This document shows, one piece after another, positions 1 to 64,000 of a stretch of DNA of 64,000 nt. The position numbers and the translations under genes were made by a program. The DNA comes from Thiosulfativibrio zosterae. GTDB taxonomy: Bacteria > Pseudomonadota > Gammaproteobacteria > Thiomicrospirales > Thiomicrospiraceae. The notes under the pieces are model-generated. The model had not been told where the DNA came from. It ran no database searches and saw only the letters and a list, made by a program, of their open reading frames with translations. Position 1 is the first letter of the stretch, and each line of letters begins with the position of its first letter. The stretch spans positions 1,161,501-1,225,500 of the forward strand of contig NZ_AP021888.1 of NCBI RefSeq assembly GCF_011398155.1, written 5' to 3'.

Positions 1-876
1 CCGCATGGCACAAACTTTACCGTATCTATTGAAGCGGCAGAAGGGGTGACGACAGGGATTTCAGCTGCTGACAGAGCGGTGACGATTCGCACAGCCGTTA
101 AAAAAGATGCGACCTCTGCAGACATAGTCACGCCAGGGCATATTTTTCCATTAATGGCACAGAGTGGCGGTGTATTAACCCGCGCAGGTCACACAGAAGC
201 CGGTTGCGACCTAGCAAAATTATCGGGGTTTGAACCTTCGTCAGTGATTGTGGAAATCATGAATGAAGATGGCAGTATGGCGCGCCGCGATGATTTAGAA
301 GATTATGCCAAAACTCACGGCTTAAAAATTGGCACCATTGCTGATTTGATTCAATACCGTTTACAAAATGAAAAAACCATCGAGCGGGTATCTGAGTGTA
401 AATTGCCAACCAAATATGGCGATTTCAAGTTAATTGGTTACGAAGATATTTTAGAACACAGAACCCATTTCGCCCTAACTTACGGCAAAATTGACCCAGA
501 GAAGCCAACGGCGGTGCGAGTGCATATGGCAGATACTTTATGCGACTTATTTGGCTCAACGCGTTCAGAATGTGGCTGGTCTATAGAAGCGGCGATGCAA
601 CAAATTGTGGCCGAAGGCAATGGCGCTTTGGTGGTGCTTCGTAAGCATGAAGATGGTGCGGCACTGCTGGATAAGATTCAACAATTTCATTTAAAAGACA
701 TGGGTATCAAAACGCCAGATACCATGTTGGATGATGACACCAAAACCTTTGGTTTAGGCGCGCAGATTTTGGCTGACCTAGGGTTAAAGAAAATTAAAGT
801 CATCGGTTCAGCTTGGAAGATGACAGGGCTAGGGGGTTTCGGTTTAGAAATCGCTGGTAATATCGCAAAACAATAA
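1..876 (+). CDS. ribBA: RibBX-type 3,4-dihydroxy-2-butanone-4-phosphate synthase with degenerate GTP cyclohydrolase II domain (5' partial)
   Basis: The reading frame is open from the first base, so the N-terminus lies outside the window. The visible part starts in the RibB domain ([31 protein letters not shown]), which makes the four-carbon riboflavin precursor from ribulose 5-phosphate. After about residue 130 comes a GTP cyclohydrolase II-like domain. At the place where RibA carries its three zinc-binding cysteines and following catalytic segment, this protein reads [12 protein letters not shown], so the zinc site is largely gone. Known families called RibBX have this arrangement and keep only the RibB activity. 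It lies 39 bp before ribH, and nusB and thiL follow in the same direction, suggesting one transcription unit. A separate ribA is therefore expected elsewhere. Confidence 0.88.
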
Positions 877-915
877 TAACGCGTCAATTTAGACATTTAG
901 CAAAGAGAGAAAAAC

Positions 916-1377
916 ATGAATATTATCGAAGGACACTTAACCGCTCAAGGCATGAAAATCGGCATGGTTGTTGGTCGTTGGAATGGGTTTATTGTAGACA
1001 GTTTGGTTAAAGCAGCCATCGACACGGTGATTAGACATGGCGGGTCTGCAGATAATATTGACCAGGTCATGGTGCCAGGTGCATTTGAAATTCCATTGGT
1101 TGCGCAAAAAATGGCGGCTTCTGGCAAGTATGATGCAGTGGTTGCTTTAGGTGCGGTGATTCGTGGTGGAACGCCTCATTTTGAATATGTTGCAGGTGAG
1201 TGTGTTAAAGGTCTTGGGCAAGTACAACTGCAAACCGGTGTGCCGGTCGCATTTGGCGTTTTAACCGTTGATTCAATTGAACAAGCCATTGAGCGTGCGG
1301 GTACCAAAGCAGGAAACAAAGGCGAAGAGTGCACCCTAGCAGCCATTGAAATGGTTAATGTTTTAAAACAAATTTAA
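916..1377 (+). CDS. ribH: 6,7-dimethyl-8-ribityllumazine synthase
   Basis: At 153 aa this is the normal length of lumazine synthase, which condenses 5-amino-6-ribitylaminouracil with the RibB product in the penultimate riboflavin step. Family motifs visible are GRWNGFI near the N-terminus, PGAFEIPL, the [14 protein letters not shown] active-site loop and [11 protein letters not shown] near the C-terminus. The ATG is preceded by a GAGAG ribosome-binding site. It lies between the RibBX gene and nusB, the usual proteobacterial order. Confidence 0.97.
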
Positions 1378-1391
1378 CAGTTAGAAATGTC

Positions 1392-1886
1392 ATGAATATA
1401 AAAGATTTTAAACCGGGTCAAGGTGAAGAGTTGCCGGATGATACGAAACCCTTAACACCTCGCTCTAAAGCCCGTGAAGTGGCAATGCAAGCCTTGTATC
1501 AGTGGCAGCTGAATACATCGGATGTTTATAGTTTAACAAAACAGTTTTCTGAAGATGGTTTGTTACGAGATATCGATATGTCACTTTATAACGATATTAT
1601 TCGTTATGTCAGCACCGAATTTGAAGCGTTAGATGCCTTAATGGCTCCGCATTTAGATCGTCGTGTTGAAATGATCAATCCTGTCGAAAAAGCCATTTTG
1701 CGTATGGGCATTTTTGAGTTGAAAGAAAAACTCGAAATTCCATACCGTGTTGTCATCAACGAATCGGTTGAATTAACGAAGCGCTATGGTGCAGATGAAG
1801 GTCATAAGTATGTTAATGGCATTTTAGATAAGGTCGCACAAGTGTTGCGTCCTTTAGAGTTTGGTCAAGCCGTCCCAAAATCCTAG
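1392..1886 (+). CDS. nusB: Transcription antitermination factor NusB
   Basis: 164 aa. NusB binds boxA RNA with NusE (ribosomal protein S10) and supports antitermination on rRNA operons. The signature RSKAREVAMQALYQW lies after a 25-residue leader, and the C-terminal half carries PVEKAILRMGIFEL and VINESVELTKRYG followed by KYVNGILDKV. The leader is longer than in E. coli NusB and contains many charged residues. The gene starts 14 bp after ribH with a weak ribosome-binding site, consistent with translation as part of the rib operon. Confidence 0.96.
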   Translation: MNIKDFKPGQGEELPDDTKPLTPRSKAREVAMQALYQWQLNTSDVYSLTKQFSEDGLLRDIDMSLYNDIIRYVSTEFEALDALMAPHLDRRVEMINPVEKAILRMGIFELKEKLEIPYRVVINESVELTKRYGADEGHKYVNGILDKVAQVLRPLEFGQAVPKS

Positions 1887-1954
1887 CAGTTGCTAGCCTT
1901 TACTTCTAGGTGCGTTAGATGATTGGTCTAACGCCTTTTCGCAGTGGTTTTGCC

Positions 1955-2941
1955 ATGTCTCACGAATTTGATTTAATTAACCAATATTTTGCCCCCTTGT
2001 CTCAAGTTGATTCTGGAGAAGTCGGTATTGGGGATGATGGAGCTATCTTAAATTGCCCGGCCAATCATCAATTGGTAGTGGTCACCGATACGCTGATTGC
2101 TGGTCGACATTTTCCACTAAACACAACCCCTTATGATATTGCATGGAAAGCACTGGCCGTCAATTTAAGTGATTTGGCAGCGATGGGTGCTAAACCGGCT
2201 TTTTATTCGCTCGCTTTAACGCTTTCGCCACAAGAAAATAACCAGGCCTGGTTAAAAAGCTTCAGCTTGGGGCTTAAAACGCTCTCAGAACAAGCCCAAA
2301 TTCGACTCATTGGTGGCGATACCACGCAAGGTCCTTTATCGATTACGGTGACTGCTCAGGGATGGGTGCCGAGTGGAAAAGGTTTGTTGCGCTCAGGCGC
2401 TTTGGCCTATGCTGATATTTATATTTCTGGCGCCTTAGGTAATGGTGGGCTAGGTTTGGCGAATGTGTTGAATCAATTGATGCCTGGTGATGTTGGGTAT
2501 TGCACGGATGCCATTGCTAAACTCAATCGACCCGAGCCTCGCTTGTCTTTAGGACAAGCGTTGTTAGCACAAAATTTGGCCTTAGCCGCGATTGATATTT
2601 CAGATGGATTTTTAGCGGACTTGTCGCACATCTTAAAAGCATCTAACTTAGCCGCTAGCATTGACTACGATGCGTTGCCTCTTTCTGAGGCATTGATAGC
2701 CTGGGCCAAAAAACAATCAGATTCATTATTTGGTTTAAATACCGGTGATGATTATGAATTGTGTTTTGTGGCTCTCCCAGATAGTGCGTCAGCAATTAAG
2801 CAGTTGGCTGATTCTTTGGGATTAAGATTAAGCAGAGTCGGGCAAACCTTGCCTTATACTGCTGAGGGTGAACGCTTGGTTCTGAGGGATTCTGCAGGGA
2901 ATGTTATGCCTATGAAACGATTGGGCTATCAGCACTTTTAA
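1955..2941 (+). CDS. thiL: Thiamine-monophosphate kinase
   Basis: ThiL phosphorylates thiamine monophosphate to the active diphosphate. Motifs in order: EFDLINQYF at the N-terminus, GIGDDGAIL, VTDTLIAGRHF, NLSDLAAMGA, IGGDTTQGP, DISDGFLADL and NTGDDYELCF. I chose the internal ATG at 1955 (328 aa) because the protein then begins like other ThiL proteins; an upstream ATG at 1919 would add 12 residues without family similarity. Around residue 96 the gene contains one copy of the dispersed palindrome, read as NNQAWL. A bidirectional terminator follows the stop. Confidence 0.95.
   Translation: MSHEFDLINQYFAPLSQVDSGEVGIGDDGAILNCPANHQLVVVTDTLIAGRHFPLNTTPYDIAWKALAVNLSDLAAMGAKPAFYSLALTLSPQENNQAWLKSFSLGLKTLSEQAQIRLIGGDTTQGPLSITVTAQGWVPSGKGLLRSGALAYADIYISGALGNGGLGLANVLNQLMPGDVGYCTDAIAKLNRPEPRLSLGQALLAQNLALAAIDISDGFLADLSHILKASNLAASIDYDALPLSEALIAWAKKQSDSLFGLNTGDDYELCFVALPDSASAIKQLADSLGLRLSRVGQTLPYTAEGERLVLRDSAGNVMPMKRLGYQHF
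2240..2253. repeat. Dispersed palindrome, copy 1 (inside thiL)
   Basis: Perfect 14-bp palindrome AACCAGGCCTGGTT, extending to TAACCAGGCCTGGTTA. It is read in thiL as N-Q-A-W-L. First of eight copies in the window. Confidence 0.9.
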
Positions 2942-2962
2942 TATTTTTTACATTACGGATAC

Positions 2963-2990
2963 AAAAAAAGGGCGTAAAGCCCTTTTTGTT
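2963..2990. terminator. Bidirectional intrinsic terminator between thiL and DAHP synthase
   Basis: The stem AAAAAGGGC/GCCCTTTTT with a short loop has A-rich and T-rich sides, so it can serve both convergent genes. Confidence 0.8.
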
Positions 2991-3014
2991 TTTCTAGTTT
3001 GCGAGTTGTATGGA

Positions 3015-4082
3015 TTAAGCCTTTTCGCGTCTGGCTCTAACGCCTTCAGCAAGGGTGGCTAATAATTTTTCGCTATCTGCCCAATCAATACAAGCATCAG
3101 TAATACTTTGACCATAGACCAGTTCTTTACCCGGTTGAATGGATTGTGCACCTGCAACCAAATGACTTTCGACCATGACACCCATAATATTTTCACAGCC
3201 AGCTTCAAGTTGCTCTTTAATAGATTCTGCAACGATGAGTTGTCTTTCATGTTGCTTGCTGGAGTTTGCATGACTACAGTCAATCATCAGTTTATCTTGC
3301 ACTTTTGCGGCTTGCAGTGCAGCTACGGCTTCGGCAACAAAAGGTGCTTCATAATTCGGGCCGTCATTACCACCACGCAAAATCACATGGCAATCTTGGT
3401 TACCTGTGGTTTCAAAAATTGCAGATTGTCCTGCTTTGGTTAAAGACATAAAAATGTGTGGGTTGTTGGCTGCACGAATCGCATCGACTGCAATTTTAAA
3501 CCCACCATCAGTGCCGTTTTTAAATCCAATTGGGCAGGATAAACCAGAAGCCAATTCACGGTGACCTTGGCTCTCAGTGGTTCTAGCGCCAATGGCGCCC
3601 CAAGAAATCAAATCAGACACATATTGGGGCGAAATCAAATCTAAGAACTCAGTTGCGCAAGGAATACCCATGCTATTGACATCTAATAACAAGGAGCGAG
3701 CTAGTCCAAGACCTTTGTTAATTTCAAAAGATTCATTTAAGTCTGGATCATTAATTAAACCTTTCCAGCCAACTGTCGTACGGGGCTTTTCAAAGTAAAC
3801 GCGCATAACAATCAAAAGGTCTTTGTTGTGCTGTTCAATTTGTCCTTTCAAACGCTCGGCATATTCACGGGCAGCGATGGGGTCGTGAATGGAGCAAGGT
3901 CCGATGACAACCAGAATTCTGTCATCACGACCAGAAAGAATGTTATGAATTTCTTGGCGAGTGTCATAAACCGTTTGAGAAGCATTATTCGTTATTGGAT
4001 ATTGAGAATGCAGTTCTTTAGGGGATTGAACTTCGGTAATGCTCTTGATGCGTAAATCATCGGTTTGATACTTGTGTGTCAT
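3015..4082 (-). CDS. aroG: 3-deoxy-7-phosphoheptulonate synthase, class I (AroG/AroF type)
   Basis: 355 aa, the length of the E. coli AroF/G/H enzymes. It condenses phosphoenolpyruvate with erythrose 4-phosphate in the first step of aromatic amino acid synthesis. Motifs visible: VVIGPCSIHD, MRVYFEKPRTTVGWKGLIND, IGARTTESQGHRELASGL and GFKNGTDG, and IDCSHANSSK near the C-terminus. The sequence alone does not tell which amino acid feedback-inhibits it, so the symbol stands for the family. It is monocistronic and convergent with thiL. Confidence 0.93.
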   Translation of the reverse strand: MTHKYQTDDLRIKSITEVQSPKELHSQYPITNNASQTVYDTRQEIHNILSGRDDRILVVIGPCSIHDPIAAREYAERLKGQIEQHNKDLLIVMRVYFEKPRTTVGWKGLINDPDLNESFEINKGLGLARSLLLDVNSMGIPCATEFLDLISPQYVSDLISWGAIGARTTESQGHRELASGLSCPIGFKNGTDGGFKIAVDAIRAANNPHIFMSLTKAGQSAIFETTGNQDCHVILRGGNDGPNYEAPFVAEAVAALQAAKVQDKLMIDCSHANSSKQHERQLIVAESIKEQLEAGCENIMGVMVESHLVAGAQSIQPGKELVYGQSITDACIDWADSEKLLATLAEGVRARREKA

Positions 4083-4151
4083 TGCGAATAAACCTTGCTG
4101 AAATCATGACTATATTAAGGTGAAGTATTATGCCATTTTTAGAGGGTCTTG

Positions 4152-4167
4152 AGCGTAAAAAAACGCT
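4152..4167. other. Short hairpin next to a palindrome copy
   Basis: AGCGT/ACGCT around a run of six A, eight bases before palindrome copy 2, in the divergent gap between the DAHP synthase and DUF3579 genes. Function unknown. Confidence 0.4.
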
Positions 4168-4174
4168 TAAAAAT

Positions 4175-4188
4175 AACCAGGCCTGGTT
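4175..4188. repeat. Dispersed palindrome, copy 2 (intergenic)
   Basis: AACCAGGCCTGGTT followed by AAATTTT, in the divergent gap upstream of the DAHP synthase gene (minus) and the DUF3579 gene (plus). Confidence 0.9.
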
Positions 4189-4296
4189 AAATTTTAAGGA
4201 TTTTTAAAGGATAAGCGGTTTCGCTTTAAAAATTTTATGGTAAAATTCTGCAAAATTTAAAATTAAACATTTTTTTCATCATTCTGGAACCGTAAA

Positions 4297-4590
4297 GTGC
4301 ATTGTAGATATATTATTCAAGGCGTCACTGAAGAAGGTAGAAAGTTTCGTCCAAGCGATTGGATTGATCGTATAGCTTCTATGGGTGCTTCTTATGGTAC
4401 ATCGCATCGTTTGGTGTTTTCTGATATGTTGCACCCTGAATTATATGAAGGCGAAAAATGCTTAATGATTGATACGGCGCTAGAAGAACAAAATCCAAAC
4501 ATGTTTGAATATGTGATGAATTTTGTAAAATCTAACAAACTCAAAATGACCCAAGTCTGTGAGATTGACGAAGAAAAGTTAGGGTCTTAA
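4297..4590 (+). CDS. DUF3579-family protein
   Basis: 97 aa, a small soluble protein of unknown function. The segment IQGVTEEGRKFRPSDW near the N-terminus matches the DUF3579 family as I remember it, a short proteobacterial family without assigned role. The start is a GTG at 4297; no upstream in-frame ATG exists. The gene stands alone with an AT-rich 5' region. No membrane segment or metal motif is visible. Confidence 0.75.
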   Translation: MHCRYIIQGVTEEGRKFRPSDWIDRIASMGASYGTSHRLVFSDMLHPELYEGEKCLMIDTALEEQNPNMFEYVMNFVKSNKLKMTQVCEIDEEKLGS

Positions 4591-4627
4591 CCCCAACTGA
4601 TTTTTTGATTCCTGTCTTTGATTAATC

Positions 4628-5419
4628 CTACATTTGTTGGATTAAGTCACTTCCCCAAATTAACGAAACCCAACCGCCTATGGCTAAATAAGGTCCAAAA
4701 GGAATGGGGTCACTGAGCGGTTTTAAGCGTGTTACGGCTAAAAATACCCCTAAAATAATACTGCTGAGTGAGGCAATTAAGATAATTTGCGGTAGGCTGG
4801 CAATACCAAACCAAGCGCCCAACGCGGCCAGTAATTTGAAATCCCCATAGCCCATGCCTTCTTTTCCAGTGATTAACTTAAATATCTGGAATATCGTCCA
4901 CAAAATCATATAACCCGCCGCGGCTCCCCAAATAGCTTCTATCGGCGAAGCAAAAGTTGATTGAGTATTGATTAATAAACCTATCCACATTAAAGGCAGG
5001 CTGAGTTTATCTAGGATCAGTTGATGTTCAATATCAATCACGCAAAGGGTGATGAGTATCCAAGTGAAAACCAGCGCATAAGCCGCAGTGATGTTTAAAC
5101 CAAAGTGATACACCATAAAGAGCGTAAAAAGCCCGGTGATGAATTCAATCAGTGGGTAGCGAGCGGAAATAGGTGTTTTACATGCATGGCATTTTCCTCG
5201 GGAAGCCAACCAGCTAAACAGCGGGAATAGGCGATACCAAGGAAGGGGTGTTTGGCATTGGGGACAATGCGATCTGCTGATGCTGATGTTTTTGAGTTGT
5301 TCTTCTGGCGCTAGGTCTAGTATTCTTGGCAGGCGCCAAGTCAGCATGGAAATAAAACTGCCGATGATAATGCCAATTAGACCGCTGAAGAAATAGATTA
5401 AATAGGCATCATGCATCAT
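4628..5419 (-). CDS. pilD: Prepilin peptidase / N-methyltransferase (A24 family)
   Basis: 263 aa inner-membrane enzyme that cleaves and N-methylates type IV prepilins and type II secretion pseudopilins. After a first membrane segment comes a cytoplasmic domain with two zinc-type CxxC pairs (C52/C55 and C77/C80), then further hydrophobic helices. The two catalytic aspartates of the family are present: D129 in VIDIEHQLI and D193 in GMGYGDFKL. Two adjacent ATG codons start the frame; either may be used. The STAS-domain gene lies 11 bp upstream on the same strand. No pilBC neighbours are seen here. Confidence 0.93.
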   Translation of the reverse strand: MMHDAYLIYFFSGLIGIIIGSFISMLTWRLPRILDLAPEEQLKNISISRSHCPQCQTPLPWYRLFPLFSWLASRGKCHACKTPISARYPLIEFITGLFTLFMVYHFGLNITAAYALVFTWILITLCVIDIEHQLILDKLSLPLMWIGLLINTQSTFASPIEAIWGAAAGYMILWTIFQIFKLITGKEGMGYGDFKLLAALGAWFGIASLPQIILIASLSSIILGVFLAVTRLKPLSDPIPFGPYLAIGGWVSLIWGSDLIQQM

Positions 5420-5430
5420 CAGTATGATGT

Positions 5431-5721
5431 TTAAACCATCTTGAATAATTTTTCGAAATTGACGACTTCAAAAACTTTTAAAATTTGTTTAGAAACACCC
5501 TTGAGGGTAATGTTATTGGCATTTTCACCTTGAATGGTGCGCAGCTGCAACAGCATTCCTAATCCACCACTGTCAATGCTGTCAGTGTTTGAAAAATCAA
5601 TAATCACGGATTCAAATTTTTTATTTTCATAGGTTGCTTGAAATTCAGGGAATAGGTTAATGGTAAATGAACCATTCACAAAGATAAAAAGTGTGCCATC
5701 TTCAATTTTTGAGCTAATCAT
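5431..5721 (-). CDS. STAS-domain protein (anti-sigma-factor-antagonist-like)
   Basis: 96 aa, one STAS domain. The segment VIIDFSNTDSIDSGGLGML carries the characteristic D-S-GG-L region, where the serine is the possible phosphorylation site of SpoIIAA-like proteins. It is probably a partner-switching regulator, but no cognate kinase or phosphatase is adjacent. It is 11 bp upstream of the prepilin peptidase gene. A second short STAS gene occurs in the chemotaxis block at 16.9 kb. Confidence 0.85.
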   Translation of the reverse strand: MISSKIEDGTLFIFVNGSFTINLFPEFQATYENKKFESVIIDFSNTDSIDSGGLGMLLQLRTIQGENANNITLKGVSKQILKVFEVVNFEKLFKMV

Positions 5722-5831
5722 TTTTGCGTACCTTGTTTGGAAATTGACTGTCAGTATAAGCCATCAGATTTTTAAAAAAAAGTGGGATATCAAGATAATT
5801 TAGAAAATAATGAATTTTTTAGCTAAAAGGA

Positions 5832-6215
5832 TCAGATAGACTCACTGTAGGTCACGCAGTTACGATCATTTTCCCATACAGTTAGGCTGTGCATGGTTAC
5901 TTCAGGGGTTTGAATTCGGCGTTCAATTTCTTTAAAAAGATAAACCGCAATGTTTTCGGCGGTAGGGTTTACCTCTTTGAAGTGGGGATGGTCGTTTAAA
6001 AAGGTGTGGTCGAGTTCTGCGACAACCAATTTTGCATGGCGCTTGATTTCTTTAAAATCGATAACCATACCAATGTCATTTAATTGTGAGCCGACAACTT
6101 GAACTTCAATCTTCCAGTTGTGTCCGTGCAATTTAGCGCAATCGCCTGGGTAGCCTCTAAGGCTGTGTGCCGATGCAAAATCCAGTAATGTTTTTAAAAC
6201 GAATTTTTGTGCCAT
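5832..6215 (-). CDS. queD: 6-carboxy-5,6,7,8-tetrahydropterin synthase (QueD/PTPS family)
   Basis: 127 aa. QueD converts dihydroneopterin triphosphate to 6-carboxytetrahydropterin on the route to 7-deazaguanine and queuosine. Zinc-binding histidines are H17 (FASAHSL), H30 and H32 (LHGHNW), and C26 in GDCAKLHGH is the catalytic cysteine. The pair DHTFLND and PTAENIAVYLF are also family-typical. It has no other queuosine gene next to it here. Confidence 0.94.
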   Translation of the reverse strand: MAQKFVLKTLLDFASAHSLRGYPGDCAKLHGHNWKIEVQVVGSQLNDIGMVIDFKEIKRHAKLVVAELDHTFLNDHPHFKEVNPTAENIAVYLFKEIERRIQTPEVTMHSLTVWENDRNCVTYSESI

Positions 6216-6330
6216 TTTGATGAGCGCTAACCATTTGAAAAAGAATAATTATATCAAATAATAACCTTTTAATGAAAGCCCTTTAATCGGGTTGCTGATT
6301 GAAGCCTTAATTAAATGGGCTTTTTTACCG

Positions 6331-7200
6331 TCAATGCTGTCGTTGAGCAATATAGTGAGTTAAATCCATTAAAAATGGGGAGTTTAAATTTAAGTCTAGG
6401 AGTAGGTTTTGGGCTTCGGTGATGAGTTGATCACGATAAACTTTGGCTTGCTTTAATCCCATTAATTTAGGGTAGGTCGATTTTGACAATTTCTCATCAC
6501 TGCCTTGGGGTTTTCCAAGGGTTTCGGTGGTGCTTTCAATGTCGAGAATATCATCTTGAACTTGGAAGGCTAGGCCAATGGTTTCACCAAATAACCCAAT
6601 TTTTGTGTGACGCTCTAAGTCATTGTCTAATAGCAGTGCGCCGAGTAAACAAGCCGCCTTTATGAGCTCCCCTGTTTTTAGAAGGTGCATTCTTTTTAAG
6701 TTTTCTAAGGAAGTAAGTTGGCCTTCTGATTGAATATCAATCATTTGACCTGCAATCATGCCTAAACTGCCACTGGCAGCACTTAGGATTTGAATGGCAG
6801 ATACTTTTTGCTCAGCATTGAGATGATGATCGTTACTGATGACTGCAAACGCTAAGGTGAGTTGCGCATCGCCGACTAAGATGGCGGTGGCTTCATCAAA
6901 TTGAATGTGACAGGTTGGACGACCTCTACGCAAGTCATCGTCATCCATTGCGGGTAAATCATCGTGAACTAAAGAGTAGCTGTGAATCAGTTCAATGGCG
7001 GCAGCTAAGCTATCCACTTTTTCCAAAGGGCATTTAAAGGCTTCTGCAAACGCATAAATTAATGCGGGTCTTAGACGCTTTCCTGGGTTAAGCGTGGCAT
7101 AGCTCAATGCTTCGTAGAGCGGAGAATGACTTTGGGTATTGAGTATTTGGGTTAAAACTTGATTGGTGCGAGTTTCATACTTTTGTAATTGTTGTTTCAA
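6331..7200 (-). CDS. ispA: Polyprenyl synthetase, (2E,6E)-farnesyl diphosphate synthase
   Basis: 289 aa, the usual length of bacterial farnesyl diphosphate synthase, which adds isopentenyl units to dimethylallyl and geranyl diphosphate. The first aspartate-rich motif is DDLPAMDDDDLRRGRP (residues 80-95). The second is FQVQDDILD (D216, D217, D220), followed by KSTYPKLMGL. The commonly linked xseB and dxs genes are absent here. It lies between queD and the peroxiredoxin gene, with a terminator upstream belonging to the latter. Confidence 0.94.
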   Translation of the reverse strand: MKQQLQKYETRTNQVLTQILNTQSHSPLYEALSYATLNPGKRLRPALIYAFAEAFKCPLEKVDSLAAAIELIHSYSLVHDDLPAMDDDDLRRGRPTCHIQFDEATAILVGDAQLTLAFAVISNDHHLNAEQKVSAIQILSAASGSLGMIAGQMIDIQSEGQLTSLENLKRMHLLKTGELIKAACLLGALLLDNDLERHTKIGLFGETIGLAFQVQDDILDIESTTETLGKPQGSDEKLSKSTYPKLMGLKQAKVYRDQLITEAQNLLLDLNLNSPFLMDLTHYIAQRQH

Positions 7201-7235
7201 GGCGTATCCAAAAAAAGGGTTACAAAGATGATTAA

Positions 7236-7259
7236 AAAAGCCGTCATATGACGGCTTTT
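7236..7259. terminator. Terminator of the peroxiredoxin gene
   Basis: A perfect palindrome with AAAAGCCGTCA/TGACGGCTTTT arms, 27 bp past the peroxiredoxin stop and 36 bp before the ispA start. Confidence 0.8.
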
Positions 7260-7286
7260 AAATAGAGTTATGAACCTAATTATAAA

Positions 7287-7889
7287 TTATAGTTCATCAG
7301 CATGTTGACTTAGATATTCAGCAACACCTTCAGGTGAATCTTTCATCCCTGCATCGCCTTTTTTCCAGCCTGCTGGGCAAACTTCACCGTATTGTTCGTG
7401 GAACTGAAGTGCTTCAACAGTACGAATGAGTTCATCCACATTGCGTCCTAGCGGTAAGTCGTTGACGACTTGGTGACGAACTACGCCCTTGTTATCAATT
7501 AGGAACGCACCTCTTAAAGCAACATTGGCAGGGTGAACAACACCGTAAGCTTCCATGATTGAACCACCTACATCGGCAACTAATGGGAATTTAACTGGGC
7601 CAAGACCACCTGCATTAACAGGAGTGTTACGCCATGCGTTGTGTGTAAACTGTGAGTCAATAGAAATACCGATAACTTCAGTGCCAAGTTCTTTGAAACG
7701 CTCTACGCGGTGATCAAATGCTAGAATTTCTGAAGGACATACAAAAGTGAAGTCTAAAGGGTAAAAGAAAACAACAGCATACTTGCCAGCAATATGGCTT
7801 TTTAAGTTAAAGTTGTCAACAATTGTGCCATCTGCTAATACGGCGGCGGCAGTGAAATCTGGGGCTGATTTTGTAACGAGTACAGACAT
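7287..7889 (-). CDS. Typical 2-Cys peroxiredoxin (AhpC/Prx1 type)
   Basis: 200 aa. It reduces hydrogen peroxide and organic peroxides, with thioredoxin as the likely electron donor. The peroxidatic cysteine is C51 in DFTFVCPSE and the resolving cysteine is C171 in GEVCPAGW, with the usual C-terminal tail. The length and tail fit the Prx1/AhpC group. A thioredoxin-like gene lies nearby at 9.8 kb and a thioredoxin reductase gene at 24.4 kb. The gap to the divergent CBS-domain gene (128 bp) must hold its promoter. Confidence 0.95.
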   Translation of the reverse strand: MSVLVTKSAPDFTAAAVLADGTIVDNFNLKSHIAGKYAVVFFYPLDFTFVCPSEILAFDHRVERFKELGTEVIGISIDSQFTHNAWRNTPVNAGGLGPVKFPLVADVGGSIMEAYGVVHPANVALRGAFLIDNKGVVRHQVVNDLPLGRNVDELIRTVEALQFHEQYGEVCPAGWKKGDAGMKDSPEGVAEYLSQHADEL

Positions 7890-8017
7890 GTTCTTTTCCT
7901 TTGATTAAAATTAAACAACTTAAATAGTATAGTAAATTTGTAGGTTATTTGTGAAGTGTTTTTTGAAGTTTTAAGCTTTTAGTCAGCTCGGCCGATACAG
8001 ATAATAGGTGTAATGTT

Positions 8018-8716
8018 TTGCAATCAGTTTTAAATCTAATGAAGTCATTTTCAAAAGGTTTGGCTAAGAGGGTTTTGATGATGTTTATGGTTTATTCTCC
8101 AGAGGGTTCTAATGCCGTCAGTCCAGGACAATTGCATGCTGCTTTAAAAGTTGACCCCTCAAAAAAAGTGAATCCTGTGCAGCGCAGTGAGTTAGAGCAA
8201 ATGCACCTAGAAGCAGAGGATGCGGCCAAAAAACAGTTACAAAATAGAGCGGCATTAAAACATTATCAGTCGACTCAAAATGTGGATCATGAGCGTCATA
8301 TTGTTGTTAAAGCGTTTGAGATTATGAGCCAACCGGTTGTGACAGTTGATAAGCGCATGTCGATTGCGGATGCCTGGCAGTTTATGCAAGCGAAAAAGAT
8401 TCATCATTTGCCTGTTTTGGAAAATCAACAGTTGATAGGTTTATGCAGTTCAAGTTGTATTTTGTCACGCGCAATTTTGGACAAAACAGGAGCCTTAGAA
8501 GAAATTAAAAATGAGACCGTTGAACAGGTAATGGTAAAAGAAGTGGTGACCACGCATCGTAATATGGATATTCGTAAAATTGCTTTGGTCATGAGTGAGT
8601 ATGGGTTTGGTTGCTTGCCGATTATGTCTGAAACCGAATCCATTTTGGGTATCGTAACCCTTTCTGATATTGTGCGCAGGGTTGCGGCTGAACCCCCCTT
8701 AGGGTTGTATGCTTAG
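8018..8716 (+). CDS. CBS-domain-pair protein
   Basis: 232 aa. The second half carries two CBS domains (about residues 92-150 and 165-225): MSQPVVTVDKRMSIADAW then HHLPVLENQQLIGL, and VMVKEVVTTHRNMD then FGCLPIMSETESILGIVTLSD. CBS pairs bind adenine nucleotides and regulate attached or partner proteins. The first 90 residues are charged and have no recognisable domain. The start may be TTG at 8018 (AGGTG 7 bp upstream) or the in-frame ATG at 8039. Target unknown. Confidence 0.85.
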   Translation: MQSVLNLMKSFSKGLAKRVLMMFMVYSPEGSNAVSPGQLHAALKVDPSKKVNPVQRSELEQMHLEAEDAAKKQLQNRAALKHYQSTQNVDHERHIVVKAFEIMSQPVVTVDKRMSIADAWQFMQAKKIHHLPVLENQQLIGLCSSSCILSRAILDKTGALEEIKNETVEQVMVKEVVTTHRNMDIRKIALVMSEYGFGCLPIMSETESILGIVTLSDIVRRVAAEPPLGLYA

Positions 8717-8725
8717 ATTCAAAAA

Positions 8726-8746
8726 AAACGGGCAAGTAGCCCGTTT
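8726..8746. terminator. Terminator between the CBS and DHH genes
   Basis: Stem AAACGGGC/GCCCGTTT with A-rich and T-rich flanks, placed between two convergent genes. Confidence 0.8.
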
Positions 8747-8785
8747 CGTTTTAAGAGAGTGTCAAACTTTTAGAGCGCAGCAAAC

Positions 8786-9715
8786 TTAACCATCTTGGTT
8801 AATTTTTTTTATTAAAGCGCTTAAAGTGGTTTCTGCTTGATCATTTTCCACTTGGCAAGTACCCGCAGCCATATGGCCACCGCCACCATATTGAAGGCAG
8901 AGTTCACCAACATTGGTTTTAGATGAGCGATTCAAAATAGATTTACCAACAGCAAAAACAGTGTTCTGCTGCTTGAGTCCCCAAAGTACATGAATAGAAA
9001 TATTGGTATCTGGGTAAAGCGCATAAATTAAGAAGCGATTAGTTGGGTGAATCAAGCTTTCGTTTCTTAAGTCTAAAACCACGAGGTTACCATGCACAGT
9101 CGCACATCTTTGTAGTTGTTCTTTGGCAGCTTCTTCATGTTCAAAGTATAAATCAACACGCTCTTTGACATCGGGTAAGGCTAAAATTTGTTCAATCGTG
9201 TGATCTCTACAATAATCAATGAGTTCCATCATTAATTGATAGTTAGAAATTCTAAATTCTCTAAAACGCCCTAATCCTGTGCGAGCATCCATTAAATAAT
9301 TTAACAGCGGCCAGCCTGATGGGTTTAAGACTTCATCGCGATTAAAGCGAGCGGCATCACCCTTGTCGACAGCGTCCATTAAATCATCAGAAATTTTTGG
9401 GAATTTTGCTTTGCCACCATAGTAGTCATAAACCACGCGCGCAGCGGAGGGTGCATTCGCATCAATAATGTGGTTTTCAATTAAGCCATTACGAATACTT
9501 TCACTTAAATGGTGGTCAAAAGCTAAATGGCACCCAGGAACATATGGCAAATTAGTGGTTATGTCATTTTCAGTGATTTCGATTTTTTGATCTTGCATGT
9601 CTTTTGGGTGAACAAACAAAATGTCATCAATTAGGTCTAGGTCTTTCAATAAAACGGCACAGACTAACCCGTCAAAATCACTACGCGTAACCAAACGAAA
9701 CTTTTTTTCGGCCAT
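8786..9715 (-). CDS. DHH-family phosphoesterase (exopolyphosphatase-like)
   Basis: 309 aa. Metal-binding motifs of the DHH superfamily are present: SDFDG near residue 13-17, the DHH triad at 67-69 in LAFDHHLSE, D126-type VDKGD, and the C-terminal DHHA1 motif GGGGHMAAGTC. Relatives hydrolyse small phosphodiesters, nano-RNA, cyclic dinucleotides or polyphosphate; the substrate cannot be read from the sequence. It is monocistronic, upstream of the thioredoxin gene's 3' neighbourhood, and convergent with the CBS gene. Confidence 0.85.
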   Translation of the reverse strand: MAEKKFRLVTRSDFDGLVCAVLLKDLDLIDDILFVHPKDMQDQKIEITENDITTNLPYVPGCHLAFDHHLSESIRNGLIENHIIDANAPSAARVVYDYYGGKAKFPKISDDLMDAVDKGDAARFNRDEVLNPSGWPLLNYLMDARTGLGRFREFRISNYQLMMELIDYCRDHTIEQILALPDVKERVDLYFEHEEAAKEQLQRCATVHGNLVVLDLRNESLIHPTNRFLIYALYPDTNISIHVLWGLKQQNTVFAVGKSILNRSSKTNVGELCLQYGGGGHMAAGTCQVENDQAETTLSALIKKINQDG

Positions 9716-9780
9716 AATTCAATCCTCTGGTAAAACAAACGCTCTATTATAAGAGTCAGTAAAAGTTAATTGCTAAAAGA

Positions 9781-10149
9781 TTAAGCTTTTTCTGCTTCGG
9801 CTGCAATATCTTTATGAACTTGTTCCATGTCTAAAGCTCTAAGTTGTTCAATGCCTTTTTCCAAGTCACCTTCAGGAATCAAACCTGGATTTGAATAAAC
9901 AACAATTTTCTCGCGCATAAAAACGATAGTAGGAATTGAACGAACTTGGAACATACCCGCAAGTTGTTGTTGTTCTTCAACATTGACTTTGGCAAATACG
10001 ATGTCAGGGTGCTTTTCAGAAACAGCTTCAAAAATTGGCCCAAACTGTTTACAAGGACCACACCATTCTGCCCAAAAATCGAAAATTAGTATGTCATTGT
10101 TAGCGATGGTGTCTTCAAATTGATTGATGTCTAAATTAACGGTGGCCAT
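9781..10149 (-). CDS. Thioredoxin-family protein
   Basis: 122 aa from the ATG at 10149, which has a clear AGGAG site; a longer frame starting at 10200 lacks one. The active site is WAEWCGPCKQF (C30, C33), with the cis-proline in IPTIVFM. The C-terminal tail is longer than in E. coli TrxA and ends in an acidic/alanine-rich helix. It probably reduces cytosolic disulfides. It is transcribed in the same direction as fumC, 56 bp downstream of it. Confidence 0.93.
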   Translation of the reverse strand: MATVNLDINQFEDTIANNDILIFDFWAEWCGPCKQFGPIFEAVSEKHPDIVFAKVNVEEQQQLAGMFQVRSIPTIVFMREKIVVYSNPGLIPEGDLEKGIEQLRALDMEQVHKDIAAEAEKA

Positions 10150-10205
10150 AATCAGCTCCTTTTTAAGAATGGGTTTAACTAGGCGGCATGATTGCCGCAT
10201 AGCGA

Positions 10206-11597
10206 CTAAACTTTTGGATTGCCGCCTTGGGTTAGTAAGGCTGGATTTAAATATTTTTTAAGGGTGTCTTCATCTAAGTCGGTCATTGATTTGGCAACTT
10301 CTAAAACGGGTAAGCCGGTTTTATAAGCTTCTTTTGCAATCGCAGCGCCTTTTTCATAGCCGACAACGGTATTCAGTGCAGTGACTAAAATTGGATTTAT
10401 GTCTAATGCTTTTTGTAAATTGGCTTCGTTAACCGTGAATCCTGAGATGGCTTGAGTGGCTAGTTGAGTAGCGGCACTGGCTGCTAATTCAATACTTTGC
10501 AACAAATTGTGTGCAATCATCGGTAGCATGACATTTAATTGGAAATTGCCAGCTTGTCCACCAATGGTAATGGCAGTATGATTGCCCATAATTTGTGCCG
10601 CAACCATGCACACAGCTTCTGGGATAACAGGGTTCACTTTTCCTGGCATGATTGAACTGCCAGGTTGAAGCGCTGGCAATTGAATTTCGCCCAGGCCTGC
10701 AAGAGGGCCAGAGTTCATCCAGCGAAGATCATTGGCAATTTTCATTAAGCTGGTGGCTAAAACATTGAGCTGACCGCTAAGTTCAACAGCCGTATCTTGA
10801 GAGCTTAGGCCAACATAAAAGTTTGGCATGGACTCAAAATCGACAGCCGTAATGGTTGAAAGATTGGCACAAACAAGGGGCCCAAATTCTGAATCAGCAT
10901 TAATGCCTGTACCCACAGCGGTTCCCCCTTGCGGAAGGCGCTGAATACGCTTTTGCGTATCGGCCAGTCTTTCAAGGTTATCTTGAATTTGAGCACGCCA
11001 TCCCGAAAGTTCTTGTCCAAGTGTAATCGGAGTGGCATCCATTAAGTGGGTGCGACCGGTCTTAACAATATGGCCAATTTGCGCTTCTTTATCCAATAAA
11101 GTATCAATCAGCAATTGAAGAGCAGGGCGCAAAGTTTCTTCAACTGCGATGGCTGCAGCGACATGAATTGCTGTCGGGATAACATCGTTTGAGCTTTGGC
11201 TCATGTTGATGTCATCATTTGGATGGACTTCAATATTAGTGAGTTGTTGGGTTAAGGTGGCCAAAACTTCATTCATGTTCATGTTGGAACTGGTGCCTGA
11301 ACCCGTTTGGAAAATATCAATAGGGAATTGGTCATCATATCTACCCTGTATGATTTCTTTACAGGCGATTTGAATGGCATCCATCTTTTGTTCTGAAAGC
11401 AATCCCAGTTCTTCATTTGCAGAAGCACAGGCAAACTTTACATAGGCTAATGCTTGAATAAATTGAGAGGGCATTCTCAAGCCGCTAATGGGGAAGTTTT
11501 GAATAGCTCGTTGAGTTTGGGCGCCATAAAGTGCGTTTACAGGGACTTCTAATTCCCCCATGCTGTCTTTGACAGTTTTAAATTTTGTTTGTGACAT
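10206..11597 (-). CDS. fumC: Fumarate hydratase class II
   Basis: 463 aa, the usual length of the iron-independent fumarase, which interconverts fumarate and malate in the TCA cycle. Motifs: the substrate-binding TGSGTSSNMNMNEV, GRTHLMDATPITLGQE, and the signature loop GSSIMPGKVNPVIPEAV with the catalytic serine. The gene is followed on the same strand by the thioredoxin gene. Confidence 0.97.
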   Translation of the reverse strand: MSQTKFKTVKDSMGELEVPVNALYGAQTQRAIQNFPISGLRMPSQFIQALAYVKFACASANEELGLLSEQKMDAIQIACKEIIQGRYDDQFPIDIFQTGSGTSSNMNMNEVLATLTQQLTNIEVHPNDDINMSQSSNDVIPTAIHVAAAIAVEETLRPALQLLIDTLLDKEAQIGHIVKTGRTHLMDATPITLGQELSGWRAQIQDNLERLADTQKRIQRLPQGGTAVGTGINADSEFGPLVCANLSTITAVDFESMPNFYVGLSSQDTAVELSGQLNVLATSLMKIANDLRWMNSGPLAGLGEIQLPALQPGSSIMPGKVNPVIPEAVCMVAAQIMGNHTAITIGGQAGNFQLNVMLPMIAHNLLQSIELAASAATQLATQAISGFTVNEANLQKALDINPILVTALNTVVGYEKGAAIAKEAYKTGLPVLEVAKSMTDLDEDTLKKYLNPALLTQGGNPKV

Positions 11598-11729
11598 GAG
11601 TTTAAGGCTGGCAATTAAATGATTAAAATTTATGTTTTTTGTATTTTAGCTTATATTGTTTGGCGTGGTAGAGAGAATTTACCCTTAACCGATTGATTGC
11701 GTTTATGAGGTGTAATAAACAAAAGCTTT

Positions 11730-13703
11730 ATGAAAAGAATAAAAGATTTGTGCGAAAACTTTGAATCCCAGCTTGTTCAACGGGTCTTATGGTGGAAAAT
11801 TTGTGCCGATTTCCCAGAAAAAATTCAGTTTTCTGAAGCTATGGGTGAGTTAATCGGTGCGACTGAAATGGCAGTTGAGCATTTTTTGATGTTAATGCCT
11901 GAAGCCAATCGTCAGCCATTTATAGATAAGTTAGCGTGCCTTTTTTCAGAGAGCGATTGTAAAGAAGTTACACCTCAGTTTTTGTTAACCGTGACCCTTA
12001 GTCACAAAGTAAAGCATTTTCAATGTCAAGTTCATGACTTTAATTCGGATGGTGTTCAATGTCTTTGGGCGCAGTGCAGTAATGTTTCAGCTTTGGTTGA
12101 TTTAGAAATGGAGTTAATTCTGTCGCAAAGTCAGTTAGCGCTTAGAGAAATGCAAGAGCAAGCTATTCAGGCTCAAAAGAACCAAGCAGAGTCTGAAGAA
12201 AAGTTTTTGCAACAATCCATATTTTTATCCATGCTCAGCCATGAATTGCGTTCACCTTTAGCGGGTATGTCACAACTCATCCAGCAGTCTAAATCTGCGT
12301 TGCAGGACGAGGAAAGGTTGCTGAATAATTTATCTTTGTTGAGCATGACAACGGAGCAGTTAACTTTTTTGGTTAATGATATTTTGACTTTTTCACAAAA
12401 TCAGCACCATCGTTTGCAGTTAACTGAATCTCCTTTTGCCTTAGATGAAATGTTAAATTATGTGATACACCTAACCAAATCGATTGCAAAAGAACGCAAT
12501 ATGGTTGTGACAGCACGAAATCAAAATCCAAATGCGTGTTTTAAAGGGGATGTTTTAAGAATTTCGCAAATACTGATTAATATGATTGTGAATGGCATTA
12601 AATACACTCGATATGGCGGGGTGTTTGTAAAAGTAAAAGTGGATGGCGCTTTTGTAGAGTTTAAAGTGGTGGATTCCGGAGTGGGTATTGGTGTCGACAA
12701 AATTGATAAAATTTTTGCACCGTTTTCGCAGATTGATACTGGGATTGCTCAAAGTTATTTAGGGTCAGGATTAGGTCTGTCGGTTGTTAAACTTTTAGTT
12801 GATTTATTGGATGGTCAAATTAAGGTTACCTCAACAAGAGGAGTCGGTTCGACTTTTACCGTTAGGTTGCCTTTAGAACAAGTAGATTGTCATTGCGTTA
12901 ATTTAGAAACGACTTCAAATCCAAGTGAACAAAAAAAGCTGGATTTACAAATTGGAAACAAAAAAGTCTTAATTGCAGATGATTCTCTGATAAACCGCAA
13001 AGTCTTGCAGCAGATGCTGGAGGAGTTTGGTTGTCAAGTTGAAGCCGTTGAAAATGGGTTGATGGCCTTTGAGCGATTTCAACAGTCGCATTTTGATTTG
13101 GTATTTTTGGATATGCAAATGCCAGAAATGAATGGCTGTGAAGCGGCGAAATCGATATTAAATTTGATGGGTTCTGTCGATTTCCCCAAGGTTAATCGAG
13201 ATATTAAAATTGTTGCTCTGACCGCTGCCCATACTGAATCTGAGCTCCAAAGAATGAATATTAAAGTGGATAAGTCTTTATTTAATGCTTGGTTATTAAA
13301 ACCCATTACCCAAGACCAAATCATGACGGTTTTGATTGATCATTTCGAGCAACCTGTAACACCAGAAATATTAGAGGTTGTTCATCCCAAAGAAAATTCA
13401 AGTCAGAGTGATGGATTTATTGATGAAATTCCCGCATCACTCAAAAGTTTTTTACCAGAGTTGCTCAGCTCGCTGAACAATGAGCTTGAATTATTGGTTA
13501 AAGCTTTTCAAGATTTTGATTTTAATACCATGCATGAGGTGGCGCATAAGATGAAAGGGTCGCTAATGATATTTGGGTGGCAACAACTGTTGGTTGAAAT
13601 TAAAGAGTTAGAATTGGAAATTGATAAAAAAGATACGAAAGGCATTGGCTTAAAATTATATAATGTTAAGTCTATCTTGTTGAATGCACAGGAAAATAAG
13701 TAG
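11730..13703 (+). CDS. Hybrid sensor histidine kinase with receiver and Hpt domains (BarA-like layout)
   Basis: 657 aa and without membrane segments, so the input is cytoplasmic. Residues 1-150 form an unrecognised, PAS-like sensor region followed by a coiled coil. Next come HisKA with H171 in LSHELRSPL, an ATPase domain (N284/N288 in INMIVNGIKYT, DSGVGIG, GSGLGLS), a receiver with D461 in VFLDMQMPEMNG, and an Hpt domain with H606 in AHKMKGS. This H-D-H relay ends in a histidine that would pass phosphate to a separate regulator, most likely the LuxR-type gene 24 bp downstream. The architecture resembles BarA/GacS minus its membrane part. Confidence 0.9.
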   Translation: MKRIKDLCENFESQLVQRVLWWKICADFPEKIQFSEAMGELIGATEMAVEHFLMLMPEANRQPFIDKLACLFSESDCKEVTPQFLLTVTLSHKVKHFQCQVHDFNSDGVQCLWAQCSNVSALVDLEMELILSQSQLALREMQEQAIQAQKNQAESEEKFLQQSIFLSMLSHELRSPLAGMSQLIQQSKSALQDEERLLNNLSLLSMTTEQLTFLVNDILTFSQNQHHRLQLTESPFALDEMLNYVIHLTKSIAKERNMVVTARNQNPNACFKGDVLRISQILINMIVNGIKYTRYGGVFVKVKVDGAFVEFKVVDSGVGIGVDKIDKIFAPFSQIDTGIAQSYLGSGLGLSVVKLLVDLLDGQIKVTSTRGVGSTFTVRLPLEQVDCHCVNLETTSNPSEQKKLDLQIGNKKVLIADDSLINRKVLQQMLEEFGCQVEAVENGLMAFERFQQSHFDLVFLDMQMPEMNGCEAAKSILNLMGSVDFPKVNRDIKIVALTAAHTESELQRMNIKVDKSLFNAWLLKPITQDQIMTVLIDHFEQPVTPEILEVVHPKENSSQSDGFIDEIPASLKSFLPELLSSLNNELELLVKAFQDFDFNTMHEVAHKMKGSLMIFGWQQLLVEIKELELEIDKKDTKGIGLKLYNVKSILLNAQENK

Positions 13704-13727
13704 TTTTTAGTAATATCAAGGGTTTAT

Positions 13728-14420
13728 ATGGCAGTTAACATACTTATCGCAGAAGATCACGACTTGGTACGACTTGGTTTTAAAACCATGTTGTCTGGTG
13801 AAAAGAACTTTAACATCATTGCAGAAGTTGCGGATGGAGAAGCCTGTTTAGAGGCTGTAGAACAATACAAGCCCGATTTACTACTACTAGATTTGTCTAT
13901 GCCAAAGCTCAGCGGTATGGCGGTTATTGCTAAGCTTAAAAAGAAAAAGTCAGGTGTAAAGGTTGTGGTGTTAACCGCAGCGGAATCTGTAAAAGTATGG
14001 CAAGAGCTACTGGTGCTTGGTGTACAAGGTATTGTTCTAAAATCAGTAGGGCAGGCTGAGTTAATTGAAGGCTTACTTGCAGTCTCTAAGGGTGATTTGT
14101 TTTTACATTCGCAAATCTCTAGTCTTTTGGCGGCAGAAGATGCTGTTGAAGGAAATGCTCTGCAGAATGATGATGCCAACGAAGATCTGAATAAAACTAA
14201 GGTTGTTAAGTTGTCAGTGCGTGAAAAGCAAGTCATTAAGCTGGTTGCTGAAGGTCGTAAAACCAAAGAAATCGCAGATATTTTAGAAATCAGTGATAGA
14301 ACTGTCTCAAAACATCGCGAAAATATCATGACCAAATTGGGTATGGACTCATCTGCTGATTTAGTCAACTATGCCAATCATATTGGTCTTTTAAAAGTCA
14401 GTATTGACGAAATCCAATAA
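13728..14420 (+). CDS. LuxR/NarL-family response regulator
   Basis: 230 aa. An N-terminal receiver domain with D55 in LLLLDLSMPKLSG is joined by an acidic linker to a LuxR-type helix-turn-helix (residues about 170-225: LSVREKQVIKLVAEGRKTKEI, then ISDRTVSKHRENIMTKL). It is the probable target of the hybrid kinase 24 bp upstream. With csrA elsewhere in the window it invites comparison with UvrY/GacA, but nothing in the sequence proves that output. A hairpin terminator follows. Confidence 0.92.
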   Translation: MAVNILIAEDHDLVRLGFKTMLSGEKNFNIIAEVADGEACLEAVEQYKPDLLLLDLSMPKLSGMAVIAKLKKKKSGVKVVVLTAAESVKVWQELLVLGVQGIVLKSVGQAELIEGLLAVSKGDLFLHSQISSLLAAEDAVEGNALQNDDANEDLNKTKVVKLSVREKQVIKLVAEGRKTKEIADILEISDRTVSKHRENIMTKLGMDSSADLVNYANHIGLLKVSIDEIQ

Positions 14421-14450
14421 AATTTTTTAGCTAATGGTTTCAAAGAATTT

Positions 14451-14473
14451 AGACTATTTGAGAAAAATAGTCT
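14451..14473. terminator. Bidirectional hairpin downstream of the response regulator
   Basis: Stem AGACTATT/AATAGTCT. Before the insertion sequence arrived this hairpin would also have lain directly behind greB on the other strand. Confidence 0.6.
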
Positions 14474-14491
14474 TGAATTCTGGGACTAATA

Positions 14492-15688
14492 TGTAAAAGT
14501 CACGACTTCATCTGACACTGCTCTTGAAAAAGAGCAAGTTTCCCGTTTTGATATTAGGTGTCTAATCAAAATCAAAACAAAGGAAACTCACATGATTAAT
14601 ACTAATCAAAAAATCATCAAACATAAAGTCGGATTACTCAATCTTGCAGAAGAACTTGGCAATGTTTCAAAAGCCTGCAAAGTAATGGGCTTATCTCGAG
14701 ATACTTTCTATCGTTATAAAGCTGCCGTTGATGACGGTGGTGTTGATGCTCTAATCGATAAAACCCGCCGGAAACCCAACCTTAAAAACCGAGTAGATGA
14801 AGTAACTGAACAAGCCGTTATTCAATATGCGATTGACTATCCTGCTTACGGTCAACTTAGAGCAAGCAATGAACTCAGAAAACTCGGTATATTCGTTTCA
14901 TCTAGTGGCGTGCGCAGTATCTGGATCAGAAATGAACTGGCTAACTTCAAAGACCGTTTAAAAGCTTTAGAAGACAAGGTTGCCAACGACGGCATTATTC
15001 TGACCGAAGCGCAGGTCGTAGCCCTTGAAAAGAAAAAGCATGACGATGAAGTCAGCGGTGAAATTGATACTGCCCATCCAGGGTACTTGGGTTCGCAAGA
15101 TACCTTCTATGTTGGCACCTTAAAAGGTGTTGGCAGAATCTATCAACAAACCTTTGTCGATACCTACTCAAAAGTAGCGTTTGCTAAGCTTTATGCCACC
15201 AAAACACCGATAACAGCGGCAGATACCCTTAATGATCGAGTGCTACCATTTTTTGAGCAACACGAACTGCCCATGCTCAGAATCCTGACTGACCGTGGCA
15301 CTGAGTATTGTGGTAAAGCGGAGCAGCACGATTATCAATTATACTTGGCGCTAAATGATATTGAGCACACTAAAACCAAAGTCAAATCACCGCAAACCAA
15401 TGGCATTTGTGAGCGCTTTCACAAAACCATTTTGCAGGAGTTTTACCAAATCACTTTCCGCAAAAAGATTTACACATCAATTGAACAACTTCAAACGGAC
15501 CTGGATGAGTGGATTCATTTTTACAACCATCACAGAACTCATCAAGGTAAAATGTGTTGTGGAAGAACACCAATGGAAACATTGGAAGATGGCAAAAAGA
15601 TATGGGCTGAAAAGTTCGTAGCTTAAACTTAAACTGACAGACACTCATAAAAAACGGGGAACTGTCAGATGAAGTCTGAATTTCTACA
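14492..15688 (+). mobile_element. Complete IS481-type insertion sequence
   Basis: The element is 1197 bp. Its ends, 14492-14517 and the complement of 15663-15688, are imperfect 26-bp inverted repeats that match at 21 positions. Both begin TGTA and share GACTTCATCTGACA at the inner side. The direct repeat ACTAATA at 14485-14491 and 15689-15695 is the target-site duplication. One transposase gene fills the inside. Upstream of it is a small hairpin (GCTCTT/AAGAGC near 14520-14535). Intact ends, target duplication and open transposase suggest a recent insertion. Confidence 0.93.
14592..15626 (+). CDS. IS481-family transposase
   Basis: 344 aa, a DDE transposase. The N-terminal helix-turn-helix region reads GNVSKACKVMGLSRDTFYRY, as in many IS481-type enzymes. 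The catalytic core shows D in FVDTYSKVAF, D in ILTDRGTEYCG and E in QTNGICERFHKT. The spacing between the last two acidic residues is somewhat longer than the classic 35. A good AAAGGAAA ribosome-binding site precedes the ATG. No frameshift is visible, so the enzyme is probably functional. Confidence 0.93.
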   Translation: MINTNQKIIKHKVGLLNLAEELGNVSKACKVMGLSRDTFYRYKAAVDDGGVDALIDKTRRKPNLKNRVDEVTEQAVIQYAIDYPAYGQLRASNELRKLGIFVSSSGVRSIWIRNELANFKDRLKALEDKVANDGIILTEAQVVALEKKKHDDEVSGEIDTAHPGYLGSQDTFYVGTLKGVGRIYQQTFVDTYSKVAFAKLYATKTPITAADTLNDRVLPFFEQHELPMLRILTDRGTEYCGKAEQHDYQLYLALNDIEHTKTKVKSPQTNGICERFHKTILQEFYQITFRKKIYTSIEQLQTDLDEWIHFYNHHRTHQGKMCCGRTPMETLEDGKKIWAEKFVA

Positions 15689-15689
15689 A

Positions 15690-16154
15690 CTAATAGTTTA
15701 TGTCTGTTATTTCATATTCCACTTGAGTGCCATTCGGTAATGAAATAACCACTTCGTCCCCCAAGTTTTTACCTAGCAAGCCTTTAGCGACGGGAGAATG
15801 GACTGAAATTTCTTTATGTTCAAGTCTTGCCTCTATGCCACCCACAATCCTATACTCAACAGAATCTCCTTCTAGGGTTTCTAGGGTAACCCATGCACCA
15901 AAAAATACTTTTTGGGTATTTCTAGGTTTGTCTCGAACAACTTGGATATCCTTGAGCTGTTTCTCTAGAAAACGAATCTTTCTATCTGTTTCTCTGAGCT
16001 CTTTCTTTCGGTAAATATACTCTGCGTTTTCAGAGCGATCGCCTTCTGCTGCGGCATCTGCCAGCGCTTTAACAATTGCTGGGCGTTTGACTTTCCAGAG
16101 GTAACCCGCTTCTTGAGTCAGTCTTTGATAACCCTCTAAGGTAATATAATTCAT
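15690..16154 (-). CDS. greB: Transcription elongation factor GreB
   Basis: 154 aa. Gre factors enter the RNA polymerase secondary channel and stimulate cleavage of backtracked RNA. The N-terminal coiled coil carries YLWKVKRPAIVKALADAA and GDRSENAEYIYRKKELRE, typical of GreB rather than GreA, with the acidic tip residues in the GDRSENAEY turn. The C-terminal FKBP-like domain follows. The stop codon TAG lies inside the 7-bp duplication produced by the insertion sequence, so the reading frame was preserved by chance. DUF3392 lies 4 bp upstream. Confidence 0.93.
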   Translation of the reverse strand: MNYITLEGYQRLTQEAGYLWKVKRPAIVKALADAAAEGDRSENAEYIYRKKELRETDRKIRFLEKQLKDIQVVRDKPRNTQKVFFGAWVTLETLEGDSVEYRIVGGIEARLEHKEISVHSPVAKGLLGKNLGDEVVISLPNGTQVEYEITDINY

Positions 16155-16158
16155 CAGT

Positions 16159-16500
16159 TTAGATTAAGCCTTTTTTCTGAGCGATGAAGCCAAGACCGTA
16201 AAATCCAATGAGGATACACGCTATTAACCAAGCATCCTCTAGTGAAAGCAAATACTTTAAACCTATGGGGGCTAGAACTGCGGTGAGAAAAGCAATACCA
16301 AACGCATAAAAAGCAATAAATAGGGATGTTTTAAGAATAAATTGCAATTGACCAAGGTGTTTTTTTAACATGATATTAATTGAGTTGCCAAAAACGACTA
16401 AGGATGTTGCTATGAATGCCAGAACTATCGTGCTTAGATATTCTCTTGTCCAATCGGCTGTTATTGTTAAAATTTGGGTTACAAAATCCATTTCATCCAT
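16159..16500 (-). CDS. DUF3392-family small membrane protein
   Basis: 113 aa with three to four hydrophobic segments (about residues 19-40, 55-80, 88-108). FILKTSLFIAFYAFG matches my memory of DUF3392, a gammaproteobacterial family of unknown function. The gene ends 4 bp before greB on the same strand and follows the FlhB-like gene, so it may be co-transcribed with both. Confidence 0.7.
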   Translation of the reverse strand: MDEMDFVTQILTITADWTREYLSTIVLAFIATSLVVFGNSINIMLKKHLGQLQFILKTSLFIAFYAFGIAFLTAVLAPIGLKYLLSLEDAWLIACILIGFYGLGFIAQKKGLI

Positions 16501-16525
16501 CTTTCAATTTAATGGTTAAAAAGTG

Positions 16526-16840
16526 TTAAAAGTTGTTTTTAGGGTTAGGAATTGGCTTTTCAGAAATTTCGTAAGCAAAAATTAATACCTGAACAATCGC
16601 TTCATAAAGAATTTCAGGAATTTCGTTGTCCAATTCTACTTGAGATAGCAGAGCTGTTAATTCCGAATCACTTTTAATTGGGATATTGTGCTCAGCAGCA
16701 ATGGCTAAAATCTGTTCTGCAATATGACCATATCCCTTGGCAGTTACTTTAGGGGCTTGATCATTTTCTTTGTAGCTAAGGGTAATGGCTACTTTTTGGT
16801 CTAAAGTGATTGGGGTAGAAACAGACAAGATAGGACCCAA
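16526..16840 (-). CDS. FlhB-like (C-terminal domain) protein
   Basis: 104 aa, equivalent to the cytoplasmic C-terminal domain of the flagellar export switch FlhB but without its membrane part. ALSY-type core: KVAITLSYKENDQAPKVTAKGYG then IAEQILAIAAEHNIPI and LYEAIVQVLIFAY. Such stand-alone proteins often sit next to FliK-like genes; one occurs at 18.3-19.4 kb here. The frame has only non-ATG starts: TTG at 16840 is used here. A terminator lies directly before it (16846-16866), so its expression signal is unclear. Confidence 0.8.
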   Translation of the reverse strand: MGPILSVSTPITLDQKVAITLSYKENDQAPKVTAKGYGHIAEQILAIAAEHNIPIKSDSELTALLSQVELDNEIPEILYEAIVQVLIFAYEISEKPIPNPKNNF

Positions 16841-16845
16841 AGTAA

Positions 16846-16866
16846 AAACACCCTAGAAGGGTGTTT
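16846..16866 (-). terminator. Terminator of the chemotaxis cheW-cheY-STAS unit
   Basis: Stem AAACACCC/GGGTGTTT; on the minus strand it is followed by TTTTTACTTT. It lies 7 bp after the STAS gene stop and overlaps the leader of the FlhB-like gene. Confidence 0.75.
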
Positions 16867-16872
16867 GGCTAC

Positions 16873-17151
16873 TTAGGAGATTTGAAGCTTTTCGATTAAG
16901 CCAATTTTCTCTGCACTGACTTTTAGGGTTTCTGAGACACCTTCCCAAAGGACAATTTTATCGTCAGCCATGGCATCTTTTATCAGAACAAGTATCGCTT
17001 GAAGGCCTGAGGTATCAATGGTATCGAGGTTTGCACCATTGATTTTAATGGTTGAAACATCAGATTGAAATGCGATTTTTAAATCACCAAATTGAGATTC
17101 TATGTGGTGAATCGTTAAACTTTCTGGTAAATCAATAGTAGTTTCACTCAT
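16873..17151 (-). CDS. STAS-domain protein of the chemotaxis block
   Basis: 92 aa, a single STAS domain with INGANLDTIDTSGLQAILVL as the nucleotide/phospho-site region; the T-S-G replaces the D-S-G-G of the other STAS gene at 5.4 kb. It lies 23 bp downstream of the CheY-like gene on the same strand, so it probably acts with the chemotaxis or partner-switching machinery. The exact role is unknown. Confidence 0.83.
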   Translation of the reverse strand: MSETTIDLPESLTIHHIESQFGDLKIAFQSDVSTIKINGANLDTIDTSGLQAILVLIKDAMADDKIVLWEGVSETLKVSAEKIGLIEKLQIS

Positions 17152-17174
17152 TTATGACCTCTCAGGTATTTATT

Positions 17175-17534
17175 TTAAAGAACGCGACTGATGACAGATA
17201 ACAATTTTTCTGGGCTAAAAGGCTTAACAATCCAGCCAGTCGCTCCTGCATCCTTACCTTTAGCTTTCATATCACCTGAAGACTCAGTGGTAAGACATAA
17301 AATAGGGGTAAATTTGAAGTTTGGCATAGCTCTTAAAGCGTGTATCAATTCAATCCCATTCATGTTTGGCATGTTAATGTCTGTAACAACTAAATCAAAT
17401 TGTTCTCTTTTAGCAATATCTAAGGCAATCGCTCCATCTTCTGCCTCTGTGACATCATGTCCCGCTGATTTTAAGGACATACTAACCATTTGACGCATGG
17501 ATTTAGAATCGTCTACTGCAAGAATTTTTGACAT
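17175..17534 (-). CDS. cheY: CheY-like response regulator
   Basis: 119 aa receiver domain without output domain. The acidic pocket is D8/D9 (LAVDDSKSMR), the phospho-acceptor is D52 in VVTDINMPNMNG, and the conserved T and K are in LTTESS and GWIVKPFSPE. It lies between cheW and the STAS gene. This class is common in chemotaxis operons of proteobacteria; binding to the flagellar motor is likely but not shown. Confidence 0.92.
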   Translation of the reverse strand: MSKILAVDDSKSMRQMVSMSLKSAGHDVTEAEDGAIALDIAKREQFDLVVTDINMPNMNGIELIHALRAMPNFKFTPILCLTTESSGDMKAKGKDAGATGWIVKPFSPEKLLSVISRVL

Positions 17535-17589
17535 TATTCAATCTCTCACTTTATTAAATCTATAAAAATAATTTTTCGTAATTATACCG

Positions 17590-18123
17590 CTAATCTGTCA
17601 GTCCTAAAGACTTTTTAATCTCATGAACAATACCTGAGTTAATTAGTTGGTCAACGTGAAGCACAATAACCATTCTTTCACCAACGGTAGCAAGCCCATT
17701 AACATACTCAGTATGAATAGCGCCTGCCACTTCTGGGGCGGCTTGGATATCGCCTGTCATGGTATGCACATCAGACACACCATCTACAACGATTCCAATA
17801 ATTTTTTCTGAACCTGTTGAATCATGTGCCCTTAAAATGATCACGACGGTGCTTTCATCATAAGTCACTTTTGATAATTCAAAACGCACTCTTAAATCAA
17901 CAACGGGAACAACAGCGCCTCTTAGATTGATGACACCCATCACATATTCAGGTGTATTGGGTATGCTGGTTGTTTTTTCCCATCCTTTGATTTCTTGGAC
18001 ACGGAGTATGTCAACCCCATACTCTTCGTTGCCTAATATGAAACTTAGAATTTGGTTTTCATTTCTCGAGAAATTTTCAGTTTGTTCAATTTGCTCTTTG
18101 ATAGTCCCAGTCTCGGCAACCAT
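17590..18123 (-). CDS. cheW: Chemotaxis coupling protein CheW
   Basis: 177 aa. CheW links chemoreceptors to the CheA kinase. The SH3-like fold shows in QILSFILGNEEYGVDILRV, GVINLRGAVVPVVDLR, IIGIVVDGVSDV and GLATVGERMVIVLHVD. I chose the ATG at 18123, which has AGAGGT 7 bp upstream; a TTG at 18144 would add seven residues. It leads the cheW-cheY-STAS set. No cheA gene is present in the window. Confidence 0.94.
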   Translation of the reverse strand: MVAETGTIKEQIEQTENFSRNENQILSFILGNEEYGVDILRVQEIKGWEKTTSIPNTPEYVMGVINLRGAVVPVVDLRVRFELSKVTYDESTVVIILRAHDSTGSEKIIGIVVDGVSDVHTMTGDIQAAPEVAGAIHTEYVNGLATVGERMVIVLHVDQLINSGIVHEIKKSLGLTD

Positions 18124-18323
18124 AATGCAAACCTCTATATTCAATTTAAACTCTTTAACTGTTTGCTTAAATTAACCGATTAAAATTAAAAGGTCTAGCG
18201 AAAAATGATAATTTTTACGAATCTTTAGCTTAAATTTTGTATAGATATATCAAAGAAATTATGCAAGTTTGGTGCCATATTTTGAATTTAATAATTTAAA
18301 TGCTTTATTTAATTAAGTATTTT

Positions 18324-19415
18324 TTAAATGTGGATATCAATAAGCGCAATTTTGGTGGCATTTTTCGTGGTTATTGGCTTTGCTTTGGCTAGGGTAATCA
18401 CAGATGTTTTGATGCCAGCGTCTTGAAAGCTTTGTTTGAGATTGGACAAATTTTCTTCAATCTGGGTTTCTAAGTATTGGTTTTCACCCCAAATAAAAGT
18501 GCTGACAGTTTCATCCTTGTCTAGGAGAAGTTTAGTAATCATTTCTCCCTCTTCAAGTTGCAGAGTTAAAAGGACTTCAAAGTTCAAACTGCTTTCAGGT
18601 GGCGATTTTCGAACATCAATTTCAATGGCTTTGATTTTACTATCAGGGTGTAAGGGAGGTTCAGCATAAATCGTTTGGGGATTTTCGAGTAACTGGATTT
18701 GCTGAATGGTTATTTTGTTAATGGCTTTTCCAAGTAAGGTGGCTAGTTTGGAGGTTGACTCGGATAGAGGCGCGTTATTAGCAGCCTCTTGAAGTTGCAA
18801 TAATTTGGCCTTTAAATCTTGAGTGGGCGGCACTTTATTTTTTAAATTATTTTCTAAAAATAGCCCCGAGTTTTGGAGGCTGTCTTTAAGAGTTTCCCCT
18901 TTGAGATTTGCGTTGGGTCTTAAGAGTTGATTCAAAATGGTTTGAAGTTGATTTTGTAAACTTGGCGGAAGCAGTTGTAAAAGACTTGGTTGCGAGAGTA
19001 TTTGGAATGCTTGGGGTAACGAAATTTGATTAGGCAGTAAAGCTTTTAAAGCATTTTGAATTAAAACTTGGGCTTGGGGAGATAGACTGGTTGAATTTGG
19101 TTTTGACGATAAGATTTCTAATTGTAAGCTAGGCTGAGTTGCTTTAACTTGTACTTGTAGGTTTCCTGTTTCCGTCATTGGAAGCGGTGTATTGGCTTTA
19201 AAAGTTTTTCCTTCATAAGAGAAGGTCGTTTGATTTTGGCTATTTTGGGTGACAAATATCGTTAATATCTGGCCTTGTGTCAGACGGATCGTGTTGGCTG
19301 CAGCAGGTGCGCTACTGGTTGTTGTTTGGTTTAAGCCTGATGAGGAAGTGGGCGAAGTACCTGGGGTTGTTTTGGGTGCGTTAATATTAGGTGTTGATGT
19401 TGGGGTTATTGCCAT
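18324..19415 (-). CDS. FliK-like flagellar hook-length control protein
   Basis: 363 aa. The N-terminal 230 residues are rich in Asn, Gln, Pro, Ser and Thr, as in hook-length rulers. The C-terminal part (about 265-345) has the FliK substrate-switch features: FEVLLTLQLEEGEMITKLLL, FIWGENQYLETQIEENL and DAGIKTS. It stands divergent from cheR and on the same strand as cheW and the FlhB-like gene, the natural partner family. Sequence conservation in this family is low, so the call rests on the domain layout. Confidence 0.7.
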   Translation of the reverse strand: MAITPTSTPNINAPKTTPGTSPTSSSGLNQTTTSSAPAAANTIRLTQGQILTIFVTQNSQNQTTFSYEGKTFKANTPLPMTETGNLQVQVKATQPSLQLEILSSKPNSTSLSPQAQVLIQNALKALLPNQISLPQAFQILSQPSLLQLLPPSLQNQLQTILNQLLRPNANLKGETLKDSLQNSGLFLENNLKNKVPPTQDLKAKLLQLQEAANNAPLSESTSKLATLLGKAINKITIQQIQLLENPQTIYAEPPLHPDSKIKAIEIDVRKSPPESSLNFEVLLTLQLEEGEMITKLLLDKDETVSTFIWGENQYLETQIEENLSNLKQSFQDAGIKTSVITLAKAKPITTKNATKIALIDIHI

Positions 19416-19519
19416 TTAAATAAGCTCATCAGGGATTCGTAAAACTCATAATAAACTGCAAAAAGCCGTTTTAGCAATTATAATTCAGAGGTATTTAATA
19501 AATCATTGGATGGTTGTAA

Positions 19520-20347
19520 ATGAGTGAGAGAGAGTTTGATTTTGATGATAAAGATTTTGCTCGAGTTAAAAAGATGGTTTATGACTTTGCGGGCATTGAT
19601 TTAAACGAATCTAAAAAAAATCTGGTCTACAATCGACTTGCGAAGCGTATTCGTTTTTTGTCGATGAGTTCATTTGGTGAATATTTAGATTATGTCAAAG
19701 CTCAAGGAGAATCTGAGTTTGTACATTTAATTAATGCCATAACGACTAACCTGACATTCTTCTTTAGAGAAATTCATCATTTTGAATACTTGGCTCAAAC
19801 CATAATCCCCATGCTGCTAAAAACAAATGCAGCAAGTAAAAGAATTAGAATTTGGTCTGCGGGTTGTTCTACGGGTGAGGAACCCTATTCTTTAGCAATC
19901 ACTCTAAAGGAATCTGTACCAGCAGGCTGGGATGCTCGTGTCATAGCCACTGATTTAGACACTAATGTGGTCGAAACGGGCATGGCCGGTTTGTATAAGG
20001 TTGATCGCTTAAAAGGCGTGTCTGAGCCCAGAAAAAAGCGTTGGTTCCTAAAAGGTACTGGCGCAAATGATGGCTGGGTAAAGGTTAAATCTGAGTTACA
20101 AGAAATCATCGATTTTGGGCAAATTAACCTGATGAATGATTGGCCGTTAAAGGGGCAAATTGATGTTATTTTTTGTCGAAATGTGGTTATTTATTTTGAT
20201 AAAGAAACTCAGGCAAGATTATTTAACCGTTATGCAGATTTACTGCCGTCACACGGCCATTTATTTATAGGTCACTCGGAATCACTTTATAAAGTTTGTG
20301 ACCGTTTTGAGTTGCTTGGGCAAACGATTTACAAAAAGAAATTTTAA
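19520..20347 (+). CDS. cheR: Chemotaxis protein methyltransferase CheR
   Basis: 275 aa. CheR methylates glutamates of chemoreceptors with S-adenosylmethionine. The N-terminal helical domain is followed by the methyltransferase fold: LTFFFREIHHFEYL, IRIWSAGCSTGEEPYSLAI (SAM-binding), DVIFCRNVVIYFDKETQ and GHLFIGHSESLYK. It is divergent from the FliK-like gene and is followed by cheB 105 bp downstream. Confidence 0.96.
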   Translation: MSEREFDFDDKDFARVKKMVYDFAGIDLNESKKNLVYNRLAKRIRFLSMSSFGEYLDYVKAQGESEFVHLINAITTNLTFFFREIHHFEYLAQTIIPMLLKTNAASKRIRIWSAGCSTGEEPYSLAITLKESVPAGWDARVIATDLDTNVVETGMAGLYKVDRLKGVSEPRKKRWFLKGTGANDGWVKVKSELQEIIDFGQINLMNDWPLKGQIDVIFCRNVVIYFDKETQARLFNRYADLLPSHGHLFIGHSESLYKVCDRFELLGQTIYKKKF

Positions 20348-20452
20348 TAATTTGAAACCTTTGTACCTTGCAAAGGCCTCTACAAATTAAATGAGTTTAG
20401 AGATAATTTCAAAATTAGAATGGTTCAGCTAAGAATAGTTAGGAAATAAATT

Positions 20453-21580
20453 ATGTCAAAAATAAAAGTTTTGATTGTTGATGATTCAGCGTTAGTTCGT
20501 CAAATGTTGCAAGAGATGCTGAATGGTGACCCTGATATTGAAGTAATTGGAACCGCTTCAGATCCTTATGATGCTCGTGAGAAGGTTAAATTACTGCACC
20601 CTGATGTGCTGACCCTAGATATCGAAATGCCGAAAATGGATGGGGTGACCTTCTTAAAAAATTTGATGCGCTTGCATCCTCTGCCGGTCGTTATGGTTTC
20701 GACTTTAACCGAGAAGGGGGCAGATGTTACTTTTGAGGCACTTGATTTGGGTGCCGTTGATTTTGTGACCAAACCAAAAATTGATTTAGCCCATACCTTT
20801 GAGCAATATGCAGATGAGATTCGTCGCAAAGTAAAATCAGCATCTCGTGTGACAAGAACCTCTCTTGAACAGCACTACGCTAGATATGCTGCAAACCAAG
20901 AGCATAAGCCAGCGGTGTTGGCTCGAACTCATGCCCCCACAAGTGTTGTAGAGAAATATTCTGCAGATGCTATTTTGCAAAAAACCTCATTCAACAATAA
21001 ACATTTTAGAACAACCGATAAAATTATTGCTTTGGGCGCTTCAACGGGTGGAACCGAAGCCATTAAAGAAGTGCTCATGCGTTTACCGGCAGACACGCCC
21101 GCCATCGTCATTACGCAGCATATTCCCGCAGCCTTTAGTTTACCGTTCGCAAAGCGAATGGACACGGTCACAGAAATGAGTGTTTGTCAGGCTGAGGATG
21201 GCCAACAAATTTTGCCGGGCCATGTTTATATAGCACCTGGCGACAAGCATTTGTTGGTAGAAAGAGATGGCGCACGCTATGTTTGTCGCTTAAATGATGG
21301 CCCGCCAGTTAACCGCCATAAACCTTCAGTTGATGTGATGTTTCGTTCAGTTGCACAAAATGTTGGGCCCAATTCAATAGGTGTCATTCTAACGGGCATG
21401 GGAAATGATGGCGCTGCGGGCATGAAAGAATTACAGGCTGTTGGTGCGCCAACCATTGCGCAAGACCAAAAAACCAGTGTGGTTTGGGGGATGCCCGGAG
21501 AGGCGGTAAAGTTAGGTGCTGCGGATTCTATTTTGCCCTTGGATCAAATTCCTCAAAAGATGTTGTCGCATGTTAAATAA
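20453..21580 (+). CDS. cheB: Chemotaxis protein-glutamate methylesterase CheB
   Basis: 375 aa. The receiver domain has its phospho-acceptor at D56 (TLDIEMPKMDG). After a linker, the methylesterase domain carries the catalytic S197 in ALGASTGGTEA, H223 in TQHIPAAFS and the aspartate in GMGNDGAAGM. CheB removes receptor methyl groups and opposes CheR. The AGGAAA ribosome-binding site is good. Confidence 0.97.
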   Translation: MSKIKVLIVDDSALVRQMLQEMLNGDPDIEVIGTASDPYDAREKVKLLHPDVLTLDIEMPKMDGVTFLKNLMRLHPLPVVMVSTLTEKGADVTFEALDLGAVDFVTKPKIDLAHTFEQYADEIRRKVKSASRVTRTSLEQHYARYAANQEHKPAVLARTHAPTSVVEKYSADAILQKTSFNNKHFRTTDKIIALGASTGGTEAIKEVLMRLPADTPAIVITQHIPAAFSLPFAKRMDTVTEMSVCQAEDGQQILPGHVYIAPGDKHLLVERDGARYVCRLNDGPPVNRHKPSVDVMFRSVAQNVGPNSIGVILTGMGNDGAAGMKELQAVGAPTIAQDQKTSVVWGMPGEAVKLGAADSILPLDQIPQKMLSHVK

Positions 21581-21652
21581 ACCAAATTGTCGAATTTTTG
21601 GCATGTCTTATGCTTTGACAAAAGCAACTTACTTTAAATCGAAGGTATAAAC

Positions 21653-22876
21653 ATGCTAAATATCATTAAACGCTTTTGGGCAGCATGGTTGGTAACAATC
21701 TTGGGGGTCGTCGTAACCCTCATAGAGATTCCATTTGCAGGAATTATTTCTTTACTGTTGGTTTCGATTGTATGGACAATCTTAGCGGCAAAACTTGCCA
21801 CTGAGTCCGTCTCGGAAGCTGTAGTCCACAAGACGCCTGCCCAAAGCTCATCGGCAGCATTTGATGCCAGTGTGGTTGATGAAGCCTTGCATGTCTTAAT
21901 GGGGGATGTTGATGCAGTCATTGATCAAGAAGTTGAAATTGTTCGTGGTGAATTGCTTCAGGTTAAAGAATTGGTGGCAGAAGCGATTGAAACGCTTAAT
22001 GACAGTTTTTCTGGATTGCATGAACAGACACAGATGGAATACCGTTTAGTTGTTTCACTGCTTGATAACCTAGGCGGCGGTGCTGGCGAAGGGATGAGTA
22101 TTCAAAAATTCTCAACTGAAATTAAGTCAGTCTTGGGTTATTTGATTGAGTTATTAACAAAGTCTAGTCAACGCAGTTCTGAAACAGTAAACAAAATAGA
22201 TAACATGGTGGGGCAGATTGAGTCTATTTTCGTTCTTTTAGAAGATGTTAAAGGTATTGCAGACCAAACAAATTTATTAGCCTTAAATGCGGCAATTGAA
22301 GCTGCGCGTGCTGGAGAAGCAGGCCGAGGTTTTGCGGTGGTTGCTGATGAGGTAAGAAAGTTATCTCTGAATTCTAACTTGCTTAACGAGCAAATTCGTA
22401 AACAGGCAGAAAAAGCAAAACAGACAGTGGATCAGGTTCGTAAAATTGTCAGTGAAACCGCTACCAAAGACTTGGAACAGGCCAATTCTTCACAAACCAA
22501 AGTGACTGGTTTGGTTCAAGACTTAGAGGATATGAATGATGGTATTTCAGATAAACTGGGTGATGTTTCAGGGATTATTTCACAAATTGAAACCAGTGTA
22601 TCAAATGCTATGCGTTCACTTCAGTTTGAAGATATTGTAAGACAGTTAGTCGAGCAGGTTCTGAATCACCTTGAGAATTTGAGTGGATTTTCTCGCGAAA
22701 TCAATATGTTTATTGCTGCCGGTAAAGATATGCCTGTTGCCTCTCTAAAAGAGCATCAAGAGCGCTTAGAAAACTTTAGACAAACGATTCATGACCAAAG
22801 AGAAGATATTGAATCGAAAAGAATGCGCCGTGTAACAGCGGCCTCAATGGATGAAGGTGAAATTGATTTATTCTAA
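21653..22876 (+). CDS. Methyl-accepting chemotaxis protein without periplasmic sensor
   Basis: 407 aa. Two hydrophobic helices (about residues 12-32 and 34-50) with a very short connection anchor it, so there is no periplasmic ligand domain. A cytoplasmic helical region follows, and the signalling hairpin has the signature [20 protein letters not shown] and [14 protein letters not shown]. The C-terminal part continues with [18 protein letters not shown] and ends in a charged tail without a CheR-tethering pentapeptide. It follows cheB and may sense an internal signal. A terminator follows. Confidence 0.9.
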
Positions 22877-22894
22877 AGAATAATGAATATGCAC

Positions 22895-22928
22895 AAAAAA
22901 GCCCGATGGATACATCGGGCTTTTTTTT
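22895..22928. terminator. Terminator after the chemoreceptor gene
   Basis: Stem GCCCGATG/CATCGGGC with A6 before and T8 after; it can serve both convergent genes. Confidence 0.88.
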
Positions 22929-22939
22929 AATTTAAAGAA

Positions 22940-23221
22940 TTAAGCCATTCCACCCATTTGATTGTTCCATAAACTGCCGAAAATTAAACTGAAAAATAAG
23001 CCAGTTGCAAACACAATGTACCAGCGTTGACGCTGTTTGGCGGCTGCTTTAACTTCTTCTTCGGTCATTTCTTTTTCTTCATCTCTATCTTTAAAGAAAA
23101 CAGCCATAAATCCAATGGCTGAAATAAACCCCGCAATATTGGCAAAATAATGAATGCCGGTAATCATAGAAGTAATGCCTAGCGCCAAGATAGTGCTGTA
23201 AGTGATGAGTAAATATTTCAT
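22940..23221 (-). CDS. Small membrane protein, unknown function
   Basis: 93 aa. Three hydrophobic segments (about residues 3-22, 24-43 and 70-88) flank a strongly charged middle part (DRDEEKEMTEEEVKAAAKQR). The family was not recognised. It ends 12 bp from the terminator shared with the chemoreceptor gene and is divergent from the NIF3-like gene. Confidence 0.65.
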   Translation of the reverse strand: MKYLLITYSTILALGITSMITGIHYFANIAGFISAIGFMAVFFKDRDEEKEMTEEEVKAAAKQRQRWYIVFATGLFFSLIFGSLWNNQMGGMA

Positions 23222-23280
23222 AATAAAGTTCCTAGAGTGTCATAATAATTTGCGATATTGTAAAAAATTTGGAGTATCTC

Positions 23281-23592
23281 ATGTATAAATTTGTTTTCTT
23301 TGTGCCAGAAGCCTATTTAGAAAGTGTTAAAAAGGCGGTATTTGCCGCTGGCGCAGGTAAAGTGGGTACTTATGATTTTTGCAGTTGGCAAGTAAAAGGG
23401 TCTGGACAGTTTATGCCTAGGGCAGGGGCTAACCCTTTTTTAGGTAAGGTGAATGAGGTAGAAACGGTTGAAGAGTATCGTGTTGAAATGCTTTGTGAAG
23501 AAAACTTGATGCATCATGTCATAAGGGCATTTAAACATACCCACCCTTATGAAACACCCGCCTATGAAGTCCTTAAACTAGAAGATTTTTGA
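23281..23592 (+). CDS. NIF3/YqfO-like small protein
   Basis: 103 aa from the ATG at 23281, chosen for GGAG seven bases upstream; a TTG-type start at 23269 is less likely. The sequence (KFVFFVPEAYLESVKKAVF, GKVGTYDFCSWQVKG, PFLGKVNEVETVEEYRVE, HPYETPAYEV) matches the CutA-like insert domain of NIF3/YqfO proteins, found alone in many gammaproteobacteria. The biochemical role is unknown. Confidence 0.83.
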   Translation: MYKFVFFVPEAYLESVKKAVFAAGAGKVGTYDFCSWQVKGSGQFMPRAGANPFLGKVNEVETVEEYRVEMLCEENLMHHVIRAFKHTHPYETPAYEVLKLEDF

Positions 23593-23600
23593 AAACATTA

Positions 23601-23623
23601 AAGGAAAGGACTTGCCTTTCCTT
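23601..23623. terminator. Hairpin between the NIF3-like and FKBP genes
   Basis: Nine-bp stem AAGGAAAGG/CCTTTCCTT between two convergent genes. Confidence 0.65.
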
Positions 23624-23636
23624 ATTCAAAAAAGAC

Positions 23637-24341
23637 TTAGCTTGATTGCTTCTCTTTGCTGGCCATAATAAATTCTATTGTAAATATTAAAGTGGCATTG
23701 GGTCCAATGATGTTGCCGGCACCTTTGGCACCATAACCCAGTGAAGGGGGAACATAAATTTCCCACTTAGCGCCTGGTTTCATGCGTTTTAATGCTTCAC
23801 CCCAGCCTTGGATAACATCGCCCATTTGAAATTCAATGGGGGTTCCGCGATTATACGAGCTATCAAACTCTGTGCCGTCAATTAAAGTGCCTTTATAGTT
23901 AGCCGTAATATAGTCACCTTCTGCTGGGCTTTCACCTTGCCCTTCTTCTAGGACTAAATATTGTAATCCGTTAGGCAGAGTCACCACGCCTGGTTTTTTC
24001 TTGTTGGTAGCCATAAATTCGGCACCGGCTTTGGCATTAGCCTCGGCTATTTTTTGTTTTTCGGCAGCTTGTTTAGCCAGCATTTCTTTCTTGAGTGCCA
24101 TGATAGAAGATTGCATTTGTTCTTCGGTGAGTTTCATGGGTTGTTTGTTAAGGTAATCTTGCATACCCTGCACTAAAGCACCTGTATCAATGTCAATGCC
24201 TTGACTTTCAAAGTTTTTGGCAAGGTCGGTTCCTAAGGTGTAGCTGGCTTGTTGTTGGGTTGTTTCAAGTTTAATGCTTTCATCTGCATATGAAAGCCCT
24301 GTGACAGCGGATAAAGCGATAATTAGTAATGTTTTTTTCAT
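23637..24341 (-). CDS. Periplasmic FKBP-type peptidyl-prolyl isomerase (FkpA/Mip type)
   Basis: 234 aa. A signal peptide (residues 1-19, cleaved after YA) leads into a helical dimerisation domain (20-125) with DIDTGALVQGMQDYL. The FKBP isomerase domain follows (about 125-228): YKGTLIDGTEFDSSY, GTPIEFQMGDVIQGW, IYVPPSLGYGAKG and LIFTIEFI. It assists folding of envelope proteins. It lies downstream of trxB on the same strand, separated by a terminator. Confidence 0.94.
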   Translation of the reverse strand: MKKTLLIIALSAVTGLSYADESIKLETTQQQASYTLGTDLAKNFESQGIDIDTGALVQGMQDYLNKQPMKLTEEQMQSSIMALKKEMLAKQAAEKQKIAEANAKAGAEFMATNKKKPGVVTLPNGLQYLVLEEGQGESPAEGDYITANYKGTLIDGTEFDSSYNRGTPIEFQMGDVIQGWGEALKRMKPGAKWEIYVPPSLGYGAKGAGNIIGPNATLIFTIEFIMASKEKQSS

Positions 24342-24366
24342 AATAGTTCGTCTTATTTAAGGTGTT

Positions 24367-24393
24367 AAAAAGCCCCAAAATAAAGGGGCTTTA
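24367..24393 (-). terminator. Terminator after trxB
   Basis: Stem AAGCCCC/GGGGCTT between trxB and the FKBP gene. Confidence 0.75.
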
Positions 24394-24407
24394 GTGATTA
24401 TTTATTA

Positions 24408-25484
<1,077 letters not shown>

Positions 25485-25547
25485 TTAGCAGTTTTTCTAA
25501 CTTTCATTTCAGTATATTAAAAATTAATAAAGAATCCCGTTAACCCA

Positions 25548-28106
25548 ATGACTTTTAAGCAAGCCAAAAAACAAACGACACCTGCCGTCAAAGAAGAAAA
25601 AACCGAAAATGGTTTTTTTAGAATAGGTTTTCCTGACTTGGGGTGGGTGCTAAAAGACGGTTTGGTTTTAAGCAGTATTGGCCTCGCATTTTTTTTGTTT
25701 TTGGTATTGTTCAGTTACCACCCAACCGATCCAGGTTTTGATTCTGCCAGTGCTCAACAAGCCGTTAACAACTATGGTGGCAAAACTGGGGCTTGGCTGT
25801 CATCATTCATTCTTTACCTATTTGGAATTTTTGGTTTTTTGATTCCTTTTGGGGTCTTTATGGCCGCTTGGGTAACTTTAAAACTGCGGGCAGGCAGTGC
25901 CTTAGATGTGTCGCGTTTTATTTTCAGCTTGGTTGGCCTATTTTTCTTAATTCTGTCGGGTGCAGGGTTGAGCGCTTTGTATCTAGACCCAAACAATAGC
26001 TTGATTCAATTGCCTTATTCCGGTGGCGGGGTGATGGGCTATGAGTTGAGTCAAGGTTTAGTGGCTTCTATTGACTTGTTAGGTGCAACTTTAGTTTTGC
26101 TGGTTATGTTAGCCACTTCATTTAGTTTATTTACCAGCTACTCTTGGCTAACGATTGTCGAAGTAACGGGCGCTATCAGTTTCAGACTGTTTCAATTTTT
26201 AAAGGTTCAGACAGAAAGTTTCCAGTCTCAGATAGAACAAAAGAAAACGGAACAAACCTCTAATCAAAAAACCGTTGAAATTAAGGCACCCCATTCTAAA
26301 ACCGCCAGTGATTCTCAAGAACATGACAAGGCTGAGCCTCAAAAGCCAATGTTAGGCGTTTTGAAAAATCAAAAAAATAAAGTCATGGCTTTATTGGCAG
26401 AAAAGAAAACGGTCAAGGATAAAACTGCAAAAGTAGAACCTAAAATTGTGTCTCCTGAGTTAACGCCAGAAGAACAGAGTGTTAAGCCTAAATTGGGCGG
26501 TCAAGTATCTAAGCGAGATAATGATTTAGATGAAGTTGATGAAGATATTGGTGACTATGAAGTAAAAATTGGTCAAAAAATATCTGCCAATAATGCGCTA
26601 CCGTTTATTGAGTCAGGCGAGTTGCCCAGTGTGGAATTACTAGACCCTATTCCAGAATATGAGGATGGTTTTTCTGAAGAAACCTTAAAAAATCTCAGCT
26701 TCTTAGTAGAGCAGCGTCTTGAAGAGTTTGGTGTTAAGGTAAAAGTAGAATCTGTGCAACCTGGGCCTGTGGTTACGCGGTTTGAGGTATTGCCAGCTCC
26801 TGGCGTGAAAGTCAGTCAAATTAATAATTTGGCAAAAGATTTAGCGCGTGTTTTATCGGTTAAGTCGGTGCGAGTGGTGGATATTATTCCCGGCAAGTCG
26901 GTAGTCGGCATTGAAATTCCCAATGAAGAGCGTGAGGTGGTTAGTTTTAGAGAAGTGATTTCTTCGGAAGAGTTTCAAAAGTCACCTTCGCCCTTAACCA
27001 TTGCTTTAGGTAAAGATATTGCCGGCAAAAGTGTTGTTGCAGATATCGGTAAAATGCCTCACTTGTTGGTTGCGGGAACCACAGGGGCAGGTAAATCGGT
27101 GGGGATTAACAGTATGATTTTAAGTCTGCTGTATAAGTCTACCCCTGAAGAGGTTCGCATGATTATGATTGACCCTAAAATGTTAGAGCTGTCAATTTAC
27201 GAGGATATTCCGCACTTATTAACACCTGTGGTGACTGACATGAGTGACGCTGCCAATGCTTTGCGTTGGTGTGTGTTTGAAATGGATCGTCGTTATCAGT
27301 TGATGGCCAAGCTGGGGGTTAGAAATATTGCAGGTTATAACGCCAAAGTGAAAGGCGCTATTGAAGATGGAAAGCCCATTATTGATCCCTTGTACCAGCA
27401 GGTTGCCAGTTTTGGTTTAGAACCTGGGCAGAAGCCTCCAACTTTAGATGCCTTGCCTTATATCGTGGTCGTGGTTGATGAATTTGCCGATATGATAATG
27501 GTAGTGGGTAAAGAGGTTGAACAGCTCATAGCCCGTATTGCGCAAAAGGCGCGTGCCGCAGGCATACATCTCATTTTGGCAACTCAGCGACCTTCTGTGA
27601 ATGTTATCACAGGGTTAATTAAAGCCAATATTCCAACGCGTATTTCCTTTATGGTGAACACCAAAATCGACTCTCGTACCATTTTAGATCAAGGCGGTGC
27701 AGAGCAGCTGTTGGGTATGGGGGATATGTTGTTTATGCCGCCAGGCAGTGGTTCGCCAAAGCGGGTGCATGGTGCTTATATGACGGATGACGAAGTGCAT
27801 CGTGTGGCAGAGTTTGTGAAATCACAAGGTGAACCACAATATTTACCCAGCATTACTCAAGCCCCTAGTTCTAGTGAAGAGGGAGCTGGTGAAGAGGGTG
27901 AAGATGCTGAGCAAGACAAATTGTATGATGAAGTGGTCGAGTTTGTGATTGATGGTCGCCGTGTTTCAGTGTCTTCTGTGCAACGCCGCTTTAGCATTGG
28001 GTATAATCGCGCGGCTCGAATTGTTGAGGCGATGGAGCGTGCGGGTATTGTTTCTTCGATGCGCTCTAATGGTAATCGTGAAGTGCTGGTGCCTAAGTCC
28101 GAATAA
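25548..28106 (+). CDS. ftsK: DNA translocase FtsK
   Basis: 852 aa. Four transmembrane helices lie in the first 200 residues, followed by a charged linker (about 220-370). The motor domain has Walker A GTTGAGKSVG near residue 510 and Walker B VVVVDEFADMI. The C-terminal gamma winged helix, LYDEVVEFVIDGRRVS and then VQRRFSIGYNRAARIVEAME, reads KOPS sites. FtsK pumps chromosome termini through the division septum and activates XerCD. The linker is shorter than in E. coli FtsK. lolA, rarA, crcB and serS follow. Confidence 0.97.
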   Translation: MTFKQAKKQTTPAVKEEKTENGFFRIGFPDLGWVLKDGLVLSSIGLAFFLFLVLFSYHPTDPGFDSASAQQAVNNYGGKTGAWLSSFILYLFGIFGFLIPFGVFMAAWVTLKLRAGSALDVSRFIFSLVGLFFLILSGAGLSALYLDPNNSLIQLPYSGGGVMGYELSQGLVASIDLLGATLVLLVMLATSFSLFTSYSWLTIVEVTGAISFRLFQFLKVQTESFQSQIEQKKTEQTSNQKTVEIKAPHSKTASDSQEHDKAEPQKPMLGVLKNQKNKVMALLAEKKTVKDKTAKVEPKIVSPELTPEEQSVKPKLGGQVSKRDNDLDEVDEDIGDYEVKIGQKISANNALPFIESGELPSVELLDPIPEYEDGFSEETLKNLSFLVEQRLEEFGVKVKVESVQPGPVVTRFEVLPAPGVKVSQINNLAKDLARVLSVKSVRVVDIIPGKSVVGIEIPNEEREVVSFREVISSEEFQKSPSPLTIALGKDIAGKSVVADIGKMPHLLVAGTTGAGKSVGINSMILSLLYKSTPEEVRMIMIDPKMLELSIYEDIPHLLTPVVTDMSDAANALRWCVFEMDRRYQLMAKLGVRNIAGYNAKVKGAIEDGKPIIDPLYQQVASFGLEPGQKPPTLDALPYIVVVVDEFADMIMVVGKEVEQLIARIAQKARAAGIHLILATQRPSVNVITGLIKANIPTRISFMVNTKIDSRTILDQGGAEQLLGMGDMLFMPPGSGSPKRVHGAYMTDDEVHRVAEFVKSQGEPQYLPSITQAPSSSEEGAGEEGEDAEQDKLYDEVVEFVIDGRRVSVSSVQRRFSIGYNRAARIVEAMERAGIVSSMRSNGNREVLVPKSE

Positions 28107-28127
28107 TGTTGTTATTGAGGTTGTCAT

Positions 28128-28748
28128 TTGTTGTATTTTATTAAGATTTTAATGTTTTGGAGTTTGTCTTTTGCGGTTGTGGCCTCGGATGCCAAAATAG
28201 CCCCGTTGCAAAATTTTGTGAATCAGCTTAAAACATTTTCAGCGGATTTTGAGCAGACTCAACCTGAAGAAGAGTTAATGAAATTAAATCTATCTGAAGG
28301 CTCAATTTTATTAAAACGTCCTGGCAAACTCGTTTGGCAGTACACCAAACCTGACCCTCAAAAAATTGTGATTGATGGCATAAATTTATGGGTCTATGAC
28401 ACAGATTTAGATCAGGTAACAGTTAGAGCGGTTTCTGAAATTCAAAATGACTTACCACTCAGTTGGCTATTATTTCAAGAGCCGATTGAAACTAAATATC
28501 GCATTATTTATGGTGGAATCATAAAAGGTGTGGAGTGGTTTAATTTGGCACCCAAAGAAAATACTTTCTTTCAAAGTTTAGATGTTGGCATGCGCAATGG
28601 CGTAATGGTTGAAGTGCATATGTACCAAAACTCTGACAATGTGACCAAAGTTAAGTTCAAAAACATAAAAATCAACTCAGCACTTTCAGATGAGCAATTT
28701 GAATTCCGTGCCCCTAAGGGGGTTGATGTGATTGGTCAGCCACAATAA
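28128..28748 (+). CDS. lolA: Outer-membrane lipoprotein carrier protein LolA
   Basis: 206 aa. The start is TTG at 28128 with GAGG upstream, giving a signal peptide of about 20 residues (ends VVASDA). LolA ferries lipoproteins across the periplasm. Family features: LKTFSADFEQT, GSILLKRPGKLVWQYTKPDPQKIVIDG, LWVYDTDLDQVTVR and DEQFEFRAPKGVDVI. It sits between ftsK and rarA, the standard gammaproteobacterial order. Confidence 0.93.
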   Translation: MLYFIKILMFWSLSFAVVASDAKIAPLQNFVNQLKTFSADFEQTQPEEELMKLNLSEGSILLKRPGKLVWQYTKPDPQKIVIDGINLWVYDTDLDQVTVRAVSEIQNDLPLSWLLFQEPIETKYRIIYGGIIKGVEWFNLAPKENTFFQSLDVGMRNGVMVEVHMYQNSDNVTKVKFKNIKINSALSDEQFEFRAPKGVDVIGQPQ

Positions 28749-28752
28749 TTTT

Positions 28753-30093
28753 ATGAGCGAAGTGCACCTTTACCAACCCTTATCTGATCGCTTACGTCCT
28801 CAAACACTGGCGGACTTTGTGGGGCAAACGCATTTGCTGGGTGCTAATCGCGCGTTATCCAAAATGTTCGCGTCAGGTCGTTTGCACTCCATGGTTTTTT
28901 GGGGGCCGCCAGGCACTGGTAAAACAACCTTAGCCAGACTTATTGCCAAGCAATCTCAATTGCAATTTATCAGTTTGTCGGCAGTGTTAGATGGCGTCAA
29001 AGAAGTTCGTAAAGCGGTCGAACAAGCACAATTACATCGTGCGCAATTTCAACAAGGCACCTTGCTGTTTGTGGATGAAGTTCATCGTTTTAATAAGTCG
29101 CAGCAAGATGCGTTTTTGCCTTATGTAGAAGATGGTACTTTTGTCTTCATAGGGGCAACCACTGAAAACCCTTCGTTTGAACTCAACAACGCTTTATTAT
29201 CCCGCGCCAGAGTCTATGTATTGCGCTCGCTAGATGAAGAAGACTTATTACAAGTGCTCAATCGAGGCATAGCGCTTTTGGCACAAGACATTGAAGCGGA
29301 TTTGCAAATTGCAGAAGACGCTAAGCAAAAGCTGGTGCAGTTTAGCGATGGCGATGCCAGACGCTTATTAAACCTGCTAGAACAAGCAGTCGATTTCGCA
29401 GAAAGCGACCAAAATCAACCAGGCCTGGTTAAAATTACCGCCCAAAATTGCTCTGAGGTGGTTCAAGGTGGGCAGCGTCGTTTTGATAAGGGTGGTGAAG
29501 CCTTTTATGATCAAATCTCTGCTCTACATAAGTCAGTTCGTGGTTCAAATCCAGATGCAGCGCTTTATTGGTTGGTGCGTATGCTTGATGGCGGGGTAGA
29601 TGCCCGTTATTTAGCGCGCCGACTGATTCGTATGGCCAGCGAAGAAATTGGCAATGCCGACCCCAAAGCGTTACAACTGGCTGTTAATGCCGCAGAAGCA
29701 TATGAAAGATTGGGTTCTCCAGAAGGCGATTTGGCGTTGGCACATGCGGCCACCTATTTAGCAGTTGCACCCAAATCTAATGCAGTTTATATGGGCTATA
29801 AGGCAGCGCTCAAAGATATTCAAGAGCACGGCAGTTATGAGGTGCCTTTACATTTACGCAATGCGCCGACTAAACTGATGCAGCAATTAGATTATGGCGA
29901 AGGTTATCGCTACGCTCACGATGAGCCGGATGCGTATGCGGCTGGCGAAAATTATTTCCCTGAAGAAATGTTGCCAAGAGATTACTATCAGCCAGTGTTG
30001 CGTGGGTTAGAAATTAAAATTGTTGAAAAATTGCGCCATCTAAAACAGTTAGATGCGTCAAGTCCAAATAAACGCCAAAGAACCGAGAGGTAA
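28753..30093 (+). CDS. rarA: Replication-associated recombination protein A (AAA ATPase)
   Basis: 446 aa from the ATG at 28753, four bases after lolA; upstream in-frame codons would overlap lolA. RarA (MgsA) resembles clamp-loader ATPases and acts at stalled forks. Walker A is GPPGTGKTT (51-59), Walker B LLFVDEVHRFN, sensor GATTENPSFE. The C-terminal tetramerisation region includes RGSNPDAALYWLVRMLDGG and RLIRMASEEIGNADP. A palindrome copy inserts NQPGLV at about residue 221. Confidence 0.95.
   Translation: MSEVHLYQPLSDRLRPQTLADFVGQTHLLGANRALSKMFASGRLHSMVFWGPPGTGKTTLARLIAKQSQLQFISLSAVLDGVKEVRKAVEQAQLHRAQFQQGTLLFVDEVHRFNKSQQDAFLPYVEDGTFVFIGATTENPSFELNNALLSRARVYVLRSLDEEDLLQVLNRGIALLAQDIEADLQIAEDAKQKLVQFSDGDARRLLNLLEQAVDFAESDQNQPGLVKITAQNCSEVVQGGQRRFDKGGEAFYDQISALHKSVRGSNPDAALYWLVRMLDGGVDARYLARRLIRMASEEIGNADPKALQLAVNAAEAYERLGSPEGDLALAHAATYLAVAPKSNAVYMGYKAALKDIQEHGSYEVPLHLRNAPTKLMQQLDYGEGYRYAHDEPDAYAAGENYFPEEMLPRDYYQPVLRGLEIKIVEKLRHLKQLDASSPNKRQRTER
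29417..29430. repeat. Dispersed palindrome, copy 3 (inside rarA)
   Basis: AACCAGGCCTGGTT in the longer context AATCAACCAGGCCTGGTTAA, read as N-Q-P-G-L-V. The flank shared with the recX copy is over 20 bp. Confidence 0.92.
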
Positions 30094-30098
30094 ATAAA

Positions 30099-30497
30099 AT
30101 GTTCACATTTCACTGGATGCAATTAGTTGCGGTGGGCGCTGGCGGGGCAATGGGGGCAATGGGGCGCTTTTGGGTTTCCAATCAAATTTACCTGTGGTTG
30201 GGTCGAGATTTTGCCTGGGGAACGCTGGCGGTGAATGTATTGGGTTCTTTTGCAATTGGCTTGTTGATGATCTTGATGATTGACAAATTTCAAGCCAGCA
30301 TAGAAATGCGCAGCTTTATGATTGTCGGTTTTTTGGGCGCTTTTACCACTTTTTCGACTTTTTCCTTTGAAACCTATCTGTATTTGCAAACAGGCGAGAT
30401 TAATAAAGCCTTGTTAAATATAGCGATTAGTGTAATTACCTGTATTTTTGCCGTTTGGATAGGGATTTGGACTGGCAAACAATTTATAACCTCGTAG
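30099..30497 (+). CDS. crcB: Fluoride ion channel CrcB/Fluc
   Basis: 132 aa with four membrane helices. Motifs GAMGRFWVSN near the N-terminus and GFLGAFTTFSTFSFET in helix 3 are diagnostic. The dimeric channel exports fluoride. It lies 5 bp after rarA and 41 bp before serS. No fluoride riboswitch is visible in front of it, so expression probably follows the operon. Confidence 0.95.
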   Translation: MFTFHWMQLVAVGAGGAMGAMGRFWVSNQIYLWLGRDFAWGTLAVNVLGSFAIGLLMILMIDKFQASIEMRSFMIVGFLGAFTTFSTFSFETYLYLQTGEINKALLNIAISVITCIFAVWIGIWTGKQFITS

Positions 30498-30526
30498 AAT
30501 ACGCAGCAACCGCAGAATAAAATTAA

Positions 30527-31831
<1,305 letters not shown>

Positions 31832-31834
31832 TTT

Positions 31835-32164
31835 TTAAGAGAGTGGTTTGAGCGAGGTTAAACAAATCTCGTCAAAATTCACCAGTCGACCGTTTTCAAT
31901 TAAAACGCCTTCAGCTTCTAGCCGTTGGCGTTTTTTTTCGCAACCCAAAACATAGTTTCCCAGTTCGCCTCGGCTATTGACCACTCGGTGGCAAGGGGTG
32001 TCTATCAAATTAGGATTACGGTTCATGGCATTTCCCACGGCTTGATAGGCTTTAGAATTTAAGGCTTCAGCAATGGCTTTATAGGTTGTCACCTTACCGG
32101 CAGGTACTTGTTTTAAAATTTCATAACAGCGTTGATCAAAGTTTAATTTTGATAAGTGCTTCAT
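31835..32164 (-). CDS. Single-domain MGMT/alkyltransferase-like protein
   Basis: 109 aa, covering only the C-terminal DNA-binding and active-site domain of O6-alkylguanine transferases. The active-site motif is PCHRVVNSRGELGNY with the cysteine retained (C58). In the well-known alkyltransferase-like (ATL) proteins this residue is usually tryptophan. It may therefore still accept an alkyl group, or act as an ATL-type damage sensor. No Ada-type N-terminal domain is present. Confidence 0.88.
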   Translation of the reverse strand: MKHLSKLNFDQRCYEILKQVPAGKVTTYKAIAEALNSKAYQAVGNAMNRNPNLIDTPCHRVVNSRGELGNYVLGCEKKRQRLEAEGVLIENGRLVNFDEICLTSLKPLS

Positions 32165-32242
32165 ACAAAAGCCTTTTTAATAAAGTGTTTTTGCTATTGT
32201 AAAAAATTTTTAAATATTTAACAAAAAAGTGTCATATAGCAC

Positions 32243-32270
32243 TTGCAATATCTGTTGGTCTAACTATAAT
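32243..32270 (+). promoter_or_regulatory. Sigma-70 promoter of tRNA-Ser(UGA)
   Basis: TTGCAA (32243-32248), 16 bp spacer, TATAAT (32265-32270), ending 18 bp before the tRNA. Confidence 0.75.
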
Positions 32271-32288
32271 ACGCCACATCAAAACATT

Positions 32289-32379
32289 GGTGGACTGGCT
32301 GAGTGGCTTAAGGCGGCGGTCTTGAAAACCGTTGTAGGTTTGTAGCCTACCTGGGGTTCGAATCCCTAGTCCACCACCA
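32289..32379 (+). tRNA. tRNA-Ser (anticodon TGA)
   Basis: 91 nt with CCA encoded. The acceptor stem GGTGGAC/GTCCACC, the anticodon arm CGGT-CTTGAAA-ACCG, a long variable arm and GGTTCGAATCC in the T arm fold normally. The long variable arm and TGA anticodon assign it to serine. Confidence 0.95.
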
Positions 32380-32389
32380 TATTTTGAAA

Positions 32390-32421
32390 AAAGCTCACAA
32401 TTGTTTGTGGGCTTTTTTTTT
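32390..32421 (+). terminator. Terminator after tRNA-Ser(UGA)
   Basis: AGCTCACAA/TTGTGGGCT stem (one wobble) followed by nine T. Confidence 0.85.
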
Positions 32422-32521
32422 GTCTAAATTTTAGGCTTATTTTTCACAAGAATTGACTGCATTTGAATTCTTGAGTGATGTAAAATGATTAAATAATTTA
32501 CATCCAGTAGGAGATAGCGCT

Positions 32522-33013
32522 ATGACAATGGAAGCTTTGGTCGCCAAAGTAGGCGAGGCCTTAAAGAATCATAATGTAATGATTGTGACTGCAGAGTCTT
32601 GTACTGGGGGGATGATTGCTGAAGCTTTAACTTCCATTGCAGGCAGTACGGCTTGGTTTGACAGAGCTTACATTACCTATAGTTATGAGTCTAAGCGCGA
32701 AATGCTCGGGGTTAAAGAAACCACCATTCAAAAGAAAGGCGCTATCAGTCAAGAGTGCGTTGAAGAAATGGCGATTGGCGGATTGCAAAATTCTCATGCC
32801 AAAGTCTGTGTGGCTTGTAGCGGTATCGCTGGGCCTGGTGGTGGAACGCCTGATAAGCCGGTTGGAACAGTTTGGATTTCATGGGCCATGCAAGGGCATG
32901 AGGAAATTGTTTCTAAGCTGTATCATTTTGAAGGTGATCGTGAAGCCATTCGTCGTCAAACAACAGAGACCTCTTTGCACGGTGTTTTGGATATATTAGG
33001 TGGCTGTGTTTAA
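32522..33013 (+). CDS. pncC: CinA C-terminal-domain protein, nicotinamide-nucleotide amidase
   Basis: 163 aa. PncC hydrolyses nicotinamide mononucleotide to nicotinate mononucleotide for NAD recycling. The TAESCTGGM motif (residues 23-31) contains the catalytic serine; ACSGIAGPGGGTPDKPVGTVW is the other family hallmark (reported here as a 21-residue stretch spanning about 98-118, key residues G-PGGG-T-KP-GT). It lies just upstream of recA, as in many gammaproteobacteria. A terminator-like hairpin separates them. Confidence 0.93.
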   Translation: MTMEALVAKVGEALKNHNVMIVTAESCTGGMIAEALTSIAGSTAWFDRAYITYSYESKREMLGVKETTIQKKGAISQECVEEMAIGGLQNSHAKVCVACSGIAGPGGGTPDKPVGTVWISWAMQGHEEIVSKLYHFEGDREAIRRQTTETSLHGVLDILGGCV

Positions 33014-33081
33014 CTCAAAAACCATCAAACTCTCTATGCAAAATTAATTAAATTATGGGATAATTTCCTGTTCTGATTTTT

Positions 33082-33126
33082 AAGCCTTTGTGGCTCGGCT
33101 AAATGTCTGAGACACAGGGGCTTTTT
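33082..33126 (+). promoter_or_regulatory. Hairpin with T-tract in the recA leader (terminator or attenuator)
   Basis: AAGCCTTTGTG pairs with CACAGGGGCTT (11 bp with two G-T pairs) around a 20-nt loop, followed by TTTTT. It lies 59 bp before the recA start. A possible -10 box GATAAT at 33059-33064 is upstream, which would place the hairpin inside the recA transcript. Confidence 0.6.
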
Positions 33127-33184
33127 AATGTCATCAAACTAAAAGTTCATGCAGTTAATGAAGAAATTTTAAGGAAACAGATCA

Positions 33185-34222
33185 ATGGATGAGAATAAAC
33201 AAAAAGCACTCGCAGCGGCCCTAGGTCAAATTGAAAAGCAGTTTGGTAAAGGGTCTATCATGCGTATGGGTGACAGTGCCGCCGCTCGTGATATTGATGC
33301 TGTTTCAACTGGCTCTTTAGGTTTGGACATAGCGTTGGGAATAGGCGGTTTGCCAAAAGGGCGAATTATAGAAATTTACGGCCCAGAGTCTTCTGGTAAA
33401 ACCACCTTAACCTTGCATGTGATTGCCGAAATGCAAAAGCTCGGCGGCACGGCCGCTTTTATTGATGCTGAACATGCGCTTGACCCTATTTATGCTGAAA
33501 AATTAGGCGTGGATATTGATAACCTTTTGGTTTCGCAACCAGATACGGGTGAGCAGGCGTTAGAGATTACCGATTCATTGGTGCGCTCAGGTGCGGTTGA
33601 TATTGTTGTTATTGACTCGGTGGCGGCTTTAACGCCAAAAGCAGAAATCGAAGGCGATATGGGTGACTCTCACATGGGGCTGCAAGCGCGTTTGATGTCA
33701 CAGGCTTTGCGTAAACTGACTGCAAATATTAAGCGTACCAATACCTTGGTTATTTTTATTAACCAAATTCGTATGAAAATTGGCGTTATGTTTGGTAACC
33801 CAGAAACCACTACCGGTGGTAATGCGTTGAAGTTTTACGCATCCGTGCGTTTAGATATTCGTCGTATTGGCGCAGTGAAAAAAGGCGAAGAAATTTTAGG
33901 AAACGAAACACGCGTTAAGGTTGTTAAAAACAAGGTAGCGCCACCGTTTAAACAGGTTGAGTTTGATATTTTGTATGGTGAAGGGATTTCTCGTGAAGGA
34001 GAAATTATTGACCTAGGTGTTCAAGAAAAATTGATCGACAAAGCCGGTTCTTGGTATAGCTACAACGGTGAAAAAATTGGTCAAGGTAAAGATAATGTTC
34101 GTCAATTTTTGAAAGATAATCCAGAAATCAGCAAAACATTACAGGCCAAAATTAAAGAAGCCTTATTGCCTAAAGCAAAAGCTAAAGTCGCCATTGAAGT
34201 GGATGAAATAGATTTAGAATGA
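33185..34222 (+). CDS. recA: Recombinase RecA
   Basis: 345 aa. RecA forms filaments on single-stranded DNA, catalyses strand exchange and activates LexA cleavage. Walker [10 protein letters not shown], then [20 protein letters not shown], the L2 loop region [20 protein letters not shown] and [16 protein letters not shown] are all present. The ribosome-binding site AAGGAA precedes the ATG. No SOS box of the E. coli type is visible upstream. recX overlaps its stop codon. Confidence 0.98.
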
Positions 34223-34683
34223 TTGATTTAAATGATTTAACCAAACAGGTTGAATCAAGAGCTTTGGCGCTTTTAGCTATGCGTGAACATGGCGATTTGG
34301 AATTGGTTGCCAAGCTCAATCAGAAGTTTCCAGAGCTCGAAAATCAACCAGGCCTGGTTAAAATTGTGCTCGAAAATTGCCAAAAACAAGGTTGGCAAAA
34401 TGATGAGCGGTTTATTGAAGCCTATGTGCGCCAAGCCTTAGATAAGGGGCATGGCCCTTATAAAATTCGCCAAGCATTACAAGGCAAAACCAGCCACTCA
34501 GAAAGTTTAGAAGCGGCATTGGATTTGGGTGATGAAGATTGGGTTGAGCTGGCGCAAGCGGCATTAGAAAAAAAATATGGTGACTTGGAAAAACCCAAAG
34601 CACGCAATGAGCAAGCAAAGCGTATGCGATTTTTGCAAAGCCGTGGGTTTACTCAGTCGCAAATTTATAAAGCCTTTCGTTAA
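34219..34683 (+). CDS. recX: Regulatory protein RecX
   Basis: 154 aa. RecX inhibits RecA filament growth. The start overlaps the recA stop by four bases (ATGA). Features: [41 protein letters not shown] and [19 protein letters not shown] palindrome copy encodes NQPGLV at residues 42-47, in a loop where other RecX proteins are shorter. Confidence 0.94.
34346..34359. repeat. Dispersed palindrome, copy 4 (inside recX)
   Basis: AACCAGGCCTGGTT preceded by AAATC and followed by AAAATT, identical over about 25 bp to the rarA copy. Confidence 0.92.
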
Positions 34684-34737
34684 GTCGTTGATTAACTTAA
34701 GCAAACAGAATTCATTTTAACTTTAGGGAAGTTCTCT

Positions 34738-37329
34738 ATGACCAGTGCAGAAATCAGAAAAGCGTTCTTAGACTTTTTTGTTAAAAAAGGCCACACGGCT
34801 GTTCACTCTAGCCCCGTTGTGCCAAGCAATGACCCAACTTTGTTGTTTACCAATGCAGGGATGGTGCAGTTTAAAGAGACTTTCCTAGGGCAAGAAACCC
34901 GTGACTATACGCGTGCGACCACGGTACAGCGTTGTATTCGTGCCGGTGGAAAACACAACGACCTTGAGAATGTTGGCTATACCGCGCGTCACCACACTTT
35001 TTTTGAGATGTTGGGTAACTTCAGCTTTGGTGACTACTTTAAAGAAGACGCCATACGCTTTGCTTGGGAATTTTTAACGGTTGAACTGAAATTGCCAGCG
35101 GAAAAATTATGGGTCACGGTTTTTGAAGAAGACCAAGAAGCTGAGGACCTTTGGTTAAAAACCATGGGGATTTCGGCAGAGCGTTTTTCAAGATGTGGTG
35201 CTAAAGACAATTTTTGGTCAATGGGTGACACTGGGCCTTGCGGTCCTTGTACTGAAATTTTTTACGACCATGGCGCAGAAGTTGCCGGTGGCCCGCCAGG
35301 TTCTCCAGAAGAAGATGGTGATCGCTATATCGAAATCTGGAACCTGGTATTCATGCAATTCGACCGCTCGGCTGACGGTACTCTAACACCTTTACCTAAG
35401 CCTTCTGTAGATACAGGAATGGGGTTAGAGCGTTTAGCAGCTGTGATGCAGCATCAACACAACAACTATGACATTGATTTATTCCAAGCAATCGTTAAGA
35501 AAGCGTCAGAATTAACGGGTGAAAAAGATTTAAGCAACAGTTCTTTGCGCGTTATCGCCGACCATATTCGCTCTTGTGCCTTTACCATCACTGATGGCGT
35601 TATGCCGTCTAACGAAGGGCGCGGTTATGTATTACGCCGTATTATTCGTCGCGCGATTCGCCATGGTTACAAGTTGGGGCAAAGTGGTCTTTTCTTTCAC
35701 CAGTTGGTCGGTGTTTTGGTCGAGCAAATGGGCGAAGCTTATCCTGAATTGGCAAAAGAGCAAGCCAATGTGGAACGCGTTTTAAAGTTAGAGGAAGAGC
35801 GTTTTGCTGAAACCCTTGAAAACGGGATGAAACTCTTAGAAGAATATATTGCCACAATGAAAACAAATGTCATTGCCGGCGAAATTGCTTTCAAATTATA
35901 TGACACCTATGGTTTCCCATTAGACTTAACGGCCGATGTGGCTCGTGAAAAAAATCTCATTGTTGACGAAAAGGGCTTCGAAAAGGCCATGGAAGCCCAA
36001 AGAGAACGCGCGCGTTCAGCGAGTAATTTTGGTGCGGCCAGCAAAGGTAAAGTTAATTACAACGGCACAACCCAATTTATTGGTTACACGCAAGATAATG
36101 CCGACGCAAAAATCATGGCTATTTTTGTCAATGAACAGTCTGTTGACTCAGCCAGCGAAGGTCAAGATGCCATCGTATTGCTGGGCCGTACGCCGTTTTA
36201 TGCTGAGTCAGGTGGTCAAGTCGGTGATACGGGCAGTTTGACCGAAGGTATGAACAGCTTTCATGTGTCTAACTGCCAAAAACAAGGTGCTAACCATTTG
36301 CACATTGGACAAGTCACTGCGGGCAACATCAAGGTTGGGCAAATTATTCATGCACAAATTGATGTTAAAGCCCGTCGTGCTTCTGAGCGAAATCACTCAG
36401 CGACGCATTTATTACACGCAGCGTTAAGAAGTGTTTTGGGTACCCATGTGCAACAAAAAGGCTCGTTGGTTCAGCCAGAAAGATTGCGTTTTGACTTTTC
36501 ACATTTTGAACCGATTTCTGCCGAGCAATTGCTGGAAATTGAGAAACTCGTTAACCATAACATCATGCTCAACAACGATGTCGGCATGAACGAAATGGAT
36601 ATAGAGTCAGCTAAAGCCAAAGGCGCCATGGCGTTATTCGGTGAAAAATACGGTGATGTCGTGCGAGTGGTGGATATGGGTGACTTCTCTGTAGAATTAT
36701 GTGGTGGAACCCATGTTAATTCAGCTGGCGATATTGGACCCTTCCGTATTCTTTCTGAAACGGGTATTGCCTCTGGTGTACGCCGTATTGAGGCTGTGAC
36801 GGGTGAAGGCGCTTGGCAAGCCATTTACGAAAATGATGAAACCTTGTTAAGTGTTGCGGCTGCGGTTAAGTCTGACAAAGCATTGGTTGAAACCAAAGTG
36901 ACTCAGTTAGTTGCTGACTATAAAGAGCTTGAAAAGCAGCTTAAAGCACTGCAATCTAAAATGGCAGCATCGCAAGGAGATGACTTGGTGAATCAAGCCA
37001 TTAAAATTGGCGATGTCAGTATTTTAGCCGCAGAGATTCAAGGTGCGGATGCCAACACCCTGCGCGAAACACTCGATAAATTAAAAGATAAATTAGCTCC
37101 TGCTGCCATTGTGTTAGCGTCTGTAGAGGGCGATAAAGTAACCTTGGTTGCTGGTGTATCCAAAGAAATTACCCAAACCTTTAAAGCCGGCGAATTGGTC
37201 AACCATGTGGCCATGCAAGTGGGCGGTAAAGGTGGCGGAAGACCCGATATGGCGCAAGCGGGTGGGAAAGACCCTAGTAAATTGCAAGAAGCTCTTGCTT
37301 CTGTCCAAGCCTGGGCAGAGAGCAAATAG
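34738..37329 (+). CDS. alaS: Alanyl-tRNA synthetase
   Basis: 863 aa. The class II core carries [17 protein letters not shown] and [10 protein letters not shown]. The editing domain has the zinc residues in [13 protein letters not shown] and CGGTHV, and the C-Ala domain ends in [16 protein letters not shown]. AlaS charges tRNA-Ala and removes mischarged serine or glycine. An AGGGAAG site precedes the ATG. recX lies 54 bp upstream and lysC 13 bp downstream. Confidence 0.98.
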
Positions 37330-37342
37330 GAGACCTAAATAA

Positions 37343-38569
37343 ATGGCATTAATTGTTCAAAAATACGGCGGAACCTCTGTCGGTAATATTGAAAGAATCC
37401 AAAATGTTGCAAACAAAGTTGCAAAATATGTGGATGAAGGACATCAAGTCGTGGTCGCAGTTTCTGCCATGAGTGGTGAAACCAATCGCTTGATGGCAAT
37501 GGCACACGAAGTGCAGGCCAGACCATCGCGTCGTGAGTTAGATGTACTGCTCACCACGGGTGAGCAGGTTACCATTGCATTGTTGAGTATGGCGTTACAA
37601 CAAAAAGGCTATGACGCAGTTTCTTACACGGGATGGCAAGTGCCTATCATGACGAATGCGGTGCATTTTAAAGCCCGTATTGAAGATATCGATGCTGAAA
37701 AATTGCACAGTCAGTTAAACAAAGGTAAGGTTGTTGTGGTTGCTGGTTTCCAGGGTGTGACTATGGAAGGTGACATTACAACACTTGGCCGTGGTGGTTC
37801 TGATACCACCGCTGTGGCTTTGGCTGCTGCTTTAAAAGCCGATGAATGCCAAATTTATACCGATGTGGATGGTGTTTATACCACCGATCCACGCGTAGTG
37901 CCAGAAGCTAAGCGTCTTGATTACATTACCTATGACGAAATGTTAGAGATGGCTAGCTTAGGTGCTAAGGTGTTGCAAATTCGTTCGGTTGAATTTGCCA
38001 GTAAATACAATGTACCACTTCGTGTTTTATCATCGCTTCAAGATGGCGGTGGAACACTGATTGTTTCTGAAGAAGCTATGAAGGAATTAGTTATGGAAAA
38101 ACCCTTAATTTCAGGGATTGCTTTTAGTCGTGATGAGGCTAAAGTGATGATGTTAGGTGTACCTGATAAACCAGGTGTAGCTTATCAAATTTTAGGCCCA
38201 ATTTCGGATGCTAACATCGAAATTGATATGATTATCCAAAACCAGGGTGTTGATGGAACGACAGATTTCACTTTCACGATTCCTCGCGGTGATTTTGACA
38301 TGGCTTTAGACATCATGAAAGCCACTGCAGCCACATTAGGAGCTCGCGAAGTGATTTCAGATAAGAGTATTGTTAAAGTCTCTATGGTTGGGATTGGAAT
38401 GAAATCACATTCAGGGATTGCTAGCCGTATGTTTAAAACCCTAGCAGATAACAATATCAATATTCAGATGATTGGTACGACAGAAATCAAAATTTCTGTG
38501 GTCATTGATGAAGTTCATTTAGATACAGCGGTTAAAGCCTTGCATGCCGCATTTGAACTGGATAAATAA
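37343..38569 (+). CDS. lysC: Aspartate kinase
   Basis: 408 aa monofunctional aspartokinase, the first step to lysine, threonine and methionine. The catalytic domain starts with VQKYGGTSVG and includes TTLGRGGSDTTAVALA and YTDVDGVYTTDPR. Two C-terminal ACT domains (from about residue 265: SGIAFSRDEAKVMMLGVPDKPG and VSMVGIGMKSHSGIA) allow feedback control. The AGGAGA site is good. A terminator follows. Confidence 0.97.
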   Translation: MALIVQKYGGTSVGNIERIQNVANKVAKYVDEGHQVVVAVSAMSGETNRLMAMAHEVQARPSRRELDVLLTTGEQVTIALLSMALQQKGYDAVSYTGWQVPIMTNAVHFKARIEDIDAEKLHSQLNKGKVVVVAGFQGVTMEGDITTLGRGGSDTTAVALAAALKADECQIYTDVDGVYTTDPRVVPEAKRLDYITYDEMLEMASLGAKVLQIRSVEFASKYNVPLRVLSSLQDGGGTLIVSEEAMKELVMEKPLISGIAFSRDEAKVMMLGVPDKPGVAYQILGPISDANIEIDMIIQNQGVDGTTDFTFTIPRGDFDMALDIMKATAATLGAREVISDKSIVKVSMVGIGMKSHSGIASRMFKTLADNNINIQMIGTTEIKISVVIDEVHLDTAVKALHAAFELDK

Positions 38570-38596
38570 TATTAATCCCGTTTGAAGTGGATGAAA

Positions 38597-38625
38597 AACG
38601 CCCAGCTTTCCGCTGGGTTTTTTAT
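38597..38625 (+). terminator. Terminator after lysC
   Basis: Stem CCCAGC/GCTGGG followed by seven T. Confidence 0.85.
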
Positions 38626-38712
38626 GGGCTAAAAAAATTATCATCAAGTATAAATAAATTCTATGCCTCTATAAGTTAGACTATGTAAAGTCTTGATTTT
38701 GAGGATAGCATT

Positions 38713-38910
38713 ATGTTAGTTTTAACAAGAAAAGTCGGTGAATCTTTAATCATTGGTGACAATGTGGTCATTACGGTTGTTTCCCAAAAAGGCGGGCAGG
38801 TGAGATTGGGCATAGAAGCACCTGCATCTGTGTCGATTCAGCGTGAAGAGATTGTTAATACGCCAAAATCGACAGAGGCTATGCCCAATTTACAGTCGGT
38901 TACCGCCTAA
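38713..38910 (+). CDS. csrA: Carbon storage regulator CsrA
   Basis: 65 aa. CsrA/RsmA dimers bind GGA motifs in mRNA leaders and control translation. [33 protein letters not shown] and SIQREEIV are the family core. The lysC-csrA-tRNA-Ser order is common in gammaproteobacteria. The BarA/UvrY-like pair at 11.7-14.4 kb could act through it via small RNAs, none of which is visible here. Confidence 0.97.
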
Positions 38911-38987
38911 AAAAGTGCGTTTTTAGAAAACTTGCTTAAATTTTTTTGAATTTTTAAATTTAGCAGGAAATCTAAGGCCAAAAGTTA

Positions 38988-39016
38988 TTTACAATTGTCA
39001 TGATTGTTTGTATCAT
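38988..39016 (+). promoter_or_regulatory. Sigma-70 promoter of tRNA-Ser(GCU)
   Basis: TTTACA (38988-38993), 17 bp spacer, TATCAT (39011-39016), twelve bases before the tRNA. Confidence 0.75.
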
Positions 39017-39027
39017 ACGCGCCTACT

Positions 39028-39120
39028 GGAGATGTGGCCGAGAGGCTGAAGGCACACCCCTGCTAAGGGTGCATAGGGTTTGTAGCTCTATCGAGGGTTC
39101 GAATCCCTCCATCTCCACCA
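39028..39120 (+). tRNA. tRNA-Ser (anticodon GCT)
   Basis: 93 nt with CCA encoded. Acceptor stem GGAGATG/CATCTCC, anticodon loop CTGCTAA, a long variable arm and GGTTCGAATCC in the T arm. Confidence 0.96.
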
Positions 39121-39129
39121 TTATTCAAA

Positions 39130-39160
39130 AAAGCTAGACAGAAATGTCTGGCTTTTTTTT
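39130..39160 (+). terminator. Terminator after tRNA-Ser(GCU)
   Basis: AGCTAGACA/TGTCTGGCT stem (one wobble), loop GAAA, followed by eight T. Confidence 0.88.
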
Positions 39161-39216
39161 TGCCATTGAATAACTCACTTAAGTGTTCAGTCGCTTACAC
39201 GAGAGGTTTTTTTACG

Positions 39217-40125
39217 ATGAGCTTATGGTTATTTCCTGTTTTGGCAATCGCAGCATCCTGCTTGGCGTTTCTTTTTCCTGAGCTGTTGGTAGGTCAAAAA
39301 AGTCTGATTTTTCCGCTGTTAATTTTGATTATGCTTGGCATGGGTATGACTTTAAAGGTAACAGACTTCATCAGTATTTGGCGTTTAAAAAAACTGATTA
39401 TGCTGGGCGTGGGAGTGCAGTTTTTAGTAATGCCACTGGCAGCTTGGGGATTGGCCAAAGTTTTTCAGTTGCCATTAGAGTTGTTAATTGGACTGGTTTT
39501 GGTGGGCAGCACTGCGGGTGGAACAGCATCGAATGTGATGGCTTATTTGGCTAAGGGAAATGTAGCACTTTCAGTGAGTATGACGCTGACATCAACCATT
39601 CTGGCGATTGGCGCTCTGCCTTTACTCACTTGGCTATTGTTAGGACAAGTGATTGCTGTGCCTACCCAGTCTTTGTTTGTGACCTTGTTAGAGTTAATTT
39701 TATTGCCCTTGATTTTGGGCATGGCGATTAATTATGTGCTGGGTGAAAAAATTAATATTATCCAGCGTTTCTTGCCCGGCATTTCAATGCTAAGTATTGT
39801 TTGGATTATTGCGATTATCGTTGCCTTGAATCATAGTAATCTTTATGCGTCGAGTTTAGTGTTGGTTTTTGCGGTCATGCTTCACAATCTAATAGGCATG
39901 TCTGCAGGTTATTGGGTAACCAGAGCCATGGGTTACGATTCGATTTTGGCGCGCACTTTAGCTATAGAAGTTGGGATGCAAAACTCAGGGTTAAGTGTTG
40001 CCTTAGCGTTGAAGTATTTCACGCCTATGAGTGCGTTGCCTGGTGCTCTTTTTAGTATTTGGCATAATGTTTCTGGAGCAATCTTTGCCAGTTATTGTCA
40101 AAAACGCAGTCAGTCAGTTGATTAG
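39217..40125 (+). CDS. Bile acid:sodium symporter (BASS/SBF) family transporter
   Basis: 302 aa from the ATG at 39217 (GAGAGG upstream); an upstream TTG would start inside the tRNA terminator. Nine to ten hydrophobic helices. Typical family segments are MLGMGMTLKVTDF, LVGSTAGGTASNVMAYLAKGN and IEVGMQNSGLSVALA. Bacterial members carry organic anions such as pantoate or other acids with sodium; the substrate is not known here. Confidence 0.9.
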   Translation: MSLWLFPVLAIAASCLAFLFPELLVGQKSLIFPLLILIMLGMGMTLKVTDFISIWRLKKLIMLGVGVQFLVMPLAAWGLAKVFQLPLELLIGLVLVGSTAGGTASNVMAYLAKGNVALSVSMTLTSTILAIGALPLLTWLLLGQVIAVPTQSLFVTLLELILLPLILGMAINYVLGEKINIIQRFLPGISMLSIVWIIAIIVALNHSNLYASSLVLVFAVMLHNLIGMSAGYWVTRAMGYDSILARTLAIEVGMQNSGLSVALALKYFTPMSALPGALFSIWHNVSGAIFASYCQKRSQSVD

Positions 40126-40162
40126 TGAATAGAATGTCTTTTCAATCTTTCAAAGTGGGTAA

Positions 40163-40939
<777 letters not shown>

Positions 40940-40999
40940 TTTATAATTTAAAGTGTGTTATGATTTTAGACAATTTTAATGCAACGCAGGAGTTGGCCA

Positions 41000-41500
41000 A
41001 TGTTGAAAATGAAAAGCACTTTTTTAAGAATGATAGGTTTATTGTTTTTACTGTTTAGTTTAGGATTTTCTGCTCAAGCAACGGCAGCAGACGCTGGCGC
41101 TAAGGTTGTTTATCATGTAGATTTCAATGACCCAACGCGTTATTCAGCAACCTTGACCTCGATTAATAATATTTTAAATTTTTATGAATCAGAGTTGATG
41201 GAAGCAGATGTTCAATTGGTGTTTGTGGGTTATGGATTGCGTTTTACGACGGACGATGATTTAAAAGGGACGCCTTATGAGGCAGATGAGGCGCTAAAAG
41301 AAAGACGCGCTGAATTAAAAGGGCGCTTACAATCTTTGATTAAAGTGCGTAATGTTAAGGCTTTTTTATGTGATAAAACACGAGATGAAGTGGGTTTGCC
41401 ACAGTCTAAAGTGTATGAGGGTGTGCAGTTTGCACCGTCTGGCGTTGCTAAAATTGCCATTTTACAAAGCGAAGGCTATTCATACCTCAAAATTCAATAA
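41000..41500 (+). CDS. Exported DsrE-family-like protein
   Basis: 166 aa from the ATG at 41000, which has AGGAG seven bases upstream. A signal peptide of about 30 residues (LLFLLFSLGFSAQATAA) directs it to the periplasm. The rest looks like the DsrE/DsrF fold: VVYHVDFNDPTRYSATL, VQLVFVGYGLRF and a cysteine in AFLCDKTRDEVG. DsrE proteins take part in sulfur transfer, but this exported group is uncharacterised. Confidence 0.75.
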   Translation: MLKMKSTFLRMIGLLFLLFSLGFSAQATAADAGAKVVYHVDFNDPTRYSATLTSINNILNFYESELMEADVQLVFVGYGLRFTTDDDLKGTPYEADEALKERRAELKGRLQSLIKVRNVKAFLCDKTRDEVGLPQSKVYEGVQFAPSGVAKIAILQSEGYSYLKIQ

Positions 41501-41523
41501 GCAACCATTAACGATCGCATAAG

Positions 41524-41544
41524 GCGCAGTGTGAAATACTGCGC
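41524..41544. terminator. Hairpin between the DsrE-like and CheZ-like genes
   Basis: Stem GCGCAGT/ACTGCGC between two convergent genes; no clear T-tract, so only probable. Confidence 0.5.
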
Positions 41545-41568
41545 TCTTATGAGGTTGATGTTGCAGTT

Positions 41569-42024
41569 TTAATGGTGACTGCTCGATTGAAGATTTTCAT
41601 AGGTTGCATCTGCCATGAGGTGTTCGATTTCATCTTGGGTTAAATATTCTAAATGATTGGGCTGAGCTCTAGCGACAATACTGGGTAAATCAAAGTCAAT
41701 ATAATCGAGTTGTTTGCGATTTAGGTCATTGGCAAATTTTTGTAATGCTTGAATCACTTGGCCATTCAAATCACGATTGGTTTGCTCTAAGATAATATCG
41801 TGTAACTGATTAACCCATTTCATTTGAGTATCTCTGACTTGACGCGCGTGTTCACTGAGCTGATTGGTTTTGATGGCTTCGGTATAACCTTGGGTTAGGG
41901 TGCGAATGTCGTCAATAATCATTTCTGCAATCTGAATGGTTTGCTCTGAAGTCGTTTCAAGACGCTGATCAATAAAGTCCAAGCAAGTAGTGACTTTTTC
42001 TGATGTATTCATTGAAGTTGCCAT
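41569..42024 (-). CDS. CheZ-like protein (short)
   Basis: 151 aa, mostly helical. Residues 83-91 read NRDLNGQVI, matching the catalytic D-L-T-G-Q segment of the CheY-P phosphatase CheZ, with both the catalytic aspartate (D85) and glutamine (Q89) kept. The C-terminal LTQDEIEHLMA (128-138) resembles the CheY-binding tails of CheZ and the N-terminal peptide of FliM. The protein is shorter than E. coli CheZ (214 aa) in the coiled-coil hairpin. The gene stands alone, 20 kb from the chemotaxis block. Function is inferred from motifs only. Confidence 0.7.
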   Translation of the reverse strand: MATSMNTSEKVTTCLDFIDQRLETTSEQTIQIAEMIIDDIRTLTQGYTEAIKTNQLSEHARQVRDTQMKWVNQLHDIILEQTNRDLNGQVIQALQKFANDLNRKQLDYIDFDLPSIVARAQPNHLEYLTQDEIEHLMADATYENLQSSSHH

Positions 42025-42169
42025 AGTGGTCTCCTGCGAAATTAAGTTGTCAAAAAAATGACGGTTTCATCCGAATATTTAGGATGTTTATTGAGTTATT
42101 ACAAATAGTGTGCCAACTTTTAACTCTAGTTAAGTTGTTGATTATTAAAGTTTAGTTGGTGTCAAAAAA

Positions 42170-42856
42170 ATGGAATCTTTACAGATTTTTTTTGAAAATG
42201 CAGATTTTGTGGTGGTCAATAAACCCGAAAATCTGAATTTTCACAGTGAAAATCAACCAGGCCTGGTTGTTTTTGTGCAGAAAATGTTCCCAAATGACAC
42301 GATTTTTCCTGTGCATCGTTTGGATAAAATGACCTCTGGTTTGATTTTATTTGCCAAACACAAAACTGCCGCTCAGCAATTAGGAGAGTTATTTGCTGAA
42401 AGAAAATTACAAAAATTTTATCTGGCATTAGCGCATGGCAAACCCAAAAAAAAGCAAGGCTGGGTAAAAGGGGATATGCTGCCCGCTCGACGAGGCAGCT
42501 GGAAATTATCTAACACCTTAGAGAACCCCGCGATAACCCAATTTGTGTCGCAACTCACTGTGCCAGGTGAGCGATTGTATTTATTAAAATTGCATACGGG
42601 AAAAACACATCAAATTCGCGTGGCCATGAAAAGTTTAGGTGTTCCTATATTGGGGGACTTGCGCTATCAAGAAACTGCTAAAGCCAGTTTAGCTGATAGA
42701 GGTTATTTGCACGCTTACGCTGTAAAGTTTGATTTTAAAGGTCAAACTTATCAATTTGTTTTACCGCCTAGTCAAGGCGCAGAATTTCAAAAACCAGAGG
42801 TTCAAATGCTTATTCAACAATGGGCGCAACCTTGGCAATATTTTATTAAGGAATAA
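42170..42856 (+). CDS. RluA-family pseudouridine synthase (TruC-like)
   Basis: 228 aa. The catalytic aspartate is D52 in VHRLDKMTSGLILFAK, with KLHTGKTHQIRVAMKSLGVPILGD further on. The short length without an S4 domain fits the TruC/RluA-like group that modifies tRNA or rRNA uridines; the exact target is open. A palindrome copy encodes NQPGLV at residues 28-33, shortly before the catalytic motif. It ends 2 bp before the YcgN-type gene. Confidence 0.88.
   Translation: MESLQIFFENADFVVVNKPENLNFHSENQPGLVVFVQKMFPNDTIFPVHRLDKMTSGLILFAKHKTAAQQLGELFAERKLQKFYLALAHGKPKKKQGWVKGDMLPARRGSWKLSNTLENPAITQFVSQLTVPGERLYLLKLHTGKTHQIRVAMKSLGVPILGDLRYQETAKASLADRGYLHAYAVKFDFKGQTYQFVLPPSQGAEFQKPEVQMLIQQWAQPWQYFIKE
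42255..42268. repeat. Dispersed palindrome, copy 5 (inside the RluA-like gene)
   Basis: AAAATCAACCAGGCCTGGTT followed by GTTTTT; read as N-Q-P-G-L-V. Confidence 0.92.
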
Positions 42857-42858
42857 CC

Positions 42859-43362
42859 ATGCTAAAACCAACCTTACCCAAAAGCTATAAATCCTCTCAG
42901 GAAGTGGCCGCCCCAAAAGTGTCTAATGGGGATGCGCCATTTTGGGAAACCAAAACACTCGCTGAAATGAATTTTGAAGAATGGGAATCGCTCTGCGATG
43001 GCTGCGGTTTGTGTTGCTTAAATAAATTACAAGATGAAGACACCGACGAAATCGCTTACACCTGTGTGGTTTGTTCCTATTCAGATGTCACAACCGGTCG
43101 CTGTAAAGATTATGACAACCGTAATACGAATGTACCCACTTGCGTGCAGTTAACCGCAGAATTGGCCAGTGAATTTCACTGGTTACCAACGACTTGTGCT
43201 TATCGCTTATTGGCAGCAGGCGCCGCCTTACCCAGCTGGCATCCTCTAATCACTGGCGACCCTAAGAGTGTGCAACAAGCCAAAGTGGGATTAACCGCGA
43301 TTAAAGTGGTCGTGGATAATGGTCAATTGGATTATGAAGACTATTTAATAGACGCTTTATAA
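42859..43362 (+). CDS. YcgN/UPF0260-type cysteine-cluster protein
   Basis: 167 aa. Conserved cysteines are grouped as CDGCGLCCLNK, TCVVCSYSD, GRCKDYDNR and PTCVQL, a pattern of the UPF0260 (YcgN) family that probably binds a metal or iron-sulfur cluster. Role unknown. The last 35 bp of the gene with its stop codon are the first half of a perfect 66-bp tandem duplication. Confidence 0.88.
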   Translation: MLKPTLPKSYKSSQEVAAPKVSNGDAPFWETKTLAEMNFEEWESLCDGCGLCCLNKLQDEDTDEIAYTCVVCSYSDVTTGRCKDYDNRNTNVPTCVQLTAELASEFHWLPTTCAYRLLAAGAALPSWHPLITGDPKSVQQAKVGLTAIKVVVDNGQLDYEDYLIDAL

Positions 43363-43459
43363 ATTCATTTTATAAAATCCTTATATAAGGTAATGGATTA
43401 TGAAGACTATTTAATAGACGCTTTATAAATTCATTTTATAAAATCCTTATATAAGGTAA
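43328..43459. repeat. Perfect 2 x 66-bp tandem duplication
   Basis: Positions 43328-43393 and 43394-43459 are identical. Each unit holds the last codons of the YcgN-type gene, its stop, and AT-rich sequence with the small palindrome CCTTATATAAGG. Only the first unit is translated. No differences between the copies suggest a recent event. Confidence 0.97.
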
Positions 43460-43565
43460 GTAAATAATTTTATCTCTTATCATAAAAAACTTTGTTTTCT
43501 CATTTGCGCTCTAATCCTATAGACTGCGTCCTGCTAATTAAACTATTTCTTGCAGGAGAGCAGGT

Positions 43566-44327
43566 ATGAAAGAAACATCTTGGATTAATTTACCCAGTTT
43601 GTCATTGCCAGTGAAGGCGTTGTTTACAGGTTATATTTTTGTGGTAGGTTTAGGCCTGATGATGGCGGGTGCTCAGATCATGCTAACGCATGGTATGGCG
43701 GATGGGAAATTAGGTGTTTCTATCGATGACATCGTTTACAGCTACTACGGAAACCGTAATGGCTCAAAGTTAGAATCTAAATTATTAGGTTCAATGAAAG
43801 ACAAAGCTTCCCCAGAAGAAAACATCACTATGATTAAATGGGCGCGTGATGGTGCTTCGGAAGCAGAATGGAAAACAACCATTAAGCCGATTGTGGATGC
43901 CAAATGTGCAATGTGTCACGCCAATATCCCAACTTTACCAAATATTACTAAGTTTGAAGAAATTGCAAAAATTGCTGAGGTTGATCATGGAGCCGATGTA
44001 ACTGCATTAACCCGTGTTTCTCATATTCACTTATTTGGTATTTCGTTTATCTTCTTCTTTGTGGGTTTGATTTTCTCTTTATCTGTTGGTTTTAAACAAT
44101 GGCATAAAGCGGTCATTATTTTTGTTCCGTTTGCTTTCTTAATCCTAGATATCGCATCTTGGTGGTTAACCAAAATGAATCCTAACTTTGCTTGGTTTGT
44201 GATTATCGGTGGTATCGGTTACAGCCTTGCAGCGGCGATTATGTTGTTTACTTCGCTTTATCAAATGTGGATTATGCCTTTGCGTGGTCAACATTCAGAT
44301 ACCAATGCATGGTTAGAACACAATTAA
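43566..44327 (+). CDS. Membrane-anchored cytochrome c-type protein
   Basis: 253 aa. One membrane helix near residues 18-40, then a periplasmic domain with a single haem c motif CAMCH (C114-H118), then three further helices (about 153-175, 182-203, 210-236). It probably passes electrons between the quinone pool or a periplasmic carrier and the molybdoenzyme encoded next. The GGAG site is strong. Family not recognised beyond the haem motif. Its distal helices contain histidines (HIHLFG) that could bind further cofactors. Confidence 0.75.
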   Translation: MKETSWINLPSLSLPVKALFTGYIFVVGLGLMMAGAQIMLTHGMADGKLGVSIDDIVYSYYGNRNGSKLESKLLGSMKDKASPEENITMIKWARDGASEAEWKTTIKPIVDAKCAMCHANIPTLPNITKFEEIAKIAEVDHGADVTALTRVSHIHLFGISFIFFFVGLIFSLSVGFKQWHKAVIIFVPFAFLILDIASWWLTKMNPNFAWFVIIGGIGYSLAAAIMLFTSLYQMWIMPLRGQHSDTNAWLEHN

Positions 44328-44343
44328 ATTAATAATTATTGAT

Positions 44344-44365
44344 AAAGGCTTCTTCAGAAGCCTTT
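44344..44365 (+). terminator. Terminator after the cytochrome gene
   Basis: Stem AAAGGCTTC/GAAGCCTTT followed by T8. Confidence 0.88.
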
Positions 44366-44384
44366 TTTTTGATGAGTGAAACAT

Positions 44385-44411
44385 AAAAACCTAGGAATAA
44401 ACTAGGTTTTT
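44385..44411. terminator. Second stem-loop before the molybdoenzyme operon
   Basis: AAAAACCTAG/CTAGGTTTTT with a seven-base loop, 20 bp after the first terminator. Confidence 0.65.
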
Positions 44412-44558
44412 TAACTTGATGTTTTTGTAAGCGAAAACCTTAAAAACCCACTGATTAACTAGGTTTATTCATATATAAAATTTATTTTACCTTATAAAAA
44501 TAAGTGATTTTTATAGTGCATCACCTTTCTCTATACTAGCCGGGTTAATATTACTTCT

Positions 44559-44588
44559 AGAGCTGTTTTGTTAAAACAAAATGGCTCT
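44559..44588 (+). promoter_or_regulatory. Long hairpin in the molybdoenzyme leader
   Basis: AGAGCTGTTTTGTT pairs with AACAAAATGGCTCT over 14 positions (two G-T pairs) with almost no loop, ending 20 bp before the start codon. A possible -10 box TATACT lies at 44532. There is no T-tract, so it is more likely an mRNA stability or protein-binding element. Confidence 0.55.
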
Positions 44589-44608
44589 CATTAAACAGGG
44601 ATAAGTTT

Positions 44609-47413
44609 ATGGCCTGGAAATTTCCTAAGCTCACACGCAGAACCTTCTTACAAGGCGCAGCCGCCGCTACTGCAGTTGGTACTTTAGCCACTTCTAAAAT
44701 TGCTTCTGCACATCTTCCTTCTTGGGATGATTTAATGTTTGCAGATAGCAAACGTAAAGAGATGAAAGAAAAAATCAATTTTACGATTTGTAACTTCTGC
44801 TCATCATTATGTGACATTGAAATCAGAACGCTCACGGATGGCGAAAATAGTCGTATTGTAAAATTAGAGGGAAATCCTCACTCTACCCTAAACCGCGGCC
44901 GTGCTTGTGCGCGTGGACAATCAGGTGTCTTTCAAACCTATGATACAGACCGTATCAAGACGCCCTTGATTCGTGTAGAAGGCTCTAAGCGTGGCGAAAT
45001 GGCTTTCCGTAAAGCCTCTTGGGAAGAAGCCTATGCTTATATCTCTAAAAACTCTGAAGGTGTCAAACCTTGGGAATGGACCACGGTCGGTGGTTGGACT
45101 AACTGTATTTTCTATATGAATTGGGCTGTGGCTTTCTCTATGGCCAACCAAATTCCAAACATTGTCGCCTCGCCCATGCAACACTGTGTGACCACAGGTC
45201 ACTTAGGTACCGATGCGGTAACAGGTAACTTCAACATCCACGATGAAATTCTGCCTGATTTTGATAATGCGCGTTACATCATGTACATCGCCAACAATGG
45301 CTCGATGGGTGCTGTTTCTACGGCGCGTGTTGTTCGTGCCACAGAAGGGATTCAGCGTGGAGCTAAAGTGGTGGTATTAGACCCACGTTTATCAGAAACC
45401 GCTGCCAAGGCTGACGAATGGGTGCGTATTCGTCCTGGTACGGATTTAGATTTCACCATGGCCATGATGAACGAAATCATGTCTAAAGATTATTACGACA
45501 AAGAATTCTGTATTAAACACACCAACTTGCCTTTCTTTATTACCAAAGATGCTGATGGCGAGTGGCAAATTGTGCGTGATGCCAAAGGCAATTTTGCCAT
45601 TTGGGACGAAGTCACAGAGCAAGCACAATGGGTTAAATCTCACGATAACGAAAATACCCGTGATATCAATGGCAAGCGTGTGATTCCAGTATTGCGTTTA
45701 CCAGAAGGTTTTACGTTTAATGGCAAAGCAGTGCAAACTGTTTTTGAAGCGCAATTAGACGAGATTAAACATGTCACGCCTGAGTTTGCGGCCAAAACCA
45801 CCACCATCCCAGCAGAAGACATCGTGCGTATTGCTTATGAGTATTCGCATATCAAACCTTCGATTATTGATCCAGGTTGGATGGGCGCACGTTATAACAA
45901 TGTGCAAATGTTGCGTCGTACCCAAGCCATGTTACAAACATTGGTGGGTGGTATTGATGTGAAAGGTGGCTGGATTAACGCTGGTGAAGTGCGTGAAAAA
46001 GTTGAAAAAGCACATCACGCTCGCATGAAAGGTGAAACTCAACCCTATCCATTAGCAACGGTTGCCGGTATGCCATTTGCAGAAATGGTGGTCGATGTTT
46101 TCAGTAACCCTAAAAACTTTAACCATGGCAAACCTGCTTGGGCTTATGCATTTGCAGAACAACAAAAAGCGGCTGGCAAGCCTTGGGTGTCATTACCTGT
46201 GATGGCTGACACCGGTTTAGAAGAATCTGTGAAGGGTGAATTGATTTACAAAGGCGAACAATATTTAACCAAAGCCTTGTTTATCAACGGTGCTAACCCA
46301 GTACACCATTATTTCCCTGAAGGTATGTGGAAAGACATTTTGCAACACGACAATATGAAGTGTGTGGTGTGTATGGATGTTTTGCCATCCGATACAACGG
46401 CTTATGCCGATGTTATTTTGCCAAACTCAACCTATTTAGAGCGTGATGAGCCTGCAGTTTATGGTGGCGGTGTTAACCAAGACTTAAACCTAAGAACGCG
46501 TTTTAGAGCGATTGATCCTCTTTACGACACCAAAGAAGTCACCGATGTCATGTTCAAGATGACAGAGATTATTTCAGGTGCAGCAGGTGTTGAAGCCTAC
46601 TTTAATACGATTGAATCTTTAGCAGGTATTTCAGCTAAAACAGCTAAGCAATATATAGCAGAAGAAGTGGCAAAAGGTACGCCAGATCCTTATGCGCAAG
46701 GTTTCCGTCGTTTAGGGTTTGAATTGGCGGCATCGAATGTGGGTGAAACCCCAGAAGCGCTTGAAAAAATTCTGCGTGAAAAGGGTGTTTACTACATTAA
46801 AACCATGGATGAGCTCCTTAAAGAAGCGGCCATGCCACAAAAAATGCCAGTGCCTACGCGTTCTGGTCGTTTAGAGTTTTATTCTGGATTGTTTGAAAAC
46901 ATTCGTGGCAAAAGCACCACTCGTGCGCCTAACTTTGGTGTTTTGGCAACGCATTTCCCATCAGGTATTTTTGGACCCAAAACCTTCCACGACAAAATGT
47001 TGGGTGAGCAAGAGTTTTACTTTACCTATGGTAAGTCACCCACGGTATCGCATGGTTCAACCAATGCCAACAACCCAGTGTTACACGCCATCAATGTGTT
47101 TAAAGAAGATATTTACACAGGGATTTGGATTAACCCAGCTCGTGCCGAGAAAATGGGCATAAAAACCGGTGACCAAATCAAACTGACCAATAATGAAGAC
47201 GCCAACTTGAATGTACAGGGCAAAGCCTATGTCACCAAACAAGTGCAGCCAGAAGCCGTGTTTATGTATTCCTCTTTTGGAACAGAAAACAAAGCTTTAA
47301 GCCGTGCCTCAGGGTTCGGAAGCGCAATCAATAAAATCATTGGTTATAAAATTGACCCAGTCGTGGCAGGATTCCGTTCGCAAGAATTCACCATTACGGT
47401 AGAAAAAGTTTAA
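44609..47413 (+). CDS. Periplasmic molybdopterin oxidoreductase, catalytic subunit (Psr/Phs/Ttr-type)
   Basis: 934 aa. A twin-arginine signal (TRRTFLQGAAAA, residues 9-20) sends the folded enzyme to the periplasm. A [4Fe-4S] cluster is bound by C61, C64, C68 and C100 (CNFCSSLC, GRACARGQSG). The molybdenum ligand is probably C193 in MQHCVTTGHLG. It is larger than typical PsrA/PhsA (about 760 aa) and closer in size to ArrA/TtrA, so substrate could be a sulfur compound or another oxyanion. FeS and NrfD subunits follow. Substrate is not assigned. Confidence 0.85.
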   Translation: MAWKFPKLTRRTFLQGAAAATAVGTLATSKIASAHLPSWDDLMFADSKRKEMKEKINFTICNFCSSLCDIEIRTLTDGENSRIVKLEGNPHSTLNRGRACARGQSGVFQTYDTDRIKTPLIRVEGSKRGEMAFRKASWEEAYAYISKNSEGVKPWEWTTVGGWTNCIFYMNWAVAFSMANQIPNIVASPMQHCVTTGHLGTDAVTGNFNIHDEILPDFDNARYIMYIANNGSMGAVSTARVVRATEGIQRGAKVVVLDPRLSETAAKADEWVRIRPGTDLDFTMAMMNEIMSKDYYDKEFCIKHTNLPFFITKDADGEWQIVRDAKGNFAIWDEVTEQAQWVKSHDNENTRDINGKRVIPVLRLPEGFTFNGKAVQTVFEAQLDEIKHVTPEFAAKTTTIPAEDIVRIAYEYSHIKPSIIDPGWMGARYNNVQMLRRTQAMLQTLVGGIDVKGGWINAGEVREKVEKAHHARMKGETQPYPLATVAGMPFAEMVVDVFSNPKNFNHGKPAWAYAFAEQQKAAGKPWVSLPVMADTGLEESVKGELIYKGEQYLTKALFINGANPVHHYFPEGMWKDILQHDNMKCVVCMDVLPSDTTAYADVILPNSTYLERDEPAVYGGGVNQDLNLRTRFRAIDPLYDTKEVTDVMFKMTEIISGAAGVEAYFNTIESLAGISAKTAKQYIAEEVAKGTPDPYAQGFRRLGFELAASNVGETPEALEKILREKGVYYIKTMDELLKEAAMPQKMPVPTRSGRLEFYSGLFENIRGKSTTRAPNFGVLATHFPSGIFGPKTFHDKMLGEQEFYFTYGKSPTVSHGSTNANNPVLHAINVFKEDIYTGIWINPARAEKMGIKTGDQIKLTNNEDANLNVQGKAYVTKQVQPEAVFMYSSFGTENKALSRASGFGSAINKIIGYKIDPVVAGFRSQEFTITVEKV

Positions 47414-47425
47414 AGGAGATCACGG

Positions 47426-48244
47426 ATGGCTCATTATGCAATGTTAATCGATCTAAACACCTGTACAGGCTGTAATGCTTGTATGGCAGCTTGTGCGATC
47501 GAAAACCAAACGCCTTTCTGGTCAGATAAATGGCGCACGAAAGTTCACGATTTAAGTCAAGGTTCAACGGATGAAGATGCGGTTCGCGTGTTTTTCCCAA
47601 GACTGTGTAACCATTGCGACAACCCACCTTGCGTAACCGTTTGCCCAACAGGAGCAACCTATAAGTTACCCAATGGGATTGTTGAAGTCGATGACGATAT
47701 TTGTATGGGTTGTCAAGCCTGTACCTTGGCGTGTCCATATGACGAGCGTTATGCGTTAGATTACGAAGACAACACTGAGAAAAAAGCAGTATTTGGCGAA
47801 GAAACTTTAAAGAAAACCCGCCCAGGTGTCGATAAGTGTAACTTCTGTCGCGACCGTGTTGAAGATGGTCGTTTGCCTGCTTGTGTAGAAACTTGTGTTG
47901 GGAATGCTCGTCAGTTTGCGGACTTAGACAACCCCAATGATAAGGTTACTCAGTTAATCAAATCAGGGATTGCCCAACCCTTAATGGCGCATTTAGGGAC
48001 TAAACCTAATGTGTATTACATTCCGGTGAAAAAACAAACCGTTTCTTATGAAAGAGCTGATTTTGGTTATCAAGGTCAAAACTCAGAAGGTGGGTTAAAC
48101 CCAATGGGCGCGCCAGCAGGTACTTTTACACCTGAAAAAGCTGCTGAACACGCAGCGCACGAGCACGCGTCTTTATTTGATGCAGATAGTCCATTTGCAC
48201 AACTGCAAGATATTCAAGCACACCAAATCAAAGGGGAGGTGTAA
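47426..48244 (+). CDS. Iron-sulfur subunit with four [4Fe-4S] motifs (PsrB/DmsB type)
   Basis: 272 aa. Four cysteine groups: CTGCNACMAAC, CNHCDNPPCVTVC, CMGCQACTLAC and CNFCRDRVEDGRLPACVETC, enough for four clusters. It wires the catalytic subunit to the membrane subunit on the periplasmic side. The C-terminal 50 residues are alanine- and histidine-rich and resemble nothing known to me. It starts 12 bp after the catalytic gene with an AAAGGAG site. Confidence 0.93.
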   Translation: MAHYAMLIDLNTCTGCNACMAACAIENQTPFWSDKWRTKVHDLSQGSTDEDAVRVFFPRLCNHCDNPPCVTVCPTGATYKLPNGIVEVDDDICMGCQACTLACPYDERYALDYEDNTEKKAVFGEETLKKTRPGVDKCNFCRDRVEDGRLPACVETCVGNARQFADLDNPNDKVTQLIKSGIAQPLMAHLGTKPNVYYIPVKKQTVSYERADFGYQGQNSEGGLNPMGAPAGTFTPEKAAEHAAHEHASLFDADSPFAQLQDIQAHQIKGEV

Positions 48245-48246
48245 TC

Positions 48247-49176
48247 ATGTTCTATTTTGGTCAAGAAGCATGGAACTGGTTAGTCGCCGTCTATTTGTTT
48301 TTGGGGGGCATGGGTGCCATGGTGATGGCAATCTCAACCCTGGTGCACCGTTTAAAGGTTTATGGTCAAGACAATACGCAACTGATGATTTGGGGGAACT
48401 TAACCGGTTTTGCTATGTTATCGATTGGTTCGGGGATGTTGTTTTACCATCTACTCGATCATTTAGCGGTTTGGAATGTGTTGTTAGGCGTATTCCGTAA
48501 ACCGGATGCTTGGATTGCTTGGGGTACTTGGTCAATTATTTTTGGCATGATTTGGGGCTTGGTTTACACCTTGCCACACATCCCAACGCCAAAGTTTTTG
48601 GGCTGGTGTCAACTGCTTAAATTCTTCAAATGGTTTGGTACTAAATATGCAGGCCCGATGGCTTGGGGTACGGTCTTTATGTCGGTGTTCACCGCTGTTT
48701 ATACCGGTATGTTATTGCAGTCTTTCCCAGCAGTAGACCTATGGCATAACCCTGGGGTGCCTGTGTTGTTCACGGTATCAGCCACTTCAACGGCTTTGGC
48801 TGTGATGTTAATTTTGCAATATGTGGTGGTGCGTGCCAATGACCATGAGTTGCGTCACGGATTTGAGCGCCTAGATACTTGGTTGATTGGGATTGAGTTG
48901 GTCATTATTGCGGCCTTCTATTTCTACCTATCGCAAGGGACTTCTAACAGCTTGGTGTCGTTCAACATCTTGTTCTCTGACCCAATTTGGTTGTATGGTT
49001 TTATTGCACTTGGTTTAGTTGTGCCTTTCCTAATCAATTTAGCAATGGTGACTCACAAGATTCCAACCAGCGGATTTTTAGTTATCGTTTCGGCCTTGTT
49101 GGTATTGATGGGTGGTTACATCCTAAGACACTATATGTTGTTAGCCGGTATGTACGAACTGCCGTACCCACACTAA
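48247..49176 (+). CDS. NrfD/PsrC-type quinone-interacting membrane subunit
   Basis: 309 aa with eight to nine membrane helices, the size and shape of PsrC/NrfD proteins that exchange electrons with quinone. It begins 2 bp after the FeS subunit. Together the three form a membrane-bound periplasmic oxidoreductase. A strong terminator follows (49201-49227). Confidence 0.92.
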   Translation: MFYFGQEAWNWLVAVYLFLGGMGAMVMAISTLVHRLKVYGQDNTQLMIWGNLTGFAMLSIGSGMLFYHLLDHLAVWNVLLGVFRKPDAWIAWGTWSIIFGMIWGLVYTLPHIPTPKFLGWCQLLKFFKWFGTKYAGPMAWGTVFMSVFTAVYTGMLLQSFPAVDLWHNPGVPVLFTVSATSTALAVMLILQYVVVRANDHELRHGFERLDTWLIGIELVIIAAFYFYLSQGTSNSLVSFNILFSDPIWLYGFIALGLVVPFLINLAMVTHKIPTSGFLVIVSALLVLMGGYILRHYMLLAGMYELPYPH

Positions 49177-49200
49177 TATTCTATAAATTATGATGTATAA

Positions 49201-49227
49201 TAAGCCCCCGTTTTGGGGGCTTTTTAT
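49201..49227 (+). terminator. Terminator between the membrane subunit and chaperone genes
   Basis: Stem AGCCCCC/GGGGGCT followed by TTTTTA. It separates enzyme genes from their chaperones. Confidence 0.85.
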
Positions 49228-49259
49228 TCATAAGCCATTCAAAAAACGAAAGGAATCGT

Positions 49260-49775
49260 ATGTCAGAAAAAATACAAGAATTGATTGTTCTATCAGGTTT
49301 GTTAGGGGAACCTTGCGAAGAATCCATGGAAGCCATTCAAGAATTAGCGCCGCAGTTAACGTGGTTATCGAATGAAGCAGTGGCTGAAATTGAAAACTTA
49401 CCGCTAGAAAGATGGCAAATGGAACATACCCGTTTGTTTATTTCAGGGCACCCAAAAACGGAATGTGCCCCCTTTGAATCTGTTTGGGCAGAAGGGCGCA
49501 TGATGGGCGAAACCACCCATGCCATACAAAGCCTTTATAACAAAGTCAATTACAAACCCGATGCAGAACTACCCGCAGATTATTTGGGTTCAGAGTTGGA
49601 GTTTTTAGCGTTTGTATTAGAAAACTATGGTGAACAAGAAGTGTTTTTGGTAGAAATTTTAGAGCATCTACACACTTGGATTCCTAAATTTGCCAAAGCC
49701 ATCCGCATTCACAGCGACCTCGCGTTTTATCGTGACTATGCCAAGCGCCTAGAAGCCTTATTCGAGATGCATTAA
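49260..49775 (+). CDS. TorD/DmsD-type molybdoenzyme chaperone
   Basis: 171 aa, all-helical. The segment ERWQMEHTRLFISG then PKTECAPFESVW matches the conserved core of the TorD/NarJ family. Such chaperones hold the catalytic subunit before cofactor loading and Tat export. The terminator in front means it is expressed by read-through or from its own signals. It ends 1 bp before the HybE-like gene. Confidence 0.88.
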   Translation: MSEKIQELIVLSGLLGEPCEESMEAIQELAPQLTWLSNEAVAEIENLPLERWQMEHTRLFISGHPKTECAPFESVWAEGRMMGETTHAIQSLYNKVNYKPDAELPADYLGSELEFLAFVLENYGEQEVFLVEILEHLHTWIPKFAKAIRIHSDLAFYRDYAKRLEALFEMH

Positions 49776-49776
49776 G

Positions 49777-50406
49777 ATGGCCGAAACCGATTCACCCATT
49801 AGCGACTTTAGCGACAATGGCGACTGGCAAACCTTACCTGCCAAGTCTTTAAGAGAAGCGCATGAGCAGATTACTCAGGCGTTTCAAACCATCTATCAAC
49901 AAACTTTTGCCGATGCTTGGATGGGCGTTAATCGTAACCTAAGTGTTGAACTGCGTGGTTTTAAATATGTGGAAGGGTGGGTAACAGGCTTTTTGCTAAC
50001 GCCTTGGATGCTGGCCAATATTTATATGCCCTTACAAACACCAGCCATCGAAGTGGATGCTGATTGGACCGCCCAAGCGCGACAAAATCAAAACTATGTG
50101 GTGATTGGACCTTTAAAAAGTTTTGAGTTGGCGGGCAAGTCTTTAAAGGGCAATCTCAATTATGACCCGCACTTAGGCCATTATTTGTTACAACCTTTGG
50201 TGCAGGTCATGGATAAGTATGCCAGTAACGAAGCAGCTTTTGCCGCATGGGCACAAGTGATCCAATTTAAACAAGACTACTACGCTAAGTTAGAAGCAGA
50301 GCAATTAGCCGCTGAACAACTGGCACAAGCCTCACAAGCGGAGCAAGAGGCAGCACTGACGCAACCATCCAGTCGCCGAGATTTCCTCTCGAAATGGCGC
50401 AGTTAA
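49777..50406 (+). CDS. HybE-like chaperone with C-terminal twin-arginine-like motif
   Basis: 209 aa. Residues 25-165 resemble the hydrogenase chaperone HybE: WVTGFLLTPWMLANIYMPL and GHYLLQPLVQVMDKYA are the best parts. The C-terminus ends in SSRRDFLSKWRS, which looks like a Tat recognition motif although placed at the wrong end. No hydrogenase genes are near, so here it probably serves the molybdoenzyme. An alanine/glutamine-rich stretch links the two parts. Confidence 0.72.
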   Translation: MAETDSPISDFSDNGDWQTLPAKSLREAHEQITQAFQTIYQQTFADAWMGVNRNLSVELRGFKYVEGWVTGFLLTPWMLANIYMPLQTPAIEVDADWTAQARQNQNYVVIGPLKSFELAGKSLKGNLNYDPHLGHYLLQPLVQVMDKYASNEAAFAAWAQVIQFKQDYYAKLEAEQLAAEQLAQASQAEQEAALTQPSSRRDFLSKWRS

Positions 50407-50486
50407 TTAACCGTCAATTAGCCGTTAATTAAAGGCGCTCGGCACTCTAAAAAACCGCTAAAATGAATTATAAAACAGCCAGAATC

Positions 50487-50500
50487 AACCAGGCCTGGTT
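50487..50500. repeat. Dispersed palindrome, copy 6 (intergenic)
   Basis: AACCAGGCCTGGTT in AATCAACCAGGCCTGGTTAA, between the HybE-like gene and the 975-aa protein gene, 51 bp before the latter's start. Confidence 0.92.
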
Positions 50501-50550
50501 AAATTTGCGACTGTTTTTGCCTTTTTAACGGTTTTAAATGAGTTTTATCA

Positions 50551-53478
50551 ATGCTTAAGCTGCCCCGGACATTTTCACTTTCACCGCTAGTTATCGCACT
50601 TTGTCTTAATCTAAGCACTTTGCCTTCGGCTCAAGCCCAGTTGTTACCCTTGGTAACGGACATCAATTTGTTACAACCTGATGTCACGCAAGATTGGTTA
50701 ACGCTGAATACGCCGCATTTTCAAATTCATTATCAACCCGAACACCATGCCTTTGCCTTAGACATGGCCAGCCTTGCGGAAGGGGTGCATGCGCGTTTGT
50801 CACCTTGGTTAAAATGGACGCCTAAAGCCAAAACGCAAATTGTGATTAATGATTCGGTGGACGACTCAAATGGTGCTGCCACGCCCTTGCCTTATAACCG
50901 CTTTTTTATCTACATGAATGCGCCAGTCGATGGCGAATTAATGGATCAAACCGGTTGGATTGAGCAGGTGTTTACCCACGAATACACCCATTTGTTGCAT
51001 CACGATCAAGTGTCTGGCACGGCGGAAAATGTGCGTGATATTTTCGGACGCGGTGGCATGATGAGTTTGTTTGCATTTCCAGAATTGTTTGCACCCCATT
51101 GGTCGTCTGAGGGAATTGCTATTTATGCCGAGTCTATGAACGGTTTTGGTCGCAATTACAATGCCACTTATGAAGCGAAAATGCGCCAAGAAGTCTATGC
51201 GGGGCTGCGTAGTTACAGTGCTGAAAGTTATGAGGGGTATAACAATTCTCGCTGGCCGTTTGGCCAGGTGTATTTGTATGGGGCTTATTTCTATCAGTTT
51301 ATTGAAGACACCTATGGCAAAGACAAGGTGGTGGAATATATCACTAACTATAATGCCAATGTCATTCCGTGGCGCATGGATCAGCGCGCCAAACGCACCT
51401 TTGGACTGAGTGCTGAAAATCTTTGGAAGCAATTCCAAGCCTATTTAACCCAACGCTTTGAGCCGCAAATTACCAAATTATTACCACAGCAATCGCCTGC
51501 ACAAGCCCTAGTGACCGATCCTTATTTGAATCAATTTCTCACGGCAACTGCCAATGATGCAGTGATTTTTTATCATAATGACATGATAACGCAACCGGAA
51601 ATTCGTCAGGTCACTGCCCAAGGTGAGCAAACGGTGTTGCTCAAGTTGGATAAGGTGATTGGCTTAGAATGGCATGATCAACAAGGTTTGTTGATTCAGC
51701 GTTCCGAGGTGTTTGATAACACTCGAGTAGGGTCGGACTTATATTTATTCAATGTCCAAACACAAAAACTGCAGCGTTTAACCCACGGAGCACGCTTACC
51801 GCGCGCAGTTTGGATGCACAATGGCGAAAAGCTGCTGGCAGTGCAGGTGTCTGGCGGGCAAACCCAATTATTAGAACTGAGCTTAGCGGATTTAAAGGCC
51901 GGTTTGTTTAACCCCAAAATTCTGGTAGAGTTAAAGTTAGGCGAAGCTTTAGGTGACTTAAGCGTTGCGCCTAATGGACAAACAATAATAGCCAGTGTTA
52001 AACGGCCAAAAACCGGTTGGCAGTTGGAAGCGCTTAATCTTACAACCTTGCAATGGCAGGCGCTCACACAAAATGCCCAAAAACCACGCCAACCTAAATT
52101 CAGTGCCGATGGCCTGTCGCTTTATTACATTGGCGATGCCGAAAATGGTCATCAGGTAGAGCTGTATTATCTTGCGATGGGGTCTGAAACTGCTCAGCCA
52201 GTTACTCAAAGTTTAGGGTATGTGGTGGACTTTGCACTGAACCCTTCGCCTAAATTCCAGGATGTTTGGTTAACTCAATATTCGCGAACTGGGCAACAGA
52301 TAGCATTACTCAAACCGCAAATCACAACGCCAAGCAATTATGCGGTGTCTTTAACGGGTGATTTACCCAACTTTAACCGCTTGATTGCAAATCATGCGCC
52401 TGCGCTCGCACTTGAATCCCCTCAGCCTTATCAGCCCTTAGACACCTTAAAACCCGTGGGTTGGACACCTTTTTGGTCAGCCGCCAATGATTACACCGCT
52501 CTAGGGGCATTGTTAACTGGGCAAGATGTATTGGGTTTTCACCGTTGGGCGGCTATGCCAACCTTAACATTTCTCGACAACCAAACTTTGGGTGGTGGTT
52601 CGCTCAGTTACGATTTTTACAATCGTTTGATGCTCAGTGCCAGTCAAACTGCGTTACCGAGATTTAGCAGTCGCACCAATCGCTTGGTCAATTACGATGC
52701 TGCAACACGCTTTCAGATGTTGGCGCATTATCCCAAAAACACCACCGAAGGCACTTTGGAGATGGGTTTAGGCTTGGCGCAAGAAACGGTGGATACCCAT
52801 TGGGTGGATTATAACCTGGTGCAATCGTCGCAAAACCAGTTGGTGGGCGGCACGCTGCAATGGAATAATGTGCATCTTTATCCACATGGCATTTCAGTCA
52901 CCGATGGTTATCAGCTCAATCTCACGCTTGAAAACTATGTCGGCGCATCCGACCATCAGGGGGTGGCAGGCATAGCAGAGTTGGCGGGCTATTTTGATTT
53001 GGGCAAAGGTAAGGTTTTAAAATTGGCTGGATTATTGGGGCAGGGCGATGATGGGATTAAGCCTTTTCAATTGGGTGGCAATTTAGACAGTTTGAGCGCT
53101 TTGGGACAAACCACTCAGCTTGGAAAACGTGAGTTTTATTTGCGAGGTTATAATGCCTCCAGCGCTTTACAAGGCACATGGATGGAACGAGGCACGCTTG
53201 AGTTGCGTTTTCCGTTAACGCAAATTTATGATGGGGGCTCGGTGTTTCCGATTGGGGTTGGTAAGGTCTATGGCAAGGTATTTGCCGATAGCGGCCGAGT
53301 CAGTTCTCAGGGACAAGCGATGTCTGATTTTTATACCGGGGTCGGTTTTGAGTTAAGTGCAGAAGCCTTGATAGGGTTTGATTCTGTCTTATTGCCCTTA
53401 ACCTTGGGCGTGGCACAAGGTTTGGATAAAAACTTGGGCGATCAGCAGGTGTATGTACAGTTGAGTTTGCCCTTGTAG
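50551..53478 (+). CDS. Exported gluzincin peptidase / beta-propeller / beta-barrel protein
   Basis: 975 aa. A signal peptide (residues 1-29, ends PSAQA) precedes three parts. (1) A zinc peptidase-like domain: HEYTH at 143-147 and the third ligand E187 in HWSSEGIAIYAES, both as in gluzincins. (2) A TolB-like propeller (about 310-640) with repeats such as AVWMHNGEKLLAV and PKFSADGLSLYYIGDAE. (3) A C-terminal part rich in alternating residues that looks like an outer-membrane barrel and ends in VQLSLPL. Substrate unknown; location likely outer membrane. Confidence 0.8.
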   Translation: MLKLPRTFSLSPLVIALCLNLSTLPSAQAQLLPLVTDINLLQPDVTQDWLTLNTPHFQIHYQPEHHAFALDMASLAEGVHARLSPWLKWTPKAKTQIVINDSVDDSNGAATPLPYNRFFIYMNAPVDGELMDQTGWIEQVFTHEYTHLLHHDQVSGTAENVRDIFGRGGMMSLFAFPELFAPHWSSEGIAIYAESMNGFGRNYNATYEAKMRQEVYAGLRSYSAESYEGYNNSRWPFGQVYLYGAYFYQFIEDTYGKDKVVEYITNYNANVIPWRMDQRAKRTFGLSAENLWKQFQAYLTQRFEPQITKLLPQQSPAQALVTDPYLNQFLTATANDAVIFYHNDMITQPEIRQVTAQGEQTVLLKLDKVIGLEWHDQQGLLIQRSEVFDNTRVGSDLYLFNVQTQKLQRLTHGARLPRAVWMHNGEKLLAVQVSGGQTQLLELSLADLKAGLFNPKILVELKLGEALGDLSVAPNGQTIIASVKRPKTGWQLEALNLTTLQWQALTQNAQKPRQPKFSADGLSLYYIGDAENGHQVELYYLAMGSETAQPVTQSLGYVVDFALNPSPKFQDVWLTQYSRTGQQIALLKPQITTPSNYAVSLTGDLPNFNRLIANHAPALALESPQPYQPLDTLKPVGWTPFWSAANDYTALGALLTGQDVLGFHRWAAMPTLTFLDNQTLGGGSLSYDFYNRLMLSASQTALPRFSSRTNRLVNYDAATRFQMLAHYPKNTTEGTLEMGLGLAQETVDTHWVDYNLVQSSQNQLVGGTLQWNNVHLYPHGISVTDGYQLNLTLENYVGASDHQGVAGIAELAGYFDLGKGKVLKLAGLLGQGDDGIKPFQLGGNLDSLSALGQTTQLGKREFYLRGYNASSALQGTWMERGTLELRFPLTQIYDGGSVFPIGVGKVYGKVFADSGRVSSQGQAMSDFYTGVGFELSAEALIGFDSVLLPLTLGVAQGLDKNLGDQQVYVQLSLPL

Positions 53479-53484
53479 AAGCGT

Positions 53485-53838
53485 TTATGAAATGGATTGG
53501 CTTAAGAGTTGCAAATAATCGCGCATTTGAAAATAAGCCAGTATGGCTTCAAACATCATTCGCCAAGTCAGTTGCATCATTAAAAAGATGCTCAATCCCA
53601 GCCCCAATATTAAGAATTGGTCTTTAACACTGAGTTGTTTAAAACGGTTGGTTAAGGTTTGTTGGGCAAGCTGTTGCAATGGTTGCAACCGTTTAAACTT
53701 ACCAACTAACCAGCGCGCAACCAGCCAACTAAAAACAGGCACCAACACCACACCAAAATAATACATTCCGATCAGAATATTGGGTGTGATGAAGGTTTTA
53801 AAGCTTAAAAAATCCAGCATCGCTTGCATCAGCATCAC
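53485..53838 (-). CDS. DUF4282-like small membrane protein
   Basis: 117 aa. FLSFKTFITPNILIGMYYFG at the N-terminus and a second membrane helix near residues 74-95 match the DUF4282 pattern (short two-helix membrane proteins). Function unknown. It is convergent with the 975-aa gene and ends 6 bp from it. Confidence 0.65.
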   Translation of the reverse strand: MMLMQAMLDFLSFKTFITPNILIGMYYFGVVLVPVFSWLVARWLVGKFKRLQPLQQLAQQTLTNRFKQLSVKDQFLILGLGLSIFLMMQLTWRMMFEAILAYFQMRDYLQLLSQSIS

Positions 53839-53859
53839 TCAAAGATTAAATTCAATGGC

Positions 53860-54951
53860 TTAAACATTCCATTTAATTTCTTTAATCTGCCCGCTCATTA
53901 AGTCTTGTTCTGTTTGTGGCACCACGGCTTCGAGTTCTGCAGCTTTTAAAATTAAAGACGCCGCTGCCTTGCGCGCCATATCTCTAAATAGTAGCGACAC
54001 TTTGGCGGTAGGGTCTTTAAAGACCGTAGGCGCGCCATGATCGGTTTCTTCTTGAATGCGTTTGTCTAATGGCAACGAACCTAAAAAGGTCACCAAATAT
54101 TGTAATGACATGAGTTGCGCGCCATCGTGCCCAAAAATATGTTCCTCGTGACCGCATTTAGGGCAGATAAACATATTCATATTTTCAATCACACCCAAAA
54201 TCGGAATGTTCACTTGGTGAAACATCTTTAGCCCTTTTTTGGCATCTAATAAGGCAATCTCTTGTGGCGTGGATACAATAATGGCACCAGCGACTGGAAT
54301 TTGTTGCGAGATGGTCAGTTGCACATCGCCCGTACCTGGCGGCATATCAATCACCAAATAATCAAGATTGTCCCATTCTGTGTCATGTAAAAGGGTTTGT
54401 AAGGCTGAATTGAGTTGCGCGCCACGCCAAATAAGTGGGGTGTCTTCGCGGTTTAAGTGGTTAGCGATGGTGGCGATTTGAATATCATGCGCCAAAATCG
54501 GTTTCATTTTCTTGCCGTTGATTTCGGGGCGCGCATTGTCAATACCAAACATTTTGGCTTGGCTGGGGCCATATAAATCAGCATCCAAAACTCCCACGCG
54601 GGCCCCTTCAGCTTGCAAAGCCAAGGCTAGGTTGGCGGTAATGGTCGATTTGCCCACGCCACCTTTCGCCGAAGACACGGCAATAATGTTTTTAACACCC
54701 GCAATCGGATGGTGCTTGGAAGCTGTGCGGTTAGCAATAATGTCGTAAGCAAAGTCTATTTGTGGCATTTTTAAGCCTAAATTTGACCAGGCCTGGTCAA
54801 TTTTAGCACGCAAATCGGCTTCTGCACCCTGAGCTGGATAGGGTAAGGTTAGGGTGAGGTGTTGATCGTCGCCTTGTAAAAATTGGCTCAGAGGTTGGCC
54901 TAAATAAGCATCATTAAGTTGACTGAAAAGTTGAGTGATTTGTGCGTCCAT
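53860..54951 (-). CDS. apbC: Mrp/ApbC-type iron-sulfur cluster carrier ATPase
   Basis: 363 aa. A DUF59-like N-terminal region precedes the P-loop SSAKGGVGKST (residues 93-103) and the cluster-binding CPKC in NMNMFICPKCGHE. Mrp/ApbC proteins bind and transfer [4Fe-4S] clusters, fitting the many iron-sulfur proteins encoded here. A palindrome copy is read as DQAW near residue 52. The gene lies on the strand opposite the neighbouring small membrane gene at 55.1 kb. Confidence 0.94.
   Translation of the reverse strand: MDAQITQLFSQLNDAYLGQPLSQFLQGDDQHLTLTLPYPAQGAEADLRAKIDQAWSNLGLKMPQIDFAYDIIANRTASKHHPIAGVKNIIAVSSAKGGVGKSTITANLALALQAEGARVGVLDADLYGPSQAKMFGIDNARPEINGKKMKPILAHDIQIATIANHLNREDTPLIWRGAQLNSALQTLLHDTEWDNLDYLVIDMPPGTGDVQLTISQQIPVAGAIIVSTPQEIALLDAKKGLKMFHQVNIPILGVIENMNMFICPKCGHEEHIFGHDGAQLMSLQYLVTFLGSLPLDKRIQEETDHGAPTVFKDPTAKVSLLFRDMARKAAASLILKAAELEAVVPQTEQDLMSGQIKEIKWNV
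54785..54798. repeat. Dispersed palindrome, copy 7 (inside apbC)
   Basis: Variant with GACCAGGCCTGGTC core; the perfect palindrome extends to 18 bp, TTGACCAGGCCTGGTCAA (54783-54800). Both arms changed together, keeping symmetry. Read in apbC as D-Q-A-W-S. Confidence 0.9.
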
Positions 54952-55126
54952 GCGGGGTCTGCCAAGTTGTAGGTTTTTAAAAATTAATAAGGCATTTTAA
55001 AAGATTGTGAGCAAACGGATAATCAATTCTTTTAATACTATGCCATTCGGTGCAGTTGATGGGAGAAGATTTCAATTTAAGCCAATTCTGCTATGATGTT
55101 GAACAAAATTAAGGAGAGAAGGCAGC

Positions 55127-55462
55127 ATGTTATTTTTTATGTTATTTATTACGGTGGCATCAGTGGCGATATTAATTCCCGTGTGGGTCAAAACCAACCG
55201 AGTGATTCCACAAAGTTCCTTATTGTTAGCCGTAACACCCTTTTCGCTGACCTTGTGGGTGATATTGGCATCGCAAGGCATCGGTGGCCAAGCACCGATT
55301 CATGGGCTTGAAATGTTGGGGGTTGCGCTCATCACTTTGGTGGCGACATTTTTAAAGCTATTGGTGTGGGACAAAGACCCCGCAAAAGTTGAAAAAACAT
55401 TTGGTTGGGTGCTTACCGCTTCAGTGGTGAGCGTGTTTGCGTTTAGGCTTTTATTGGCTTAA
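55127..55462 (+). CDS. Small membrane protein, unknown function
   Basis: 111 aa with four hydrophobic segments (about 2-20, 33-50, 63-80, 92-110). An AAGGAGAG site precedes the ATG. Not assigned to a family. It is convergent with the HDOD gene and divergent from apbC. Confidence 0.7.
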   Translation: MLFFMLFITVASVAILIPVWVKTNRVIPQSSLLLAVTPFSLTLWVILASQGIGGQAPIHGLEMLGVALITLVATFLKLLVWDKDPAKVEKTFGWVLTASVVSVFAFRLLLA

Positions 55463-55485
55463 AAGTACTTTAATCATAGAGCCAC

Positions 55486-56706
55486 TTAGAGCGCAGACAG
55501 CGTTTGATTGGCCCAGCCGCTGGCTTTCATGTAGCTGGATGAAATCTCCATAATATTCATGCCTTCGTGACCCATCATAATAAATTGGGTATTTCCTTGT
55601 TCTAAGGCTCGAACAATAAATAGCGCTTTACCCATAGAGCCTTTTTGCTGGGTGAGTGCAATTTTGATTTCGTCAGTGATGGGCAGTTTGTCAACAATAT
55701 CAACCATGGGCACTTTTAAAAAGGCGTTAAGGGTTGAAAACAGTCCGACCATAAAAAAGCGTTCGGAATCTACTTGATGACCCGTGTGCACAGCCACGGC
55801 TTCTAAAAATTTGGCGCGAATCAGTGCAGTTGCTAGGAGTTCTTTGGGTACGTCATCCACTTGCGACATCATAATCATATTCACCCAAAACTTAAGGCGC
55901 TTAAGCCCCATAAAACTCACGGCTTCTTTAAGGTTATCAATGAAATGTGGTAAGTCATTGCTGGGATGATTGATGGCAGACAGGAGTTTGTGGCTGAGTA
56001 CCGCATCGGTTTTAATCAGGTTCACAACTTCTTCAAAAGTAATATCAGGGTTGTTGAGCGATGCTAAGAGTTTAACAAGGGCTAAGCGACTGCCTTCAAG
56101 TGGCTTGGCTTGTATGGCAATGACCGGCTCGGTAAAAAAATGGCCTTCAAATTGAGTAAAGCCAGCGGCAAGCAATTTTTCGCGCAGCTCTTCATTATCG
56201 ACATGGGTCAAAATAACATCCGTATTGTTGGGCAGAGCTTGCGTGAGTACTTTGATGTGGTCTAACGAATGTGCTTGGCTAGAAATCTTAACGGTATGAG
56301 CAATACTGAGTAATTTCTTATCTTTTTCAGACCCTTGATAATCTTGTATAGACAAACGAATGCCTTGGCCGAGGATTTCTTTGAGGTTGGTCAGATAGGT
56401 TTTATTTTCAATGACGCTGGAATGCACTTCAATCCATAAATTGTCATGAGAAAAGTTAGGCAGACTGCTCACTTTTAGGGTTTCAGTGGGCGCAGAGTAA
56501 AAGGTTCTGAGTCCTTTAGTTAGGTTGTCAAAACCACCTGACTTTTCGACTTCAATATTTAATTCTGCAATCGCGTCTTGCCATTGCGCTTCATCCAGCG
56601 TTTTTTGCCCAACCACATCTAAGGACAAGTGAAACCCTAGCAAGGTATTTTGGGTGCTTAAAATCGGTTGTTTGTTAAATAAAACTGGCAATGAAGAATG
56701 TGACAT
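55486..56706 (-). CDS. EAL-like/HDOD signalling protein (YuxH-type)
   Basis: 406 aa. The N-terminal half resembles a degenerate EAL domain (FNKQPILSTQNTLLGFHL at the start, FTQFEGHFFTEP at its end) without the catalytic E-A-L and metal residues, so it should not hydrolyse cyclic di-GMP. The C-terminal HDOD domain (from about 205) includes LLSAINHPSND and EAVSFMGLKRLKFWVNM. This YuxH-like layout is usually a regulatory scaffold. It is the last gene of a four-gene minus-strand operon. Confidence 0.85.
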   Translation of the reverse strand: MSHSSLPVLFNKQPILSTQNTLLGFHLSLDVVGQKTLDEAQWQDAIAELNIEVEKSGGFDNLTKGLRTFYSAPTETLKVSSLPNFSHDNLWIEVHSSVIENKTYLTNLKEILGQGIRLSIQDYQGSEKDKKLLSIAHTVKISSQAHSLDHIKVLTQALPNNTDVILTHVDNEELREKLLAAGFTQFEGHFFTEPVIAIQAKPLEGSRLALVKLLASLNNPDITFEEVVNLIKTDAVLSHKLLSAINHPSNDLPHFIDNLKEAVSFMGLKRLKFWVNMIMMSQVDDVPKELLATALIRAKFLEAVAVHTGHQVDSERFFMVGLFSTLNAFLKVPMVDIVDKLPITDEIKIALTQQKGSMGKALFIVRALEQGNTQFIMMGHEGMNIMEISSSYMKASGWANQTLSAL

Positions 56707-56721
56707 AAGGTTTCCAGAAGC

Positions 56722-57261
56722 TTAGCGTAAAGGGAGTGTGCGAGACATTTCACCCACATGATACGATAAATTGTTAACAGTTTGGTTAAGTTGATGAAAT
56801 TGACCATTCATGACTTGCATGTCTTGGTTAACACCCGTCATCGAGGTATTGATGGTTTCAAGGCTTGCATTCACGCCTTGCGTTGAGGTTGTCATGGTTT
56901 GCATATTCGACACAAATTTACCCAACTCTTCATTCATCACCGGAACTAACTGGGTTTTTTCACGCATGCTGAGCATGCTTTGATAGAGATCTGCCATTTG
57001 CGAAGACATACTGGCAATGTGCTCATGCATCCCCTCGATTTCAGTGACTAGGGTTTTTGCTTCTTGCGTCCATTCGTAGACAAAATAAAAGTTAATCAGC
57101 GCAAACAATAAGATAAATACAAAAAATATCGTCAGAATATTGTCTGTTTTGGCTTGAGAAGCGCCCATTTTATGTTGATTTTTTTGTGCATCCTGCTCAA
57201 TTTGATCAAGCACTTCACCAAGGTTTTTGAGCCATTTTTGGCTAGAGAGTTCGTTCATCAA
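56722..57261 (-). CDS. Membrane-anchored coiled-coil protein B
   Basis: 179 aa. A cytoplasmic N-terminus of about 42 residues, one transmembrane helix (43-66, ILTIFFVFILLFALINFYFV), then about 110 residues of predicted periplasmic coiled coil rich in Met, Gln, Asn and Thr. The layout is the same as in the next gene upstream although the sequences differ. No family recognised. It lies 15 bp upstream of the EAL-HDOD gene. Confidence 0.78.
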   Translation of the reverse strand: MMNELSSQKWLKNLGEVLDQIEQDAQKNQHKMGASQAKTDNILTIFFVFILLFALINFYFVYEWTQEAKTLVTEIEGMHEHIASMSSQMADLYQSMLSMREKTQLVPVMNEELGKFVSNMQTMTTSTQGVNASLETINTSMTGVNQDMQVMNGQFHQLNQTVNNLSYHVGEMSRTLPLR

Positions 57262-57269
57262 AGTATCCT

Positions 57270-57821
57270 TTAGCGGCTGAATGGATTCATCTTGTTAAAA
57301 ATACGCATGGGTTTACTGAGCGTATCCACATCCGAGTTCAGTTTTTGCACATTGCCTTGCATTTGATAAAACTCTTGGTTCATGTTTTGCATGCTGCTTC
57401 GCACCTGCTGGACTTGGCTATCCATCTGGCTCATCCCCAATTGAATACTGAGCATAGATTGATTGAGTTGATCCATTTGTTGTGTCATGGTATTGATTTG
57501 ACTGACCATGGGCGCCAAACTGCTCATGTCTTGGTTCATGCCTTGCAGCGACCCATTCATTCTAAACATGATTTGTGACATTTTATCCATATTTTGGTTC
57601 ATAAAACGCAGGCTATCAACGCCTTTATGCATTTGAGTGGTCATCACATAAGCTGTGCCAGAAAAGGCCACTAGGATCAGTAAAAAACCTATGAGCACCA
57701 TGCGATAAATAAATGAAATACGCTGATTTGCCAATTGATTGGCTTGTTCTTGCATCACCATAATGTGTTGGAATTTAGCCAGTGAGTTTTTGAGTTCAAT
57801 TTGATCTTCGAGCAGATTCAT
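57270..57821 (-). CDS. Membrane-anchored coiled-coil protein A
   Basis: 183 aa. Cytoplasmic N-terminus (1-38), a transmembrane helix (39-61), then a long Met/Gln/Asn-rich coiled coil with repeated MNQ, MSQ and MDQ heptad-like units. The start ATG overlaps the stop of the receptor gene by one base (TAATG), so translation is coupled. Together with protein B it may form a pair of stalks or a hetero-oligomer across the periplasm. Unknown family. Confidence 0.8.
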   Translation of the reverse strand: MNLLEDQIELKNSLAKFQHIMVMQEQANQLANQRISFIYRMVLIGFLLILVAFSGTAYVMTTQMHKGVDSLRFMNQNMDKMSQIMFRMNGSLQGMNQDMSSLAPMVSQINTMTQQMDQLNQSMLSIQLGMSQMDSQVQQVRSSMQNMNQEFYQMQGNVQKLNSDVDTLSKPMRIFNKMNPFSR

Positions 57822-59716
57822 TATGATTCCATGATTTTTAATTGATAAACCATGCCCAACTGATAAGCCACCGCCTCATCATGAGGATGGCTAATCGATA
57901 GAGCGTTAAATTTGGCTTGAGCTTCATCCAATTGATGATCCAATCGCAATTGTAATGCGGTTTCGTAGTCTTCTATAAAACTGGCCAAGCTGATGGAAAG
58001 TGGATCATTTTTCCAAGCAATCAACTCATACAGAGCCACTTCGTTTTGACTGATTTGAGTAAAGACTACATCTAATTTGCGCATTAAAAATTGGTCTTTA
58101 ACTTTAGCATAAGTATGTTCGCAAACAATAATTTGAGTACCATATTGCGCATTATACAAGCTAAGATTTTGCGCTTCATTCACCTCGCCACCCACGGCGG
58201 TATAGACCATGCGATCAATCGAGCCAAAGTTTCCAACCACCGCGTTCCCTTGCATCAAACTGATGTAGGTGTTAATCATGGGATAACCTTCTTCGCTGAG
58301 CGTGGTGTTTAATTTATTGAGATGCTTTTTGGCGTTTAAGGCAGCTTGGCAGGCAAAAAAGACGTCATTCTCCGTGGCGATGGGCGCACCCCAATAAGCA
58401 AAAACCTGGTTGCCTTTAACCTGGTCAACAATGCCTTTTTTCTCATTAATAATGTCATACAAAACCGACTGATAAAGCGACAAAAAATGCACCATTTGTT
58501 TGGGGTTAAAGTCTGCGGTCAGTTGGGTGAATTTTGGGATGACAATATTCAACATAGACAAGCGCTTTAAATCACCATGCACTTCTAAGGCGTTAGCGGT
58601 GTGCTTGAGTTGTTCTATCAGCGGAGTCGGCACATAGCGCTGTATGGCTTCGTAGCGATTTTTTAGCTCTTGCAGTGAACCATCAATTTGCTGGTATTCC
58701 TCTACAAAAGTAAAGATGGGTTTCATTTCGTTGTAGCGTTGTGCGCTTAAGAGTTCGGCATTTTTTTGTACTTGTCTAAGGGGTTTTCCAGCTCGCAATG
58801 ACAAGATAAAAATAATAAAGCTAATCCCGGTTAAAGAAAGGAGGGTTTGCCATAAAGTGCCTTGCAAATTGCGGTTGATGGGCGCTACCAATTCTGCACT
58901 GGAGATACTAATGACCAATTGCCAGTCAGTATTGTGATTGAGTTTTAAAGGGCTGCGAATCAAAATATTATCACCAGTTTGTAGCCGAGTGTTTTCAGTG
59001 AAATCGGGTAGGTTTTCTGGTTTAAACAGGGTGTTGTCTTGTGCGTCCAAAATATAAAAAATAGGTCTATCCATTTTGGCCATGACTTGATCTAGGTTTT
59101 GCGCCATTTGCGCCAGATTTAATTCCGTGCCGACTAACAGGGTTTGGCCGTTGGCAGAAGGCACAGCATACGCCAAATAAAAATTTTGTTCATCTTTATG
59201 CCAAGCAAACGCTTGTTGTTGAACTTGTTTGAATAAATCTTGCCAAACTTGAGGCACTGGCGATTGCACTTGAGTTTCTGCCAGGGGTTTTTGCGCGGGG
59301 TTAACATAGCGCTTTTGCGATAGGCCATCGGTATTGATGTATTCAGTCAGTGCGATGGGAAAAGCCACAGTATGCAAACTGCCTTGATTTTCAGTCACCA
59401 ACCAGGCGGGCAGTTTTTGAACAGAACTCCATTGAGATAATTGAAATCTGAGCCAGTCTTGGTTTTGTGCCATAGACAGCGATTGCAACATCTTAGCCAG
59501 GGTTTGCAGTGCGGTATCTGTTTGGTTAAATTGATTTTCAATGGACTGAGATAAGATTTGAGTTTCTTGCTGCAAAATGGAGGATGTGAGTTGTTCCGCA
59601 GCTGCTTGGGTGCGGTAAAAACCATTGATGGAAAGCACAACCAGTGTCGACATCAACAAAATAATGAAGGGAATGAAGATGGCTTGGTAGAGCTTTACAC
59701 GATAAAAGGGCTTCAT
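57821..59716 (-). CDS. Cyclase-homology receptor with Cache-like sensor (degenerate catalytic site)
   Basis: 631 aa. A transmembrane helix (9-31), a periplasmic domain (32-285) of dCache-like length, a second helix (291-307), a linker, and a class III nucleotide cyclase domain (about 385-565). In that domain the two metal-binding aspartates are replaced: the F-x-D-x-x-x-F-T position is V392 (IVIPKFT) and the GD position is N436 (KGNQVFAYWGAP). The substrate-side motif RMVYTAVGGEVNEAQN is retained. It ends with a TPR-like tail. Likely a non-catalytic signal receiver. Confidence 0.83.
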   Translation of the reverse strand: MKPFYRVKLYQAIFIPFIILLMSTLVVLSINGFYRTQAAAEQLTSSILQQETQILSQSIENQFNQTDTALQTLAKMLQSLSMAQNQDWLRFQLSQWSSVQKLPAWLVTENQGSLHTVAFPIALTEYINTDGLSQKRYVNPAQKPLAETQVQSPVPQVWQDLFKQVQQQAFAWHKDEQNFYLAYAVPSANGQTLLVGTELNLAQMAQNLDQVMAKMDRPIFYILDAQDNTLFKPENLPDFTENTRLQTGDNILIRSPLKLNHNTDWQLVISISSAELVAPINRNLQGTLWQTLLSLTGISFIIFILSLRAGKPLRQVQKNAELLSAQRYNEMKPIFTFVEEYQQIDGSLQELKNRYEAIQRYVPTPLIEQLKHTANALEVHGDLKRLSMLNIVIPKFTQLTADFNPKQMVHFLSLYQSVLYDIINEKKGIVDQVKGNQVFAYWGAPIATENDVFFACQAALNAKKHLNKLNTTLSEEGYPMINTYISLMQGNAVVGNFGSIDRMVYTAVGGEVNEAQNLSLYNAQYGTQIIVCEHTYAKVKDQFLMRKLDVVFTQISQNEVALYELIAWKNDPLSISLASFIEDYETALQLRLDHQLDEAQAKFNALSISHPHDEAVAYQLGMVYQLKIMES

Positions 59717-59874
59717 GGGACTATCTCATTCGTAACAATCATTAAAAATTGGTTATTGAGATTTATATTACCCTATTCATAAGTCGAAAAATTCGATAAG
59801 TCAGGGCTTAAATCTAAAATTTACTGATGAGTTACTTTGTTTTATTTATGGTTGAAAATTGTGAGATTGAAAGT

Positions 59875-59906
59875 CGACTGCCAGAAAAGGTTTTTTCTGG
59901 CAGTCG
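59875..59906 (-). terminator. Terminator of the heavy-metal efflux operon
   Basis: 14-bp perfect stem CGACTGCCAGAAAA/TTTTCTGGCAGTCG with a four-base loop, 17 bp after the last gene of the operon. Confidence 0.8.
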
Positions 59907-59923
59907 ATTCATGTAGAGAGAGA

Positions 59924-60229
59924 TTAAAGTTGACCGTCTTGAATAGATGGTAAGAGTTGGTAAGGAATGTTGGCTTGTGGCAAGTCCGCTTTTAGGTGTT
60001 GCAACAAGGCACTCAGCAAGCTCTCAGGCACGGTGATTTCAATCATCATTTTTGGCGTAAAGCCATCTACCTGTTCGCGAATGCTGTGCAGTCGCTGATC
60101 GGCTTGATGGGATTGCACTTGATAGCTGATAAAACTCAATGGCATGGCTTCAAAGGTCAGCAGTGAATCCGTCACTGCATGTTTCAATTCTACTTCTAGG
60201 TTGAGTCTGAGTAATAGGGTTTGGCTCAT
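59924..60229 (-). CDS. DUF3240-family protein of the efflux operon
   Basis: 101 aa, a ferredoxin-fold-like small soluble protein. DUF3240 genes regularly follow heavy-metal RND pump genes. The start overlaps the pump gene stop by four bases, so the two are translationally coupled. It may regulate the pump or bind metal; it has no histidine/cysteine cluster. Confidence 0.78.
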   Translation of the reverse strand: MSQTLLLRLNLEVELKHAVTDSLLTFEAMPLSFISYQVQSHQADQRLHSIREQVDGFTPKMMIEITVPESLLSALLQHLKADLPQANIPYQLLPSIQDGQL

Positions 60230-63200
60230 TTTAAATCTCCCACGCTTGCCGCTTTAGGTTTTAAACCGAAACGACGATAAATAATCGGCAAAATCAGCAA
60301 GGTCAATAGGGTAGAGGAAATCAATCCGCCTATCACCACGATGGCCAAGGGGCGCTGGATTTCAGAACCCGGGCCGGTGGCAAATACCAAAGGAATTAAC
60401 CCCAAGGCCGCAATGGATGCGGTCATAAGCACCGGTCTTAAACGACGCAAAGCACCCTCAACCACGATTTCGGTTAAGGCCATGCCTTTGGCCGCCAATT
60501 GGTTAAAGTAGGTAATCATGACCACACCGTTTAAAACGGCAATCCCTAGCAGGGCAATAAAACCAACCGACGCAGGCACAGAAAGATATTCACCCGCGCC
60601 CCACAGCGCAATGATGCCGCCAATCAAGGCGAAAGGCACATTGGTTAGCACCATGATGGCTTGTGGAATGGATTGAAAGGTGCTGAACAGAATAATAAAA
60701 ATCAATACCAAGGCAATCGGCACAACCACGCTCAATTTAGCCGCAGCTCTTTGTTGGTTTTCAAATTGTCCGCCCCATTCCAAATAATAACCAGTGGGTA
60801 AGTCGAGTTCTGCCGCGGCTTTGGCTTTGGCTTCTTCTACAAAACTCACCAAGTCGCGCCCTTGCACATTAGAAACCACCACCGCAAAACGCTTGCTTTG
60901 CTCGCGCTTAACGGCTACGGGGCCTTCCACTTCAACGGCATCGACCAGTTGGTTTAGTAGAACACTTTGCCCATTATTGAGGGTTATGGGTTGTTGCAAC
61001 ATTTCGATTTTAGACGACTTGTAATCTTCTGGCCCACGCACCATCAGCGGGATTTGACGAATGCCTTGGTAAATATTACCCACCACCAAGCCATCAATTT
61101 GACTGCGTAATAGCGTTTGCACTTCGTCAACTGTGAGCCCTAAAACACCGGCCATTTGGCGATTCACTTGCAGTTGTAAATAACGCGAACCATCATTAGC
61201 CGGCGTGAAAACATCCACCGACCCGGGGATGGTTTTTAAAATCTCTACCAAATGTTCGGCAGTTTTGCTCAGCAGTGCAGGAGAGTCACCGAAAATATTA
61301 ATGGCGATGTCGCCTCGCGCGCCGGTGAGCATTTCGTCAACGCGCATTTGAATGGGTTGCGTAAAGGCATAACCAAAGCTGGGGAATTGTTCTTCGATGA
61401 CCTGACGAATGGCATCAATCAATTCTTCTTTGGTTTCCATGCGCCATTCATCTTTGGGCTTAAGCACTAAGAAAGTGTCTGTGTCATTCAAACTCATCGG
61501 GTCTAACCCCAGTTCGTCCGAGCCAACACGCGCCACGATTTTGGTGATTTCGGGCACTTGTTCCATCAGTGCTTTTTGCACTTGTAAATCTAAGCGCACG
61601 GTTTCCTTAAGGCTGATGGACGGGATTTTTTCAATCTGCAGAATAATCGCGCCTTCGTCCATTTGTGGCATAAAGGTTTTGCCCACTAGGGTGTACACAT
61701 AGCCGGCGACGACCAATGCGACCAGTGCAAAACCAATAATAATTTTGTCGTGCGCCAAAGACCATATGAGCGTGGGTTTGTAAATGGCACTGAGTTTACG
61801 AATTAGCCAAGGTTCTTGGTGCGAAGGTTTACCCAAAATAAACGATGCCAAAGTTGGGATAATGGTTAAAGACAATACTAACGAACTGCCTAACGCAAAG
61901 ATAATGGTTAAGGCCACAGGAATAAAGAGTTTGCCTTCAAGACCTTCGAGCGTCAGTAACGGTAAAAATACCGTCATGATAATCAAAATCCCTGAAATTA
62001 CCGGCGTAGCAACTTCTTGCAATGCCCGATAAATAATGTGTAGCTTCGGCAAGTTGGCTTTATCGTTTTCTTGATGAGTTACAATATTTTCTACCACTAC
62101 CACGGCAGCATCCACCAACATCCCCACGGCAATTGCTAAACCGCCGAGTGACATCAGGTTAGCGGACAATCCGAACCAATTCATAAACATAAAAGTCATG
62201 AGAGCAGACAAAGGCAGAATCAAAGCCACGGTGATTGCGGCACGAATATTACCTAAAAAGAGTAGCAAGGTTAGCACCACCAATACCACCGCTTCAGTGA
62301 GGGCTTTTGAAACCGTGTGAATGGCTTTATCAATCAAGTCACTGCGATTGTAAAACACCTCAACACTGATGCCTTTGGGTAGAGAAGGTTGCAACTCGAC
62401 CAAGCGTTGTTCGATATTGGCAACCACTTCACGAGCATTGGCGCCACGCAGGGCTATGACCAAACCTTCAACCGCTTCGCCTTTGCCCGATTCGGTCACC
62501 GCGCCATTACGATAGAGTGAGTCGATTTTGACTTTGGCCAAATCTTTAACACGCACCGCCACGCTATTTTGGTAGGTGACCACAATGTTTTCGATGTCAT
62601 CAATTGAGGTTAAGTTGCCTAAGGTGCGCACCAACATCACTTCTTCGCCTTGATTAAGGCGACCAGCACCATCGTTTTTATTGTTGGCTTCAATCGCCGC
62701 AATCAGTTGGTTAACAGAAATTTTAAAGGCTTGAAGTCTTTGAAAATCTGGCTGCACGCTATAAGTCCGCACCAAACCGCCTAAAGAGTTCACATCTGCC
62801 ACGCCTGGCACTGAGCGCAACGCAGGACGAATTACCCAGTCCAATAGGTCGCGTTTTTCCATGTTATTGAGGGTATTGCCTTCAATAGTGAACATGAAAA
62901 TATCACTTAAAGGGGTTGATAAAGGGGCAATGCCGCCGGTGACACCTGCGGGTAAGTCTATGGCATTGAGGCGTTCGGCCACCACTTGTCTGGCCCAATA
63001 AATATCAGTGCCAGGTTTAAAGTCGAGGGTGATGTCGGCAATGGCGTATTTGGCCAAAGAGCGCAAACTGTCTTGATTGGGGAGTCCGAGCACTTCCATT
63101 TCAATGGGGGAAATAATGCGTTGTTCAACTTCAGTGGGCGTCATTCCTGGTGCTTTAAAAATCATTTTGACTTGAATGGGCGACACATCTGGGAAGGCGT

Positions 63201-63309
63201 CAATCGGCGTTTTTTGAAACGCCATCCAGCCCCCAGACAGGATGCTTAAAATCATCAGCACCACCAAAATGCGCTGGGTGAGAAAAAATTGAATAAAATT
63301 CGATAGCAT
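60226..63309 (-). CDS. Heavy-metal RND efflux pump (CzcA/CusA family)
   Basis: 1027 aa with twelve membrane helices and two large periplasmic domains, the inner-membrane part of a tripartite metal exporter. Helix 4 contains the proton-relay region LAIAVGMLVDAAVVVVEN. It has no DFG before the V-D, so it resembles CusA (Cu/Ag) more than CzcA (Co/Zn/Cd), but the substrate is not settled by that. The gene sits between the adaptor and the DUF3240 gene. Confidence 0.93.
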   Translation of the reverse strand: MLSNFIQFFLTQRILVVLMILSILSGGWMAFQKTPIDAFPDVSPIQVKMIFKAPGMTPTEVEQRIISPIEMEVLGLPNQDSLRSLAKYAIADITLDFKPGTDIYWARQVVAERLNAIDLPAGVTGGIAPLSTPLSDIFMFTIEGNTLNNMEKRDLLDWVIRPALRSVPGVADVNSLGGLVRTYSVQPDFQRLQAFKISVNQLIAAIEANNKNDGAGRLNQGEEVMLVRTLGNLTSIDDIENIVVTYQNSVAVRVKDLAKVKIDSLYRNGAVTESGKGEAVEGLVIALRGANAREVVANIEQRLVELQPSLPKGISVEVFYNRSDLIDKAIHTVSKALTEAVVLVVLTLLLFLGNIRAAITVALILPLSALMTFMFMNWFGLSANLMSLGGLAIAVGMLVDAAVVVVENIVTHQENDKANLPKLHIIYRALQEVATPVISGILIIMTVFLPLLTLEGLEGKLFIPVALTIIFALGSSLVLSLTIIPTLASFILGKPSHQEPWLIRKLSAIYKPTLIWSLAHDKIIIGFALVALVVAGYVYTLVGKTFMPQMDEGAIILQIEKIPSISLKETVRLDLQVQKALMEQVPEITKIVARVGSDELGLDPMSLNDTDTFLVLKPKDEWRMETKEELIDAIRQVIEEQFPSFGYAFTQPIQMRVDEMLTGARGDIAINIFGDSPALLSKTAEHLVEILKTIPGSVDVFTPANDGSRYLQLQVNRQMAGVLGLTVDEVQTLLRSQIDGLVVGNIYQGIRQIPLMVRGPEDYKSSKIEMLQQPITLNNGQSVLLNQLVDAVEVEGPVAVKREQSKRFAVVVSNVQGRDLVSFVEEAKAKAAAELDLPTGYYLEWGGQFENQQRAAAKLSVVVPIALVLIFIILFSTFQSIPQAIMVLTNVPFALIGGIIALWGAGEYLSVPASVGFIALLGIAVLNGVVMITYFNQLAAKGMALTEIVVEGALRRLRPVLMTASIAALGLIPLVFATGPGSEIQRPLAIVVIGGLISSTLLTLLILPIIYRRFGLKPKAASVGDLK

Positions 63310-63311
63310 GA

Positions 63312-64000
63312 TTATTCCTCACCGCCCATGGCTAGGGCTTTTAAGGCTGATGCACCTTGCACCACCACTTCGGCGGCATCGTTTGGCAAAGGTTGCAGGG
63401 CTTTAAAGGTCATCTCAGTGCCATTAAAGGTCAGCACTTGAATGGCAAAAGGTTTAAAGCCTTGAGCAGTTTTCACAAAGACTAAGTCTTGTCCATCCAG
63501 CTGGCTAATGGCAGAACGCTGAGTTTGATAAACCTGTGTTTGCTCGGTAAATTCGAATTTTGCGGTCAAAAACTGACCAGGCCTGGTTGTTTTTAGCGGG
63601 TTTGGCATGACCATATGTACTTCTACCGATTGTGTGGCAGGGTCGGTAAAGTTGGCGATGTGTTTAATGCTGGCGGCGTGGTTTTCACGCCCTTGAATAA
63701 TCATCACGCTTTGACCTTCGTGCAGGGTGTCGGCATCTTCGGTGGGAATATTGGCATCTATCACAATGGGATCAACACGGCCGACTGAAATAATGGGGTC
63801 ATTGGCATGTAAACGCTCACCGATTTTGGCTTGCAAATCAAACAGTTCTCCACTAATGGGAGATTTAATCTCAATTAAAGACGGCTGTAACTGACGCGTG
63901 TCTTTTAAGGCTTTTAACGCAGTAGCGTTCATGCCCATTAAGGTTAAGTCTTGAGTTTGTTGTTCGAGCATTTGATTAAGTTTGTCTTGATTAGATTGCG
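63312..64000 (-). CDS. RND efflux periplasmic adaptor (CzcB/CusB type), 5' partial
   Basis: The frame is open to the window end; the N-terminus is outside. The visible part contains the lipoyl/barrel-sandwich half (IKSPISGELFDLQAKIGERL, ISVGRVDPIVIDANIPTED) and the beta-barrel domain. It links the pump to an outer-membrane channel. A palindrome copy is read as TTRPGQ. It ends 2 bp before the pump gene. An outer-membrane partner is expected upstream of the window end. Confidence 0.88.
   Translation of the reverse strand, partial: QSNQDKLNQMLEQQTQDLTLMGMNATALKALKDTRQLQPSLIEIKSPISGELFDLQAKIGERLHANDPIISVGRVDPIVIDANIPTEDADTLHEGQSVMIIQGRENHAASIKHIANFTDPATQSVEVHMVMPNPLKTTRPGQFLTAKFEFTEQTQVYQTQRSAISQLDGQDLVFVKTAQGFKPFAIQVLTFNGTEMTFKALQPLPNDAAEVVVQGASALKALAMGGEE
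63576..63587. repeat. Dispersed palindrome, copy 8 (inside the efflux adaptor gene)
   Basis: Core ACCAGGCCTGGT with GACC on one side and GGTTGTTTTT on the other. Read on the minus strand as T-R-P-G-Q, the third codon frame. Confidence 0.9.

Follow-up and report, generated by a model that had tools for sequence, protein, structure and literature searches.

A conserved gene unit of a dCache receptor with a degenerate cyclase domain and two membrane coiled-coil proteins that may signal by protein contact

Introduction

Can a membrane receptor whose cyclase domain has lost its catalytic residues still pass on a signal, and through which partners might it do so? The question is raised by four genes at positions 55486-59716 of the window, the 64,000-nucleotide stretch of Thiosulfativibrio zosterae DNA that was analyzed as a whole. 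The initial annotation, made from the sequence alone, had described a four-gene module, comprising a receptor, two small membrane proteins and a degenerate EAL-HDOD protein, and had proposed that it may signal by binding alone. Here, the locus was compared with related loci in other genomes, and the proteins were examined by structure prediction, profile searches and alignment.

Results

Layout of the locus

All four open reading frames were found at the locus, and all lie on the minus strand:

57821-59716, minus strand: dCache receptor with a dead class III cyclase domain (631-residue open reading frame, AF2 model, PDB matches)
57270-57821, minus strand: small protein A (183 residues; single transmembrane helix, Met/Gln-rich periplasmic coiled coil, C-terminal motif SKPMRIFNKMNPF)
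56722-57258, minus strand: small protein B, a paralogue of A (178 residues; single transmembrane helix, periplasmic coiled coil)
55486-56706, minus strand: degenerate EAL-HDOD protein (406 residues; HDOD match, EAL sites changed)

The receptor and A frames overlap by 1 base (TAATG), and 15 bases separate B from the EAL-HDOD gene on the same strand. The gap between A and B is 8 bases when counted from a TTG codon at 57261 and 11 bases when counted from the ATG at 57258, one codon downstream, which is most likely the start of B. The tight packing originally described, with a 1-bp overlap and gaps of 8 and 15 bp, was confirmed, the first gap being that counted from the TTG. Promoter and terminator scans gave results near chance level and were set aside.

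Folds of the receptor

The receptor polypeptide runs from a first transmembrane helix (TM1) through a periplasmic dCache domain (residues ~36-282), a second transmembrane helix (TM2) and a helical linker to a pseudo-cyclase domain (395-570) and a short helical tail. Its AF2 model has a moderate mean pLDDT of 68.8. In this model, residues 41-278 showed the dCache fold when compared with PctA (9koo; Z 16.7, rmsd 3.5 over 204 residues), and residues 395-571 the class III cyclase fold when compared with CyaB (3r5g; Z 18.4, rmsd 2.9 over 165 residues), so that the periplasmic sensor and the cyclase-like domain first proposed were both recovered. The receptor-family profile matched CyaB at 2.5e-33 and PctA at ~1e-12. 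The Pfam family PF02743 was matched by 15 of 16 aligned receptor members and not by the window receptor sequence alone, in which Guanylate_cyc scored just under the Pfam cut-off. No match to HAMP, GGDEF or EAL was found in the receptor, which does not have the make-up of a LapD-type inside-out receptor. Most of the dCache pocket residues kept by the related receptors described below are gone from the window receptor; a Y-D-P-R-x-R-x-W-Y stretch and a late Asp of the dCache domain are kept in the Chromatiaceae members.

The receptor, A and B form a conserved unit

The complete four-gene order was seen in no other genome searched, and the module as initially composed was not supported. A smaller unit was found when named genomes were scanned with a profile of A: the receptor lies directly upstream of A in 21 of 22 relatives of A, in the genera Thiorhodovibrio, Halochromatium, Lamprobacter, Thiohalocapsa, Thiocapsa, Thioalkalivibrio and Ca. 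Thiobius, the exception being a Magnetococcales genome in which an MCP with a dCache domain stands two genes further along. The order and strand of receptor, A and B were kept in 21 of the 22 named loci, with gaps mostly of -14 to +95 bases and often an ATGA-type overlap; L141 and L150, two more genomes of the Chromatiaceae family, showed this order as well. In Ca. Thiobius zoothamnicola (G202), whose locus is the one already covered by the named-genome scan, a sensor without a cyclase domain is followed by A and then by B. Among the best 19 A homologues in the family of this genome, 13 have the receptor beside A, four have a TPR-S cyclase after B (tested with Pfam for one locus and identified by alignment for the other three), in one a degenerate EAL gene comes after B, and one has none of these. 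The named loci and the loci of this family overlap in genomes and their counts are not additive; the distinct bearers of receptor and A number about two dozen, the window included. Those besides the window are mostly sulfur-oxidizing and belong to families other than its own.

Within the window's own family, in which 63 genomes were searched, no full-length receptor match was found in the other 62, and a linked A/B pair was present in only three genomes (G000, G016 and G069). Receptor searches among relatives and within this family gave partial matches to cyclase domains only, and a contig scan of the named genomes with the receptor alone returned no relatives, because single-protein patterns reach only close kin; it was the profile of A that found them. 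The gene-neighbourhood comparison suggested at the outset supported receptor, A and B across families but not the EAL-HDOD protein, whose orthologues in sister genera have unrelated surroundings. The initial annotation had also named the two small genes standing alone in unrelated places as a refutation, and this was half borne out: other subfamilies occur alone or elsewhere, but the window's subfamily is nearly always receptor-linked.

A separate observation concerns the upstream flank in Halochromatium and Lamprobacter, where a putative ATP-dependent zinc protease gene stands ahead of the receptor (L175:3293-3787, L174 and L176-L178; the PF05618 assignment was tested on the L143 copy).

The cyclase domain is dead but constrained

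Alignment with reference cyclases showed that, in the window receptor, the first metal-binding Asp is replaced by Val, the substrate Lys by Gln, the second metal-binding Asp by Asn and the Arg by Asn; the set of two metal Asp, substrate Lys and Asn/Arg that marks an active class III cyclase is absent. The first metal Asp is lost (to Gly, Ala or Val) in all 19 of the unit's receptors that have a cyclase domain, the window included, and kept in all seven reference cyclases, two of which (L049 and L050) are encoded by the window's genome and keep both metal Asp. The second metal Asp is kept in Thioalkalivibrio, Thiohalocapsa marina and Thiocapsa imhoffii and is Glu or Asn elsewhere; several receptors retain this Asp together with the Lys, and the other catalytic positions are variably lost. 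A VG-x-x-GS-x-x-R-M-x-Y region is kept in many of them, that of the window included.

In a tree, the cyclase domains of these receptors formed one clade against the seven references (support 98/98). The window's domain was placed nearest to Thioalkalivibrio (support 91/89), its exact position being unsure because it sits on a long branch. For the dead domain, dN/dS estimated by the Nei-Gojobori method from five and six genomes was 0.092 (Halochromatium/Lamprobacter) and 0.159 (Thioalkalivibrio), which places it under purifying selection; the sensor half gave 0.205 and 0.195 in the same two sets. The dead domain is thus at least as constrained as the sensor, indicative of its being kept for something other than catalysis. 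The domain is missing altogether from the receptors of Thiocapsa sp. KS1 and T. roseopersicina (L182 and L183) and of L141, in which the linker still leads into a C-terminal helical tail, and from that of Ca. Thiobius (L191); A and B are retained in every one of these.

A and B are predicted Met-rich periplasmic rods

A and B each contain one hydrophobic helix, and in almost every homologue Lys/Arg are more numerous on its N-terminal side (the flanking count is 1 versus 1 for the A protein of the window). Since the positive charge lies mostly on the N-terminal side, the C-terminal tails are placed in the periplasm. For A and B at the locus, the tails are 119-130 residues long with 10-15% Met, and their heptad period of 3.46-3.48 was reached by 0 of 500 shuffles. 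Across the ten sequences examined, five of each protein, tail length is 113-130 residues and the spacing of Met and hydrophobic residues is 3.44-3.48, a value that at most 7 of 500 shuffles attained. AF2 predicted A as a single helix (residues 2-178, mean pLDDT 83), and ~125 helical residues at 0.15 nm each would give a rod ~18 nm long. The view of A and B as one membrane helix plus a Met-rich periplasmic coiled coil was upheld by topology, Met content and heptads alike. In Thiorhodovibrio (L173:6562-6837), a gene that by appearance encodes a heavy-metal-associated (copper-chaperone-like) domain lies between A and B, and this insert together with the Met-rich coils may hint at copper.

No Pfam or NCBIfam family was matched above cut-off by A or B. 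The coiled-coil part of A gave weak matches to DUF948 and DUF1664, below the Pfam curated cut-offs (21.7 versus 37.2 and 23.1 versus 34.6 bits, respectively), and B scored 38.5 bits against an NCBIfam cut-off of 200 for IcmG/DotF of type IVB secretion. By BLASTP, A matched its receptor-linked homologues at E values of ~1e-15 to 1e-21 in a small database. A pair profile searched through the class returned tandem A/B pairs in many families, and an A/B-family match was present in 130 of 146 sampled genomes of the Ca. Thiobius zoothamnicola family; A and B belong to a large family without a Pfam model. Pairs of this type also occur without any receptor, which argues for a wider role.

Outside the receptor-linked loci, A/B subfamilies stand alone or lie beside RND/MMPL pumps or STAS/anti-sigma genes. 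A second tandem-pair subfamily (L153-L163, L171 and L172), with ends like KPARTxNKMFPFP and RPMGxMNPxMP, occurs in many genomes of one family with no constant neighbour, and a third (L164-L169) has either STAS and anti-sigma-type ATPase genes or RND pumps close by. In one genus (L135-L138), the gene directly after the pair encodes a TPR-S class III cyclase whose two metal Asp are intact, which may link the pair to active cyclases. In L122:4302-7649, a lone A-type gene comes after one for an MMPL transporter that carries a cyclic-nucleotide-binding domain at its C terminus. In the window's genome itself (L046:2-9139, from 2634000-2645427), a paralogue of A belongs to an operon-like run with genes for an RND pump, a small Gly/Gln-rich secreted protein, a ParA-like ATPase, a transmembrane protein and a dynamin-type GTPase; such runs with an A paralogue recur in other genera of the same family (L044, L045).

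The EAL-HDOD protein is a looser partner

The fourth gene product is a member of the HDOD family (PF08668, 47.9 bits versus a cut-off of 22.9, 1.5e-12). Its EAL domain scored below the Pfam cut-off and, as for the Guanylate_cyc score of the receptor, this agrees with degeneration. In an alignment with 12 EAL-HDOD relatives, GFHLSL stands in place of YEL (the Glu being replaced), IQDY in place of DDF, and QG has become EG; the EAL Glu and the intact Asp pair of an active phosphodiesterase are lacking. With all four cyclase positions replaced and the EAL Glu, one Asp and QG changed, the enzymatic sites of the locus do appear lost, as originally claimed.

A genome can encode as many as five EAL-HDOD proteins of this family, and in sister genera the closest orthologues (41-53% identity) have unrelated genes as neighbours. 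G016 carries a further EAL-HDOD gene, also with EG for QG, which is divergent from the A/B pair; common descent of this gene and that of the window as neighbours of the pair was rejected, since they do not group as sisters in the tree. In two genomes of other families (G096 and G516), the gene directly after B is a separate EAL gene whose metal-binding positions are altered, and in L190 an HDOD gene is convergent to the receptor-A-B unit. Degenerate c-di-GMP-related proteins repeatedly meet the A/B pair, and the window's EAL-HDOD protein is a looser partner outside the constant unit. It may quite plausibly be an accidental neighbour sharing only the transcript, given the contexts of its orthologues and that, of the receptor-linked loci, only the window's includes an EAL-HDOD gene in its operon. 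Note, however, that the 15-base gap on the same strand and the recurrent neighbours in G016, G096, G516 and L190 count against chance.

Discussion

One interpretation of these data, towards which we lean slightly, is that receptor, A and B form a conserved sensory module in which a dead-cyclase dCache receptor works with A/B rods and the readout is by packing rather than cAMP. Ligand binding by the dCache domain would be relayed through TM2 to the helical linker, the dead cyclase domain would serve as a cytosolic dimerization and docking platform, and A and B would stand as ~18 nm periplasmic coiled-coil rods with a conserved C-terminal tip. The output would be a change in packing between the receptor and A/B, with no cAMP made, and in the window's genome the soluble degenerate EAL-HDOD protein would be an added cytosolic adaptor. 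That receptor, A and B touch one another, which way the signal runs and what the EAL-HDOD protein does are inferences. Several observations count against this interpretation: A/B-type pairs exist that have no receptor, the TPR-S cyclase that follows the pair in one genus retains its two metal Asp, some receptors of the unit still have the second Asp and the Lys, and the window receptor sits on a long branch with most pocket residues gone.

Signalling by binding only is the best reading of the sequences at hand. With receptor, A and B a conserved unit and the cyclase site lost across families, the case is far stronger than one sequence could make it, and the original proposal stands in this respect but not in its four-gene composition. 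The sensor, A and B are constant, while the cytosolic part varies between a dead cyclase, nothing, EAL and EAL-HDOD, which points to signalling by contact of membrane helices and coiled coils, to which adaptors have been joined on the cytosolic side.

The chief rival, which we consider unlikely, is that the pseudo-cyclase is a regulatory subunit tuning an active class III cyclase, with A and B holding the complex at the membrane. Class III cyclases work as dimers, candidate partners exist in the window's genome (L049 and L050), the VG-x-x-GS-x-x-R-M-x-Y region survives in many of the receptors, and four genomes have, just after the pair, a gene for a soluble TPR-S cyclase that retains its two metal Asp. 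However, Thiocapsa and Ca. Thiobius lost the whole cyclase domain and still keep sensor, A and B together, so the unit can last without it; this weakens the rival, though less so where the domain has been kept. Slightly less probable is that A and B serve as scaffolds of the envelope in general or as efflux parts, with the receptor and the EAL-HDOD protein carried along as separate genes. Paralogues do have such neighbours, namely RND pumps in L104, L167, L169 and L170, a cNMP-binding MMPL transporter in L122 and an operon with a dynamin-like GTPase in L044-L046, and an RND operon stands just upstream within the window, but the window's A subfamily is receptor-linked in 21 of 22 loci across several families, in overlapping or near-overlapping frames. 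That the operon is a decaying relic, as the lost cyclase and EAL residues and the absence of the receptor from 62 other genomes of its family might suggest, is very improbable and is already contradicted for the receptor-A-B unit by intact frames, a gene order shared between families, the low dN/dS of the relatives (well below 1) and the single clade of dead domains.

The preferred reading, contact between receptor and rods, can be extended more speculatively. A/B pairs might be an undescribed general device, Met-rich rods spanning much of the periplasm that relay signals between membrane and envelope without a second messenger, although we hold this to be doubtful; on the same tentative reading, its inner-membrane inputs would be dead-cyclase dCache receptors, degenerate EAL proteins, RND/MMPL pumps and STAS/anti-sigma switches.

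The initial annotation knew of no such system, no account of one was found in the open-access literature, and the operon of receptor and A/B suggests an undescribed form of signalling by protein contact in which no messenger is made. Since several bearers, purple sulfur bacteria as well as Thioalkalivibrio, are in culture and receptors without the domain occur in nature, messenger-free receptor signalling is directly testable.

LapD and FimX are degenerate c-di-GMP receptors in which dead enzyme domains are kept for binding and signalling, in LapD across the membrane; in contrast, the membrane receptor here is cyclase-like, not GGDEF-EAL, and its operon partners are A and B. CdgJ/YuxH-type EAL-HDOD proteins have the domain order of the fourth gene product, which differs in its changed EAL Glu and QG motif; CdgJ of Vibrio cholerae has been studied as a c-di-GMP protein (PMC4624765). 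PctA-type chemoreceptors share the periplasmic dCache fold, whereas the receptors of this unit are without an MCP signalling domain and the window copy lost most pocket residues. The class III cyclase receptors CyaB, Cya2 and CyaC share the cytosolic fold, but here the first metal Asp is lost everywhere, the domain is dispensable, and the receptor gene adjoins A and mostly B. Dead signalling enzymes have so far come to light singly. In this unit, a receptor clade has a dead class III cyclase as its constant trait, and the clade is linked to a family of paired membrane coiled-coil proteins that is widespread and has no name.
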